Below, piece after piece: positions 1-49,143 of a stretch of 49,143 nucleotides of DNA (positions are counted from its first letter, which is position 1; each line of letters starts with the position of its first letter). Location: assembly GCA_003021975.1 (NCBI GenBank), contig PXRR01000007.1, positions 2,612 to 51,754 of the forward strand. The letters are read 5' to 3'. The notes under the pieces were generated by a model. It was not told the origin of the DNA, did not search any database, and was given only the letters and a program-made list of their open reading frames with translations. The DNA is from Halobacteriales archaeon QS_5_70_17. Its GTDB lineage: Archaea; Halobacteriota; Halobacteria; Halobacteriales; Haloarculaceae. A program made the position numbers and the translations under genes.

Positions 1-2
1 CC

Positions 3-956
3 GTGGAGTTCTGCCGGGCGGTCGCACAGGTGTTCAAGGAACTGGGCGACCGCCACAACCGCGGCGTCTGCCGGATGCGGTACCTCGTCGAGCAGATGGG
101 CGCCGAGGCCTTCGAGGAGGCCGTCCGCGAGCGGTGTACCGTCGACCTCCGCGAGCGCGGGACCGATCTCACGGAGGGGTACACCGGTGACCACGTGGGC
201 GTCCACGACCAGCGCGCCGACGGAGTGCAGTACGTCGGCTTCAACGTGATCGGCGGCGCCGAGTTCGCCGAGGCCGCCCGCGCCGCCCGCCGGTACGGGA
301 CCGACGAGACGACCGTCCGGCTGGCGACCGACCAGAACTTCCTGATCACGCACGTCCCCGAGGGGAACGTCGACGACCTGCTCGCCGAACCGTTCGCCGA
401 GGACTACCAGCCCGATCCCGGGCCGTTCTCCCGGGGCGCGGTCGGCTGTACGGGCAGCGAGTTCTGCAACTACGGTATCGTCGAGACGAAGAACCGCACG
501 AAGCGGTGGGCGCGGGAACTCGACGACCGCATCGACACGCCCGAGGACCTCGACGTCGTCCGGGTGCACCTCAGCGGCTGCTCGGCGTCCTGCGCCCAGC
601 CTCAGATCGCCGACGTCGGCCTCCGGGGGGAGACCGTGAAGGTCACCGGCGACGGCGAGGGCGACCTCGTCGAGGGGATGGACCTCGGCCTCGGGGGGAG
701 TCTGGGGGCGGACAACGCCTTCCTCAACTGGGTCGAGAACGCCGTCCCCGCGACCGCCGTGATCCCCGCTCTCGAGGAGCTGTTCGCGGTCTACGCGGAC
801 GAGCGGACCGACGGCGAGCGGTTCTACCAGTGGTGTCGCCGCGTCGGCGACGACCGCCTCCGGTCGATCATGCAGCGCGCCGACGCGAACGTCGCCGGCG
901 GCGTCCCCGCCGAGACCGACGGCCAGGACCGGGAGCGGGGTGAAGCCGATGACTGA
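3..956 (+). CDS. Ferredoxin-type nitrite/sulfite reductase, C-terminal part (5' end outside window)
   Basis: The 3' portion of a siroheme and [4Fe-4S] reductase that takes nitrite to ammonia or sulfite to sulfide by six-electron reduction. The visible 317 residues carry the family's cofactor cysteines: GCTGSEFC (C-x5-C) near visible residue 150 and SGCSASC (C-x3-C) near 195. The frame is open to the window edge and the GTG at position 3 lies in mid-domain, so the true start is upstream. The stop overlaps the start of the next gene, an F420-hydrogenase beta-like flavoprotein, which points to one operon and a shared redox function. Haloarchaeal homologues are usually annotated as assimilatory nitrite reductase. 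Nitrite versus sulfite cannot be settled from this part alone. Confidence 0.88.
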   Translation: MEFCRAVAQVFKELGDRHNRGVCRMRYLVEQMGAEAFEEAVRERCTVDLRERGTDLTEGYTGDHVGVHDQRADGVQYVGFNVIGGAEFAEAARAARRYGTDETTVRLATDQNFLITHVPEGNVDDLLAEPFAEDYQPDPGPFSRGAVGCTGSEFCNYGIVETKNRTKRWARELDDRIDTPEDLDVVRVHLSGCSASCAQPQIADVGLRGETVKVTGDGEGDLVEGMDLGLGGSLGADNAFLNWVENAVPATAVIPALEELFAVYADERTDGERFYQWCRRVGDDRLRSIMQRADANVAGGVPAETDGQDRERGEADD

Positions 957-2604
957 CGACCCCGCCGGGCGACCCGACTCCCTTCCGGGCGTGCCCGAGA
1001 CGCCCGACGACGACGAGCCGGCGGTCCGGGTACCGCCCGGCAGCGACGCTCCGCCGGAGGCTCCCCGGGGAGACCGCGCCCGCCCGATCCGCTACCAGAG
1101 AGCGAACCCCGCTGTCGAGGACGCTCCCGGACGCGAGCGCGACGGCGAGGGGGCGGGCGAAGGCCGCTGTGGTCCCGAGTCCTGCACCTGCGGGGAGCGG
1201 ACGACTCCGGGCGTGACCGGGGACGGGGCGGACTCCGCGGCGCCTGTCACCGACGGCGGTGCGACGCCGGCCAACGCCGACGCCGACGGGAACCTGGACG
1301 TGGAGTTCACCGAACCCGCCGCCGGGACGAGCCAGGACGTCGACGCGGGGGACCCCGCCGAACGCGTCGGCGTCCCCGACGGCGTCGACCTCGACACGCC
1401 CGGGTACTCGATCCGCGAGGAGATGAACGACATCGAGACCCCGGACGACAAGACGTGGTTCATGGAACTCGACGAGGCCGTCGTCGGGGCCGACCGCTGC
1501 ATCCAGTGTGGGACGTGCGTGGCCGCCTGCCCTTCCGACTCGATCGGAATCGGCGACGACGGCCTCCCGAAGCTCGTAAAGATGTGCACGGGCTGTTCGC
1601 TGTGCTGGGACTTCTGTCCCCGTGGCGGAATGCGCTACGAGCGCCAGTGGAAGATCACCGGCGGCGACGACAACGTCAAGGGCGCCGGCGACCCGATCAC
1701 GGAGTTCTCCGCGAGGGTCGGCGAGTCGTGGCAGCGCAACGCCCAGGACGGCGGGGTCGTCACGGCCGTCCTCAGCCACCTGCTGGAGGCCGGCGAGATC
1801 GACGGCGCGCTGATCGCCACCGAGAGCGACGAGGACCCCTGGAAGGCCGAGAGCTACCTCGCGACCAGCCACGAGGAACTAGTGGCCAACGCGGGGAGCT
1901 TCTACAACCAGACGATGGCGCTGGGCAACCTCGACCTCGAGCAGTGGGCCCACAAGCTCCCGGACGAGGACTTCGAGGACATCTCGCTGGCGCTCGTGGG
2001 CACGCCCTGCGAGATCGAGGGGATCCGCGCGCTCCAGGACTTCGAGTGGGACTACCAGGCCCAAGACGAGGGGGTCCGCGCGGTCGAGTACACGATCGCG
2101 CTGATGTGTACGAAGAACTTCAACTACCGGCAGCTCATCGGCGAGCAACTCGCCGAGAAGCGGGACATCCAGCCCGAGGAGATCGGCAAGCTCGACGTCC
2201 TCGACGGAGAGATGCGCGTCTACGACCACGAGCACGACCTGATCCTCGCGGAGGAGGTCGGCGAGTTCCACGACGCGACGCTGAAGGGCTGCGAGGAGTG
2301 CGCGGACTTCACCGGGTACTGCGCGGACCTGACCGTCGGATCGGTCGGCTCCGGCGACGAGTTCTCCAGCGTCATCGTCCGCACCGAACAGGGGATGCGC
2401 GCCTGGGAGCTGACCGAGCCCGACCTGGAGTACCACGATCTGGAGGACCGCTCGGCGATCGGCAAGCTACAGGGCTGGGACAAGAAGCAGGCCTTCGAGG
2501 CGCTCGAACGCCCCTTCGATCCGGACGCGCCCCGGTTCATCGAGTACACCGATCACGTCGAGCAGTACGGCGGGACGGTCAATCCCCACGAGACCGACCA
2601 CTAG
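949..2604 (+). CDS. Coenzyme F420 hydrogenase/dehydrogenase beta-subunit family protein with 2x[4Fe-4S]
   Basis: A 551-residue iron-sulfur flavoprotein of the FrhB/FpoF family, which moves electrons between F420H2, FAD and iron-sulfur acceptors. Residues 1 to about 150 are an acidic low-complexity extension that includes a short CGPESCTCG cluster. Next come two ferredoxin motifs, CIQCGTCVAACP (about 184-195) and CTGCSLCWDFCP (about 212-223), and then the FrhB domain with GGVVTAVL, VGTPCEIEG and a late C-x2-C. I chose ATG 949 because GGGGTGA lies just upstream; a GTG at 940 is also possible. The gene overlaps the reductase stop by 8 bases, so it may be its electron-donating partner. That role is inferred. 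Confidence 0.85.
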   Translation: MTDDPAGRPDSLPGVPETPDDDEPAVRVPPGSDAPPEAPRGDRARPIRYQRANPAVEDAPGRERDGEGAGEGRCGPESCTCGERTTPGVTGDGADSAAPVTDGGATPANADADGNLDVEFTEPAAGTSQDVDAGDPAERVGVPDGVDLDTPGYSIREEMNDIETPDDKTWFMELDEAVVGADRCIQCGTCVAACPSDSIGIGDDGLPKLVKMCTGCSLCWDFCPRGGMRYERQWKITGGDDNVKGAGDPITEFSARVGESWQRNAQDGGVVTAVLSHLLEAGEIDGALIATESDEDPWKAESYLATSHEELVANAGSFYNQTMALGNLDLEQWAHKLPDEDFEDISLALVGTPCEIEGIRALQDFEWDYQAQDEGVRAVEYTIALMCTKNFNYRQLIGEQLAEKRDIQPEEIGKLDVLDGEMRVYDHEHDLILAEEVGEFHDATLKGCEECADFTGYCADLTVGSVGSGDEFSSVIVRTEQGMRAWELTEPDLEYHDLEDRSAIGKLQGWDKKQAFEALERPFDPDAPRFIEYTDHVEQYGGTVNPHETDH

Positions 2605-2837
2605 TCGAGCGGCGCCCGCCGGTCGTCGCTGTGGAAGTAGACGACGCACTCGTCGTCGCCGACCGGCGCGTCCCGTTCGGCGTCGTACCGGGTCGAGCAG
2701 CGTCGCCGGTACCGCTGGAAGAAATCCAGCGGGGTTCCGGGGAAGAGGTCCTGCCACCGGAGGCCCCGCTCGACGACGATGCGCTCGTCGTAGGCCTCCC
2801 CGCAGACAGGACAGTCGGAGTCGCTCGACGATGTCAT
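2601..2837 (-). CDS. Small zinc-ribbon-like hypothetical protein
   Basis: A 78-residue protein with an N-terminal CPVCG knuckle at residues 9-13 and two further cysteines (near 47 and 64) that could complete a metal site. Aromatic-rich stretches suggest a small folded domain. It converges on the flavoprotein gene, and the two stops share one CTAG tetramer (2601-2604), which supports this gene end. No function can be assigned. Confidence 0.65.
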   Translation of the reverse strand: MTSSSDSDCPVCGEAYDERIVVERGLRWQDLFPGTPLDFFQRYRRRCSTRYDAERDAPVGDDECVVYFHSDDRRAPLD

Positions 2838-2918
2838 TGCCTCCCTAGTAGCTGCGTGAGCACCATGAGTCCACCGCCCGCGGCGGTCAGCGGTCGGTCC
2901 CGGCCCCGAGTGTAGCCG

Positions 2919-5111
2919 TCAGCCGCCGGCGTCGCCTCGCGTCGGGTCGTCGTCGCCGTCCTCGCTCCCGCCGCTCAGTCCCTCCTCTCCCCGGTCGAGC
3001 GCCCGCGGGGCGTCGCTGTGCGCCGAGTAGCCGTCGAACCAGCGGACGATCCGCTCGATGCGGTCGACGACGTGGGCCGGCTCGCCCGATCGCGAGAGCT
3101 CGTGGCCCTCGCGAGGGTAGCGCACGAGGCGGGTGTCGACGCCGCGCTTGCGGAGCAGGCGGTGGAGCATCTCGGCGTTGTTGACCGGGACGCGGTAGTC
3201 GGCGTCGGCGTGGAGCAGGAGCGTCGGCGTCGTCACGCTCTCGACGTGGGCCACCGGCGACTGCTCCCAGAGGAACTCCGGATCGGTCCACGGCGTCGCG
3301 TCGAAGTCCCACTCGACGAGCTTGAACGCGTCCGTCGAGCCGTAGAAGGAGGAGAGATCGTAGACGCCCCGCTGGGCGACCGCGGCGGCGAACCGGTCGG
3401 TGTGCCCGACCAGCCACGCCGTCATGAACCCGCCGAAGCTCCCGCCGGTGACGAACTGCTCCCCGTCGTCGATGTCGGGGCGCTCGCAGACCCGGTCGAC
3501 GCCCGCGAGTACGTCCCGCGCGGTGGCCGCCCCCCAGTCGCGGTCGATCGCCGCCCGGAACGCCTCGCCGTAGCCCGTCGACCCCCTGGGGTTACACCAG
3601 AAGACGGCGTAGCCGCGAGCGGCGAGGGTCTGGTACTCGTGCCACATCGTCCCGCTCGTGGTCCACATGGCGTGGGGACCGCCGTGGATCTCGACGACCA
3701 GGGGGCGGGGCTCCCGGTCGCCGGGGCCGCCGGAGTCGCCTCCGGGCGGCGCGAGCACCCACCCCTGGATCTCCCTGTCGCCGACGGTGAACCGGATCGG
3801 CTCGGGTTCCGCGATCCGGCGCTCGGCGAGGTAGTCGGCGTTCAGGGCAGTGAGACGGCTGGTCGGTGAGTCCGACGTCCCCTCGCCGTCCGCGTCCGAT
3901 TCGGGGTCGGGTCCGTCCCCGACGTCCCGGAGAAACACGTCGCCGGGATGGTCCCACTCGCTGCGGACGAACGCGACCCGATCCGACCCCGCCGCGGCGC
4001 CGGTCACCTCGCCGCCGCCGGCGACCGCGGGGGTCGCGGCCCCGTCCTCGGGGCGCGTCCGCCGGAGGACGACCTCCCCCCGGTCGGGCGTGAGGAAGTA
4101 CAGCGCGTCCCCGTCCGGGTCCCAGGTGAGGCTCTCGGGGGCGACCGTCCGGTCGAGGCCGGCCGTCGGGACGACGGTCTCGCCGGTCGCCCGGTCGAGC
4201 ACCTCCGCGTCGGTCGAGCGGAGCGTGGCCCGGTCCGGGGGCGTGCGCGGATAGGCGAGCAGGCCGTCGGTCGTCGCGGCCAGCGTCGGCTCCCAGCAGG
4301 TGGTCTCGGCGACCGTCTCGGCGGCCTCGCAGCCCTCGGCGCTCCCCCCTTCGCCCGTTTCCGCCCCCGCTCCCGCGCTCCCGGGGTCGAACACGTCGAC
4401 CTCGTACCGGATCGAGTCGTCGGGGTCCGGGTCCCGACAGACCGCGTAGTAGAGTTCGTCGCCGGCGCCGAACGTCGGCGCGAGGAAGTCCCGGTCGCCG
4501 CCGGTGTGCCGGGCGACCGTCCCGTCGGCGAGCGAGACGGTGTAGACGTGGCTGCGCGTCCCGTCGAAGTACGACGCCCCGGCGCGGTAGACCGTCCGGT
4601 CGATCACCCGCGGGTCGGGGGGCTCCCGCTCGTAGTCGGGCGCCGCCGCCGTATCCAGCCCCCGCCGGCGTTCCGCGGCGGTCGTCCGCCGGGTGAACGC
4701 GATCCGGTCGCCGTCGGGCGACCAGGCGACGTCCTCGACGCCGCCGACGCCGGCGGTCACGCGCCGGGCCTCCCCGCCGTCGACGGGGAGCACCCACAGC
4801 TGGCGGCGGTCGTCGTCGCCGCGGTCGCTCGTGAACGCCAGTCGGTCGCCGTCCGGGCCGTACCGCGGTTCGGCGTCCCGGCCGGTCGCGGCGGTAAACT
4901 GCCGGGCGCCGCCCTCGCCGTCGCCCGCGGTCCCGGCGGCGCCGTTCCCGGAGGCACCGCCGTCGGTCGGGGCGACGTACACCGTCGCCTCGTAGGTCTC
5001 GTCGTCGCGGGGCACCGTCCGCAGGAAGGCGACCGCGTCGCCGTCCGGCGAGAGGCGGGGGTCGGACGCCCGCGCGATGTCGCGGTAGTCGCGCGCCTGG
5101 ATGGATCGCAT
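2919..5111 (-). CDS. S9 family serine peptidase (prolyl oligopeptidase/acylaminoacyl-peptidase type)
   Basis: About 730 residues. An N-terminal beta-propeller (about 1-430, with WSPDGDRIAF-type blades) precedes a C-terminal alpha/beta-hydrolase domain. The catalytic Ser is in GGSFGGF near 557, the Asp in HADADYRVP near 637 and the His in EGHELS near 669. It would cleave short peptides or release N-terminal residues in the cytoplasm; no signal peptide is seen. ATG 5111 follows GGTGAGG and begins MRSIQARDYRDIARASDP, the usual start of this family. The frame is open 24 codons further, but that extension has no family character. It is divergent from the Bat-like regulator, with 73 bp between the starts. 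Confidence 0.9.
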   Translation of the reverse strand: MRSIQARDYRDIARASDPRLSPDGDAVAFLRTVPRDDETYEATVYVAPTDGGASGNGAAGTAGDGEGGARQFTAATGRDAEPRYGPDGDRLAFTSDRGDDDRRQLWVLPVDGGEARRVTAGVGGVEDVAWSPDGDRIAFTRRTTAAERRRGLDTAAAPDYEREPPDPRVIDRTVYRAGASYFDGTRSHVYTVSLADGTVARHTGGDRDFLAPTFGAGDELYYAVCRDPDPDDSIRYEVDVFDPGSAGAGAETGEGGSAEGCEAAETVAETTCWEPTLAATTDGLLAYPRTPPDRATLRSTDAEVLDRATGETVVPTAGLDRTVAPESLTWDPDGDALYFLTPDRGEVVLRRTRPEDGAATPAVAGGGEVTGAAAGSDRVAFVRSEWDHPGDVFLRDVGDGPDPESDADGEGTSDSPTSRLTALNADYLAERRIAEPEPIRFTVGDREIQGWVLAPPGGDSGGPGDREPRPLVVEIHGGPHAMWTTSGTMWHEYQTLAARGYAVFWCNPRGSTGYGEAFRAAIDRDWGAATARDVLAGVDRVCERPDIDDGEQFVTGGSFGGFMTAWLVGHTDRFAAAVAQRGVYDLSSFYGSTDAFKLVEWDFDATPWTDPEFLWEQSPVAHVESVTTPTLLLHADADYRVPVNNAEMLHRLLRKRGVDTRLVRYPREGHELSRSGEPAHVVDRIERIVRWFDGYSAHSDAPRALDRGEEGLSGGSEDGDDDPTRGDAGG

Positions 5112-5184
5112 GCCCTCACCAGCGGCCGGCCGGTGGTAACTCTGGGGGCAAGTCTCAAGCGAGTGGTGCTCGACGTGTGGCACG

Positions 5185-7212
5185 ATGGCATCCCTGGTTC
5201 ATGCGCTGGTCCGCGGACCAGTGGATGGGCACCTCGTCGACCGCCTCGAGCGGGAACACGGCGTCCGGTCTGCCGACGGATCGAGCGGTACCACTGACGC
5301 CGCCGCGGTCGACTGCGTGATCGACGCCCGCCCGCTGGCCGGTGAGGAGCCGTCGCTCACCGACGGCCCCCCGACGGTCGTCCTCCACGACGACGGGCGG
5401 GCCGCGACCCGGGCGCTGGCCGACGGCGCGGCCCGGTGCGTCCGTCTCGAGGGGGATCCGCGGACCGACGCCGCGCACGTCGCGGCCGCCGTTCGGCGGG
5501 AGCTCGACGAGGAGACCGGCGGCGCGACGACCGCGGCCCTGGCGTCTGAGCCACCCCGGTCCCCGGTGCCGTCTGCCCCGCCCGCCGCCTCGAGGGGCGG
5601 CGAACGCGATCGCCCGGCCGGGGACACCGCAGGTCCCGGACCGCTGGACGACCGCCAGACGCTGATCCAGGAGGCGCTCGACGAACTGGCGGACGTCTTC
5701 TTCCTGTTCGATACCGACCTGCAGTTTCTCGCCTGGAACCGGACTCTCAGCGAGGTGACCGGCTACTCCGACGAGGAGGTGGCGTCGATGGTCCCGACGG
5801 ACTTCGTCGCCGACGAGGACGAGGCGTCGATCGCGGCGGCCATCTCGCGGGCCATCGAGGAGGGGCGAGCCATCGAGGAGGCGACCATCGTCACCAGGGA
5901 CAGCGAGGGGATCCCCTTCGAGTTCACGGGAACGGCGCTGACCGACGACGACGGCGACGTGCTGGGGATCTGCGGGATCGGGCGCGACATCACCGAGCGC
6001 AAGCGCCGCGAGCGGACCCTGGAGTGTCAGGCCGAGCGCCTCCGGACGCTCAACCGAATCAACGAGGTGATCCGGAACGTCAACCGCGACCTGGTGCGGG
6101 CCGCGACCCGCGAGGAGATCGAGCGGTCGGTCGTCGAGCGCCTCGCGGCCGAGGAGCCCTACCGCTTCGCGTGGATCGGCGAGTACGACGCCGCCAGCGG
6201 CCGGGTCGCCCCGAGGGCGAGCGCGGGCGACGGGTCGGACTACCTCGACGTACGGGCCGACTTCGAGTTCGAGTCCGAGGACATGACCGCCGAGACGGCG
6301 GTCCGCACCGGCGAGGTCAAGGTCGCCCAGCGCATCGCGGACAACCCGACGATCGAGCCCTGGCGGGAGGCGGCCCTCGAGCGTGGTTACGAGTCCGCCG
6401 CCGCCGTGCCGCTGGTCTACCGGGGGGCGACCTATGGCGCGTTCTGCGTCTACGCCCCTCGTCCCGACGCCTTCGACGACGAGGAGCGCGAGGTGCTCCG
6501 CGAACTCGGCGAGACAGTCGCGTACGCGATCAACGCCGCCGAGCGCCGACGCGCGCTGCTGACCGACTCCGTCGTCGAACTCGAGTTCATCGTGCGCGAC
6601 GACTCGTTTTTCCCCGTCGCCGCGTCGACGGTCGGCGCAGACGTCGAGTTCATGGGGGCGGTGCCGAGCGGGGACGAGTCGCTCGCGCAGTTCTACCGGA
6701 TCGAGGGCGCCGACCCCGGGGCGGTGCTCGCGGGGACGGACGCCACCGGGTCGGTCGTCCGGGAGCGCGAGGACGGCGGCGTCGTCCGAATCGAGGGGGA
6801 GGCGGGACTGGGCGCGGTGTTCGCCGACTACGGCGGGACGGTCCTGCGCATCCACGCCAGCGACGGCGAGGCCCGCGTCGTGACGACCTTCCCCCAGGGG
6901 ACCGACGTCCGGCGGGTCGTCGAGGCCGTCGAGCGCCACTCCGCGGACGCCGAACTGGTCGCCCGCCGCGAGCGCGAGCGCGAGGGCGCGACCCCCCCCG
7001 GCCGGCGCGCCGACGAGGCGCTGACCGACCGCCAGCGGACGGTGCTCACGACCGCTTACCTCTCGGGGTTCTTCGACTCGCCGCGGGCGAACACCGGCGC
7101 GGAGGTCGCCGAGACCCTCGACATCTCCACGCCGACATTCCACGAACACATCCGCATCGCCGAGCGGAAACTCGTCGAGGCCTTCCTCGAACCGCACGTC
7201 GACGAGGGGTGA
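5185..7212 (+). CDS. PAS-GAF-Bat-HTH10 transcriptional regulator (bacterio-opsin activator-like)
   Basis: 675 residues. The N-terminal 110 residues resemble a degenerate receiver or Rossmann-like domain. A PAS domain follows (about 155-275, with FFLFDTDLQFLAWN and GIGRDITERKR), then a GAF domain (about 290-455), the Bat/HalX-type beta domain (about 460-600) and a C-terminal HTH_10 (about 610-665, LTDRQRTVLTTAYLSGFF). This architecture is typical of haloarchaeal one-component sensors related to Bat, the activator of bacteriorhodopsin genes. The ligand and targets are unknown. The divergent S9 peptidase promoter is a natural candidate target, but nothing in the sequence proves it. Confidence 0.88.
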   Translation: MASLVHALVRGPVDGHLVDRLEREHGVRSADGSSGTTDAAAVDCVIDARPLAGEEPSLTDGPPTVVLHDDGRAATRALADGAARCVRLEGDPRTDAAHVAAAVRRELDEETGGATTAALASEPPRSPVPSAPPAASRGGERDRPAGDTAGPGPLDDRQTLIQEALDELADVFFLFDTDLQFLAWNRTLSEVTGYSDEEVASMVPTDFVADEDEASIAAAISRAIEEGRAIEEATIVTRDSEGIPFEFTGTALTDDDGDVLGICGIGRDITERKRRERTLECQAERLRTLNRINEVIRNVNRDLVRAATREEIERSVVERLAAEEPYRFAWIGEYDAASGRVAPRASAGDGSDYLDVRADFEFESEDMTAETAVRTGEVKVAQRIADNPTIEPWREAALERGYESAAAVPLVYRGATYGAFCVYAPRPDAFDDEEREVLRELGETVAYAINAAERRRALLTDSVVELEFIVRDDSFFPVAASTVGADVEFMGAVPSGDESLAQFYRIEGADPGAVLAGTDATGSVVREREDGGVVRIEGEAGLGAVFADYGGTVLRIHASDGEARVVTTFPQGTDVRRVVEAVERHSADAELVARREREREGATPPGRRADEALTDRQRTVLTTAYLSGFFDSPRANTGAEVAETLDISTPTFHEHIRIAERKLVEAFLEPHVDEG

Positions 7213-7269
7213 CCTCGACCATAGATGTGAGGGCGTACGGTAATTCACGTACTACCGAACAGAGAACTA

Positions 7270-7737
7270 ATGACCGGAAGGCATTGGCCCAAATCGAGCG
7301 AAGGCGGTGAACAGAGCGACGGCGGACTCTCCCGGCGAACGTTCGTCCGGACGACCGGGTTGCTGGCGGGACTCGGAGTAGTCGGCGTCGGTCCCGGAGC
7401 GGCCGCCTCCGGTCTCGACGACGCGTTCCGCAACTGGCGGGCGTGGGAGGCGAGCAAGGTCTGGGAGCGCGGCTACCGCGGTCGCCCCGATCGGACCGTC
7501 GCGCTGACCGACTCGGGGATCGAGGCGCGCCACCCGGACGTCGGCCCCTGGAACGGCGTCCGCGTCGAGATCGACGACGACGGTCCGCGACTGGTCGGCG
7601 GCGACCCGTTCGCCGACGCCGGGAGCGGCGCCGACGCCGCAAAGACGGTCGGCTGGTACGACGCCGGCGACGGCTGGGTCGACGTGGCTGGCACCAGCGA
7701 CGCGAACGTCGTCGAGGGGCAGGAGACGACGTTCTGA
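7270..7737 (+). CDS. Truncated Tat-exported subtilisin-like protein (N-terminal remnant)
   Basis: 155 residues. A Tat signal (SRRTFVRTTGLLAGLG) is followed by a propeptide-like stretch and the subtilase Asp motif ALTDSGIEARHPD. The reading frame then ends, without the HGTH and SGTSMA motifs that complete the triad. Full subtilases run 350 residues or more, so this is a fragment rather than an active protease. Its stop lies 42 bp before the stop of the first LVIVD gene, and a complete subtilase heads that operon from the other side. It may be a decayed paralogue, or a retained secreted domain, for example inhibitory or propeptide-like. A TAATTC box lies about 27 bp upstream of the ATG. Confidence 0.6.
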   Translation: MTGRHWPKSSEGGEQSDGGLSRRTFVRTTGLLAGLGVVGVGPGAAASGLDDAFRNWRAWEASKVWERGYRGRPDRTVALTDSGIEARHPDVGPWNGVRVEIDDDGPRLVGGDPFADAGSGADAAKTVGWYDAGDGWVDVAGTSDANVVEGQETTF

Positions 7738-7779
7738 ACCCGCGACCCTCTCGTCTTTGACAACCGTTCGCTCGAACCG

Positions 7780-9099
7780 CTACAGCGGCTTCTGCATCGT
7801 CGGGCCGAGCACGTCTATCGGGCCGAGATCCGGCCAGTCGTCCGACCCGTCCGACCCGCTCCCCGTCTCGTGGACGACGTCGAGGACTGTCAGCCCCTTC
7901 CCGTCGCGCTCGCTGGCGATGGTGTACTGGTTCCCGCCGTCGACGAGCTGTTTCGCCCCCCAGTAGGCCTGTCCATCCGGCGAGATCCACGCTGCCAGCT
8001 CCTCGGGGTTCGCCGCGTCTTCGATGTCCCAGAGTCGGACGCCGCCCTGGTACCACGAGGTGTGGACCTTCGAGTCGGTCGCCTCGAAGTTGTGCGAGGT
8101 CCGAAGCGGCGCTCCCTCGGGGTCGTCCGGAGCGGGGATGTAGCCGACCGGCTCGGGAGCGACGGGATCGCCCGCCAGCGCCGACAGGTCGCTCGTGTCG
8201 AAGATCATGATGCCGCCGTGCCCCGGCGGGACGACGACGTCCTCGAACGTGCCGGGGTACGACTCCGCGCCGACGAGCGTGTAGTCGCCGCTCGGCGTCG
8301 GGCGAGCGTAGTGGGCGTTGCCCGGCAGACCGAGGTAGCGCCGGTAGAACTCCGCAGTCGAGTCGGGAGCGTCGCCGGCGTCCTCGGTCGCGCCGAAGTG
8401 CGCCACCTCGACGGGGTCCGTGGGGTCCGAGACGTCGAGGACGACGGTCCCCGCGTCCCACCACGCCACGTACGCGAGGCCGTCCTGCACGAACACGTCG
8501 TGGGCCGGGTTCAGCCCCGACAGCGCCATCTCGGGGTGGTGGTCCTGCAGCCGCCACGAGCCGACGCTGACGGGGTCGGCCGGGTCCGAGAGGTCGACGA
8601 CGTTGATCCGCGACCGACTGAACGACGCCTCCCCGGACTCGTTCTCGCAGATGTAGGCGTAGCCGTCTTTCACGAAGTGGTTGTGAACCCCGCTCTCGAC
8701 GCCGTCGTAGAACGACGTCCGCACCGGATCGGCCGGATCGCTGACGTCGAAGAACGTCACGCCCGCCGGATTCGTGTCGCTCCCCGCACTGCCGTCGTTG
8801 GCGAGGCCGGCCAGACCGCCGGAGACCGAGACGTCGTTGTTGTCGTCCCCTTCGCCGAGGGCCGTCGCGGCGAGGGTCGGCAGTTCCGGGTCGGAGACGT
8901 CCACGACGGACATCGCCGACCCGTTGGCGACGAACGCCCACCGGTTCTCCCGGACGACGACCTCCCGCGTCTTGGCGTCCAGGGCCTCGCTCGCGAACTC
9001 GTAGCGCCACTCCGATTCGGCCGACGCGGCGGTGGCCAGCGCGCTGGTTCCGAGGGCGATACCGCTTGCTTTCAGGAAACTCCGTCTGTCGAATGTCAT
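7780..9099 (-). CDS. Tat-exported LVIVD-repeat beta-propeller protein
   Basis: 439 residues. A twin-arginine signal DRRSFLKASGIALG ending near AASA precedes an LVIVD propeller with repeated blades of the form VVDVSDPxxPV. Histidines recur at motif positions shared with the next paralogue: GVHNHF, HHPEM, NPAHDVF, NAHY, GHGGI and RTSHNF. The C-terminus LGPIDVLGPTMQKPL is nearly the same in that paralogue. It is the last gene of a four-gene minus-strand run headed by a subtilase. It is predicted to be extracellular or in the cell-wall space. The biochemical role of the LVIVD family is not established; the conserved His set suggests a metal site by inference. Confidence 0.85.
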   Translation of the reverse strand: MTFDRRSFLKASGIALGTSALATAASAESEWRYEFASEALDAKTREVVVRENRWAFVANGSAMSVVDVSDPELPTLAATALGEGDDNNDVSVSGGLAGLANDGSAGSDTNPAGVTFFDVSDPADPVRTSFYDGVESGVHNHFVKDGYAYICENESGEASFSRSRINVVDLSDPADPVSVGSWRLQDHHPEMALSGLNPAHDVFVQDGLAYVAWWDAGTVVLDVSDPTDPVEVAHFGATEDAGDAPDSTAEFYRRYLGLPGNAHYARPTPSGDYTLVGAESYPGTFEDVVVPPGHGGIMIFDTSDLSALAGDPVAPEPVGYIPAPDDPEGAPLRTSHNFEATDSKVHTSWYQGGVRLWDIEDAANPEELAAWISPDGQAYWGAKQLVDGGNQYTIASERDGKGLTVLDVVHETGSGSDGSDDWPDLGPIDVLGPTMQKPL

Positions 9100-9175
9100 T
9101 TATTTATCAGCTTCGCTTTCGGTGATCGCAGATTCCGCGACTGTTTCTCGGGCTGTTCGAAGGGGGGGCGACCCG

Positions 9176-10495
9176 CTACAGCGGCTTCTGCATGGTGTCG
9201 CTCAGCACGTCGTAGGGGCCGAGGTCCTCGTCGCTCTGCCAGGCCTGCTCGCCGGGGGTCTCGTGGTTCAGTTCGAGGACGGTCACGCCCTTGCCGATGT
9301 CACCGCCGACCGTATAGTGTCTCGGGCCCTCGGTCGGGAGGTTGCGAGCGCCCCAGTAGGCGGTTCCCTCGGGGGCGAACGCGGCGAGTTCCTCGGGGGC
9401 GGTCGGATCTTCGATGTCGTAGGCCCGGATCCCGCCCTCGTAGAAGCTGGCGAACAGCTTCGAGTCGGTGACGTCGAAGTTGTGGCTCGTCCGGATCGCG
9501 TCCTCCGGATCGTCGGGGGCCGGGATGTAGGCGACGTGGTCCTCGTAGGGATCCGACGGCGTCGAGTCCGCCGTCACGTCGCTCGTGTCGAACACCCTGA
9601 TGCCGCCGTGGTCCCCCGGGACGACGGTGTCCTCGAACGGACCGGGGAACGTCTCCGCGCCGACGAACGTGTAGTCGCCGCTCGGCGTCGGCTGGACGTA
9701 GTGGGCGTTCGTCTTCTCGCCACCGAGATAGCGCTGGTAGCGCTCAACGGTGTCCATGGACGTGTCGTCGGCGTAGTCGGCGGCGCCGAAGTGGGCGACG
9801 GCCGTCGGGTCGGTCGGGTCCGACACGTCGGCGACCACCACGCCGGCGTCCCAGAAGCACATGTACGCCAGGTCGTTTTGCACCCAGACGTCGTGGATCG
9901 GGTTGATGCCCGCCTCCGCCATGTCGGGGTGGCGGTCCCGGAGCATCCAGGCACCGCCCGACCCCCGCTCCTCGCCCTCCAGACTGACGGGGTTCGACGG
10001 GTCGGAGATGTCGACGATCACCATCCGCGAGTACGCGAAGCTGTCGTTGACACAGAGGTAGGCGTAGTTGCCGTCGATGAAGTGGTTGTGGATCCCGCCC
10101 GCGGCGTCGTAGAACGACACCTGCGTCGGGGCCGCGGGTTCGGACACGTCGTAAAACGTTACGCCGCCGGGATCGCCGTCGGTGGCGAGGCCGGCGACGT
10201 CGCCGTCGACCTTCGCGTCGACGTTGTCCTCCCCCTCGCCGGTCGCCGTCCCGACGACGAGCGGCGTCATCGGGTCGGAGACGTCGACGACGGCGATGGA
10301 CTTCGGCTGGGCGGTGTAGAGGTAGTCGCCCTGTACGTCGACTTCCTGGACGCCGGGGTCCAGCGCCTCGCCCGCGAGTTCGTAGTTCCAGGTCGATTCG
10401 GCCGCGGCGCTCCCGCTGACGGCCCCGAGGCCGGCCAGCGCGGCGCCGGTCGTCTTCACGAACGTGCGTCGGTCGAAGTGAGTGCGGTCGGTCAT
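9176..10495 (-). CDS. Tat-exported LVIVD-repeat beta-propeller protein (tandem paralogue)
   Basis: 439 residues, the same length as its downstream neighbour and closely similar throughout, so a tandem duplication is likely. Signal DRRTFVKTTGAALAGLG; blades such as AVVDVSDPMTPLVV and VADVSDPTDPTAV; shared motifs GIHNHF, RHPDM, PIHDVW, NAHYVQPTPSGDY, RTSHNF and the C-terminal TMQKPL. The gaps are 37 bp to the upstream LVIVD gene and 76 bp to the downstream one, consistent with co-transcription. No catalytic family is recognised. Confidence 0.85.
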   Translation of the reverse strand: MTDRTHFDRRTFVKTTGAALAGLGAVSGSAAAESTWNYELAGEALDPGVQEVDVQGDYLYTAQPKSIAVVDVSDPMTPLVVGTATGEGEDNVDAKVDGDVAGLATDGDPGGVTFYDVSEPAAPTQVSFYDAAGGIHNHFIDGNYAYLCVNDSFAYSRMVIVDISDPSNPVSLEGEERGSGGAWMLRDRHPDMAEAGINPIHDVWVQNDLAYMCFWDAGVVVADVSDPTDPTAVAHFGAADYADDTSMDTVERYQRYLGGEKTNAHYVQPTPSGDYTFVGAETFPGPFEDTVVPGDHGGIRVFDTSDVTADSTPSDPYEDHVAYIPAPDDPEDAIRTSHNFDVTDSKLFASFYEGGIRAYDIEDPTAPEELAAFAPEGTAYWGARNLPTEGPRHYTVGGDIGKGVTVLELNHETPGEQAWQSDEDLGPYDVLSDTMQKPL

Positions 10496-10532
10496 GGGTT
10501 TGCTGAAACGCGGTGTGGTCGTCGAGCCGTGC

Positions 10533-12119
10533 TTACTGGTCGTCTATGAGGCCGCTCGCGGCCTCCTTCAGGTCGTCCTTGTGCCGGTGCAGGAGCGCGC
10601 CGAGGCCGGCGGCGCCGGCCGCGGCGCCGACGCCGGCCTTGAGGTCGTCGCCGCCGCTGTCGGGTTTGAAGCGCATCGCGTAGATCCCCGTGTTGACGTC
10701 CGAGGCGAAGGTGACGCCGCCCTGCTCGACGGCCGCCCACGTGAACGGCGCGGCGCTGTTGAGGCCGGTCATCTTCGACTCCTCGGGGACGTCCTCGGCG
10801 GCCCGGAAGTAGCCCTTCTCGGCGAGCGTCCAGTCGCTCTCGTCGATCTGCAGGAAACGGGTACCGCCGTGGTAGTGTCCGAGGTGGAGGTACCCGTCCT
10901 CCGTGATCTCGAAGTTGTGGGGGCTGAGCAGGAAGTCGTCGAACGTGACGCCGGTCTGCCACTCCCAGACGTCGAGTTCGGCCATGTTGTCCTCCCCGTC
11001 GAAGCCGTCGTCGATGCCGTCGGCGTCGAGGAGGTAGAGCTTCCCGCTGGAGCCGTCGTCCTGGCTGGAGATCTCCTGGCCCGCGACGACGACCCGCGTG
11101 CCGTCGATGAACGTCGGCGCCGGCGCCGAGAAGTGGGCGGCGCTCATCGAGAAGTGCCCGAGGGGCTCGATGGCGGTCGGGTCCGAGAGGTCGAGCGCCC
11201 ACAGCCCCTGGTCCCAGTACGAGAGGTAGCCGACGGGCTTCTCCAGGCGCGGGTCGTCCTGAATCACGATGTCGTGGATGTAGTTCGTCCCGCCGGTGCC
11301 CAGGTCCGGGAGGTTGCCGTCGACGTTCCACTCGTTGACGAGCACGAGCGCGCCCGTCGTCCGGTCGAACTCGAAGACGTACACCGCGGCCGTGCCGTCG
11401 TTGAGGTCCTTGACGCTGAAGACGTACTCCGTCCCGTCGATCCGGTGGTAAAACGAGTTGTGCGGCCCCGTCGTCCAGCCGTCGTAGGTGCCGACGACGA
11501 CGGGGTTCTCGGGGTCGGTAACGTCGACGGCCTGGAGCGCGCTGGCGCCGGCGCTCGTCGAGTCGCCGTCGTCCGCGTCGGCCGTGGGGTCGGTCTCGTC
11601 GAACAGGGCGGTGTAGGGCTGCTTGCTGATGAAGACGTAGTCGCCGTCGTCGCTGACCTTCACGTCCATCACCGCCGACGCGTCGTTGTCGTTCCGGAGG
11701 AACGAGACGACCTCCAGTTCCGCGTCCCGGAGGTTACTGGTGTTCTCGGCCGCGTTGAACTCGGAGACGTCGAGGACAGCCAGTCCGCGGTTGTTCGTCG
11801 GATCCTTCGAGGAGAAGATCGAGACGTAGGCGTAGTCGCCGCTGACCCGGATCTCCGAGAGCGCCCCGTAGTGGGGGTCGTCGGCGCTCCCGCTCTCGCT
11901 GGAGGGGCCGACGTCGCCGACGCTGTGGTAGTCCAGCAGTTCGACGTTGCTCGTCGCGCCGTGCTGGCTCGCGTCGGTGTGGTCGTGGTCGCCGTCGCTC
12001 GACGTGCTTGATCCGCCGCCCATCTCGTGGGCGCCCGCGGTGCCGGTCGCCGCGACGGCGACCGCGCTCGTGCCCGCGGCCTGCAGGAACCGCCGGCGGG
12101 TGTGCTCGCGGTCACTCAT
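10533..12119 (-). CDS. Tat-exported LVIVD-repeat protein with His-rich N-terminus
   Basis: 528 residues. The Tat signal TRRRFLQAAG ends ...GTAGA, which would leave a mature chain starting HEMGGG followed by a His/Asp-rich tract (DGDHDHTDASQHG). The propeller blades read GLAVLDVSEF and ALDLSDPTAIEP. His motifs PHNSF, IHDIVIQDD, AAHFSAP, SPHNFEI and LHLGHYHGG match positions in the two shorter paralogues. A Gly/Ala-rich hydrophobic stretch near the C-terminus, followed by basic residues, could anchor it. The start overlaps the subtilase stop by 8 bases, so the two are translationally coupled. The function is unknown. Confidence 0.83.
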   Translation of the reverse strand: MSDREHTRRRFLQAAGTSAVAVAATGTAGAHEMGGGSSTSSDGDHDHTDASQHGATSNVELLDYHSVGDVGPSSESGSADDPHYGALSEIRVSGDYAYVSIFSSKDPTNNRGLAVLDVSEFNAAENTSNLRDAELEVVSFLRNDNDASAVMDVKVSDDGDYVFISKQPYTALFDETDPTADADDGDSTSAGASALQAVDVTDPENPVVVGTYDGWTTGPHNSFYHRIDGTEYVFSVKDLNDGTAAVYVFEFDRTTGALVLVNEWNVDGNLPDLGTGGTNYIHDIVIQDDPRLEKPVGYLSYWDQGLWALDLSDPTAIEPLGHFSMSAAHFSAPAPTFIDGTRVVVAGQEISSQDDGSSGKLYLLDADGIDDGFDGEDNMAELDVWEWQTGVTFDDFLLSPHNFEITEDGYLHLGHYHGGTRFLQIDESDWTLAEKGYFRAAEDVPEESKMTGLNSAAPFTWAAVEQGGVTFASDVNTGIYAMRFKPDSGGDDLKAGVGAAAGAAGLGALLHRHKDDLKEAASGLIDDQ

Positions 12120-13890
12120 CGACTAGCGTCACCTCCCCGAAGGACGCGAACTTGCCGTCGGCCGCCCGCTGGGTCGCCTCGTAGGCGTCGACGAAGCCAC
12201 TGCCCACGTTCCAGGGCGTGTAGGAGTCGTGGACGTCCTCGGCCTCGGCCTCGACGGTCGCGAGCACGTCCCCGGGGGCGGGGAACGACCCCTCGTTCTG
12301 GCGGTAGGCGTCGAACAGCAGGGTCGAACAGCCGGCCGCGATGGGGCAGGCCATGCTCGTCCCGCTGATGCGGCCGTACCACGTCTCGGTGTCCTCGTAG
12401 TAGGCCTGCAGGGGGTCCTCGGGGGCGAGCGTGCTCATCACGAGGTCGCCGGGCGTCCCGACGCCCGGCCGGTAGATCCCCAAGGGACCGAGATTGCGTG
12501 TGATCCCCTCGTAGGCCGTGAACTCGACGGTGTAGTCGGCGGCGACGTTGGCGAAGGGACGGACCTCGAAGTAGTAGGTCTCGCCGCCCTCGATGGCGCC
12601 GGCGAGTTCCTCCGGTTCGTTCAGCGTGGCGCCGCTGGCGACCTCCTCGCCGTCGGGGCTGCCCTTCCGGAGGTAGAAGTCGACGTCCTCGGCGCTGGGC
12701 GACCACGACAGGGTCGCCTCGACGTAGCCGGCCTTCGAGGGGGCCTCCCACTCGTGGAACTCGCTTTCGGTCGGCCCGACGGTGCCGCTGAACGAACCCT
12801 CGTCGACGACGGTGTCGGTCTTGTCGGCCTCGTGGTAGGCCTCGAGGTTCCGCAGGGCCTTCCCGCGGTCGTAGTTGGTCTCGCCGTCGTAGTCGGGGGT
12901 GCGCCCGCGCGAGGAGAAGTCCGTGATCGTCTTGTCGTCGCTGGTCGCGGCCACGCCGAGCACGTGAGGGGCCAGCGCGTAGGGGTTCAGCGTGTTCGTC
13001 TCCGGCCCGGAGTTGCCGGCGGCGAACACCGGCAGGATCCCCTCGCCGTAGGCGTGCCAGGTCGCCACGTTGACCGCGTCGTCGGGGTCGAAGTCGGGTC
13101 CGCCCGAGGACCCCCAGGAGTTCGAGACGACCTGTACGTCGACCTCGCCGTCGCGCTGGCGGGCCAGCATGTGATCGTAGGCCGCGACCGCCTTGACGAT
13201 GAACAGCGTCAGCCCAGCCGAGTAGACCGTGAGGTCCGCGTCGGGGGCCATCCCCCGGAACTCGCCGTCGGACTTCTTCCCCGAGCCGGTGATCGACCCC
13301 GAGCAGTGGGTGCCGTGGCCGTTGTCGTCGGAGTCGACCGAGCCGACCTCCTCCCAGGTGGTGTCGTCGCTCGACGAGAGTGGGTTGACGTACCGCCAGT
13401 TGGCGACGAGGTCGTCCTCCAGGTCGGGGTGATCGCCGTCGACGCCGGAGTCGATAACGACCGCGTGGGCGCTCGATCCGGTGTACCCGAGGTCGGACTG
13501 GACCGACCCCGCCCGGGTCGTCGACCGGCCGTCGTCGTTGAAGTACTCCAGTTCCGCGTTGGCCTGGACGTATCGCACCTCGGGCCAGTCGGCGACGGTC
13601 TCGATCTGGCTCCCGGTCAGTTCGGTGTACCCGATCGGGAGCACCTCGAAGCGGTGGTACCCGCTCTCGAGGTCGAGGTGGCGCAGGCGGTCGACCTGCT
13701 CGTTGTCCGTGAACACGACCAGTACCTCCTGGAGCGAGTCGCTGCTGGTGTCTAGCACGTCGTCGATCGTGTCGCCGCTCGCCCCGGCGGCCGTCCCGGA
13801 GAAGGGGAGCAGCGAGGCCGCGCGCAGGACTGGCCGGTGACGAAGAGACACCCGTCCGTTTAAATCGTCACTTATGCTATCGCGAAGCAT
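12112..13890 (-). CDS. Subtilisin-like serine protease (S8) with inserted PPC-like domain
   Basis: 592 residues with a complete triad: Asp in [12 protein letters not shown] near 146, His in [10 protein letters not shown] near 192 and Ser in [12 protein letters not shown] near 511. Between His and Ser lies an insert (about 370-450) that reads like a bacterial pre-peptidase C-terminal (PPC) beta domain ([17 protein letters not shown]). The N-terminus [17 protein letters not shown] looks like an export signal, but RHR replaces a strict twin arginine, so the route is uncertain. ATG 13890 is supported by a TTTTT box 26 bp upstream on the minus strand; a GTG at 13851 is the alternative. It heads the operon with the three LVIVD proteins and may process or clear them, or other surface proteins. 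Confidence 0.88.
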
Positions 13891-13913
13891 AGATGTATGT
13901 CCGCCGTTAGTGG

Positions 13914-13918
13914 AAAAA
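13914..13918 (-). promoter_or_regulatory. Box A candidate for the subtilase/LVIVD operon
   Basis: A five-T tract on the minus strand centred 26 bp before ATG 13890, the spacing of a leaderless archaeal promoter. The rest of 13891-14083 is an intergenic space shared with SRP54. Confidence 0.45.
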
Positions 13919-14052
13919 GTCGAACGCCTAGCGGCTATGGTGTGTCATTATCTGTCATGTGGGTTCATTGCACACCTTCGAGAGCCTTACATTTCCAGTG
14001 GGCGTGTTATCTCCCCGCGACCGCCGGCGGGTGCCTCTCGTGCCGAGCAAAA

Positions 14053-14060
14053 CCTTTACC
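14053..14060 (+). promoter_or_regulatory. Box A candidate for srp54
   Basis: CCTTTACC centred 27 bp upstream of the SRP54 ATG at 14084. It supports that start over the in-frame ATG at 13874, whose extension lacks family similarity. Confidence 0.5.
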
Positions 14061-14083
14061 GACGCCAGCGCGTAGCGCGACCA

Positions 14084-15487
14084 ATGGTGCTCGACAATCT
14101 CGGCAGTTCTCTTCGTGGGACCCTCGACAAGCTCCAGGGGCAGTCCCGGCTCAGCGAGGAGGACGTCAACGAGGTGGTCAAGGAGATCCAGCGGTCGCTG
14201 ATCCAGGCGGACGTCGACATCTCGCTCGTCCAGGAGCTTTCGGACTCCATCGAGCGACGCGCCCTCGAGGAGGACCCCCCGGCGGGGACCAGCGCCCGCG
14301 ACCACGTCCTCCGGATCGTCTACGAGGAGATGGTCGACCTCGTCGGCGAGTCCACGGAGATCCCGCTGGAGCCCCAGACGATCCTGCTGGCCGGCCTCCA
14401 GGGGTCGGGGAAGACGACGACCGCCGCGAAGATGGCGTGGTGGTTCTCGAAGAAGGGGCTGCGCCCGGCGGTCATCCAGACCGACACCTTCCGCCCCGGC
14501 GCCTACGAGCAGGCCGAGCAGATGTGCGAACGCGCCGAGGTGGACTTCTACGGCGATCCCGACGAGGACGACCCCGTCGAGATCGCCCGACAGGGGTTCG
14601 AGGAGACCGACGCCGCCGACGTGCGCATCGTCGACACCTCCGGGCGGTCGGGGCTCAACGAGGAACTGATCGAGGAGCTGAAGTCGATCGAGCAGTTCGT
14701 CGACCCGGACCGGAACCTGCTGGTGCTCGACGCCGCCATCGGGCAGGGGGCGAAAGACCAGGCCCGTGCGTTCGGTGACGCCGTGGGCGTCGACGGGGTC
14801 GTCATCACGAAACTCGACGGGACCGCGAAGGGCGGAGGGGCGCTCGCGGCGGTCAACGAAACCGACTCCACCATCGCCTTCCTCGGGACCGGCGAGACGG
14901 TCCAGGACGTCGAGCGCTTCGAGCCCGACGGCTTCATCTCTCGGCTGCTCGGGATGGGCGACCTGAAGCAACTCGCCGAACGGGTCGAGCGCGCGATGGC
15001 CGAGACCGGCGAGGAAGAAGAGGACTGGGACCCCGAGGACCTGATGAGCGGCCAGTTCACCCTCCGGGACATGCGAAAGCAGATGCAGGCGATGAACAAC
15101 ATGGGGCCGCTCGACCAGGTGATGGACATGATCCCCGGGTTCGGGGGCGGCCTGATGGACCAGTTGCCCGACGACGCGATGGACGTCACGCAAGACCGGA
15201 TGCGCGACTTCGAGGTCGTGATGGACTCGATGACCGAGGAGGAACTGGAGAACCCCCGTGTCGTCGGCGCCGAGCGCGTCCGCCGGATCGCCCGCGGCTC
15301 CGGCAAGCCCGAAGAGCGCGTGCGCGAACTGCTCGAACAGCACCGCATGATGGAGCGGATGATAAAGCAGTTCCAGGGGATGGGCGACGGCGACATGCAG
15401 CGGATGATGAAGCGGATGGAGCAGCAGGGCGGCGGTGGCGGTGGCGGCATGGGCGGTCTCGGCGGCGGGGGACCGTTCGGCGACTGA
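14084..15487 (+). CDS. srp54: Signal recognition particle 54 kDa protein
   Basis: 467 residues. The N domain (1 to about 85) is followed by the GTPase with P-loop [13 protein letters not shown] near 105, [22 protein letters not shown] and [11 protein letters not shown], then a methionine-rich M domain from about 300 ([22 protein letters not shown]) that binds 7S RNA and signal sequences. A Met/Gly-rich tail closes the protein. It targets nascent membrane and secreted proteins to FtsY and Sec[13 protein letters not shown] is the conserved start. No fused or missing domain is seen. Confidence 0.96.
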
Positions 15488-15506
15488 CCGGTCCGCTCCC
15501 GACCGG

Positions 15507-15512
15507 TTTTTT
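15507..15512 (+). promoter_or_regulatory. T6 tract: srp54 terminator and/or box A of the mgtE pair
   Basis: A run of six T follows ACCGG repeats just after the srp54 stop, as in archaeal U-tract terminators. It is also centred 27-30 bp before the next ATG (15539), so it may serve as box A of the transporter genes. The sequence alone does not choose. Confidence 0.4.
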
Positions 15513-15538
15513 ACCACAGGCCCCCCTCTCCCCGAGCG

Positions 15539-16117
15539 ATGACCGTCCGCGAGGTCACAGTCGAGGCCTACCGGGAGGCGTTGCCGATTCTCCTTCTAAG
15601 CGCGGCCGGTGGGCTGTTCGCCGGCGTGGTCCTCGGCGGAATGGAGGCCGAACTCGAGGCGGTCCCGGGACTGCTGTTGCTCGTGCCGGCGCTGCTGGCC
15701 ACCAGGGGCAACGTCTACGGTTCGCTGGGCGCGCGGCTGGGCTCCGCACTCCACCAGGGGCTGATCGAACCGACCGTCACGGGGGGCGACCGGCGCCTCC
15801 GGGCGGCCGTCGCGGCCGCGATGGCGAACGGCGTGTTGATAAGCGGCGTCGCCGCGATCATGGGGTTCGCGCTACTGGTCGCGCTCGGCCGCCCGCGGGC
15901 GCCGCTGCCCGCGCTCGTCGCCATCGCCCTCATCGCCGGCTTCCTCTCCGGACTCCTACTGACGGTCGTCGTGGTGGTGGTCGTGGTCGTCGGCTACCGT
16001 CGCGGATACAACCCCGACGCGCTGGCCGGCCCGGTCGTCACGACGACCGGCGACGTCGTCGGTATCGCCACCATGCTGCTGGCCGCCCGGGTGGTCCTCG
16101 CGCTCGGGGGTGGATAG
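15539..16117 (+). CDS. MgtE/SLC41-type divalent cation transporter half (subunit 1)
   Basis: 192 residues that are almost entirely membrane-spanning, about five helices. The MgtE membrane-domain signature is visible: LATRGNVYGSLGARLGSALH and, near the end, TTTGDVVGIATM with the conserved Asp of the Mg2+ path. It lacks the N and CBS regulatory domains of bacterial MgtE. The next gene, starting at the base after its stop, encodes a second half of the same fold, so the two probably form a heterodimer like the two repeats of eukaryotic SLC41. The substrate is probably Mg2+, but this is not proven. Confidence 0.82.
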   Translation: MTVREVTVEAYREALPILLLSAAGGLFAGVVLGGMEAELEAVPGLLLLVPALLATRGNVYGSLGARLGSALHQGLIEPTVTGGDRRLRAAVAAAMANGVLISGVAAIMGFALLVALGRPRAPLPALVAIALIAGFLSGLLLTVVVVVVVVVGYRRGYNPDALAGPVVTTTGDVVGIATMLLAARVVLALGGG

Positions 16118-16675
16118 ATGGTCCAGACCTGGCGCGTCCGGGGGATCATGCGGAACATGCTCCCCCTGCTGACGGCGCTGACGGCCATCGAGATCGGCAG
16201 CGGCCTGGTGCTGGAGAGCTTCGAGGCGACGCTGTTTCGCTACCCGTCGCTGTTCGTACTCGTCCCGGTCACCATCGGGATGGGCGGCAACCTCGGGAGC
16301 ATCCTCGCCGCGCGGCTCTCGACGTCGCTGCACCTGGGGTTGCTCTCGTTCGACCCGGCCGACGACCGCCTGGGGGGCAACGCCGCCGCGACGCTCGCGC
16401 TCGCGGTGACTATCTTCCCGCTGGTCGGCGCCTGCGCGTGGGGGCTGCAGGTGCTGCTCGGCGGGGTCGCGCTCGGACTGGCGACGGTCGTCGTCGTCGC
16501 GCTGCTCAGCGGGCTAGTGCTGGCGGTGCTGGCGGTCCTCGTCACGCTGGTCGCGACCTACGCCGCCTACCGGTTCGGACTCGATCCCGACGACGTCGTC
16601 ATCCCGCTGGTGACGAACGTCTGTGACGTATTGGGCGTGCTCGTCCTGTTCGGCGTCGTCCAGGTGATCGTCTAG
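16118..16675 (+). CDS. MgtE/SLC41-type divalent cation transporter half (subunit 2)
   Basis: 185 residues and about five helices. It carries the second copy of the signature, GMGGNLGSILAARLSTSLH and VTNVCDVLGVLVLF, in the same positions as in the preceding subunit. The ATG directly abuts the previous TAG, which implies coupled translation and equal stoichiometry. The stop shares CTAG (16672-16675) with the convergent YihY gene. It has no cytoplasmic gating domain, so Mg2+ sensing must differ from bacterial MgtE. Confidence 0.82.
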   Translation: MVQTWRVRGIMRNMLPLLTALTAIEIGSGLVLESFEATLFRYPSLFVLVPVTIGMGGNLGSILAARLSTSLHLGLLSFDPADDRLGGNAAATLALAVTIFPLVGACAWGLQVLLGGVALGLATVVVVALLSGLVLAVLAVLVTLVATYAAYRFGLDPDDVVIPLVTNVCDVLGVLVLFGVVQVIV

Positions 16676-17499
16676 AGCACGTCCCCCTCGGAGTCGACCT
16701 GGAAGACTTCCCCCTCGGGATCGACCCGGTCGGCGAGGACGGCGTTGATCACGACGCCGACGAGGATCGCCAGCCCGCCGAGGTAGAGCCACGTCAGCAG
16801 GAGCAGGAGGCCGCCTACCGCGCCGTAGAGGTGGACGCTCTGGGACATCGACGCGTAGAACCGGAAGAAGAGCCCGGAGACGGTCCAGGCGAGGGCCGCG
16901 AAGACGGTGCCCGGGAGCACCTCCCGGAGGCCCATCTCCGGATCGGGCAGGAGGTAGTAGACCGGGAGGAACGCGGCGGTCAGCGCCACGAGCAGGACGA
17001 GGGGACTGAGCACGCGCCAGAAGAGGTCGTCGAGCAGCATCGCCAGCGCCACGCCGACGACGCCGATCAGCGCCAGCGCCAGCGGGACGGTGACGCTCAC
17101 CAGCGCCACGTCCACGATCTGCTCGACCAGGCCGAACTCGTGGCGGCCGTAGACGCGCTCGAAGGCCGCGTTGGTCGTCCGGAAGGTCCGGACGGCGCTC
17201 CAGGCCAGAATGAGGAACGCGAGGACGGCCGCCCGGAACCGCCCCTGCGAGTTCTGCGTCAGCGACTGGAGCGAAGACTCTACCTGACCGGCCGACACGC
17301 CGGTCAGCGCCTCTGCCGCTCGCGCGGCCCCGCTGAGTTCGCCGAACATCGACAGCCCGATGAACAGGAAGAGCAACAGCGGGACGAGCGTATTGAACGC
17401 GTGATAGCCCAGGCTGGCGGCCGCGACCGACACCTGGTGTTCGCGCGCGACGGTGATCGTCGTCCGACCGATCGTCGCCAGGTCGCGTGAACGGCCCAC
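16672..17499 (-). CDS. YihY/BrkB family membrane protein
   Basis: 275 residues with about six transmembrane helices. Family hallmarks are visible: AASLGYHAFNTLVPLLLF early, WSAVRTFRTTNAAFERVYG in the middle, and LYGAVGGLLLLLTWLYLGG near the end. The family, once labelled ribonuclease BN, is now seen as a polytopic membrane protein of uncertain transport or envelope function. It converges on the MgtE pair. ATG 17499 gives the expected length. Confidence 0.88.
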   Translation of the reverse strand: MGRSRDLATIGRTTITVAREHQVSVAAASLGYHAFNTLVPLLLFLFIGLSMFGELSGAARAAEALTGVSAGQVESSLQSLTQNSQGRFRAAVLAFLILAWSAVRTFRTTNAAFERVYGRHEFGLVEQIVDVALVSVTVPLALALIGVVGVALAMLLDDLFWRVLSPLVLLVALTAAFLPVYYLLPDPEMGLREVLPGTVFAALAWTVSGLFFRFYASMSQSVHLYGAVGGLLLLLTWLYLGGLAILVGVVINAVLADRVDPEGEVFQVDSEGDVL

Positions 17500-17550
17500 G
17501 AGGGCCGTTCGACGCTCTCGGATAAAAAGACCGTCCCTCCGTCCGACCGA

Positions 17551-17904
17551 TCAGGCCATCGACCGACAGGACTCGGCGCACTCGGGGAGGACCTCGGCGC
17601 AGAGCTGGCAGTGGTCGTGGTCGTGTTGCTCGCACTCCTCGGCGCAGGCCTCGCAGAGTTCGGCACACGTCTCCGCGAGGTGGCCGCTGTACTCGGAGTC
17701 GCGGGCCATCAGGCGAGCGTGCAGCGAGGCCACGTCGGCGACGTCCCGACACAGGCGGATGCACTCCGCCATCCCCTCGCCGTGGTCGGCGCAGGCGTCG
17801 GCACACCACTCGCAGACCTCGGCGGCCTCCAGGCAGTTCTCGATGCAGTCGCGCTGGTCGTCGCTCAGGTGATCGATCTCGGAGATGGTATCGGTCAGTG
17901 CCAT
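17551..17904 (-). CDS. Four-helix-bundle copper-binding (Csp-like, DUF326) protein
   Basis: 117 residues with 15 cysteines arranged as repeated C-x2-C and C-x3-C along predicted helices (RDCIENCLEAAEVCEWC, AETCAELCEACAEEC), plus a His patch EQHDHDHC. This is the pattern of copper storage proteins, in which Cys residues line a four-helix bundle and hold Cu(I). No signal peptide is seen, so it is a cytosolic form. ATG 17904 is preferred to the GTG one codon upstream. It probably buffers copper; no metal-resistance gene is adjacent. Confidence 0.85.
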   Translation of the reverse strand: MALTDTISEIDHLSDDQRDCIENCLEAAEVCEWCADACADHGEGMAECIRLCRDVADVASLHARLMARDSEYSGHLAETCAELCEACAEECEQHDHDHCQLCAEVLPECAESCRSMA

Positions 17905-17907
17905 CAC

Positions 17908-18312
17908 ACGCGTACGGTGCGGCGGCGCGGAAGTATGGGCTGGCCTTGCTATCCGCAGGCTGCCGCCGCGGTCCGACGCGGACTCGCGGAACCGTTTCCG
18001 GACGTCCGGATCGGAAACGAAGGCCGAGCGGGGGAGACGACCGGGTGATCCGAAATCCCTCAGGGGGAACGCTTCGCGGTTACGGGGCTCTCGGCCACCG
18101 GTTCCCCCGACTGCCGCGTTCGCGGGGCCGAACGCGGGGATCCGGCGGTTCGGCTTCGGAGGGACGGGCCGCTTGAACGGCCGCCGCGGACAGTCGCCCG
18201 TCCGGTCACCTCTCGGTCGTCCCGGCCGGCGGGGGCCTTCGAACGGGACCGTTCGCGCTCACGCGCTGCCCGCCGGCGGCGGGGGCTTCCCGCCGTGCTC
18301 TCCTCCCGGCGC
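17908..18312 (+). other. Gene-free stretch
   Basis: About 400 bp upstream of the copper-binding protein. Open frames here are rich in Arg, Pro and Gly, have no initiation signals and match no family I know. I see no RNA gene or clear repeat. Confidence 0.5.
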
Positions 18313-18471
18313 TCACCGCGCCAGCAGATACGCGTCCGGGTTCTCCGGGTCGTACGCCAGCGCCGCCCCGCCGACCGTGCAGGCGTGAACGCCCTGCGTG
18401 TGAATTTCGAACACGCCTCGCCGTTCGGTTCGGGGGAGATGGCGCTTGTAGGTACAGATGTAGCCCCCCGG
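18313..18471 (-). pseudogene. Short coding-like frame without start codon
   Basis: After an in-frame TAG (complement of 18472-18474), a frame of about 52 codons runs to a TGA at 18313-18315. It reads with natural composition (GGYICTYKRHLPRTE, VFEIHTQGVHACTVGG, DPENPDAYLLA), unlike the Arg/Pro-rich shadow frames around it. There is no ATG, GTG or TTG near its 5' end, so it looks like the 3' part of a small gene that lost its beginning. The sequence around the interrupting TAG forms a perfect hairpin (GGCTACG-AG-CGTAGCC), so a frame change there is plausible. I do not recognise the family with certainty. Confidence 0.4.
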
Positions 18472-18801
18472 CTACGCTCGTAGCCCTCGGCTTTCCCGTC
18501 GAGGGACCGCTGGCGGCACGCTCCGGGCCACGGGAACCGCCGCTACCGTGCCGCGACCGGGCCTCCGGTCCACCGGCCGGTCGGCACCACGACCGCGGGG
18601 CGTAGCCGGCGAAGACGCCCGGGAGGAGCAACCGACCACCGGTTCCGAACGGCGAGGGCTATCGGGACGACCTGACAGGCGGCGGGACGGAGCGCCGGAC
18701 GGGTGCGAGGCTCCGGTGGTCTCTCGCGCCTCGATCGGTCCGGAGTCCAGAGCGCGCCGCCACCGGTACCGACTTCTCCCAGAACGTTCAACACTGTCCC
18801 G
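18472..18801 (+). other. Gene-free stretch upstream of the sensor kinase
   Basis: 330 bp with no convincing gene. It starts with the GGCTACG/CGTAGCC hairpin and otherwise has only Arg-rich open frames. No strong box A is seen before ATG 18802. Confidence 0.4.
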
Positions 18802-20817
18802 ATGGCCGACGGAATTCGCGTGCTGTACGCCGGGGGCAAGCCGGACGCGAGAGGGATCGCTTCGGGGCTCGAGGCCGCGGACGGGTCGCTGCGCGTCGCC
18901 GCGGCAGCGAGCGCGGCGGCGGCCCTCGACGCTCTCGCGGAGGGGGACTTCGACTGCGTCGTGGGCGGCGACGACCCCGACGCCAGTCCGCTGGCGCTGT
19001 TCGAGCGCACCCGGGAGCGCCACCCCGGCCTGCCGTTCGTCCTCTTCCCGGCCGACGGGGACGAGGCGCTCGCCGGCGCGGCCGCCGACGCCGGCGTCGA
19101 CGCGTACCTCCCGCACGCGGACGACCCGGAGCGGTACGCGGCGCTCGCCGATCGGATCCGCCGGCTCGTCGCCGTCCCGCGAGGGGCCGACGGGGGTGAC
19201 GCGTCCGATCTCGGCACCGACGTCCGCGGGGAGATCCCGTACGAGCGCCTCCTGGAGACCTGTCCCGTCGGGATCGTCGTTCTGAACGCCGACGGGCGCA
19301 TCGAACACGTCAACGCCTCGGCGGAGGAGATCTTCGAATCGTCCCGGTCGGAGATGGTCGGCCGGACCTTCGATGACCTGGAGTGGCGGATCGTCGACTG
19401 GAACGGCGATCCGATTCCCGAGGACGACCGCCCCCTCGAACGCGCGGTCGGGACCGGCGAAATCGTCACCGACTACGAACACGGGATCGAGCGCCCGAGC
19501 GGCGAGCGGCGGTGGCTGTCGGTCAACGCGGCCCCGCTCGGGAGCGCCGACGGGGAAATCGAGTACGTCGTCGCGGCCGCCGCGGACGCCACCGAGCGGC
19601 GCGAACGGGAGCGCGCGCTCGCGGCGCTCCACGACACGACCCGCCAGTTCGTCCACGCCGACAGCGAGGTCGCCGTCTGCGAACTGGCGGTCGAGGCGGC
19701 CCGGGAGATCCTCGACCTGCCGATCAACGGCGTCTGGCTCTACGACGAGGACGAGAACGAGGGGATCCTGCGTCCGGTCGTGCGGACCAACGAGGCCGAC
19801 GCGCTCCTCGATCAACCGACGTACACGGGCGGCGACAGCCTCTCGTGGGAGGTCTTCGAGCGCGGCGAGTTCCGGGTCTACGAGGATCTCTCGGCGGTCG
19901 ACGGGCAGTACAACCCCGACAGCCCCCTCGAGAGCGAGATCGTCCTCCCGCTGGGGGACCACGGCGTGATGAACATCGGCGCCACCGAGCCCAACGCCTT
20001 CGGCGAGGGCGACGTCGCGCTGGCGCGCCTCCTAGCGGCCAACGCCGAGGCCGCGCTGGAGCGGACGGCCCGGGAGGCGGAGCGCCGCGCCCGCGCCCGC
20101 GACCTCGAACGCCAGAACGAGCGCCTCGAGGAGTTCGCCAGCGTCATCTCCCACGACCTCCGGAACCCGCTCGGCGTCGCCCGGGCCCGACTCGAACTGC
20201 TCTCGACGGAGTGCGACAGCGATCACGTCGACCCGCTGGCGCGGTCGCTCGACCGGATGGACGCGATCGTCGAGGACGTCCTGACCCTCGCGCGGCAGGG
20301 GGAACTGGTCGGCGAGACCGAGCTGATCGACCTCGCGGCGGCCGCAGAAGGTGCGTGGGGGACGGTCGAGACCGAGGACGCCGACCTCGTCCTCGAGGGG
20401 TCGACCCGGATCGATGCCGACCCCTCCCGGCTCCAGGAACTGCTGGAGAACCTGTTTCGGAACGCCGTCGAACACGGTTCGACGGCCAGTCGGACGACGT
20501 CCGGCGACAGCCCGGAGGACGGCGTCGCGGAGTCGGGCGCTGCCGACCCCGGTCCCGACGGGGGGGAGGGCGTGACGATCCGTGTCGGATCGCTGTCCGA
20601 CGGCGACGGGTTCTACGTGGGAGACGACGGCCCGGGCGTCCCGCCCGAGGAGCGCGACCGGATCTTCGAACACGGCTACTCGACGGCCGACGACGGCACG
20701 GGGTTCGGTCTCGCCATCGTTGACGAGATCGCCCGCGCTCACGGCTGGTCGATCCGGACGACCGAGAGCGCGGCCGACGGCGCTCGCTTCGAGATCGCGA
20801 CCGACAGCGGGGACTGA
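18802..20817 (+). CDS. Sensor histidine kinase (receiver-like, PAS, GAF, HisKA, HATPase)
   Basis: 671 residues. The N-terminal receiver-like domain (1-115) lacks the phospho-Asp: the position aligned to the acceptor in DCVVGGDDPD is Gly. A PAS domain (about 150-275) and a GAF domain (about 285-430) follow. The HisKA H-box is SVISHDLRNPLG, with the His near 450, and the ATPase boxes are LLENLFRNAVEHG, GDDGPGVP and GTGFGLAIV. It is soluble. No response regulator is adjacent, as is common for haloarchaeal orphan kinases. ATG 18802 begins at the receiver-like fold; the open extension upstream has no family character. Confidence 0.88.
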   Translation: MADGIRVLYAGGKPDARGIASGLEAADGSLRVAAAASAAAALDALAEGDFDCVVGGDDPDASPLALFERTRERHPGLPFVLFPADGDEALAGAAADAGVDAYLPHADDPERYAALADRIRRLVAVPRGADGGDASDLGTDVRGEIPYERLLETCPVGIVVLNADGRIEHVNASAEEIFESSRSEMVGRTFDDLEWRIVDWNGDPIPEDDRPLERAVGTGEIVTDYEHGIERPSGERRWLSVNAAPLGSADGEIEYVVAAAADATERRERERALAALHDTTRQFVHADSEVAVCELAVEAAREILDLPINGVWLYDEDENEGILRPVVRTNEADALLDQPTYTGGDSLSWEVFERGEFRVYEDLSAVDGQYNPDSPLESEIVLPLGDHGVMNIGATEPNAFGEGDVALARLLAANAEAALERTAREAERRARARDLERQNERLEEFASVISHDLRNPLGVARARLELLSTECDSDHVDPLARSLDRMDAIVEDVLTLARQGELVGETELIDLAAAAEGAWGTVETEDADLVLEGSTRIDADPSRLQELLENLFRNAVEHGSTASRTTSGDSPEDGVAESGAADPGPDGGEGVTIRVGSLSDGDGFYVGDDGPGVPPEERDRIFEHGYSTADDGTGFGLAIVDEIARAHGWSIRTTESAADGARFEIATDSGD

Positions 20818-20837
20818 CCGCCGCCCAGTCTCGATCG

Positions 20838-21158
20838 CTACCGCTGCTGGTCGCCGTCCTCGTCGTCTCCGAGCAACCGCGTCCGGACGTTGTCGGCTAG
20901 CGACTCGACCTGGTTGCGCAGCGTCGCCACCTCCTCCTCGAACTCCTCGACGGTCCGCTCGACGTGGTAGACGCGCTGGTGGGGGATCCGCCGGACCCGG
21001 TCGGGCCCCTCGTCGGAGCCCTCGTCGCCGGTGTCGGTCCGCACGATCCAGTGGTCCTGGAAGTACGCGATGTACTCGTTCTGGACGGTCAGCTCCGTGT
21101 GATCGCCGTCGGGCGTCTCGTAGACGATCGTCGCGGTTCCGAGGTCCTCGTCGACCAT
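20838..21158 (-). CDS. Hypothetical protein with C-terminal coiled coil
   Basis: 106 residues. The N-terminal half is a small beta domain (ATIVYETPDGDHTELTVQNE, DHWIVRTDTG) and the C-terminal half a heptad-rich helix (TVEEFEEEVATLRNQVESL). ATG 21158 starts MVDEDLGTATI; the longer open frame upstream is basic and unlikely to be translated. It converges with the sensor kinase, whose stop is 20 bp away. Function unknown. Confidence 0.7.
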   Translation of the reverse strand: MVDEDLGTATIVYETPDGDHTELTVQNEYIAYFQDHWIVRTDTGDEGSDEGPDRVRRIPHQRVYHVERTVEEFEEEVATLRNQVESLADNVRTRLLGDDEDGDQQR

Positions 21159-21291
21159 ACCGCGACGAGGCGTGCCGTCCCCGTATGCGCTTGGCTTTCG
21201 ACTCCCGGAGCCGTGAGGAACGTTAGCGCGGGCTGGAAGCGGCAACCCCGGATAGGACATGAACGTTTATGATGGATACGTCCCTCGGGTG

Positions 21292-21648
21292 ATGTACAGA
21301 TGGAACCCGTACGCGCTCGGTGATCCGCGGCAGGTATCGCCCGCCCACCGAGTCAACCGACGACCCCAGATGAGCACGAACACGCGACCGATTCAGACGA
21401 CCCGCCCGCAGACCGAGACCACCCCCCAGACCGAGACGACCCCGCCGACCGAGGGACGCATCTCCCAGCCGCGACCGCCGCGGCGCCCGACGACGCGGTC
21501 CGCCGCGGACGCCGATACGGACATCGAGTCGCCCGACGACGCGATCCCGAACCCCGGCGCGTCCGCCGCGGCGCCCGCGACGTTCGCGACCGGCTGTGAC
21601 CACCGGCTGCCGAACCTCATCGACCGCGAGAACCGCTGGATGGCCTAG
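21292..21648 (+). CDS. Hypothetical Thr/Pro-rich protein
   Basis: 118 residues from ATG 21292, which has a GTTTATG box about 25 bp upstream; an ATG at 21259 is possible. A basic N-terminus is followed by a repeat of the type TTPQTETTPPTE and a short C-terminal segment (CDHRLPNLIDRENRWM). The stop shares CTAG with the convergent CBS-MaoC gene, which argues for a real gene end. The low-complexity content makes it uncertain. Confidence 0.45.
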   Translation: MYRWNPYALGDPRQVSPAHRVNRRPQMSTNTRPIQTTRPQTETTPQTETTPPTEGRISQPRPPRRPTTRSAADADTDIESPDDAIPNPGASAAAPATFATGCDHRLPNLIDRENRWMA

Positions 21649-22580
21649 ACGTCGGCCAGTTTCTCCTCGACGGTGTACGGCAGTTCGTCGATGACGACGA
21701 CCGCCTCGCCGTCGATCACTCGCTCGTCGCTCTCGTCGTAGACGGCGGTCGTCAGGCGGTACTTCCCGTCGCCGAGGGCTTCGACCACTTCACAGACCGC
21801 CCTGACGGTCTCGCCGACCTCGACGGGGGCGAGAAAGCGCAGGTCCTGGGAGAGGTAGATGGTCAGCCCGGGCATCCGGGCGAGCGCGGCGCTGATCAGT
21901 CCCGAGACGAGCGTCCCATGGACGATCCGGCCGCCGAATCGCGTCTCAGCGGCGAACTCTTCGTCGAGGTGCAGGCGGTTGGTGTCGCCGCTGGCCTCCG
22001 CGAACGAGCGGACGTCCGCGTCCGAGAGGCGCTTGCGGAACCGGACGACGTCGCCGACGCGGACCTCGTCCGGGTCGCCCTCCCCGCCGTCGCCGTTGTC
22101 GTGGACGAACTCCCAGTCGGCGCTCTCGTAGGCGGTCTCGTTGGTCCCCAGGGCGGCGTAGTCGGCGTCGTCCCGGTCGGAATCGGAGCGCAGCATCGAC
22201 AGTCGGAGGAGGTAGTAGCTCAGGTCCGTCACCGTGACGACGCCGGCGAGCGCGCCGTCCTCGACGACCGCGAGGTGTTTCACCTCGTGTCTGCGGAACG
22301 CCTCGGCGGCCTCCTCGACCGGCGCGTCGGCCTCGACGGTCATCAGCGGGCCGGACATCACGTCCCCGACCGTCACGGAGGTGACGTCCAGAGCGTCCGC
22401 AATGGCGTCCACGAGATCGGTCCGCGTCACGATGCCGACCGCGTCCTCGTCCTCGACGACGATCAGCGAGCCGACCTCGGCGGTGCGCATTCGGTCCGCG
22501 GCCTCCTCGACGGTCGCACGGGGAGTCGTCGTCTCGACGGACGTCGACATCACCTCGTCGACACGGAGGGGGATCATCAT
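21645..22580 (-). CDS. CBS-domain pair fused to MaoC-like hydratase
   Basis: 311 residues. Two CBS motifs (about 1-125: VDEVMSTSVETTTPRATVEE and VGDVMSGPLMTVEADAPVEE) are joined by a linker to a MaoC hot-dog domain (about 170-305). The hydratase motif ASGDTNRLHLDEEFA and FGGRIVHGTLV keeps the Asp and His of R-specific enoyl-CoA hydratases. CBS pairs bind adenosyl nucleotides, so the fusion suggests an enoyl-CoA hydratase controlled by energy charge or cofactor level (inference). ATG 22580 or 22577 is chosen because a GATAGG box lies about 26 bp upstream and GGGGGT is adjacent. No fatty-acid or PHA genes are next to it. Confidence 0.85.
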   Translation of the reverse strand: MMIPLRVDEVMSTSVETTTPRATVEEAADRMRTAEVGSLIVVEDEDAVGIVTRTDLVDAIADALDVTSVTVGDVMSGPLMTVEADAPVEEAAEAFRRHEVKHLAVVEDGALAGVVTVTDLSYYLLRLSMLRSDSDRDDADYAALGTNETAYESADWEFVHDNGDGGEGDPDEVRVGDVVRFRKRLSDADVRSFAEASGDTNRLHLDEEFAAETRFGGRIVHGTLVSGLISAALARMPGLTIYLSQDLRFLAPVEVGETVRAVCEVVEALGDGKYRLTTAVYDESDERVIDGEAVVVIDELPYTVEEKLADV

Positions 22581-22686
22581 ACCCCCACAGTCTCGACGGC
22601 GCCCTATCACGCTGCCGACTGCGGGCTCTGTCGACCGTGTCCGGGAGAGACCGAGCGGCTAAGCGGATCGAGCCCCTACCGCACCC

Positions 22687-23841
22687 GTGCGCTCCGGTCC
22701 CGGGCTCGCGCCCCGCCCCCGCGCTGTCGACTGGACGATCCTCGCGGCGCTGACGCTGGCGCTCGCGACCGGCCTGCTGAGTCTCACCGCCGGGAGCGCC
22801 GGCGACGCGTGGCTGGTGGTCCTCCACGGAATCGGCGGCCTCGCGCTTGTCGTCCTGGTCTACTGGAAGCTCCGGCGGGTCTGGCCGCGGCTGGCGGCCG
22901 CCGCCAGCGACCGGACCGTGGCCCTGTCGGCGCTACTCGCGGCGATGACGCTCGCGGTGCTGGCGACCGGCGTCGCGTGGGCGCTCGGGGCGACGCCGGA
23001 CCTGTGGGGGTGGACGCTGCTCACGCTCCACGCCGTCCTCGGCGTCCTGATCGTCCCCCTCGCGCTCTATCACCTGCTCAGGCGCGCCCGCCCGCCGACC
23101 CGCGCCGACTGGGAGGGCCGCCGGACGGCGCTCCAGTACGCGGGGCTGGCGGCGGTCGGCGCGCTCGCCTACCGCGGCCAGAAGGCGCTGACCGCCGCGC
23201 TCGGAACGACCGGCGCCGACCGCCGGTTCACCGGATCGAACCCCGAGGGCGGGACCGGCAACCGCTTTCCCGTCACCAACTGGATGCTCGACGATCCCGA
23301 TCCGATCGACGCCGGCGAGTGGCGCCTGCGCGTCGTCGGGCGAGTCGAGCGGCCGCTCGCGCTCGGCTACGGCGACCTGCCGACGGTCTCGGGAGAGTCT
23401 GGTGCGTCTGCCTCCGACGGGATCGAGGCGGGCGCCGGCGCCGGAAACGCCGCCGGCGCGGTCGTCTCCGCCCCGGCCGCCGTCGAGCGCGCCACGCTCG
23501 ACTGCACGAGCGGCTGGTACGTCGAGCGCGACTGGCAGGGCGTCCGGGTCGGCGCCCTGCTCGACGCCGCCGGCCCCGCGGGCGACGGCCGGTTCGTGAC
23601 CTTCCGCTCCGTAACCGGCTACCGGTTCGGCGTCCCCCTGTCGGAGGCCAGGGACGTAGTGCTCGCCACCCACGTCGACGGCGAGCGACTGACCCACGGC
23701 CACGGCTTCCCGCTGCGGGTGGTCGCTCCCGAGCGCCGGGGGTTCCAGTGGGTGAAGTGGGTCGTCGCCGTCGAGGTGCGCGAGCGTCCCGACCCCGGCC
23801 AGTGGCTCGCCATCTTCCTCAGCGGCGTGGACGCGGAGTGA
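22687..23841 (+). CDS. Molybdopterin-dependent oxidoreductase with N-terminal cytochrome-b-like membrane domain
   Basis: 384 residues from a GTG start. Four N-terminal helices (about 15-140) contain histidines placed as in b-type haem proteins (VVLHGIGGLALVV and LTLHAVLGVLIVPLALYH). The C-terminal half is the sulfite-oxidase-type Moco fold, with the molybdenum ligand Cys in LDCTSGWYVERDW near 278 and a KWVVAVEV end. Haem and Moco domains are fused here, whereas bacterial MsrPQ uses two proteins. It may act as a membrane-bound reductase or oxidase of a small S- or N-oxide substrate. The substrate is unknown. It is divergent from CBS-MaoC. Confidence 0.83.
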   Translation: MRSGPGLAPRPRAVDWTILAALTLALATGLLSLTAGSAGDAWLVVLHGIGGLALVVLVYWKLRRVWPRLAAAASDRTVALSALLAAMTLAVLATGVAWALGATPDLWGWTLLTLHAVLGVLIVPLALYHLLRRARPPTRADWEGRRTALQYAGLAAVGALAYRGQKALTAALGTTGADRRFTGSNPEGGTGNRFPVTNWMLDDPDPIDAGEWRLRVVGRVERPLALGYGDLPTVSGESGASASDGIEAGAGAGNAAGAVVSAPAAVERATLDCTSGWYVERDWQGVRVGALLDAAGPAGDGRFVTFRSVTGYRFGVPLSEARDVVLATHVDGERLTHGHGFPLRVVAPERRGFQWVKWVVAVEVRERPDPGQWLAIFLSGVDAE

Positions 23842-23925
23842 CTCCGGTCGCTCTCCGGGGCGACTCCCCGAGCGCGCGCCAGAAAAAGAGGATCCGGGCC
23901 GCGGAGACCGGTCGTCTCGGGGCGG

Positions 23926-24225
23926 TTACCCCCTGATCTCCTCGACGGCTTCCGTGAGATCGGCGTCCTGGATGTAGCTCGCGAACGCCAGCATCGTCGG
24001 TGCCCAGAGACCGGTGAACAGCCCGTAGTGCTTGTTTCCGCGAATGTGGTACTGGTACCACGAGAACAGTATCGACGCCCCGGCGAGCAGGACGATCGGG
24101 TTGCTCTCGTCGACGGCCTCGGTCGCACCGCTCTCCTTCGCGCGGTCGACGAGGTTCTCGTCCTCGCTCGCCGCCGATCCGTTGCCAGCCTCTCGGTCGG
24201 CCGTTTCCGCGTTTCGTTCGGACAT
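23926..24225 (-). CDS. Small hypothetical membrane protein
   Basis: 99 residues. An acidic 40-residue N-terminus is followed by one clear transmembrane segment (NPIVLLAGASILFSWYQYH) and a second weaker one (LFTGLWAPTMLAFASYI). ATG 24225 is chosen because the open frame upstream becomes basic and lacks signals. Function unknown. Confidence 0.7.
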   Translation of the reverse strand: MSERNAETADREAGNGSAASEDENLVDRAKESGATEAVDESNPIVLLAGASILFSWYQYHIRGNKHYGLFTGLWAPTMLAFASYIQDADLTEAVEEIRG

Positions 24226-24349
24226 CACTGTCCAGTTGGTGGGCGACGTGCATCGTCGCTGTGCCCGCAACTGCGGGGTCATCGAGCGGGAGCGGCCCAT
24301 CCCCTAGTGTCCCGTCGGCTTAACTCCACTCCCTGCTTTTCCCACTCGA

Positions 24350-24835
24350 TCAGCGATTGGAGGTCGAGTCCGGGGTTCCGTCCGTCCCCGACCCCGGTTG
24401 ACCGCCACCGCCGCCGGCGTCCGTCCGCTCGCCGATCGGGACGCCCTCCTCGGTCGGCGGCGCGACGTGCTCGATGTAGGTCTCGGGGTCTGGCTCCCGG
24501 ACCGTCACCCCGACGAAGACGTCGCCCAGTTCGTCCTCGGAGCCGACGGCGAAGTTCACCGTGCCCGCGAACGCGGCCTGCTTCTTCAGCCGGAACGTGA
24601 ACGTGTCCCCCGAGAGCGTCTCGAGGAAGGTCCGGCGGGCGGTATCGAGGATCGCCTGCTCGTGGAGCCGCTCCGAGAGCCGTTCCAGGGAGTGGGTCTC
24701 CCCGACGAGTTCGCCGGGGCGCTCCCGGAGGTCGGCGCCGGGGAAGAGGTTCTGGACGGCGTCCGCGACCCGGTCGGTTACCTCCGTGTCGCGGACCGGA
24801 GCGCGGATCTCCACGTCGATGCTGTAGACGGTCAC
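24350..24835 (-). CDS. RNA-binding protein of the COG1325 family
   Basis: 161 residues from GTG 24835. A compact alpha/beta domain (VYSIDVEIRAPVRDTEVTD, LRERPGELVGETHSLE) is followed by a Gly-rich acidic tail. The family is described as exosome-associated or dsRBD-like RNA binding in archaea. Its GTGA start overlaps the stop of the preceding kinase-like gene. The pair UPF0200 then COG1325 is a recurrent archaeal arrangement, which supports both calls. Confidence 0.78.
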   Translation of the reverse strand: MTVYSIDVEIRAPVRDTEVTDRVADAVQNLFPGADLRERPGELVGETHSLERLSERLHEQAILDTARRTFLETLSGDTFTFRLKKQAAFAGTVNFAVGSEDELGDVFVGVTVREPDPETYIEHVAPPTEEGVPIGERTDAGGGGGQPGSGTDGTPDSTSNR

Positions 24836-25419
24836 TGTTCGATCCCCTCCCGGTCGACGGCCCGTTCGCCGACGAGCACCGCCCGGACCCGCTCGCGGAA
24901 CTCGGCGAGGCCGCCGTCGTTCTCGATGGTGACGTCCGCGTCCTCGATTGCCTCGCCCATGCCGAAGCCGAACTCCCGCTCGTCGCGCTCCGCGAGGCTC
25001 TCGCCGCCCTCGTCGGCGGTCGCGTCGCGGCCGCGGTCGGAAACCCGCTCGCGGCGCTCCTCGAAGGGAGCGGTGACCGCTACCAGGACGAAATCGGTGC
25101 CGAACCGTTCGGCGAAGCGCTCGGCCTCCTCGCCCGACCGGAGGCCGTCGACGAGGACGATTCCCTCCCCCTCCCCCCTCTCCTCGAGGGCGTCCTCGAC
25201 CATCGGCAGGGACCGCTCGGCGATGGCCAGCGACCCCTCCTCCTCGCGGAGCGCCTGTGCGACCTCGCCGTGGTGGTCGGCCGGATCCAGCCCCCGGCGG
25301 CGACACTCCTCGCGGATCACGTCGCCCATCGTCACGACCGGTATGCCGAGCTCGCGCGCGACGGCGGCCGCCTCCCCCTTGCCGCTGCCGGCGAGTCCGA
25401 CGGTCCCGATAACTCTCAT
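24832..25419 (-). CDS. UPF0200 family nucleotide kinase-like P-loop protein
   Basis: 195 residues. The Walker A variant GLAGSGKGEAAAVARELG lies at the N-terminus, followed by a kinase-like lid and LVDGLRSGEEAERF. It resembles adenylate and dephospho-CoA kinases, but the archaeal UPF0200 group has no proven substrate. ATG 25419 matches the family start MRVIGTVGL; the frame is open far upstream through the tRNA, which is clearly not coding. Operon with the RNA-binding protein. Confidence 0.82.
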   Translation of the reverse strand: MRVIGTVGLAGSGKGEAAAVARELGIPVVTMGDVIREECRRRGLDPADHHGEVAQALREEEGSLAIAERSLPMVEDALEERGEGEGIVLVDGLRSGEEAERFAERFGTDFVLVAVTAPFEERRERVSDRGRDATADEGGESLAERDEREFGFGMGEAIEDADVTIENDGGLAEFRERVRAVLVGERAVDREGIEQ

Positions 25420-25509
25420 CGAGGGAGCGTACGCGACAACCGGTCTTAAGCGCTGGTTCTGATCGGCGCGAGCGCGGCGGGGACGGGGACGCCGGCGAAC
25501 CCGCATCGC

Positions 25510-25515
25510 TTTTGA
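25510..25515 (+). promoter_or_regulatory. Box A of tRNA-Arg
   Basis: TTTTGA lies just upstream of the tRNA; its four-T run is centred 27-28 bp before the first tRNA base at 25540. This is the same spacing as the protein-gene promoters of the window. Confidence 0.5.
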
Positions 25516-25539
25516 GCGCGCGCCGGGATGCCACGGGTA

Positions 25540-25644
25540 GGGCACGTAGCTCAGCCTGGACCAGAGCGTCGGACTTCTATCCCCGGTCGGCCCCGGCCGG
25601 GGGAAGACATCCGATGGCCGTGGGTTCGAATCCCACCGTGCTCG
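25540..25644 (+). tRNA. tRNA-Arg(UCU) with 29-nt intron
   Basis: Acceptor GGGCACG (25540-25546) pairs with CGTGCTC (25637-25643), with discriminator G at 25644. The D arm is GCTC/GAGC, the anticodon stem TCGGA (25569-25573)/TCCGA (25610-25614), the variable loop TGGCC and the T arm GTGGG-TTCGAAT-CCCAC. The loop reads C-U-UCU-A-A after removal of 25580-25608, so the anticodon is UCU, reading AGA and AGG. Mature length is 76 nt. No CCA is encoded. Confidence 0.93.
25580..25608 (+). other. Archaeal tRNA intron (bulge-helix-bulge) at position 37/38
   Basis: A canonical motif. Central 4-bp helix CTTC (25574-25577)/GAAG (25603-25606), 5' bulge TAT (25578-25580), 3' bulge ACA (25607-25609) and intron helix CCCCGG (25581-25586)/CCGGGG (25597-25602). 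Cutting after the second base of each bulge joins A25579 to A25609 and restores a seven-base anticodon loop. It would be removed by the splicing endonuclease EndA. Confidence 0.88.
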
Positions 25645-25741
25645 TGACGCCGCCGGGTATCGCGAGGCGTGCCGAGGCGTCACACGGGGAGATCCGGACT
25701 CCGCGAGACTCGCCTTGCTCGTCTCGCTATCGAGTGAGATG

Positions 25742-25755
25742 CCCACCGTCCTCGT
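25742..25755 (+). repeat. Imperfect copy of the tRNA-Arg 3' end (possible attachment-site remnant)
   Basis: CCCACCGTCCTCGT differs by one base from the tRNA 3' end plus one (CCCACCGTGCTCGT, 25632-25645) and lies about 110 bp downstream. Such partial 3' copies can mark past integration at tRNA genes. No integrase is found in the window, so this is weak. Confidence 0.25.
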
Positions 25756-25904
25756 CGAGGTTCGGCCGCCGCGACTACGGCGGTGCGACGACAGCACGCG
25801 CGGGGCTCCTCTCACCCCCGACTCACGGGCGAACCGGGAACGAGGCGGTCGGCGCACTGCATTTCCAGTGAATTGATGCCACTGCCTCGGTACGTCTCCC
25901 AACG

Positions 25905-27149
25905 ATGGTGCTCTCGCCGCGGCGATCAGCGACGACCACGTGGCGAACCCTCACTGCGAACCGAGCGCTCGTCGGATGCCTCGGCGGACTGTGGCTGCTG
26001 ACGGCGGCAACTCACCACTACATCATGGCGCCCGCGAGCGTCCTCCCCCAGGTGGCTGCCGATCTGCGGGTCGCTCCGGCAGTGGCCGTCTGGCTCGTGA
26101 GCGCGGTGCCGGGTTCGTGGGCGATCACGAACTTCGCGCTCGGCGTCTGGATCGACCGGTTCGGCGACTACCGGGTGATCGCCGTCGGGACCGGAGTGGT
26201 CGTCCTCGCGGGGATCTGGAGCTGGCGAGCGGGGAGCCGCGGCGCGTTCCTCCCGCTCCTCGTTTCGCGGCTCTGCGCGGGGATCGCCGTCGGAGTGATC
26301 TGGACCGCGTCGACGAACCTGATCGGCGGCGCCGTCTCGGGCGCCAACCGGGGGACGGCTATCGGCGTCTTCATCACGAGCGCTCCCGCCGGGTTCGCGC
26401 TCGGCCAGCTCCTCACGCCGCTTATCGCGTCCCGAAGTAACTGGCCGGCGAGCTTCCTCGTGATGAGCGTCGGCGCCGGCCTCGCGTTCCCCCTGATCGC
26501 GATCTCGGTGCGCCACCTCGCGGTCGAAGCGACGACGAACACGGCGTCGGTGCGGGCGAACTTCGCGGCGGTGTTACGCCACCGGGCCGTGTGGTTCGGG
26601 TGTGCGATGGCGTTCGCCGCCTACTCCTACTACCTGTTCATGAACAGCTGGTTGCCCTCGTATCTCGCCGAGGAGTTCGCCCTCTCTCCGGAGCTGAGCG
26701 GGTTACTGACGGCCGTGTTCCCGGCGATGGGGATCCTGTCGCGAGCGGGCGGTGGCCTCATCTCCGATCGCCTTCTCGACCAGCGACGCGTGCCAGTGCT
26801 TCGGGTCGGGTTTCTGATCTCGCTCCCGCTGGTCGCGCTCATCGCGTGGACCCGCTGGCTCGCGCTCATCGTACTGGCGCTGATCGTCGCGGGGTTCGTG
26901 ATTCAACTCACGTTCGGGGTCGTCTACAGTTACGTTCGCGAGATCGTGGCCGCGGAGATCACCGGGACCGCGCTGGCGCTTCTCACGACCGCGGGGGTCT
27001 CCGGGGCGTTTTCGGCGCCGTTGATCACCGGGGCGCTGATCGAAGTCACCGGCAGCTACCTCTCGGCGTTCGCCTACGCGGCCGCTCTGACGACGGTCGG
27101 ACTCGTGCTCTCCTGGATCGCGCCCGAGTCCCCCGTGTCGTCGGGCTAG
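25905..27149 (+). CDS. MFS transporter
   Basis: 414 residues with 12 predicted helices. The MFS signature between TM2 and TM3 is GVWIDRFGDYRV, and its second copy in the other half is AGGGLISDRLLDQRR. The pattern resembles the nitrate/cyanate and oxalate/formate branch loosely; the substrate is unknown. It stands alone behind the tRNA gene, with no operon partner, in a segment of short and broken genes, so recent acquisition is possible. An ATTGA box lies about 27-30 bp before ATG 25905. Confidence 0.85.
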   Translation: MVLSPRRSATTTWRTLTANRALVGCLGGLWLLTAATHHYIMAPASVLPQVAADLRVAPAVAVWLVSAVPGSWAITNFALGVWIDRFGDYRVIAVGTGVVVLAGIWSWRAGSRGAFLPLLVSRLCAGIAVGVIWTASTNLIGGAVSGANRGTAIGVFITSAPAGFALGQLLTPLIASRSNWPASFLVMSVGAGLAFPLIAISVRHLAVEATTNTASVRANFAAVLRHRAVWFGCAMAFAAYSYYLFMNSWLPSYLAEEFALSPELSGLLTAVFPAMGILSRAGGGLISDRLLDQRRVPVLRVGFLISLPLVALIAWTRWLALIVLALIVAGFVIQLTFGVVYSYVREIVAAEITGTALALLTTAGVSGAFSAPLITGALIEVTGSYLSAFAYAAALTTVGLVLSWIAPESPVSSG

Positions 27150-27325
27150 CCCCGGACGCGGGGGGATGAGAGGGCTCAGTCCGCCGAGCGATCCACGCGG
27201 GTGCGACGGGCGGCGAGAGAGTAGAGACCGGACCGCTACTCCCCCGATCGAACGGGAGAATCACGGCGGCGGATAGCACCGCCGCGAGGACGAGACGAGC
27301 CGTGAGCGTCCCCGAGCGGGGCCGA

Positions 27326-27523
27326 TCACGACGCGGTCTCGTCGGCGCCGGCGGACGACTCGCGGTACCCCTTGCTCCCCGCACCGACGGTCGACACGAC
27401 TACCACGAAGCGGATGATCCCGATGATGAAGTTGACCGCGACGAGGTGGAATCTCGCGACGAGGAGCGCGAGCGCGAGGAGGGCGAGAGACACATCGATA
27501 CGGATCACGAGATCCGGGTCCAT
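27326..27523 (-). CDS. Small hypothetical membrane protein
   Basis: 65 residues from ATG 27523 (a GTG three codons upstream is possible). Two hydrophobic stretches, VSLALLALALLVARFHLVAV and NFIIGIIRFVVVVSTVGAG, form a probable helical hairpin, followed by a polar tail. The third codon positions are nearly all G or C, as in real genes of this genome. It converges on the MFS gene. Function unknown. Confidence 0.6.
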   Translation of the reverse strand: MDPDLVIRIDVSLALLALALLVARFHLVAVNFIIGIIRFVVVVSTVGAGSKGYRESSAGADETAS

Positions 27524-27532
27524 CTGGCGCAC

Positions 27533-27945
27533 AGGCGACAGGATCGTCGGAGCCGTCCAGCGGTGTCCCTTTCGATTCGCCGCCTCCCGTTCGGGCCGTT
27601 CCCCCGTCTCGGGACTGATCGTCGAGACGAGTCTCGACCGCGCGGAGTTCCGGAGTACTGATCGACGGCACCTCGGCGGAACTCACTCTGCGATGGGAGG
27701 GCGAACTCACAGTGAACGAGACGGCGAGGGTCGAAACGGAGGGGAGAACTGGACGCCGAACTGCCTGATCGGCGGGCTGTTCTGCGAGGTTCTCGGCCGG
27801 AGCCGCCTTTTTTCCCCACGCGGCGAGCGTGACGATCATCAGCCCGCAGTTGGTTTCACCGCTCGACGGATCGTCTCCCCCTCGCCGTCGCGCACACGCA
27901 GTCGCGGGCCCGAGAGTTAACCCCGCGTCGCCGCTATCCTGAGCC
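27533..27945 (+). other. Gene-poor stretch
   Basis: No intact gene. A short coding-like segment around 27650-27770 on the plus strand (ELTLRWEGELTVNETARV) has no start or context and may be a relic. GTTAAC near 27915 is the box A of the broken gene that follows. Confidence 0.4.
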
Positions 27946-28186
27946 GTGAGTTCGGATCGGGACGCCGACAGCCCACCCGACGCGAGCCGGAACGACTAGG
28001 TGTACGTCGACGACGAGACCGACCCGGGACTGGCCGGCGTCCCCGCCGACAACGAGGGCGTCTACCCCGGCTCCCCCGACGACGTCGGCCGGACCGGTCT
28101 CCTCGATGATCGGGCCGGCGCTCGTCCTGGTCGGCGCGTTCATCGGCGCCATCGAGTTCCTGTCGCCGTCCCGGCGATCGCTCGGT
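27946..28186 (+). pseudogene. Broken small membrane-protein gene (amber codon plus frameshift)
   Basis: From GTG 27946 (GTTAAC box about 30 bp upstream) the frame reads SSDRDADSPPDASRND, stops at TAG 27997-27999, then continues in frame with natural composition (VYVDDETDPGLAGVPADNE, GVYPGSPDDVGRTGLLDD). A hydrophobic segment MIGPALVLVGAFIGAIEFL follows, shifted by one frame at about 28105. Read together they resemble a small haloarchaeal protein with an acidic N-terminus and one C-terminal helix. I infer one nonsense mutation and one indel. The name of the family is not certain. Confidence 0.5.
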
Positions 28187-28296
28187 CGCTGCGAGCGGAG
28201 TCGGACCGGCGCCGCGAGCGCCGACCGCCGACCGATCCCGTTCGGCAGTGCTCCGGACGACCGACCGACTCCGGGGAGAGCGCGGAGCGGGATCGG

Positions 28297-28506
28297 TCAC
28301 TCGTTCGGCGGGTGCCACTCCGGTTTGCGGAAGGCGAGGCGCCGGATCGCGCTGGCGGGCGTGTCGTCGGTGGTCGTCTCGTGGAACGTCCAGTAGTGTT
28401 CGCGGAGCGCGCCCTCAGCAGCGTCGCGGCTCACCCCCCGTTCGTCGGCGAAGTCGGCTAACTCGGTGGCGTGCTCCTCGTCGATCGCAGGCCCTCTATT
28501 CCACAT
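28297..28506 (-). CDS. Small acidic hypothetical protein
   Basis: 69 residues, helical and acidic (TELADFADERGVSRDAAEGA, PEWHPPNE at the end). ATG 28506 is supported by a TATATAG box centred about 29 bp upstream in an AT-rich region. Function unknown; it could be a small regulatory or adaptor protein. Confidence 0.65.
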   Translation of the reverse strand: MWNRGPAIDEEHATELADFADERGVSRDAAEGALREHYWTFHETTTDDTPASAIRRLAFRKPEWHPPNE

Positions 28507-28620
28507 GGTTTACAGTTATATTCTATTCCGAACTATATACGCCACTCGGTGCCATCACTGGGATCGAACTCTCCCTCCGAGGGGAACCGAACCCGGCATC
28601 GCTGTCCAGGGAGCCCTCGG

Positions 28621-29466
28621 TCAGGCCTCGACGATCGCGTTGGTCTCGGCGAGGAACTCGCGGCAGGTCGCGTTGAACGCTTCGGGGTTGTCCAGGTTGA
28701 CAAGGTGGCCGGCGTCGGGGATCCCCGCGGTCCGTCCGTTCTCGACCGCCGCCGCGATCGACTCGCCCTGGCGTCTGACCGACGGCGCCTCCTGGTCGCC
28801 GTAGACGACGAGCAGGGGGGTCCCGAGGCCGGAGAGGTCGGGCGCCTCGAACCGGTAGAGGGCGGCGAACACCTTCCGGAACTCCGACGTCGAGATCTCG
28901 CCGGCGGTCGAGATCGCCTGCGACCGGACCGACGGGTCGGCCGCGAGCCACGGTTCCCCGTTCGCCGTCCGGATCGACCCGAGCAGCGACCGGAACGTCG
29001 CCTCCGATCCCATCGTCGTCAGCGAGGCGGTCAGCGCCGGCAGCGGCGAGGCGGTCCGCTTCAGCCAGGCCGGGAGGTCGATCGGCAGCATCGAGCGGAC
29101 CGGACCCGCGAGGATCGCCGCGGCGGCCCCGTCGGGGTGTCGATCGAGGTACGTCTGGACGATCATCCCCCCCAGCGAGAGACCACAGAGGATCGGCCGC
29201 TCGCCGTCGCCGATCCCGAGGTGATCGAGCAGTCGCTCCAGGTCGTCGGTGAAGAGGCCGACGGAGTACCGGTTCCGGTCGGTCCCGCCCGACCGCCCGT
29301 GGCCCCGCACGTCGACGGTGATCACCCGGTAGTCGTCGACGAAGGCCTCGACCTGGGGGCGCCACGCGTCCGCGTCGCTCCAGGCCCCGTGGACGAACAC
29401 CAGCGGCCGGCCCTCGCCGGTGGCTTCGTACCACAGCGTCGCGTCGTCGAGCGTCAGTGTTGGCAT
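28621..29466 (-). CDS. Alpha/beta-fold hydrolase
   Basis: 281 residues from ATG 29466 (GGGGG directly upstream). Oxyanion motif FVHGAWSD near 25, nucleophile Ser in CGLSLGGM near 95, Asp in VYGDQEAP and His in DAGHLVNLDNP. The substrate is unknown; esterase, lactonase and haloperoxidase-like members share these motifs. The frame is open upstream without any stop through a 50-residue Arg/Pro-rich linker into a rubredoxin-like domain (to 29730), so a larger fused product of about 369 residues is possible. Confidence 0.85.
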   Translation of the reverse strand: MPTLTLDDATLWYEATGEGRPLVFVHGAWSDADAWRPQVEAFVDDYRVITVDVRGHGRSGGTDRNRYSVGLFTDDLERLLDHLGIGDGERPILCGLSLGGMIVQTYLDRHPDGAAAAILAGPVRSMLPIDLPAWLKRTASPLPALTASLTTMGSEATFRSLLGSIRTANGEPWLAADPSVRSQAISTAGEISTSEFRKVFAALYRFEAPDLSGLGTPLLVVYGDQEAPSVRRQGESIAAAVENGRTAGIPDAGHLVNLDNPEAFNATCREFLAETNAIVEA

Positions 29467-29619
29467 CCCCCGTATTATCCGGCGGGCGCACGTCAACGTC
29501 CGGGTTGCGAGGCCAACGCGTCGGGCCGGCGCGGTGCGCGCCGGATCGACCGGTGCTCGGGTCGGGACCGATCCGAACGGTCGGGCGCCGCTCCCGCGCG
29601 GCGGGCGTCCGCCGTCTCG

Positions 29620-29916
29620 GTCCTCGATCCAGTAGTACAGTTCCTCCTTGGACGCGCCGCAGTCAGGGCACTCGTCCGGCAGCGACGCCTCGATGCGACC
29701 CATCTCCCCGCACTGCCAGCAGCGCCACATCACCTACTCCTGGCCCGTGACTGCGCGCATCTCGGCGATCGATCGCCGGGACGCGCTTCCGGCCGCCAGG
29801 GCGTAGAACCCCGCGTCGTCGATCCCGCGAACCGTCCCGAGCGGGTCTCCCGACTCGCCGTACACCGTCTGTCCCATCTCGACGCTCCCGTGCAGACGAC
29901 CGGTTTCGTCGCTCAT
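29620..29916 (-). pseudogene. Rubredoxin-like (DUF7130-type) gene split by an in-frame TAG, no terminal stop
   Basis: The 5' part (29734-29916, 60 codons) reads VEMGQTVYGESGDPLGTVRG and ends at TAG (29734-29736). The same frame continues at GTG-ATG 29733/29730 with MWRCWQCGEMGRIEASLPDE, CPDCG and YYWIED, a two-knuckle zinc/iron site. As I recall the haloarchaeal family, these two parts form one protein of about 100 residues, so the TAG is a nonsense mutation. After WIED there is no stop, and the frame enters the hydrolase. TTTAATAT about 27 bp upstream of ATG 29916 is a strong box A. Alternatively two proteins are made, the second starting at ATG 29730. Confidence 0.6.
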
Positions 29917-30017
29917 ACCTCTCGTTAGAACAGTTAGATATTAAACATACCTGGGAGGAGCGGACCGATCGCCGCGAATCGGCGGAGTAATGTCGCCCCC
30001 GTCGGTACCGTGGGGCG

Positions 30018-30419
30018 ATGAAGTCCCACGAGCACGCCGCCGTCGGTGCTGTCGTCGGCGCTATCGGCGTCGCTGCGCTGCGGCGGTTCTCGCGGCCGGT
30101 CCGGACTGTCCTCTGGGCGTACGGCCTCCTCCTGAGCGTGTTCATCGACCTCGATCACTTCCTCATCGCCCGGGCGAAAGCCGGCGACTGGTCGCACCTG
30201 CGGGCGGCGGTCGCGGACCCGGTGTGGGCGTTCACCGACCAGGAGTCGGTCTTCGGGGAACTGACCCTCGCGTTCGAGCGCCTGCTGAGCCACACCCTGC
30301 TGGGCGGCCTGCTCACGCTCGGCCTGTACCTCCTCTCGCCGGCCGTGGCGGCCTACACGGGGCTCGTGCTCTACTTCCACGTGCTGGCCGACATCGCCCG
30401 CGAGGCGGAACTGGCCTGA
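30018..30419 (+). CDS. Membrane protein resembling DUF457/YdjM metal-dependent hydrolases
   Basis: 133 residues and about three helices. His/Asp motifs stand at family positions: SHEHAAVGA, FIDLDHFL, LSHTLLGG and FHVLADI. Larger YdjM-type proteins have the same order of metal-ligand motifs, so this is a short or divergent member. A TAATG box lies about 28 bp before ATG 30018. The downstream 30420-30636 holds nothing I can support. Confidence 0.6.
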   Translation: MKSHEHAAVGAVVGAIGVAALRRFSRPVRTVLWAYGLLLSVFIDLDHFLIARAKAGDWSHLRAAVADPVWAFTDQESVFGELTLAFERLLSHTLLGGLLTLGLYLLSPAVAAYTGLVLYFHVLADIAREAELA

Positions 30420-30636
30420 CAGCCCCGCCCCCCTCGCCGGAAGCGGGCGACGTCCGGGAGTCCCGCTCGCGGTCGGCCGACGCTGGCCGATCTACCGAGG
30501 GCCTGCGCCGCCGTCAGCAGTCTCGGTTCGCTCGTCGCCCTCCGGGCCCGCGCTGCTCGCTTCGCCCGGCATCGCTACTCGGGGCGCCTGCCGTCGGCGC
30601 TCGTTTCCCGGAAACCGGATGGCAGTGAGAGTCCCG

Positions 30637-31740
30637 CTACGCCTCGAACCCGTCTTCGAACCGGAAGGTGCCGTCGCGCTGGACGACCTCGCCGTCGACC
30701 TCGATGGTGGAGTCCTCGCTCATGTCCACGATCATGTCGACGTGGACCGCGGAGTCGTTGCGCTCGTTGCCCTCCCCGACGCACTCGTCGTAGGCGCGCC
30801 CGACCGCCATGTGGACGGTGTCGCCCATCTTCTCGTCGAACAGCATGTTGTAGGTGAACCGGTCGATGCTGCGGTTCATGCCGATGCCCAGTTCCCCCAG
30901 TCGGCGCGCCCCCTCGTCGGTGTTCAGAATCTCGGTCAGCACCGCCTCGTTCTTCGCGGCCTCGTGTTCGACGACCTCTCCGGCCTCGAAGACGAGGCGC
31001 ACGTCGGTGATCTCTCGGCCCTGCTGGTAGACCGGCTTGTCGAAGAGGACCTCCCCCGCGACGCTGTCGACGACCGGCGCGGTGAACACCTCGCCGCCCG
31101 GGAGGTTGGCCTCGCCGTAGTCGTTGATGGTGGCCATCCCGTCGAGGCGCATGGTCACGTCGGTGGTCTCGCCCGACCGGATCCGGACCTCGCTCGCTGG
31201 GTCGAGGACCTCGACCATCCGCTCCTGATGGTCGCGCTGGGCCCCCCAGTCGCGATTGACGGCGTCCCAGACGAAGTCCTCGTAGGCCTCCGTGGACATC
31301 TCGGCGAGCTGCGCGAACGCGGCGGAGGGATACTGCGTGAGACACCAGGTCTTGTCCAGTCGCTCCTCGAGGAGCGGCTGGGTGAGCTGGTCGTACGCCC
31401 GGATGGTCTCCGGGGGGACGTCCGACGTCTCGGTGGCGTTGTCGGCCGAGCGGACGCCGACGTAGACGTCCATCGCCTCGTACAGCGCCAGCACGTGGTC
31501 GGGGAAGTCCCGCTCGGTGAACTCGCCGTCGTGACTCCGGAGGTAGGCCCGCCGGAACCGCTTGCCGAACCGCTCCTGGACGGCGAGCGCCGTCGCGCCG
31601 GCGTCGGCGACGGCCTCGTGGAGCGCGACCACGAGGTCCTCGGCGACGGGGTGGGCGTCGATGACGACGTCGTCCCCGGGTTCGATGTCGGTCGAGTGCT
31701 CGACGATGATCTCGGCGTGCTCGCGGACGCGGGGGTCCAT
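30637..31740 (-). CDS. M29 family aminopeptidase (AmpS/aminopeptidase T type)
   Basis: 367 residues. The N-terminal domain begins VREHAEIIVEHSTDI. The C-terminal metal site region contains GEANLPGGEVFTAP, the Glu/His cluster in VVEHEAAKNEA, and GIGMNRSIDRFTYNMLFDEK with NDSAVHVDMIVDM, matching the two-metal M29 site. It trims N-terminal residues from peptides in the cytoplasm. ATG 31740 is the family start; the frame is open far upstream over the threonine aldolase gene, but that part is a shadow. Confidence 0.9.
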   Translation of the reverse strand: MDPRVREHAEIIVEHSTDIEPGDDVVIDAHPVAEDLVVALHEAVADAGATALAVQERFGKRFRRAYLRSHDGEFTERDFPDHVLALYEAMDVYVGVRSADNATETSDVPPETIRAYDQLTQPLLEERLDKTWCLTQYPSAAFAQLAEMSTEAYEDFVWDAVNRDWGAQRDHQERMVEVLDPASEVRIRSGETTDVTMRLDGMATINDYGEANLPGGEVFTAPVVDSVAGEVLFDKPVYQQGREITDVRLVFEAGEVVEHEAAKNEAVLTEILNTDEGARRLGELGIGMNRSIDRFTYNMLFDEKMGDTVHMAVGRAYDECVGEGNERNDSAVHVDMIVDMSEDSTIEVDGEVVQRDGTFRFEDGFEA

Positions 31741-31858
31741 GCCCGTCTCTCGGCCGGGTGCGGGCAAACGGCTTTCGGACTCCCCGATCCGTCGGCGCCC
31801 GGAGACGGGCCCGGCGAGCGCGGGTCGCCCCCCCGGTCCCGCCCGCGACCCCGGCGCC

Positions 31859-31862
31859 TTTT
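31859..31862 (+). promoter_or_regulatory. Box A of the threonine aldolase gene
   Basis: A TTTT core centred 27 bp upstream of ATG 31888; it implies a leaderless mRNA and confirms that start. Confidence 0.5.
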
Positions 31863-31887
31863 GCGCGCGGGTCCACAACCCGAAGCG

Positions 31888-32910
31888 ATGACCGACGCCG
31901 CCGACGCCATCGACCTCCGCAGCGATACGGTGACCCGCCCCAGCGACGAGATGCGGACCGCCGCCCGCGACGCCGCGGTCGGCGACGACGTCTACCGCGA
32001 GGACCCGACCGTCAACGAACTCGAGGCGCGGGCGGCCGACCTGCTGGGGTACGAGGCCGCGCTGTACGTCCCCTCGGGGACGATGGGCAACCAGGTCGCC
32101 GCCCGCACCCACACCGAGCGGGGCCAGGAGGTCCTCGTCGAGCGCGAGAGTCACGTCTACAAGTGGGAACTGGCCGGCCTCTCCCAGCACGCCGGCCTGC
32201 AGGCGCGCACCGTCGACGGCGGCCCCCGCGGGGCCATCTCGCCCGCGCAGGTCCGCGCGGCGCACGTCGAGGCCGACGGCCACCGGCCGGGGACCGGGCT
32301 GCTGACCCTCGAGAACACCCACAACTCGAAGGGCGGGACCGCGCTCGCGCCCGAGACCGTCGACGCCGCCGCCGAGGCAGCCCACGACCTCGGCGTCCCC
32401 GTCCACCTCGACGGCGCGCGGCTGGCGAACGCCGCCGTCGCCCGCGACGTCCCCCTGTCGCGGCTCACTCGCGAGGTGGACTCGACGATGACCTGTCTCT
32501 CCAAGGGGCTTGGCGCGCCCGTCGGATCCGTGCTCGCCGGCTCCAAACCGTTCGTCGAGGAGGCCCGCCGGGTGCGGAAGCTGTTCGGCGGCGGGATGCG
32601 GCAGGCGGGGGTGATCGCCGCGCCGGGGCTGGCGGCGCTGGAGAACGTCGACAGACTGGCGACTGACCATGAGAACGCCCGTCGCCTCGCCAGCGGGATC
32701 GACGAGGTAGAGGGGCTGGCGGCCGGCGAACCGGAGACCAACATCGTCCTCGTCGAGACCGCCACCCCCGCCGAGCAGTTCCTCGAGCGCGCCGCGGAGG
32801 CCGGCGTCCTCGGGGTCGCCTTCGACGAGTACCTCGTTCGGTTCGTCACCCACTGGGACGTCTCCGCCGAGGACGTCGACCGGGCGGTCGACCGGATTGC
32901 GGCGCTCTAG
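31888..32910 (+). CDS. Low-specificity L-threonine aldolase
   Basis: 340 residues, fold-type I PLP enzyme. Family motifs in order: IDLRSDTVTRPSDEM, VGDDVYREDPTVNELE, YVPSGTMGNQ, LENTHNSKGG, HLDGARLANA and the PLP lysine in CLSKGLGAPVGS near 206. It splits L-threonine or L-allo-threonine to glycine and acetaldehyde. It is divergent from the aminopeptidase. The Met at 31888 starts directly at the conserved N-terminus. Confidence 0.93.
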   Translation: MTDAADAIDLRSDTVTRPSDEMRTAARDAAVGDDVYREDPTVNELEARAADLLGYEAALYVPSGTMGNQVAARTHTERGQEVLVERESHVYKWELAGLSQHAGLQARTVDGGPRGAISPAQVRAAHVEADGHRPGTGLLTLENTHNSKGGTALAPETVDAAAEAAHDLGVPVHLDGARLANAAVARDVPLSRLTREVDSTMTCLSKGLGAPVGSVLAGSKPFVEEARRVRKLFGGGMRQAGVIAAPGLAALENVDRLATDHENARRLASGIDEVEGLAAGEPETNIVLVETATPAEQFLERAAEAGVLGVAFDEYLVRFVTHWDVSAEDVDRAVDRIAAL

Positions 32911-32924
32911 CGCCGGCGGGCGCT

Positions 32925-33068
32925 CTAGCGGCGGCGGTCGTCGTACCCCTCGCGGAACGCCACGACGGTCCGGCGGAAGAAGAAGTAGATCGCCAGGATC
33001 ACCAGTATCATCGCGGCCAGAAACGCCGCCAGGATCGGATCGACGCCGAGACCGAGGCCGAATTGCAT
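32925..33068 (-). CDS. Small single-span membrane protein (47 residues)
   Basis: A complete ORF: MQFGLGLGVDPI, a transmembrane helix (AAFLAAMIILVILAIYFFF read approximately) and a positive tail RRTVVAFREGYDDRRR. The composition and the positive-inside tail fit a real type of small membrane protein. It is short enough to be missed by standard gene finders. It converges with threonine aldolase, with 14 bp between stops. Function unknown. Confidence 0.6.
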   Translation of the reverse strand: MQFGLGLGVDPILAAFLAAMILVILAIYFFFRRTVVAFREGYDDRRR

Positions 33069-33157
33069 ACTCACATCTCGCGCCTACCGGGCGAAAGGCG
33101 TTTCGGGCGGTCCGGGGGCGGTCGGGACGGCGGGCGTCCGAGCGGCCGTCGGGGGCG

Positions 33158-33658
33158 TCACTCGACGGCGAACGCCTCGAGTTCGGTGCCGTCGGGGGCG
33201 ACCAGCCGTCCCCGGAGGGGGTCGAGTTCGAGTTCGGCGTGGGCCGCCCGGTAGCGCCGCGGGTCCGCGTGGCTGCCGGGGTTCACCACGGGGACGGTGC
33301 CGATCCGCCGGAACGCCGGCCGGTGGGAGTGGCCGACGACGACGAGGTCGGCGTGCTCCTGATGGCCGTACATCGCCAGCGCGGTGTCGTGGTGTTCGTG
33401 GCCGTGCGCGAGCGCGATCCGGGTTCCCTCGTGGGTGACCGTCCGCCGGGCGGGCAGGCCCTCGCGCACGCCCTCGTCGTCGTTGTTGCCGTAGACCCCG
33501 TCCAGTCGGTCGGCCTCCGCGCGGAAGGCGTCGAGGACGGCCTCGGTGGTGAAGTCGCCCGCGTGGAGGACGCGGTCGGCGGCGCGGACGGCCTCGAGCG
33601 TGCGGCCCGTCAGCCGGTGGTCCTCCCGGCCGTGGGTGTCGGCGACGACGGTCAGCAT
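33158..33658 (-). CDS. YfcE/MJ0936-type metallophosphoesterase
   Basis: 166 residues with the calcineurin-like metal motifs in order: VVADTHGR (D-x-H), LHAGDF (GD), YGNND (GNxD), LAHGHEH and VVGHSHRP (GHSH). It is a single-domain phosphodiesterase active on small phosphodiesters in characterised relatives. ATG 33658 starts at the first strand; the frame upstream is not family-like. Confidence 0.9.
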   Translation of the reverse strand: MLTVVADTHGREDHRLTGRTLEAVRAADRVLHAGDFTTEAVLDAFRAEADRLDGVYGNNDDEGVREGLPARRTVTHEGTRIALAHGHEHHDTALAMYGHQEHADLVVVGHSHRPAFRRIGTVPVVNPGSHADPRRYRAAHAELELDPLRGRLVAPDGTELEAFAVE

Positions 33659-33812
33659 ACGCGCGCTCCGGGCGCCGACGTGATCAGTGTCCCGTCCCGC
33701 CCCGTATCGTCCCCGCTCTCCTCGCACCTCCGCCGGACACGTAGCCGTCTCGGGCGGCATTGCCGGTTCCGTGGCGGTAGGCATTTCCACGACCCACCTG
33801 AGGGTAGCAGTA

Positions 33813-34778
33813 ATGGCAAGCAGCAAGTCAGTCGTCATCGCAGCGCTGATCGCTAACGGCGCGATCGCGGTACTGAAATTCATCGGCTTCACCCTCACCG
33901 GCAGCGCGGCCATGCTCTCGGAGACCTATCACTCGATCTCCGACACGGGCAACCAGGTCTTCCTGCTGGTCGGCCTCCGGTACAGCAAGCGGGAGGCCGA
34001 CCGGACCCACCCGTTCGGCTACGGGAAGGCCCAGTTCTTCTACGCCTTTCTGGTCGCGGTCCTCCTGTTCGGCATCGCCGGGTGGGAGTCGGCGAAACAC
34101 GGCTACGAGGCGATCGTCCACCCGCATCCGGTGACGCCCGGAACGGCCACCGTCCCCGTCGTCGGCGCGACGATCCCGGCGGTGTGGGTCAACTACGGCG
34201 TGCTGATCGGGGCGATCATCTTCGAGGCCTACGCGCTCTGGAAAGCCTACCAAGGGCTCTCGAAACAGATGGAGAAGCACGGCTGGACGACGCTCCGGGA
34301 GGCGTTCCAGAAGACGAGCGACGTGACGACGCTCACCGCGTTCACGGAGGACTCCATCGCGATGGGCGGGGCCGGCATCGCGCTGATCGGCGTCTACCTC
34401 TCGCGGGTCACCGGCAACCCCATCTACGACGCCGTCGCCTCCTTCCTCATCGGACTGATGCTGATGGGCTTCGCGCTCGCGCTCGCCTGGGAGAACAAGC
34501 GACTGCTGGTCGGCGAGAGCCTCCCGGAGGAAGACGAGCGGCCCCTCCGAGAGATCGTCGCCGACTGGGACGGCGTCGAGTCGGTCGGGGGCTTCCGGAC
34601 GGTCTATTTCGGCGTCGAACAGATCCTCGTCACCGCCGACGTCGCCTTCGAAAGGGACCTCGACGCCGCGACCATCAACCAGCGGATCTCGGACATCGAG
34701 GCGGCGTTACAGGAGCGGGAACCCCAGGTCAGGAAGGTGTACATCGAACCCGAGGTGCAGTCGGCCCCGAACGCCTGA
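33813..34778 (+). CDS. Cation diffusion facilitator (CDF) transporter
   Basis: 321 residues and six predicted helices with a C-terminal cytoplasmic domain. TM2 carries the metal site ETYHSISDTGNQ and TM5 FTEDSIAMGG. HPFGYGKAQFFYAF is the usual TM2-TM3 loop. The C-terminal fold FRTVYFGVEQILVTADV is the dimerising domain. The TM5 motif is closer to the SLC30A9-like branch than to classical Zn antiporters, so the metal is uncertain. A TTTCC box lies 28 bp before ATG 33813. Confidence 0.88.
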   Translation: MASSKSVVIAALIANGAIAVLKFIGFTLTGSAAMLSETYHSISDTGNQVFLLVGLRYSKREADRTHPFGYGKAQFFYAFLVAVLLFGIAGWESAKHGYEAIVHPHPVTPGTATVPVVGATIPAVWVNYGVLIGAIIFEAYALWKAYQGLSKQMEKHGWTTLREAFQKTSDVTTLTAFTEDSIAMGGAGIALIGVYLSRVTGNPIYDAVASFLIGLMLMGFALALAWENKRLLVGESLPEEDERPLREIVADWDGVESVGGFRTVYFGVEQILVTADVAFERDLDAATINQRISDIEAALQEREPQVRKVYIEPEVQSAPNA

Positions 34779-34821
34779 CGCGTCGCCGGGCGCGTCGCCC
34801 GCGGCGGGCACGGACGAAGGC

Positions 34822-34827
34822 TTTTAG
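34822..34827 (+). promoter_or_regulatory. Box A of the XPD-family helicase gene
   Basis: TTTTAG centred 27 bp upstream of GTG 34852, supporting the GTG as start. Confidence 0.5.
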
Positions 34828-34851
34828 CCGAGAGCGAGTAAGCCGAGAGTA

Positions 34852-37107
34852 GTGACCCAGTCGGACTCGGACTCGGACCCGGAGCCGGCGTACATGCGGT
34901 TTTTCCCGTACGACGCGCCCTACGAGCACCAGCGCGAGGCGATGGGCACGATCGCCGACGCCCTCGGGGACGGCCGGGACGTGCTGTTCGAGGGGGCCTG
35001 CGGGACGGGCAAGACGCTGGCCGCGCTGGCCCCGGCGCTAGACCACGCCCGCCGGACGGGCAAGACCGTCGTCATCACGACCAACGTCCACCAGCAGACC
35101 CGCCAGTTCGTCGAGGAGGCCCGGGCGATCACCCGCCAGGAGCCGATCCGGTCGGTCGTCTTCCGCGGGAAGGGGTCGATGTGTCACATCGACGTCGGCT
35201 ACGAGGAGTGCCAGGCGCTCCGGGACACCACCCGCGACCTCGTCGAGGCCGAGCAGGAGCGGGGCGAACTCGGTGAGCGCGGCGAGGAACTGCTCGACGA
35301 GGCACAGTCCGGCGAGGAGGGGGCCGCCGAGGGCCGCCAGGCCGTCATGGAGGAACTCGACGCCCTCGACGAGGAGCTCGCGGAGCTGCACGAGGCGGCG
35401 ACCTGCGAGCACTACTACAACAACCTCGTCGGCGACACCGACGAGTTCTACGAGTGGCTCTTCGAGGACGTCCGGACGCCCGACGAGATCTACGAACGCG
35501 CCGGCGACGAGGGGTTCTGCGGCTACGAACTGCTCAAGGAGGGGATGGAGGGGATCGACCTCGCCGTCTGTAACTACCGCCACCTGCTGGACCCGGTGAT
35601 CCGCGAGCAGTTCTTCCGGTGGCTCGGCCGGGACCCCGAGGACGTCGTCGTCGTCTTCGACGAGGCCCACAACCTCGAGAGCGCGGCCCGCGAGTACGCG
35701 GCGCGGACGCTCACGGAGACGACCGTCGACTCGGCGCTCGGCGAACTGGAGGAGACCGACGACCCCCGGGTCGGCCCCGCCGAGAACGTGCTGGAGGCGT
35801 TCCGTGAGGCGCTCGTGGGGACCTACGACGAGGCGCTGGCGTTCGGCGAGCGCGAGGGCGTCGGCGAGGACTGGTACGACCTCTCGATCACCAACGAGCG
35901 CGGACGCGACGACCTCACGCTCGCCTTCCTCGACGCCTACACCGGCAAGGGGATCCACGGGGACCTGGACCGCGCGCTGGAACTCGGCGAGGACCTCGAC
36001 CGGCAGTACGAGGAGGCCTACAAGGACGGCGAGACCCGCACCCGCAAGGAGTGTCGCGTGCTCCAGGCGGCGACGTTCGTCGACGACTGGCTGCGCGACT
36101 CCGACGAGGAGGGCCAGTACCCGGTCGTGAGCGTCCGCCGGCCCGCCGCCGGCGACGGCGACGCGGACGACGACCCGATCTACGGCCGGGCGGAACTGTA
36201 CACCTGCATCCCCCGGCGGGTCACCCGGCCCCTGTTCGAGGAACTGCACGCGAGCGTGCTGATGAGCGCGACCCTGCGACCGTTCGACGTGCTCGCGGAC
36301 GTCCTGGGCCTGTCGGAGGGAGCCGTCGACGACCGCGACCCGGAGGTCGCCGACGACCCCGTCGCGATGGCCTACGGCGAGCAGTTCCCCGAGGAGCGCC
36401 GGCGCACCTACGCGGTGGACGTCCCGGCGCTGTTCGCCAGCAAGCGCGACGACCCCGCCGTCCAGCGGCGGGTCGCCGAGGCGCTGTCCGACGCCGTCGA
36501 GTTTACGCCGGGGAACACGCTCGCCTTCTTCCCGAGTTACCGGGAGGCCGAGCGGTACCACGACCTGCTCGACGGATCGGCGACGCGGTACCTCGACCGG
36601 CCGGGCGAGCGCGCCGACGACCTCCGCCGGCGGTTCACGGACGACGACGACGCCGTCCTCCTGACCTCGCTGTGGGGGACGCTCGCCGAGGGGGTGAGCT
36701 TCGACGGCGACGACGCCCGGACGGTCGTCGTGGTCGGGGTCCCCTATCCCCACCTCGACGACCGGACGGAGGCCGTCCAGGAGGCCTACGAGACGGCCTT
36801 CGGGGACGGCGCCGACGTCGACGATCCGGGCTGGAAGTACGCCGTCGAGGTTCCCACGGTCCGGAAGACCCGGCAGGCCCTGGGACGGGTCGTCCGGTCC
36901 CCGTCGGACTTCGGCGTGCGCGTCCTGCTCGACGAGCGGTACACCGAGCGCGCCCGCCGGGAGATGAGCAAGTACAGCGTCTCGGGGTCGTTCCCCGCGG
37001 AGGAGCGCGTCGAACACATCGACGTCGAACCCGGGAAGCTGAAGTTCGCCATGCTGAACTTCTACTCCGACATGGACGCGTGGGCGGGCGCGCCGCCCGC
37101 GCCGTAA
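34852..37107 (+). CDS. XPD/Rad3-family ATP-dependent DNA helicase
   Basis: 751 residues, superfamily 2, 5'-3' helicase of the XPD/Rad3/DinG group. Walker A GACGTGKTLAAL near 50; four cysteines of the [4Fe-4S] domain in KGSMCHI, YEECQAL, AATCEHY and GFCGYEL; DEAH box VVFDEAHNLES near 270; late motifs SATLRPFDVL and the arginine-finger QALGRVVRS. A Glu-rich insert of about 60 residues separates the second and third cysteines. It probably acts in nucleotide excision repair or in resolving DNA structures. Confidence 0.92.
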   Translation: MTQSDSDSDPEPAYMRFFPYDAPYEHQREAMGTIADALGDGRDVLFEGACGTGKTLAALAPALDHARRTGKTVVITTNVHQQTRQFVEEARAITRQEPIRSVVFRGKGSMCHIDVGYEECQALRDTTRDLVEAEQERGELGERGEELLDEAQSGEEGAAEGRQAVMEELDALDEELAELHEAATCEHYYNNLVGDTDEFYEWLFEDVRTPDEIYERAGDEGFCGYELLKEGMEGIDLAVCNYRHLLDPVIREQFFRWLGRDPEDVVVVFDEAHNLESAAREYAARTLTETTVDSALGELEETDDPRVGPAENVLEAFREALVGTYDEALAFGEREGVGEDWYDLSITNERGRDDLTLAFLDAYTGKGIHGDLDRALELGEDLDRQYEEAYKDGETRTRKECRVLQAATFVDDWLRDSDEEGQYPVVSVRRPAAGDGDADDDPIYGRAELYTCIPRRVTRPLFEELHASVLMSATLRPFDVLADVLGLSEGAVDDRDPEVADDPVAMAYGEQFPEERRRTYAVDVPALFASKRDDPAVQRRVAEALSDAVEFTPGNTLAFFPSYREAERYHDLLDGSATRYLDRPGERADDLRRRFTDDDDAVLLTSLWGTLAEGVSFDGDDARTVVVVGVPYPHLDDRTEAVQEAYETAFGDGADVDDPGWKYAVEVPTVRKTRQALGRVVRSPSDFGVRVLLDERYTERARREMSKYSVSGSFPAEERVEHIDVEPGKLKFAMLNFYSDMDAWAGAPPAP

Positions 37108-37146
37108 CGGCGGCGGTCGGTTCGGGCCCGCTGTCGCGAGCCAGCA

Positions 37147-37638
37147 CTACGACAGCGACAGCCCCGCTACCGGCTCCCGGTACCGTCCGCTCCGGAGCAC
37201 CAGCCGATCGACGGTCCACGCGGCGGGATCGACCGACCGCTCGCAGAAGGCCGCGACGGCGTCCGGGTCGCCGCCCCGGCCCGGTGTGATGTGCGGGACG
37301 TACGCCGCGCCCCCGACCGGATCGAACGCCCGGCAGAGCCGGCAGTGGAGTCGCCGCAATCCGCCCCCGACGATCAGGTGGACCATCGGGCCGGTCGAGA
37401 ACTCGAAGGTTCCCAGCGCGTCGGTCCGGGCCTCGACGGGACCGGAGTCCCCGACTTCGAGGGCCCCGCGGGCGCGTGCCAGCAGCCGGCCCGGGTCGGC
37501 GCCCTCGCTCCCGTCGATCCGCTTGGCGACCAGCGTCGGCCGCTCGCGCGGACGGACGCCCTCCGGGAAGTCCGCCCGGAGCGCGGCCGCCAGCCGCTCG
37601 ACCGCCGGCGGGAGCGGGGCGTTCAGGCTGTAGGACAC
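37147..37638 (-). CDS. 2'-5' RNA ligase (LigT/2H phosphoesterase) family protein, first HxT motif altered
   Basis: 163 residues of the 2H fold. The second catalytic motif is intact (VPHITPGRG). At the place of the first motif the protein reads RERPTLVAKR, where haloarchaeal relatives I recall have RERHTLV-type sequences, so the first catalytic His appears to be Pro. It may have lost phosphodiesterase activity or bind RNA only. The start MSYSLNAPLP fits the family. Confidence 0.72.
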   Translation of the reverse strand: MSYSLNAPLPPAVERLAAALRADFPEGVRPRERPTLVAKRIDGSEGADPGRLLARARGALEVGDSGPVEARTDALGTFEFSTGPMVHLIVGGGLRRLHCRLCRAFDPVGGAAYVPHITPGRGGDPDAVAAFCERSVDPAAWTVDRLVLRSGRYREPVAGLSLS

Positions 37639-37783
37639 GGTCGAACCGACGGGCCGGGGGACGATCAGCCCTTCGCGCGGGCCGACCCCGCTCGCCGGTC
37701 TCCGGCGTCGGTTCCCCGCGAACGCCGCGTGCCACTGCGTGCCGGGCTAACACGCCGACGTAATCGTTGCGCGTCGAGACAGC
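37639..37783 (+). other. Intergenic region before the arginine promoter
   Basis: 145 bp with no gene or repeat that I can support; the promoter begins at 37784. Confidence 0.4.
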
Positions 37784-37789
37784 TTTATA
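37784..37789 (+). promoter_or_regulatory. Box A upstream of the arginine cluster
   Basis: TTTATA, the clearest TATA element in the window, centred about 28 bp before an ATG at 37815 and about 205 bp before argG. No comparable box stands at the -27 position of argG, so the transcript probably starts at the mini-ORF. Confidence 0.6.
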
Positions 37790-37814
37790 CCCCTCGGGCG
37801 GTACAGGTCGAGTA

Positions 37815-37895
37815 ATGCCACGGACCCACCCCGACGACGCGCTGTCGAGCAGTGGGTGCCGCCGTCCGCGTCCGCGACCGCGACCGGGCCGTTAG
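37815..37895 (+). CDS. Candidate Arg-rich leader peptide of the arginine operon
   Basis: 26 codons from ATG to TAG. Seven are Arg, six of them in the last eleven (C-R-R-P-R-P-R-P-R-P-G-R pattern), using CGT and CGA as well as CGC and CGG. The box A spacing fits leaderless translation of this ORF. It is followed 96 bp later by argG, which has no Shine-Dalgarno sequence. By analogy with bacterial amino-acid leader peptides it could sense charged tRNA-Arg. High-G+C shadow frames are also Arg/Pro-rich, so coding is unproven. Confidence 0.35.
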   Translation: MPRTHPDDALSSSGCRRPRPRPRPGR

Positions 37896-37900
37896 GCCCG
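37885..37900 (+). promoter_or_regulatory. Hairpin at the leader stop codon
   Basis: CGGGCC-GTTA-GGCCCG, a perfect 6-bp stem with a four-base loop. The leader TAG (37893-37895) lies in loop and stem. A second imperfect hairpin (ACC-G-GTG-TTG-CAC-GGT) follows at about 37917-37932. Ribosome position on the Arg codons would decide whether the first stem forms. Confidence 0.4.
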
Positions 37901-37991
37901 CATCTATCCTCACTCCACCGGTGTTGCACGGTTCACGACGACTAGGCGTCCGGTTCGCGGCGCCACTCGACGACCCCACACGACACGCTAC

Positions 37992-39215
37992 ATGACATCC
38001 GACCACGAATCCGACAAAGTCGCGCTCGCCTTCTCGGGGGGGCTCGACACGACCGTCTGCGTTCCGCTGCTGAAAGAGGAGTACGGCTACGACGAGGTGA
38101 TCGGCGTCACCGTCGACGTCGGCCAGCCCGAAGCCGAGTTCGACGAGGCCGAGGCGACCGCCGCCGCGCTGAACCTGGAACACTACGTCGTCGACGCCCA
38201 GTCTGCGTTCGCCGACCTCTGTCTCGACGCCGTCCGCGCGAACGCCGACTACCAGGGCTACCCCCTGGGAACGGCGCTCGCGCGCCCCGTGATCGCCCAG
38301 GCCATCCTCGAGGTGGCCGAGGAGCACGACTGCGCCGCCATCGCGCACGGCTGTACCGGCAAGGGCAACGACCAGCTCCGGTTCGAGGCCGTCTGGCGGC
38401 AGTCCCCCCTCGAAGTGATCGCGCCGGTGCGCGAACTCGGGTTGACCCGCGAGTGGGAGAACGAGTACGCCGCCGAGCGCGAACTCCCCGTCGAGGGGGG
38501 CAACGAGGGCGCCTGGAGCATCGACACGAACCTCTGGAGCCGCTCGGTGGAGGGCGACGACCTCGAGGATCCGGGCTACGTCCCCCCCGAGGACATCTAC
38601 GAGTGGACGGCGGCCCCCGGGAACGCCGAGACGGAACTCGTCGAACTGGAGTTCGAGAACGGCTACCCGGTCGCGGTCGACGGCGAGGCGATGGACTCCG
38701 TCGCGCTCGTCGAGCACCTCAACGAGCGCGCCGGCGCCCACGGGATCGGCCGCACCGACGTGATGGAGGATCGGATGCTCGGCCTGAAGGTCCGCGAGAA
38801 CTACGAGCACCCCGCCGCGACCGTCCTGCTGACCGCCCACGAGGCCCTGGAGGGGCTCGTGTTGACCCAGGAGGAGCGGTCGTTCAAACAGCAGATCGAC
38901 CAGCAGTGGTCCCAGAAGGCCTACCAGGGGCTGATCGACGCACCGCTGGTGGGCGCCCTCGAGGGGTTCGTCGACGAGACCCAGACGCGGGTCACCGGGA
39001 CCGTCACGGTCAAGTTAGAGGGCGGGCAGTGTCGCGCGGTCGCCCGCGAGAGCGAGTACGCGGTCTACTCCGAGGAGGCAGCCTCGTTCAACACCGAGAC
39101 CGTCGACGGCATCGAGCAGGCCGACGCCACCGGCGTCGCCAAGTACCACGGCTACCAGGGCCGCCTCGCCAACAGCGTGATCGACGGCGTGGCCCGCGCG
39201 GGCACGGAGAAGTGA
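37992..39215 (+). CDS. argG: Argininosuccinate synthase
   Basis: 407 residues. PP-loop ATP motif VALAFSGGLDTTVC at the N-terminus, then HGCTGKGNDQLRFE and WSIDTNLWSRSVEG, both family signatures. It joins citrulline and aspartate with ATP to argininosuccinate. It lies downstream of the putative leader with a 5' region of about 175 nt, long for a haloarchaeal gene. argH follows with one base between stop and ATG. Confidence 0.97.
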   Translation: MTSDHESDKVALAFSGGLDTTVCVPLLKEEYGYDEVIGVTVDVGQPEAEFDEAEATAAALNLEHYVVDAQSAFADLCLDAVRANADYQGYPLGTALARPVIAQAILEVAEEHDCAAIAHGCTGKGNDQLRFEAVWRQSPLEVIAPVRELGLTREWENEYAAERELPVEGGNEGAWSIDTNLWSRSVEGDDLEDPGYVPPEDIYEWTAAPGNAETELVELEFENGYPVAVDGEAMDSVALVEHLNERAGAHGIGRTDVMEDRMLGLKVRENYEHPAATVLLTAHEALEGLVLTQEERSFKQQIDQQWSQKAYQGLIDAPLVGALEGFVDETQTRVTGTVTVKLEGGQCRAVARESEYAVYSEEAASFNTETVDGIEQADATGVAKYHGYQGRLANSVIDGVARAGTEK

Positions 39216-39216
39216 G

Positions 39217-40668
39217 ATGACCGGCGAGCGCGACGTGGTGCGACGCGAGCGGTTCAGCGGTGGCCCGGCCCGGGAGTTCCTCTCGTCGCTGCCGGCCGAC
39301 CGGCGGATCTTCGCCGCCGACCTCGCGGTCGACCGCGCGCACGTCGTGATGCTCGCCGAGCAGGGCATCGTCGCCGCCGACGAGGCCGGCGAGATCCTCA
39401 CCGCGCTGGACATCGTCGAGGTCGACGGCCACGGCGCGCTCCCCGAGGGCGAGGACGTCCACGCGGCCATCGAGACGGCCGTCATCGAGGAGATCGGCCC
39501 CGTCGGGGGGAAGATGCACACCGCCCGCTCGCGCAACGACGAGGTGGCGACGTGCATCCGCTACCGCCTGCGCGAGGACCTGCTGGACGCGGTCGAGGCG
39601 ACGCTCGGTCTGCGGGAGGCGCTGTCCGCGACCGCCGCCGAGCACGTCGAGACGGTGATGCCGGGGTTCACTCACCTCCAGCCCGCTCAGCCGACGACCG
39701 TCGCCCACTGGCTGTGCTCCTACGAGTCGGCGCTGCGCCGGGACGCGGCGCGCCTGCTCGACGCCTACGACCGGACCAATCGCTCGCCGCTGGGCGCGGC
39801 GGCGTTCGCCGGCACCACCTTCGACGTGGACCGCGAGCGGGTCGCGGACCTGCTGGGATTCGACGGCGTGATCGAGAACGCCATGGACGCCAGCGCGACC
39901 CGCGATTTCCTCGTGGAGTCGACGGCGGCGCTGGCCGGTCTGGCGACGACGCTGTCGGGACTCGCAGAGGACCTCGTGGTCTTCGCGAACAAGGGCCTGA
40001 TCGAACTCGACGACGACTACGCCTCCACGTCCTCGATCATGCCCCAGAAGAAGAACCCCGACACGCTCGAACTCGTCCGCGCGACGTCCGGCGACGCCAG
40101 CGCCGGACTGAACGGTCTGTTGACGACGCTGAAGGGGCTCCCCCGGGCGTACAACCGCGACCTCCAGCGGGCGACCCCCCACGCGTGGGCGACCGTCGAC
40201 GGGGTCGCCGAGGCGACCGACGTGGCCGCCGGCGCCGTCGCCACCGCCGACTGGCCCGAGGAGCGACTGGCCGCCGCGGCCGGCGAGGGGTTCACGACGG
40301 CCACGGGGGTCGCGGACCTGCTTGCGGCCGCCGGGATCCCGTTCCGGACGGCCCACGAGATCCTCGCGCGGGTCGCCGAGGGGAGCGCCGATCCCGACTA
40401 CGCGGCGGTCGCGGCGGCCGCCGAGGACGTCCTCGACGAGGACCTGGGGGCGCACGTCTCCCGGGAGGCCGTCGAGTCGGCCCTCGATCCCGCCGAGAGC
40501 GTCGCCGCGCGGGACTCCACCGGCGGTCCCGCGCCGTCGGCGGTCGCCGACCAGCTCGACGCCGCGGAGGAGGCGCTGGCCGACGACGAGCGCCGGACGG
40601 CCGACCGCCGGGAGGCGCTGGCCGACGCCGCCGACCGGCTCCGCGGGGAGGTGCGGCGCTATGTCTGA
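39217..40668 (+). CDS. argH: Argininosuccinate lyase
   Basis: 483 residues of the fumarase/aspartase superfamily. Signature TSSIMPQKKNPDTLEL near 275, HTARSRNDEV near 107 and GFTHLQPAQPTT near 150. It releases arginine and fumarate from argininosuccinate. The ATG overlaps the argG end as TGAGATG. A Shine-Dalgarno-like GGGGAGGTG close to its 3' end precedes a mini-ORF that overlaps its stop. Confidence 0.97.
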   Translation: MTGERDVVRRERFSGGPAREFLSSLPADRRIFAADLAVDRAHVVMLAEQGIVAADEAGEILTALDIVEVDGHGALPEGEDVHAAIETAVIEEIGPVGGKMHTARSRNDEVATCIRYRLREDLLDAVEATLGLREALSATAAEHVETVMPGFTHLQPAQPTTVAHWLCSYESALRRDAARLLDAYDRTNRSPLGAAAFAGTTFDVDRERVADLLGFDGVIENAMDASATRDFLVESTAALAGLATTLSGLAEDLVVFANKGLIELDDDYASTSSIMPQKKNPDTLELVRATSGDASAGLNGLLTTLKGLPRAYNRDLQRATPHAWATVDGVAEATDVAAGAVATADWPEERLAAAAGEGFTTATGVADLLAAAGIPFRTAHEILARVAEGSADPDYAAVAAAAEDVLDEDLGAHVSREAVESALDPAESVAARDSTGGPAPSAVADQLDAAEEALADDERRTADRREALADAADRLRGEVRRYV

Positions 40669-40732
40669 GCGACCGCCCCTCCCCGAGCGACCGCCGCCGT
40701 CCCCCTCCGGGGACGAACTACCACATCCATGA
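40661..40732 (+). CDS. Possible Pro-rich mini-ORF between argH and lysW
   Basis: 23 codons (MSERPPLPERPPPSPSGDEL then PHP), starting 8 bases inside the argH end and preceded by GGGGAGGTG at a spacing of 8 bases. The ribosome-site match is as good as any in the window, but the sequence also encodes the argH C-terminus, so chance is a fair explanation. Confidence 0.22.
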   Translation: MSERPPLPERPPPSPSGDELPHP

Positions 40733-40791
40733 TACACCGAGTCCGAAGTCGGCGTTGAACGGACGTTCGGCTCCCGTTAGCGGCGGAACTG

Positions 40792-40804
40792 TCTTTATTT
40801 TTCT
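40792..40804 (+). terminator. T-rich terminator after argH
   Basis: TCTTTATTTTTCT in an otherwise G+C-rich gap; typical archaeal oligo-U termination signal. It separates argGH from the lysW operon, which then has its own weak box (TAAGTAC, 40824-40830) about 27 bp before ATG 40855. Confidence 0.5.
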
Positions 40805-40854
40805 CTGACAAAAACGACGGAACTAAGTACCCGTAGCGGCCAGTATCAGGTACA

Positions 40855-41019
40855 ATGGCAAGCTGTCCCGAGTGCGGGTCCGACGTGACCCTGCACGACG
40901 ACATCGAAGTGGGAGAGATCGTCGACTGTGGCACGTGCGGTGCGGAGCTCGAGGTCATCGACACCGACCCCGTCGAGCTCGACACCGCACCCGAGCTCGA
41001 AGAGGACTGGGGGGAGTAG
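40855..41019 (+). CDS. lysW: LysW-type amino-group carrier protein
   Basis: 54 residues, too short for most gene screens. Zinc knuckles CPECG and CGTCG, an acidic body, and the C-terminal EDWGE whose terminal glutamate is the attachment point for the substrate amino group. It carries glutamate and its derivatives through ArgX, ArgB, ArgC, ArgD and ArgE, protecting the amino group as acetyl does in the classical pathway. argX starts two bases after its stop. Confidence 0.95.
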   Translation: MASCPECGSDVTLHDDIEVGEIVDCGTCGAELEVIDTDPVELDTAPELEEDWGE

Positions 41020-41020
41020 G

Positions 41021-41899
41021 ATGCAGGTCGGCGTGCTGTACTCCCGGATCCGGCAAGACGAGAAGCTCCTGCTCAACGAGCTCCGGGACCGCGGTCACGA
41101 CGTCGAGAAGCTCGACGTCCGGAAGCTGCGGTTCGGGCTGCACGAGCCGCCGACGGCGCTGCTGAACTGCGACGTCGTCGTCGATCGCTGTCTCGCGACC
41201 AGCCGGAGCCTCTACGCGAGTCAGTTCGTCGACAGCTACGGTATTCCGGTGGTGAACAGTCCGACGACCGCACGCATCTGCGCCGACAAGGCGAAAAACA
41301 GCCTCGCGCTGGCCGCCGCGGACGTCCCCACCCCGCGGACCGAGGTGGCGTTCACCAAGGAGAGCGCCATGGCCACCATCGAGGAGTTCGGCTACCCCTG
41401 CGTGCTCAAGCCCGTCGTCGGCTCGTGGGGTCGCCTGATGGCCAAGATCGACTCCCGGTCGGCCGCCGAGGCGATCCTCGAGCACAAGGAGACGCTGGGC
41501 CACTACGAGCACAAGGTGTTCTACGTCCAGGAGTTCGTCGAGAAGCCCGGCCGCGACATCCGCGTGGTCGCGACCGACGGCGTGCCGATCGCGTCGATGA
41601 CCCGCTCGTCGGACCACTGGCTGACCAACGCGGCCCAGGGCGCGACCGCCGAAGCCTTCGAGGTCGACGACGAGGTCCGCGACCTCGTCGAGCGGGCCAG
41701 CCGCGCCGTCGGCGGCGGCCTGCTGGGGGTCGACCTCATGGAGACCGGCGACAGCTACACCGTCCACGAGGTCAACCACACCGTCGAGTTCAAGGCGCTC
41801 GACGAGGCCACCGGCGTCGACGTCCCCGGTCGGGTCGTCGACTGGCTGGAGGAGCGCGTGCTCGGCGAGCGCGAGGCCGACGCCGAGGTCAGCGTATGA
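41021..41899 (+). CDS. argX: Glutamate-LysW ligase (ArgX/LysX, ATP-grasp)
   Basis: 292 residues, ATP-grasp fold. Motifs: RCLATSRSLYASQFVDSYG, CADKAKNSLALAAADVPTP, YPCVLKPVVGSWGRLMAKI and the metal-ligand end HEVNHTVEFK. It ligates the alpha-amino group of glutamate to the C-terminal glutamate of LysW. The surrounding arginine genes favour glutamate over alpha-aminoadipate as substrate. ATG 41021 is preceded by a GGGGGAG ribosome site; the frame is open further upstream only as a shadow over lysW. Confidence 0.93.
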   Translation: MQVGVLYSRIRQDEKLLLNELRDRGHDVEKLDVRKLRFGLHEPPTALLNCDVVVDRCLATSRSLYASQFVDSYGIPVVNSPTTARICADKAKNSLALAAADVPTPRTEVAFTKESAMATIEEFGYPCVLKPVVGSWGRLMAKIDSRSAAEAILEHKETLGHYEHKVFYVQEFVEKPGRDIRVVATDGVPIASMTRSSDHWLTNAAQGATAEAFEVDDEVRDLVERASRAVGGGLLGVDLMETGDSYTVHEVNHTVEFKALDEATGVDVPGRVVDWLEERVLGEREADAEVSV

Positions 41900-42936
41900 C
41901 CTCGGGCGCGACCGCCGTGGTCGTCGGGGGCAGCGGTTTCACCGGGGGGGAACTGCTCCGCCTGCTCGTCGGTCACCCCGAGTTCGAGGTCGTCCAGGCG
42001 ACCAGCCGGAGCTACACGAACAAGACCGTCGGCTACGTCCACCCCAACCTCCGGGACCTGGACCTGCGGTTCTCGGACCCCGAGGAGCTGGAGTCCGCGG
42101 ACGTGCTGTTCGCGGCGACCCCCCACGGCGTCTCGATGGAACGGATCGACGACTTCCGGGACGCCGCCGGGACCGTCGTCGACCTGTCGGCGGACTTCCG
42201 GCTCGACGACGCGGCCGCCTACGACGAGTACTACGACGGCCACGCGCGGCCGGAACTGCTCGCCGAGGCGGAGTACGCGCTGCCGGAACTCAACCGCGAG
42301 AACCTCCCCGGGGCGGACCTGATCGCCGCGGGCGGCTGTAACGCCACCGCGACGCTGCTCGGCTTCCACCCGCTCGTGGAGGCCGGCATCGTCGACGGGT
42401 CCGAGCGGGCGGTCGTCGACGTGAAGGTCGGCTCCTCGGAGGGCGGGGCCGGCGGCGGCGAGGCCTCCAGCCACCCCGAGCGCTCGGGCGTGGTGCGGCC
42501 CTACGCCCCGACCGGCCACCGTCACGAGGCCGAGATCGAGCAGTTCTACGGGGACGTCGCCTTCACCGTCCACGCGGTCGACATGATCCGGGGCGCGAGC
42601 GCGACCTGTCACCTCTTCCCCGACGAGCCGGTGACGACGGGCGACCTCTGGGGGGCCTACCGCGAGAGCTACGACGAGGAACCGTTCGTCCGTACGGTCG
42701 CCGGCGGCGGGGGCGTCTACCGTTACCCCGAGCCCAAGGCCGTCGCGGGGACGAACCACGCGGAGGTCGGGTTCGAGGTCGACCCCGACAACCGGCGACT
42801 CGTGGTCTTCTCGGCCATCGACAACATGCTGAAGGGGTCGGCCGGGCAGGCCGTCCACGCCGCCAACGTGGCGCTGGGCTACGAGGAGACCGCCGGCCTC
42901 GAGTTCCGCGGCCTCCACCCCGTGGGGGCGCCCTGA
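41896..42936 (+). CDS. argC: N-acetyl/LysW-gamma-glutamyl-phosphate reductase
   Basis: 346 residues. Rossmann start VVVGGSGFTGGELLRLL, catalytic Cys in AAGGCNATATLL and the dimerisation part with FTVHAVDMIRG and HRHEAEIEQF. It reduces the phosphorylated LysW-linked glutamate to the semialdehyde using NADPH. The ATGA overlap with argX couples translation. The region after its stop (42937-43086) is not empty but holds a coupled mini-ORF. Confidence 0.95.
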   Translation: MTSGATAVVVGGSGFTGGELLRLLVGHPEFEVVQATSRSYTNKTVGYVHPNLRDLDLRFSDPEELESADVLFAATPHGVSMERIDDFRDAAGTVVDLSADFRLDDAAAYDEYYDGHARPELLAEAEYALPELNRENLPGADLIAAGGCNATATLLGFHPLVEAGIVDGSERAVVDVKVGSSEGGAGGGEASSHPERSGVVRPYAPTGHRHEAEIEQFYGDVAFTVHAVDMIRGASATCHLFPDEPVTTGDLWGAYRESYDEEPFVRTVAGGGGVYRYPEPKAVAGTNHAEVGFEVDPDNRRLVVFSAIDNMLKGSAGQAVHAANVALGYEETAGLEFRGLHPVGAP

Positions 42937-42937
42937 G

Positions 42938-43090
42938 GTGATCGGAGTGAACGCGAACGCGACACCGCGGACGGCGCACTCCGGGAGAGCGACGGGGACG
43001 CCCAGTTCCGCCCGCTCGGTCGGTCGGGCCGCGGTCGCACCCGAGCGGTCGCGCCCCGCTCGCGACCGCCGCGCGAGGTGGTCGGCGTGA
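42938..43090 (+). CDS. Possible Arg-rich mini-ORF between argC and argB
   Basis: 50 codons from GTG two bases after the argC stop to a TGA that overlaps the argB GTG (GTGA). It begins MIGVNANATPRTAHSG and has ten Arg, including one AGA and one AGG. It is basic, unlike the acidic proteome. It may be a translated spacer that keeps ribosomes coupled through a 150-bp gap, or a non-coding gap open by chance. Confidence 0.28.
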   Translation: MIGVNANATPRTAHSGRATGTPSSARSVGRAAVAPERSRPARDRRARWSA

Positions 43091-43953
43091 CCGTCGTCGT
43101 CAAGGTCGGCGGCGCGCGCGCCGTCGACCCCGCCGGAGCGCTCGCGGACGTCGCGGACCTGGTCGAGGGTGGCGAGCGGGTCGTCGTTGTCCACGGCGGG
43201 TCGACCGCCGTCGACGACACGCTCGAGGACCTCGGCGAGCAACCGGAGTACGTCGAGACCCCCTCCGGGGTCGTCGGCCGGTTCACCGACGAGCGCACCA
43301 TGGAGGTGTTCTCGATGGTGCTCCCGGGGAAACTCAACACCGACCTCGTCGTCGGCCTCCAGAACGCCGGCGTGAACGCGGTCGGCCTCTCGGGGGTCGA
43401 CGGGCAGTTGCTCACGGGCCCCCGGAAGTCGGCGGTCCGCGTCGTCGAGGACGGCACGCGGAAGATCCGGCGGGGCGACCACTCCGGGCGCGCCGAGCGG
43501 GTCAACGCCGACCTCCTCGAGACGCTGCTCGACGGGGGGTACACGCCCGTCGTGACGGTGCCGATGCTCGCCGACGACTCGGGGGAGTGGGTCGCGGTCA
43601 ACTCCGACGCCGACCGGGCCGCCGCGGCCGTCGCGGGCGCGCTGGGTGCGGACCTCGTGCTCCTGACGGACGTCCCCGGCGTGCTCGCGGACCTCGACGA
43701 CCCCGGCTCGGTGATCGACCGCGTCGACTCCCCCGCGGAGTACGACCGGCTGACCGACGCCGCCGAGGGGTTCATGACCCGGAAGGTGATGGCGGCGACG
43801 GAGGCTCTGGAGGGCGACGGGGACCGCCCCGGCGCGGCCAGCGCCGTCATCGCGGACGCCAACGCCGACGCGCCGATCACGGGCGCGCTCGGCGGCGAGG
43901 GGACGACGATCACGCCCGACGCGGTCGGGTCGGGGGAGACAGACCAAGGATGA
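43087..43953 (+). CDS. argB: Acetylglutamate/LysW-aminoadipate-type kinase
   Basis: 288 residues, amino-acid kinase fold. VVVKVGGARAVD at the start, VVVVHGGSTAVDDTL, GLSGVDGQLL, VNADLLETLL and a C-terminal EGFMTRKVMAATEALE. It phosphorylates the gamma-carboxylate of LysW-bound glutamate. GTG 43087 is chosen since GAGGTG stands seven bases upstream; a GTG at 43078 would add three codons. Confidence 0.94.
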   Translation: MTVVVKVGGARAVDPAGALADVADLVEGGERVVVVHGGSTAVDDTLEDLGEQPEYVETPSGVVGRFTDERTMEVFSMVLPGKLNTDLVVGLQNAGVNAVGLSGVDGQLLTGPRKSAVRVVEDGTRKIRRGDHSGRAERVNADLLETLLDGGYTPVVTVPMLADDSGEWVAVNSDADRAAAAVAGALGADLVLLTDVPGVLADLDDPGSVIDRVDSPAEYDRLTDAAEGFMTRKVMAATEALEGDGDRPGAASAVIADANADAPITGALGGEGTTITPDAVGSGETDQG

Positions 43954-44048
43954 TCGGGACACGACACGCGAACGCGCACGCACACGGATCGGTGCGGACA
44001 CTGACACTGAGACGGAGACGGGCGCTTTCCGGGGGTGACCGCCGGTGA
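43950..44048 (+). CDS. Possible Arg-rich mini-ORF between argB and argD
   Basis: 32 codons. Its ATG overlaps the argB stop (ATGA) and its TGA overlaps the argD GTG (GTGA), so a ribosome could pass through all three frames. It reads MIGTRHANAHAHGSVRTLTL then a run of four Arg encoded AGA-CGG-AGA-CGG. AGA is a codon read by the tRNA-Arg(UCU) of this window. Coding is unproven. Confidence 0.3.
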   Translation: MIGTRHANAHAHGSVRTLTLRRRRALSGGDRR

Positions 44049-45172
44049 GCGGCTTCGTCTTCAACGAGAAGCCCCTCCGCATCGAGCGCGGCGAGGGGCC
44101 GTACCTCTACGACGACGGCGGCCGGGAATTCCTCGACTTCGGGGCCTCCTACGCCGTCACCCCGGTGGGACACTGCCACCCGCGGGTCGTCGAGGCCGCG
44201 CAGGACCAGCTTGAGGACCTGCTGTACGTGCAGGCGTCGTACCCGGTCGACGCCCGGGACGACCTCTACGACCGGCTCGCGGCGCTCGCGCCGGGCGACG
44301 TCGGGAACGTGTGGCTCTGTAACTCCGGGACGGAGGCCAACGAGGCGGCCCTGAAGTTCGCCCGGTCGGCGACCGGCCGCTCGAAGGTCGTCGCCACGAC
44401 CCGCGGGTTCCACGGGCGGACGATGGGCGCGCTGGCGGCCACCTGGAAGGACAAGTACCGCGAGCCCTTCGAGCCGCTGGCCGGCGGCTTCGAGTTCGTC
44501 GACTACGGGGACCCCGAGGCGATCCGCGAGGCCGTCGACGGCGACACCGCCGCCGTCCTCCTCGAACCGATGCAGGGGGAAGGCGGGATCAACCCCGCGC
44601 CGGAGGGGTACCTCGAGGCAGTCCGCGAGGCCTGCGACGGCCACGGGGCCGCGATGATCGTCGACGAGATCCAGACCGGCGTCGGCCGCACCGGCGACCT
44701 CTGGGCGGTCGAGGGCCACGGCGTCACGCCCGACGTCCTCACGACCGCCAAGGGGATCGCCAGCGGTCTCCCGATGGGCGCGACGCTCTGCCGGGACTGG
44801 ATCGCCGAGGACGCCGGCCCCCACGGGTCGACGTTCTCCGGGGGACCGGTGGTCTGTGCCGCCGCCACCGCCACCCTCGAGGTCCTCGTCGAGGAGGACC
44901 TGCCCGCCCGCGCCGCCGAGGTGGGCGACTACCTGCGGACGGAACTCGCGGCCGCCGTCGGCGGCGACGTCCGCGAGATCCGCGGGCGGGGGCTGATGGT
45001 CGGGATCGAGGTGAAACGCGGGGCCAACCGGCTGTTGCCGACCCTCGCGATGGAGCACGGCGTCCTCGCCCTGCCGGCCGGCCGGTCGGTGCTGCGCCTG
45101 CTGCCGCCGCTGATCGTCGAGCGCGAGCACTGCGACGCCGTCGTCGAGGCGCTCGCGGAGGTGATCTCGTGA
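44045..45172 (+). CDS. argD: LysW-gamma-glutamate-semialdehyde/acetylornithine aminotransferase
   Basis: 375 residues, class III PLP aminotransferase. CNSGTEANEAALKFAR near 95, GFHGRTMGAL, DEIQTGVGRTG near 205 and the PLP lysine in TTAKGIASGLPMG near 238. It aminates the LysW-linked semialdehyde to LysW-ornithine. GTG start within GTGA; the stop again forms GTGA with argE. Confidence 0.95.
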   Translation: MSGFVFNEKPLRIERGEGPYLYDDGGREFLDFGASYAVTPVGHCHPRVVEAAQDQLEDLLYVQASYPVDARDDLYDRLAALAPGDVGNVWLCNSGTEANEAALKFARSATGRSKVVATTRGFHGRTMGALAATWKDKYREPFEPLAGGFEFVDYGDPEAIREAVDGDTAAVLLEPMQGEGGINPAPEGYLEAVREACDGHGAAMIVDEIQTGVGRTGDLWAVEGHGVTPDVLTTAKGIASGLPMGATLCRDWIAEDAGPHGSTFSGGPVVCAAATATLEVLVEEDLPARAAEVGDYLRTELAAAVGGDVREIRGRGLMVGIEVKRGANRLLPTLAMEHGVLALPAGRSVLRLLPPLIVEREHCDAVVEALAEVIS

Positions 45173-46260
45173 GCGCGAACACGAACGCGGACGCGGCCGG
45201 CGCCAGCGTCTCCCGGGACGCGGCCCGGGACCTGCTCGAACGGGTCGTCGCCACCCCGTCGGTGACGGGCGAGGAGACCGCCTGCGGCGAGGTGCTCGTC
45301 GACTTCTTCGAGTCCCACGGCCGCGAGGCGTGGCTCGACGCGGTCGGCAACGTCCGCGCACCGGCCGACGACGCCGCCCTGCTGACCTCTCACCTCGACA
45401 CGGTCCCCGGGGACATCCCCGTCAGGGTCGAGGACGGCGAGGAGGGCCCCGAACTGTGGGGCCGTGGCAGCGTCGACGCCAAGGGCCCGCTCGTGGCGAT
45501 GGCCGTCGCGGCCGTCCGGACGGGGGTGAGCTTCGCCGGCGTCGTCGGCGAGGAGGTCGATTCCCGGGGCGCCCACTACCTCGTCGAGAACCGGGCGGCC
45601 CCGGAGGCAGTCGTCAACGGCGAGCCGTCGGGATCCGACGGCATCACGCTGGGGTACCGGGGACTGGTCGCGGGCACCTACGTCGTCACCAGCGAGTCCG
45701 GGCACACCTCCCGCCCGGAGAACAACGCGATCCAGGACGCCATCGAGTGGTGGAGCCGCGTCGAGGCGCTCTTCGAGGACGAGGGCGAGGAGTGGACCCC
45801 CGTCTTCGAGCGGGTCACGCCCAAGCCCGTCGAGATCGAGGGCGGGACCAGCGACGACGGCCTCTCGGTCGAGACGACCATGGAGGTCCAGTTGCGCGTC
45901 CCTCCCTCCCACACCTGCGAGGAGGTGCGCGAGCTGGCCGACGGGCAACTCGACGGCGGGACCGTCCGCTGGCACGACGCCGTCCCGCCGGTGATGGAGA
46001 GCCCGCGGACCGACGTCGCGCGGGCGTTCCGGGTCGCTGTCCGGGAGGCCGGCGGCGACCCCCGCCTGCTGCGCAAGACCGGGACCGCCGACATGAACGT
46101 CTTTGCGGAGGCCTGGGACTGCCCGAAGGGGGTAGTCACTTACGGGCCGGGGAACTCGGACCTCGACCACGCGCCCGACGAGCACCTCCCGCTCGCCGAG
46201 TTCGACCGCGCGACGGAGGTCCTGGTGTCGGTCGCGTCGTCGCTGCGGGGTGAGTCCTGA
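45169..46260 (+). CDS. argE: [LysW]-ornithine hydrolase (M20 family, ArgE/LysK)
   Basis: 363 residues, M20 metallopeptidase. First metal His in LTSHLDTVPGD, bridging Asp in WGRGSVDAKGPLVA, catalytic Glu pair in VVGEEVDSRG, substrate-site KTGTADMNVF. It frees ornithine from LysW. It starts with an Asn/Ala-rich segment (SANTNADAAGAS) that resembles sequence at two other junctions of this operon. The stop overlaps argF by one base. Confidence 0.93.
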   Translation: MSANTNADAAGASVSRDAARDLLERVVATPSVTGEETACGEVLVDFFESHGREAWLDAVGNVRAPADDAALLTSHLDTVPGDIPVRVEDGEEGPELWGRGSVDAKGPLVAMAVAAVRTGVSFAGVVGEEVDSRGAHYLVENRAAPEAVVNGEPSGSDGITLGYRGLVAGTYVVTSESGHTSRPENNAIQDAIEWWSRVEALFEDEGEEWTPVFERVTPKPVEIEGGTSDDGLSVETTMEVQLRVPPSHTCEEVRELADGQLDGGTVRWHDAVPPVMESPRTDVARAFRVAVREAGGDPRLLRKTGTADMNVFAEAWDCPKGVVTYGPGNSDLDHAPDEHLPLAEFDRATEVLVSVASSLRGES

Positions 46261-47168
46261 TGGGCGGCGCTGTCCCCCGGTTCGTCGACGTCGACGACCT
46301 CTCGCGGTCGGAGCTGTTCGCGGTGCTGGACCGCGCGGCCGCGCTGAAGCGGGCCGCCGGGCGCGGCGAGCCCCACCGCTATCTCGCCGGCGACACCCTC
46401 GCGATGGTCTTCGAGAAGCCCAGCACTCGCACCCGCGTCTCCTTCGAGACGGGGATGACCCAGCTGGGCGGTCACGCCGTCTTCCTCGGGCCGGACGACA
46501 TCGGACTGGACGGCCGCGAGCCGATCCAGGACATCGCCCGCTCGCTCTCCCAGTACGTCGACGGGATCATGGCGCGCGTGTTCGACCACGCCGACGCCGT
46601 CGAACTGGCGGATTACGCGACCGTGCCGGTCGTCAACGGCCTGACCGACGACGCCCACCCCTGCCAGACGCTGGCTGACCTGCTGACGATCCGCGAGAGC
46701 TGCGGCTTCGACGCCTCCGTCGCGTGGGTCGGCGACGGCAACAACGTCGCCCAGTCGTTCGTGGTGGGGGCGGCGCTCGCGGGGCTCGATCTCACCGTCG
46801 CCACGCCCGCCGGCTACGGCATCGACGACGACGTCCTCGAGCGGGCGGCGGAACTCGGGGCCGCCCCGGAGACCACCGACGACCCCGCCGCGGCCGTCGC
46901 GGGCGCGGACGTCGTCTACACCGACGTCTGGGTGAGCATGGGCCAGGAGGACGAACGCGAGGAGAAACTCGGAGTCTTCGAGGCCGGGGGGTTCCAGCTC
47001 GACGACGACCTGCTGGACGACCAGCGGGTGATGCACTGCCTCCCGGCCCACCGCGGCGAGGAGATCACCGACGCCGTCATCGAGTCCGACCGCGCCCTCG
47101 TCTGGACGCAGGCCGGGAACAGGCTCCACGCCCAGAAGGCGCTGCTGACGCGTCTGCTGGGCGACTAA
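46260..47168 (+). CDS. argF: Ornithine carbamoyltransferase
   Basis: 302 residues. Carbamoyl-phosphate motif EKPSTRTRVSFETGM near 58, HPCQTLADLL near 135 and ornithine motif HCLPAHRGEEI near 260. It makes citrulline, the substrate of ArgG. With ArgG and ArgH it completes arginine synthesis in one cluster. No arcA or arcC gene is adjacent, so an anabolic role is likely. Confidence 0.96.
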   Translation: MGGAVPRFVDVDDLSRSELFAVLDRAAALKRAAGRGEPHRYLAGDTLAMVFEKPSTRTRVSFETGMTQLGGHAVFLGPDDIGLDGREPIQDIARSLSQYVDGIMARVFDHADAVELADYATVPVVNGLTDDAHPCQTLADLLTIRESCGFDASVAWVGDGNNVAQSFVVGAALAGLDLTVATPAGYGIDDDVLERAAELGAAPETTDDPAAAVAGADVVYTDVWVSMGQEDEREEKLGVFEAGGFQLDDDLLDDQRVMHCLPAHRGEEITDAVIESDRALVWTQAGNRLHAQKALLTRLLGD

Positions 47169-47196
47169 TTCCGAAGGCCCGCTTCCGCGGAACCCC

Positions 47197-47640
47197 TCAG
47201 AGCCCTCGCAGCGGCGGGTACAGCGCGCCCAGCACGACGCCGTAGACGACGTGCCACAGCAGGCTCGGAACCGCGAAGTTCGGGAACGGCGGACTGGCGG
47301 GCGACCCGACGGCGCTCAGCCACAGCGGCATCAGCAGGGCGGCGAGCGCGATCCAGATGACGGCGCCGTAGACGACTCCGGCGACCGCGGATCGACCGAC
47401 CGAGCGGTCGATCCCGGCGGCGCCGGCGCCGGCCGCGAAGACGACGCCGAGGACGGCCCCGTGGGAGACGTGGACGACCCAGCCCGCGACGCCGTTGGGC
47501 GCGACGGCGAGGACGTCCGGGTTCATGACGCTCATCAGCGCGCCCATGACGATCGCGCCGGCGGCGCCGGCGACGACGGCGCCCTTCCAGGCGCCGCGTT
47601 CGGTCGCAGTCGGTGTGGAAGTAGCTGTCTGTTGGCTCAT
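47197..47640 (-). CDS. Hypothetical four-helix membrane protein
   Basis: 147 residues. A Thr/Ala N-terminus, then helices GAVVAGAAGAIVMGALMSV, WVVHVSHGAVLGVVFAAGAG, AVAGVVYGAVIWIALAALL and LLWHVVYGVVLGALYP. HxxxG-type positions in helices 2 and 4 could be structural. It converges with argF, 28 bp between stops. Function unknown. 47641-47854 upstream shows nothing further. Confidence 0.72.
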   Translation of the reverse strand: MSQQTATSTPTATERGAWKGAVVAGAAGAIVMGALMSVMNPDVLAVAPNGVAGWVVHVSHGAVLGVVFAAGAGAAGIDRSVGRSAVAGVVYGAVIWIALAALLMPLWLSAVGSPASPPFPNFAVPSLLWHVVYGVVLGALYPPLRGL

Positions 47641-47854
47641 TGCGTCCTACGAGTGGCGAGTCGGACCGATATAGCCACCCCGCCCCTGCGAGTCGTTCGC
47701 ACGGACGAGCGGGTCGCACACCCGAGCGGGGTACACAACCGGAATTCGGCTCGAATCGGGGTCGAGCAGCGCTCCGGCGGGGGGAGGGTCTGACGACGCG
47801 GCGGCCGGCGGCGGTGACCAACAGTCATGCCGCTGGATCCCGTCGGGTCCTGCA

Positions 47855-48094
47855 ATGTCCGAACGCCGGGTCGTCGAAGCGGGCGAGCGCAGCGCGGACG
47901 AACTGATCGAGTGGCTCGAGGAGGGACAGCGGGTCGTCGTAGAGACGGAGTTCCTGGGGTCGACCCACGAGGTGACGCTGCGGTGGGACGGGGACACCTT
48001 CTACTGTGACACCCCCACGCGGCTCCACCGTCACTCCTCGGCCGACGAGATGCGCCAGTGCATCCGCCAGAACGGGTACGTCGACGGGGAGTGA
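47855..48094 (+). CDS. Small hypothetical protein
   Basis: 79 residues, acidic, with an alpha-beta pattern (SADELIEWLEEGQRVVVETE, HEVTLRWDGDTFYCDTP) and a C-terminal helix with one Cys. It has regular codon use for this genome. Function unknown. Confidence 0.68.
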   Translation: MSERRVVEAGERSADELIEWLEEGQRVVVETEFLGSTHEVTLRWDGDTFYCDTPTRLHRHSSADEMRQCIRQNGYVDGE

Positions 48095-48134
48095 TCGCCG
48101 CGCAGCACGGTCCCGACGTGGGGAGTTTGCAGCC

Positions 48135-48140
48135 TTTTAT
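48135..48140 (+). promoter_or_regulatory. Box A of the HTH regulator gene
   Basis: TTTTAT centred 27 bp before ATG 48165; implies a leaderless transcript and fixes the start. Confidence 0.5.
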
Positions 48141-48164
48141 TTGTCCTTCGCCGTAGTAGCCTAC

Positions 48165-48560
48165 ATGGACGCCGATCCGAGCCCGGAGCAGTTCCGGGAG
48201 CTGATGCTCGACGAGGAACCCGAGTTCGCCGACGTGCTCTCCTGCGTGTTCGGCATCCAGCGCCACGAGAGCAACACCTACCTGGCCCTGCTGGACAACC
48301 CGGGCAGCACGGTCGCCGAACTGGCGGAGGTCGTCGAGCGCGACCGCTCGAACGTCAACCGCTCGCTGTCGACGCTCCGGGAGAAGGGCCTGGCCGAGCG
48401 CGAGCGCCGCCTGCTCGACGGCGGGGGGCACGTCTACCAGTACACGGCGACGCCGCTGCCCGAGGCCAAGGAGCTGATGCACGAGACCCTCGACGCGTGG
48501 GCGGAGTACGTCCACGGTCGCATCGACGAGTTCGGCGACGAGGAGGTCGTCCAGGGCTGA
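48165..48560 (+). CDS. HTH transcriptional regulator (TrmB/MarR-like winged helix)
   Basis: 131 residues. Winged helix with LALLDNPGSTVAELAEVVE as helices 1-2, RDRSNVNRSLSTLREKGLAE as the recognition part, a wing (GGGHVYQYTATPLPEA) and a C-terminal dimerisation helix. No ligand domain. It may regulate nearby genes; the thrC promoter with its palindrome lies 120 bp downstream, but a link is only a guess. Confidence 0.82.
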   Translation: MDADPSPEQFRELMLDEEPEFADVLSCVFGIQRHESNTYLALLDNPGSTVAELAEVVERDRSNVNRSLSTLREKGLAERERRLLDGGGHVYQYTATPLPEAKELMHETLDAWAEYVHGRIDEFGDEEVVQG

Positions 48561-48683
48561 GGCGACGCGGCGAGCGGGCGGTCGTGCTCGCGCGCTCGCG
48601 GCCCGGACTGGTCTATCCGGCCGCCGCTCCCCCGGCGGTCCAGCGCCGCGAGCATCGCTCCGAGTCGGAAACCCGCCTCCCTT

Positions 48684-48700
48684 TTGGGGAGGGTCCCCAA
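48684..48700 (+). promoter_or_regulatory. 17-bp palindromic operator candidate at the thrC promoter
   Basis: TTGGGGA-GGG-TCCCCAA, perfect 7-bp arms. It overlaps the TTTT box (48682-48685), which lies about 28 bp before ATG 48712, so a bound dimer would block TBP/TFB. An overlapping inverted repeat (CCTCCC 48676-48681/GGGAGG 48687-48692) shares bases with it. Confidence 0.5.
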
Positions 48701-48711
48701 TCGTCGTGCCG

Positions 48712-49143
48712 ATGGCCGACCTGGAACTCTCGACGCGCGTTCCCGGGGTCGCCGACGGCGGCGTCTGGCTGACCTGCATCGAGTGCGGGGAGACGTTTCC
48801 CCCCTTCGAGGACGTGATCTACACCTGCGAGGGCTGCGGCGGGCTACTGGAGGTCCGCTACGACCGCTACCCCACCTTCGAGGACTTCGCCGAGGGCGGC
48901 GCGGCGACCAGCGGGACGGTCTCCCGCACCGTCGGCGGCGAGTGCCGGGGGGTGTGGCGCTACGCCGCGGCCCTGCCCTTCGAGGAGGGAGTCTCACTGC
49001 CGGAGGGGGACACGCCGCTGCACGAGGTGCCCCGCCTCGAAGACGAGGTGGGCGTGCGCAACCTCCGGGTGAAACACGAGGGGATGAACCCGACCGGCTC
49101 GTTCAAGGACCGCGGGATGACCGTCGGCGTCCGGGTCGCCGAG
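48712..49143 (+). CDS. thrC: Threonine synthase, N-terminal part (3' end outside window)
   Basis: 144 visible residues. N-terminal zinc ribbon CIECG and CEGCGGLLEV, then the PLP-enzyme core starting PEGDTPLHEVPRL and the PLP lysine in GMNPTGSFKDRGMTV. It converts O-phosphohomoserine to threonine. The zinc ribbon is typical of archaeal ThrC. ATG 48712 fits the leaderless promoter. The remaining two thirds lie beyond the window. Confidence 0.92.
   Translation, partial: MADLELSTRVPGVADGGVWLTCIECGETFPPFEDVIYTCEGCGGLLEVRYDRYPTFEDFAEGGAATSGTVSRTVGGECRGVWRYAAALPFEEGVSLPEGDTPLHEVPRLEDEVGVRNLRVKHEGMNPTGSFKDRGMTVGVRVAE

Follow-up and report, generated by a model that had tools for sequence, protein, structure and literature searches.

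Comparative sequence evidence for a translated arginine leader before haloarchaeal argG, with related leaders before lysW and ilvB

Leader-peptide attenuation in bacteria is a textbook mechanism that needs the coupling of transcription and translation. In the ribosome-mediated attenuators (e.g. the trpL, hisL and ilvBNC leaders) a short ORF carries, just 5' of a hairpin, codons for the amino acid that the pathway makes and is followed by a biosynthetic operon, a layout that the haloarchaeal leaders described here share. They differ from their bacterial counterparts in starting leaderless or at a stop-start overlap, in sensor codons that touch the hairpin, and in a stop codon placed in or beside it. 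A pair of mutually exclusive helices is not conserved among them, nor does the argG leader of the stretch analysed carry a U-tract. We do not claim membership of the attenuator class, of which a terminator/antiterminator pair is part, and say only that the leader appears to work like a bacterial attenuator. There is also a likeness to factor-dependent leaders of the tnaC/Rho type, in that access to the G-poor, pyrimidine-rich stretch downstream could depend on a ribosome at or near the leader stop. To our knowledge Archaea have no Rho, and FttA/aCPSF1 would be the candidate factor. This factor is reported to prefer U-tracts (PMC8716108), which the haloarchaeal linker lacks.

T-boxes and other amino-acid riboswitches likewise monitor amino-acid supply from within the 5' leader, whereas the conserved part here is a translated ORF plus one short hairpin, and Rfam covariance models gave no match at the leaders. 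The fungal arginine attenuator peptide (the arg-2/CPA1 upstream ORF) is another arginine-linked ORF 5' of an arginine gene, but there a conserved peptide sequence stalls the ribosome at the stop codon when arginine is high; in haloarchaea the peptide is variable, with no conserved stalling sequence and no NCBIfam match, and it is the arginine codons themselves that are conserved. The searchable literature describes amino-acid leader peptides in bacteria and none in archaea (subscription papers fall mostly outside this scope, and the upstream ORF may have been detected earlier in Ribo-seq or small-proteome work on Haloferax). Studies of haloarchaeal arginine genes found there (including PMC8305020) leave the leader unmentioned; a first-pass annotation of this DNA knew of no arginine leader of the kind described in haloarchaea.

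The window, i.e. the whole stretch of DNA analysed (49,143 nt), comes from Halobacteriales archaeon QS_5_70_17 (GCA_003021975.1, contig PXRR01000007.1, positions 2,612-51,754 of the forward strand). The first-pass annotation had proposed an attenuator upstream of argG from the letters of the window alone, and the elements that it listed, namely a TATA box, an ATG, a 26-codon ORF with Arg at six of its last eleven codons and a stop codon within a perfect 6-bp hairpin, match base for base, the TAG spanning loop and 3' arm. The unusually long 5' leader of argG is there as well, its start lying 177 nt past the leader ATG and having no Shine-Dalgarno sequence. Folding energy of the whole leader was no better than that of shuffled sequences (z = 0.11), and the window by itself (folding energy, Arg content) is insufficient to prove the leader, whereas the comparison of loci is, at the level of sequence, enough to do so. 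Elsewhere in the window, positions 25540-25644 (+) hold a tRNA (Rfam RF00005) that, at 105 nt for a 71-position model, probably contains an intron.

Table 1. Predicted leader elements and neighbouring genes of the arginine operon in the window (window coordinates).
Feature	Position	Strand	Evidence
TATA element of leader 1 promoter, TTTATA	37784..37789	+	sequence
Leader ORF 1, 26 codons, MPRTHPDDALSSSGCRRPRPRPRPGR then stop (ATG at 37815, TAG at 37893-37895), predicted leaderless start	37815..37895	+	sequence and conserved frame
Arg codon tract RRPRPRPRPGR of leader 1	37860..37892	+	codon usage over all loci
Stop-containing hairpin CGGGCC-GUUA-GGCCCG	37885..37900	+	sequence and arm-swap test
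G-poor, pyrimidine-rich linker 3' of leader 1 hairpin	37901..37921	+	linker G content over loci
argG, argininosuccinate synthase, first gene of the arg operon	37992..39215	+	locus comparison
Leader ORF 2, MSERPPLPERPPPSPSGDELPHP then stop, begins inside the argH stop (ATGTCTGA)	40661..40732	+	comparison of 71 loci
Leader 2 hairpin CGUCCCC-CUCC-GGGGACG	40698..40715	+	core conserved, outer pairs compensated
TTTTTC between leader 2 and lysW, the T5C terminator motif of Haloferax volcanii (PMC7237163)	40798..40803	+	sequence
lysW/argW carrier protein gene 3' of leader 2	40855..41019	+	sequence; operon order compared with PMC8305020

For the comparison we assembled 80 argG loci from GTDB genomes, 30 from order-level relatives and the window region, 111 in all and 107 of them distinct. 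The same unit recurs at the 107 distinct loci: TATA box, ATG, an ORF with an Arg tract, a GC-rich hairpin with the stop codon in it or beside it, a G-poor linker and then argG. In 104 of them the first T of the TATA box lies 29-34 nt from the leader ATG, which is the geometry of leaderless haloarchaeal transcripts. The ORF measures 22-87 codons, lies 68-208 nt 5' of argG in nearly all loci and has an Arg-rich end (e.g. RRRRPGR, RPRPGR or RRRPGLF before the stop). Leaders of Halonotius and Halohasta (L042, L044, L073, L079) have diverged, that of Halolamina (L033) keeps the motif with an uncertain start codon, and in families f2, f9 and f11, which branch deep in the order (loci L159-L164), argG is found without this leader. 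Across core haloarchaea, the Arg codons, the stop-hairpin order and box A are kept while spacers vary, as the first-pass annotation expected of a real element, and loss of the ORF in close relatives, which it had named as speaking against the idea, was not seen among the core argG loci compared.

A covariance-model search for the argG element in 77 genomes gave one strong match per genome, 54 of them with E < 0.001, and the matches fetched as loci (the strongest among those followed up) all precede argG. Second genomic copies were rejected; the weaker matches examined fell within genes (upp and a RecB-like gene) or were unconvincing. A scanner requiring a leaderless ATG, an in-frame stop inside a GC hairpin and a G-poor linker returned 55 matches in 1.84 Mb of argG loci (both strands), of which 49 were automatically labelled argG leaders, four fell beyond the coordinate filter and proved on inspection to be argG leaders, and two were unrelated.

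Reading frame was assessed by placing the ATG from the TATA box and searching the hairpin loop for a stop triplet in any of the three frames. All 72 loci that have one, with 15 different ORF lengths among them, keep it in frame with this ATG; since related loci are not independent we give no probability, and regard the 15 lengths as a cautious tally of indels that preserved the frame. The leader accommodates long in-frame insertions (L004, L009), the longest ORF (87 codons) being that of L004, and the L063 leader begins with GTG where its relatives carry ATG. As to codon choice, CGA makes up 59% of the 833 leader Arg codons over all loci against 5.2% of 10,202 in neighbouring genes, and at least two CGA codons occur in 103 of the 107 argG leaders. 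In each of the 73 loci measured, the last Arg codon starts 1-5 nt ahead of the 5' arm of the hairpin. Apart from the Arg codons the peptide is variable, and among 16 Halorubrum species the main CGA columns are invariant, with 17 amino-acid-changing and 2 synonymous-only cases among the other variable leader codons. That CGA is kept while the remaining peptide varies fits selection for the codon and a codon sensor, and not a functional microprotein. Sensing by translation of the leader ORF is, by these comparisons, well supported.

In most argG loci the stop codon is found within the hairpin, in its loop or its 3' arm; Halorubrum and a few others have it just past that arm, and Halonotius and Halohasta well past the hairpin. 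The arms vary with compensation, e.g. GGGCC/GGCCC, GGGGUCU/AGACCCC (L096, L099), CGGGCUC/GAGCCCG (L031, L094), GGCCC/GGGCC (L006, L109) and CUGGCCU/AGGCCAG (L076). Column-wise covariation on a MAFFT alignment was weak because clades differ in stem register, so arms were instead swapped between loci, and a locus's own arms paired better than those from other loci in 93 of 102 cases. We also considered a helix between the Arg tract and downstream RNA as an antiterminator and did not adopt it: the two were complementary beyond mononucleotide shuffles in 87 of 102 loci, but own segments paired better than swapped ones in only 52 of 102, with no co-variation. As a separate observation, in Halorubrum (L054 and others) the Arg tract CGGCGCG-CGCGACGA could pair, almost without mismatch and around the stop-hairpin, with TCGTCGCG-CGCGCCG, a conserved sequence downstream. 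By eye, the leader-argG gap of several loci (L003, L011, L014, L017, L018, L020, L022, L055) contains CCGCCC-GTCGGGT-GGGCGG-ACCCGAC segments shortly 5' of argG that might fold into a pseudoknot or into two mutually exclusive helices.

A second, leaderless-type promoter (P2) stands directly 5' of argG, after the leader, in 58 of the 107 loci, and 49 lack it. At the P2 loci the leader therefore cannot be the sole control of argG, which implies that it would add a starvation boost on top of a basal promoter. The linker 3' of the hairpin contains 8% G in loci without P2 and 15% in those with it. Between leader and argG, T-tracts do not exceed chance in the 49 loci without P2 (5 against 4.9 expected), a class that includes the window, whose own argG leader has none; they are enriched in the loci with P2 (42 of 58, with 22.5 expected).

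The same operon carries another arginine leader (leader 2), before lysW. Most of the CGA-rich ORFs seen around 7.7-8.1 kb of the argG loci were lysW read in the wrong frame and were discarded, and inspection there exposed an ORF that starts inside the argH stop. Among 71 loci scored, the overlap is ATGTCTGA in 40 and ATGNNTGA, TAA or TAG in the others; leader 2 is missing in eight loci, at least one of these from a mis-called argH. Its composition is 22% Arg and 21% Pro, with CGA at 52% of 480 Arg codons, and the Haloferax version (L006) reaches 82 codons, 20 of them CGA. A CCCC-loop-GGGG hairpin is embedded in or lies 3' of the ORF, its core present in most loci and its outer pairs compensating one another (GUCCCC/GGGGAC, AUCCCC/GGGGAU, CGAUCCCC/GGGGAUCG, GGCCCC/GGGGCC), and in eight loci the stop codon is inside the hairpin, as in leader 1. 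Whole-leader folding energy was no better than in shuffles for leader 2 also, and a T tract follows it in 47 of the 71 loci against 26.9 expected.

The promoters of lysW (e.g. window 40775-40840, L013) and the argG P2 promoters (e.g. L034, L024) have in common a motif near GTTAGNGTGCNCTCTA on their 5' side, with AT-rich DNA after it. Sequences within three mismatches of TAGCGTGCAGTC occur at 16 of 58 argG P2 loci (2.2 expected), 22 of 71 lysW loci (4.2 expected) and 0 of 49 argG loci without P2, and the GTTAGNGTGCNCTCTA/TAGCGTGCAGTC motif may be an operator for a regulator.

Leaders of the same build precede ilvB, where the ORF ends in IIVGV, RIVGAL or AIVGA in 24 tabulated core haloarchaeal loci. 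In its DNA (ATT ATT GTA GGG GTC TAG CCCCTAC) the Ile and Val codons run into the hairpin GUAGGGG-UCUAG-CCCCUAC, followed by a G-poor linker. Over the last twelve codons, ATT supplies 74% of Ile against 9% in ilvB, and GTA 50% of Val against 0.7%. The window's own genome has this leader too (L180). At L345 (G031:C2:397921, minus strand) another Ile/Val-type leader, MRQLDTDSHTAPASGGAVGARLIVGV, has its stop in a hairpin and precedes a small ORF beginning MTENRRTTNDNRDDDQQTMADVDHTPPHEAPG, not ilvB. Trp- or His-rich leaders were sought at trpE, trpC, trpD and hisG and none was found: the scanner gave only five scattered, unrelated matches at the trpC, trpD and hisG loci (0.64 Mb) and no match at trpE. 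The CGA enrichment, the second arginine leader before lysW and the putative Ile/Val counterpart before ilvB go beyond what the first-pass annotation had proposed.

We consider the argG element to be probably a cis-acting, translation-dependent amino-acid sensor, i.e. an archaeal leader-peptide attenuator for arginine. Sequence comparison shows the ORF, its frame, the rare-codon tract, the stop-hairpin and the operon specificity; what we infer is translation in vivo, stalling, and an output by premature termination rather than by RNA decay or blocked translation. The original proposal is supported as regards the conserved ORF, Arg codons and stop-hairpin; its output step is less secure, no T-tract terminator or mutually exclusive helices being conserved at the window argG leader. 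RNA polymerase would start at or beside the leader ATG, a ribosome following on the leaderless message. With arginine plentiful, the ribosome would clear the rare CGA codons and release at the stop inside the hairpin, which would then re-form, so that the transcript ends or is cleaved 5' of argG. When arginine is scarce, charged tRNA-Arg(UCG) would drop and the ribosome stall on the CGA codons, its leading edge, by the usual size of a ribosome footprint, covering the 5' arm; the hairpin would not form and transcription would read into argG. Leader 2, entered by ribosomes leaving argH, would gate lysW onward, and ilvB would be gated by the same device with ATT and GTA codons. Premature termination may be aided by FttA/aCPSF1. 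For Haloferax volcanii, termination of 95% at a T5C stretch and of 59% at one hairpin tested has been reported (PMC7237163). With T-tracts at chance in the 49 window-like loci, either termination would depend there on the hairpin itself or on a factor, or the output would be post-transcriptional.

This last option, in which the ribosome's position on the same sensor controls argG translation or mRNA stability (through reinitiation, access to the start site or RNase entry at the hairpin) and not termination, is rather unlikely. The 68-208 nt between leader stop and argG in loci without P2, with no T-tract enrichment, would suit it, as would possible extra helices seen by eye near argG in Haloarcula-like loci and the stop-start overlap of leader 2, which is a layout of translational coupling. 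T-tract enrichment at P2 loci and after leader 2 speaks for termination instead, and where argG has its own promoter after the leader (58 of 107 loci) controlling the translation of P1 transcripts only would have little effect.

Readings that dispense with a sensor fare much worse. An Arg-rich microprotein acting in trans would account for conservation of the ORF and for the recurrent Arg-Pro-Gly C-terminus, but we hold it very improbable given a peptide that varies freely apart from its Arg codons over such a range of lengths, the retention of CGA itself beyond Arg alone, a stop tied to an RNA hairpin and the absence of an NCBIfam match. Hardly credible, finally, is a protein-binding site in DNA or RNA, or a terminator, with an incidental ORF: hairpin and CGA-rich tract are indeed the most conserved bases, yet such a site explains neither the frame kept throughout, large insertions included, nor the rare codons, matched to the pathway that follows, at two unrelated operons.

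Returning to the arginine attenuator, we lean towards a general and hitherto undescribed haloarchaeal class of ribosome-sensing attenuators, made of a leaderless micro-ORF rich in the rarest cognate codons and ending inside a hairpin, that controls the making of isoleucine/valine and of arginine, the latter at two places in one operon, if not of more amino acids, by translation-coupled transcription attenuation, with termination at some sites proceeding without a conserved U-tract. If true, such a class, spread across core haloarchaea at two unrelated operons and equipped with rare-codon sensors, would mean that archaea gate transcription or early expression by ribosome position, and Haloferax volcanii would offer a simple system for studying coupling, aCPSF1/FttA action and codon-specific tRNA charging.
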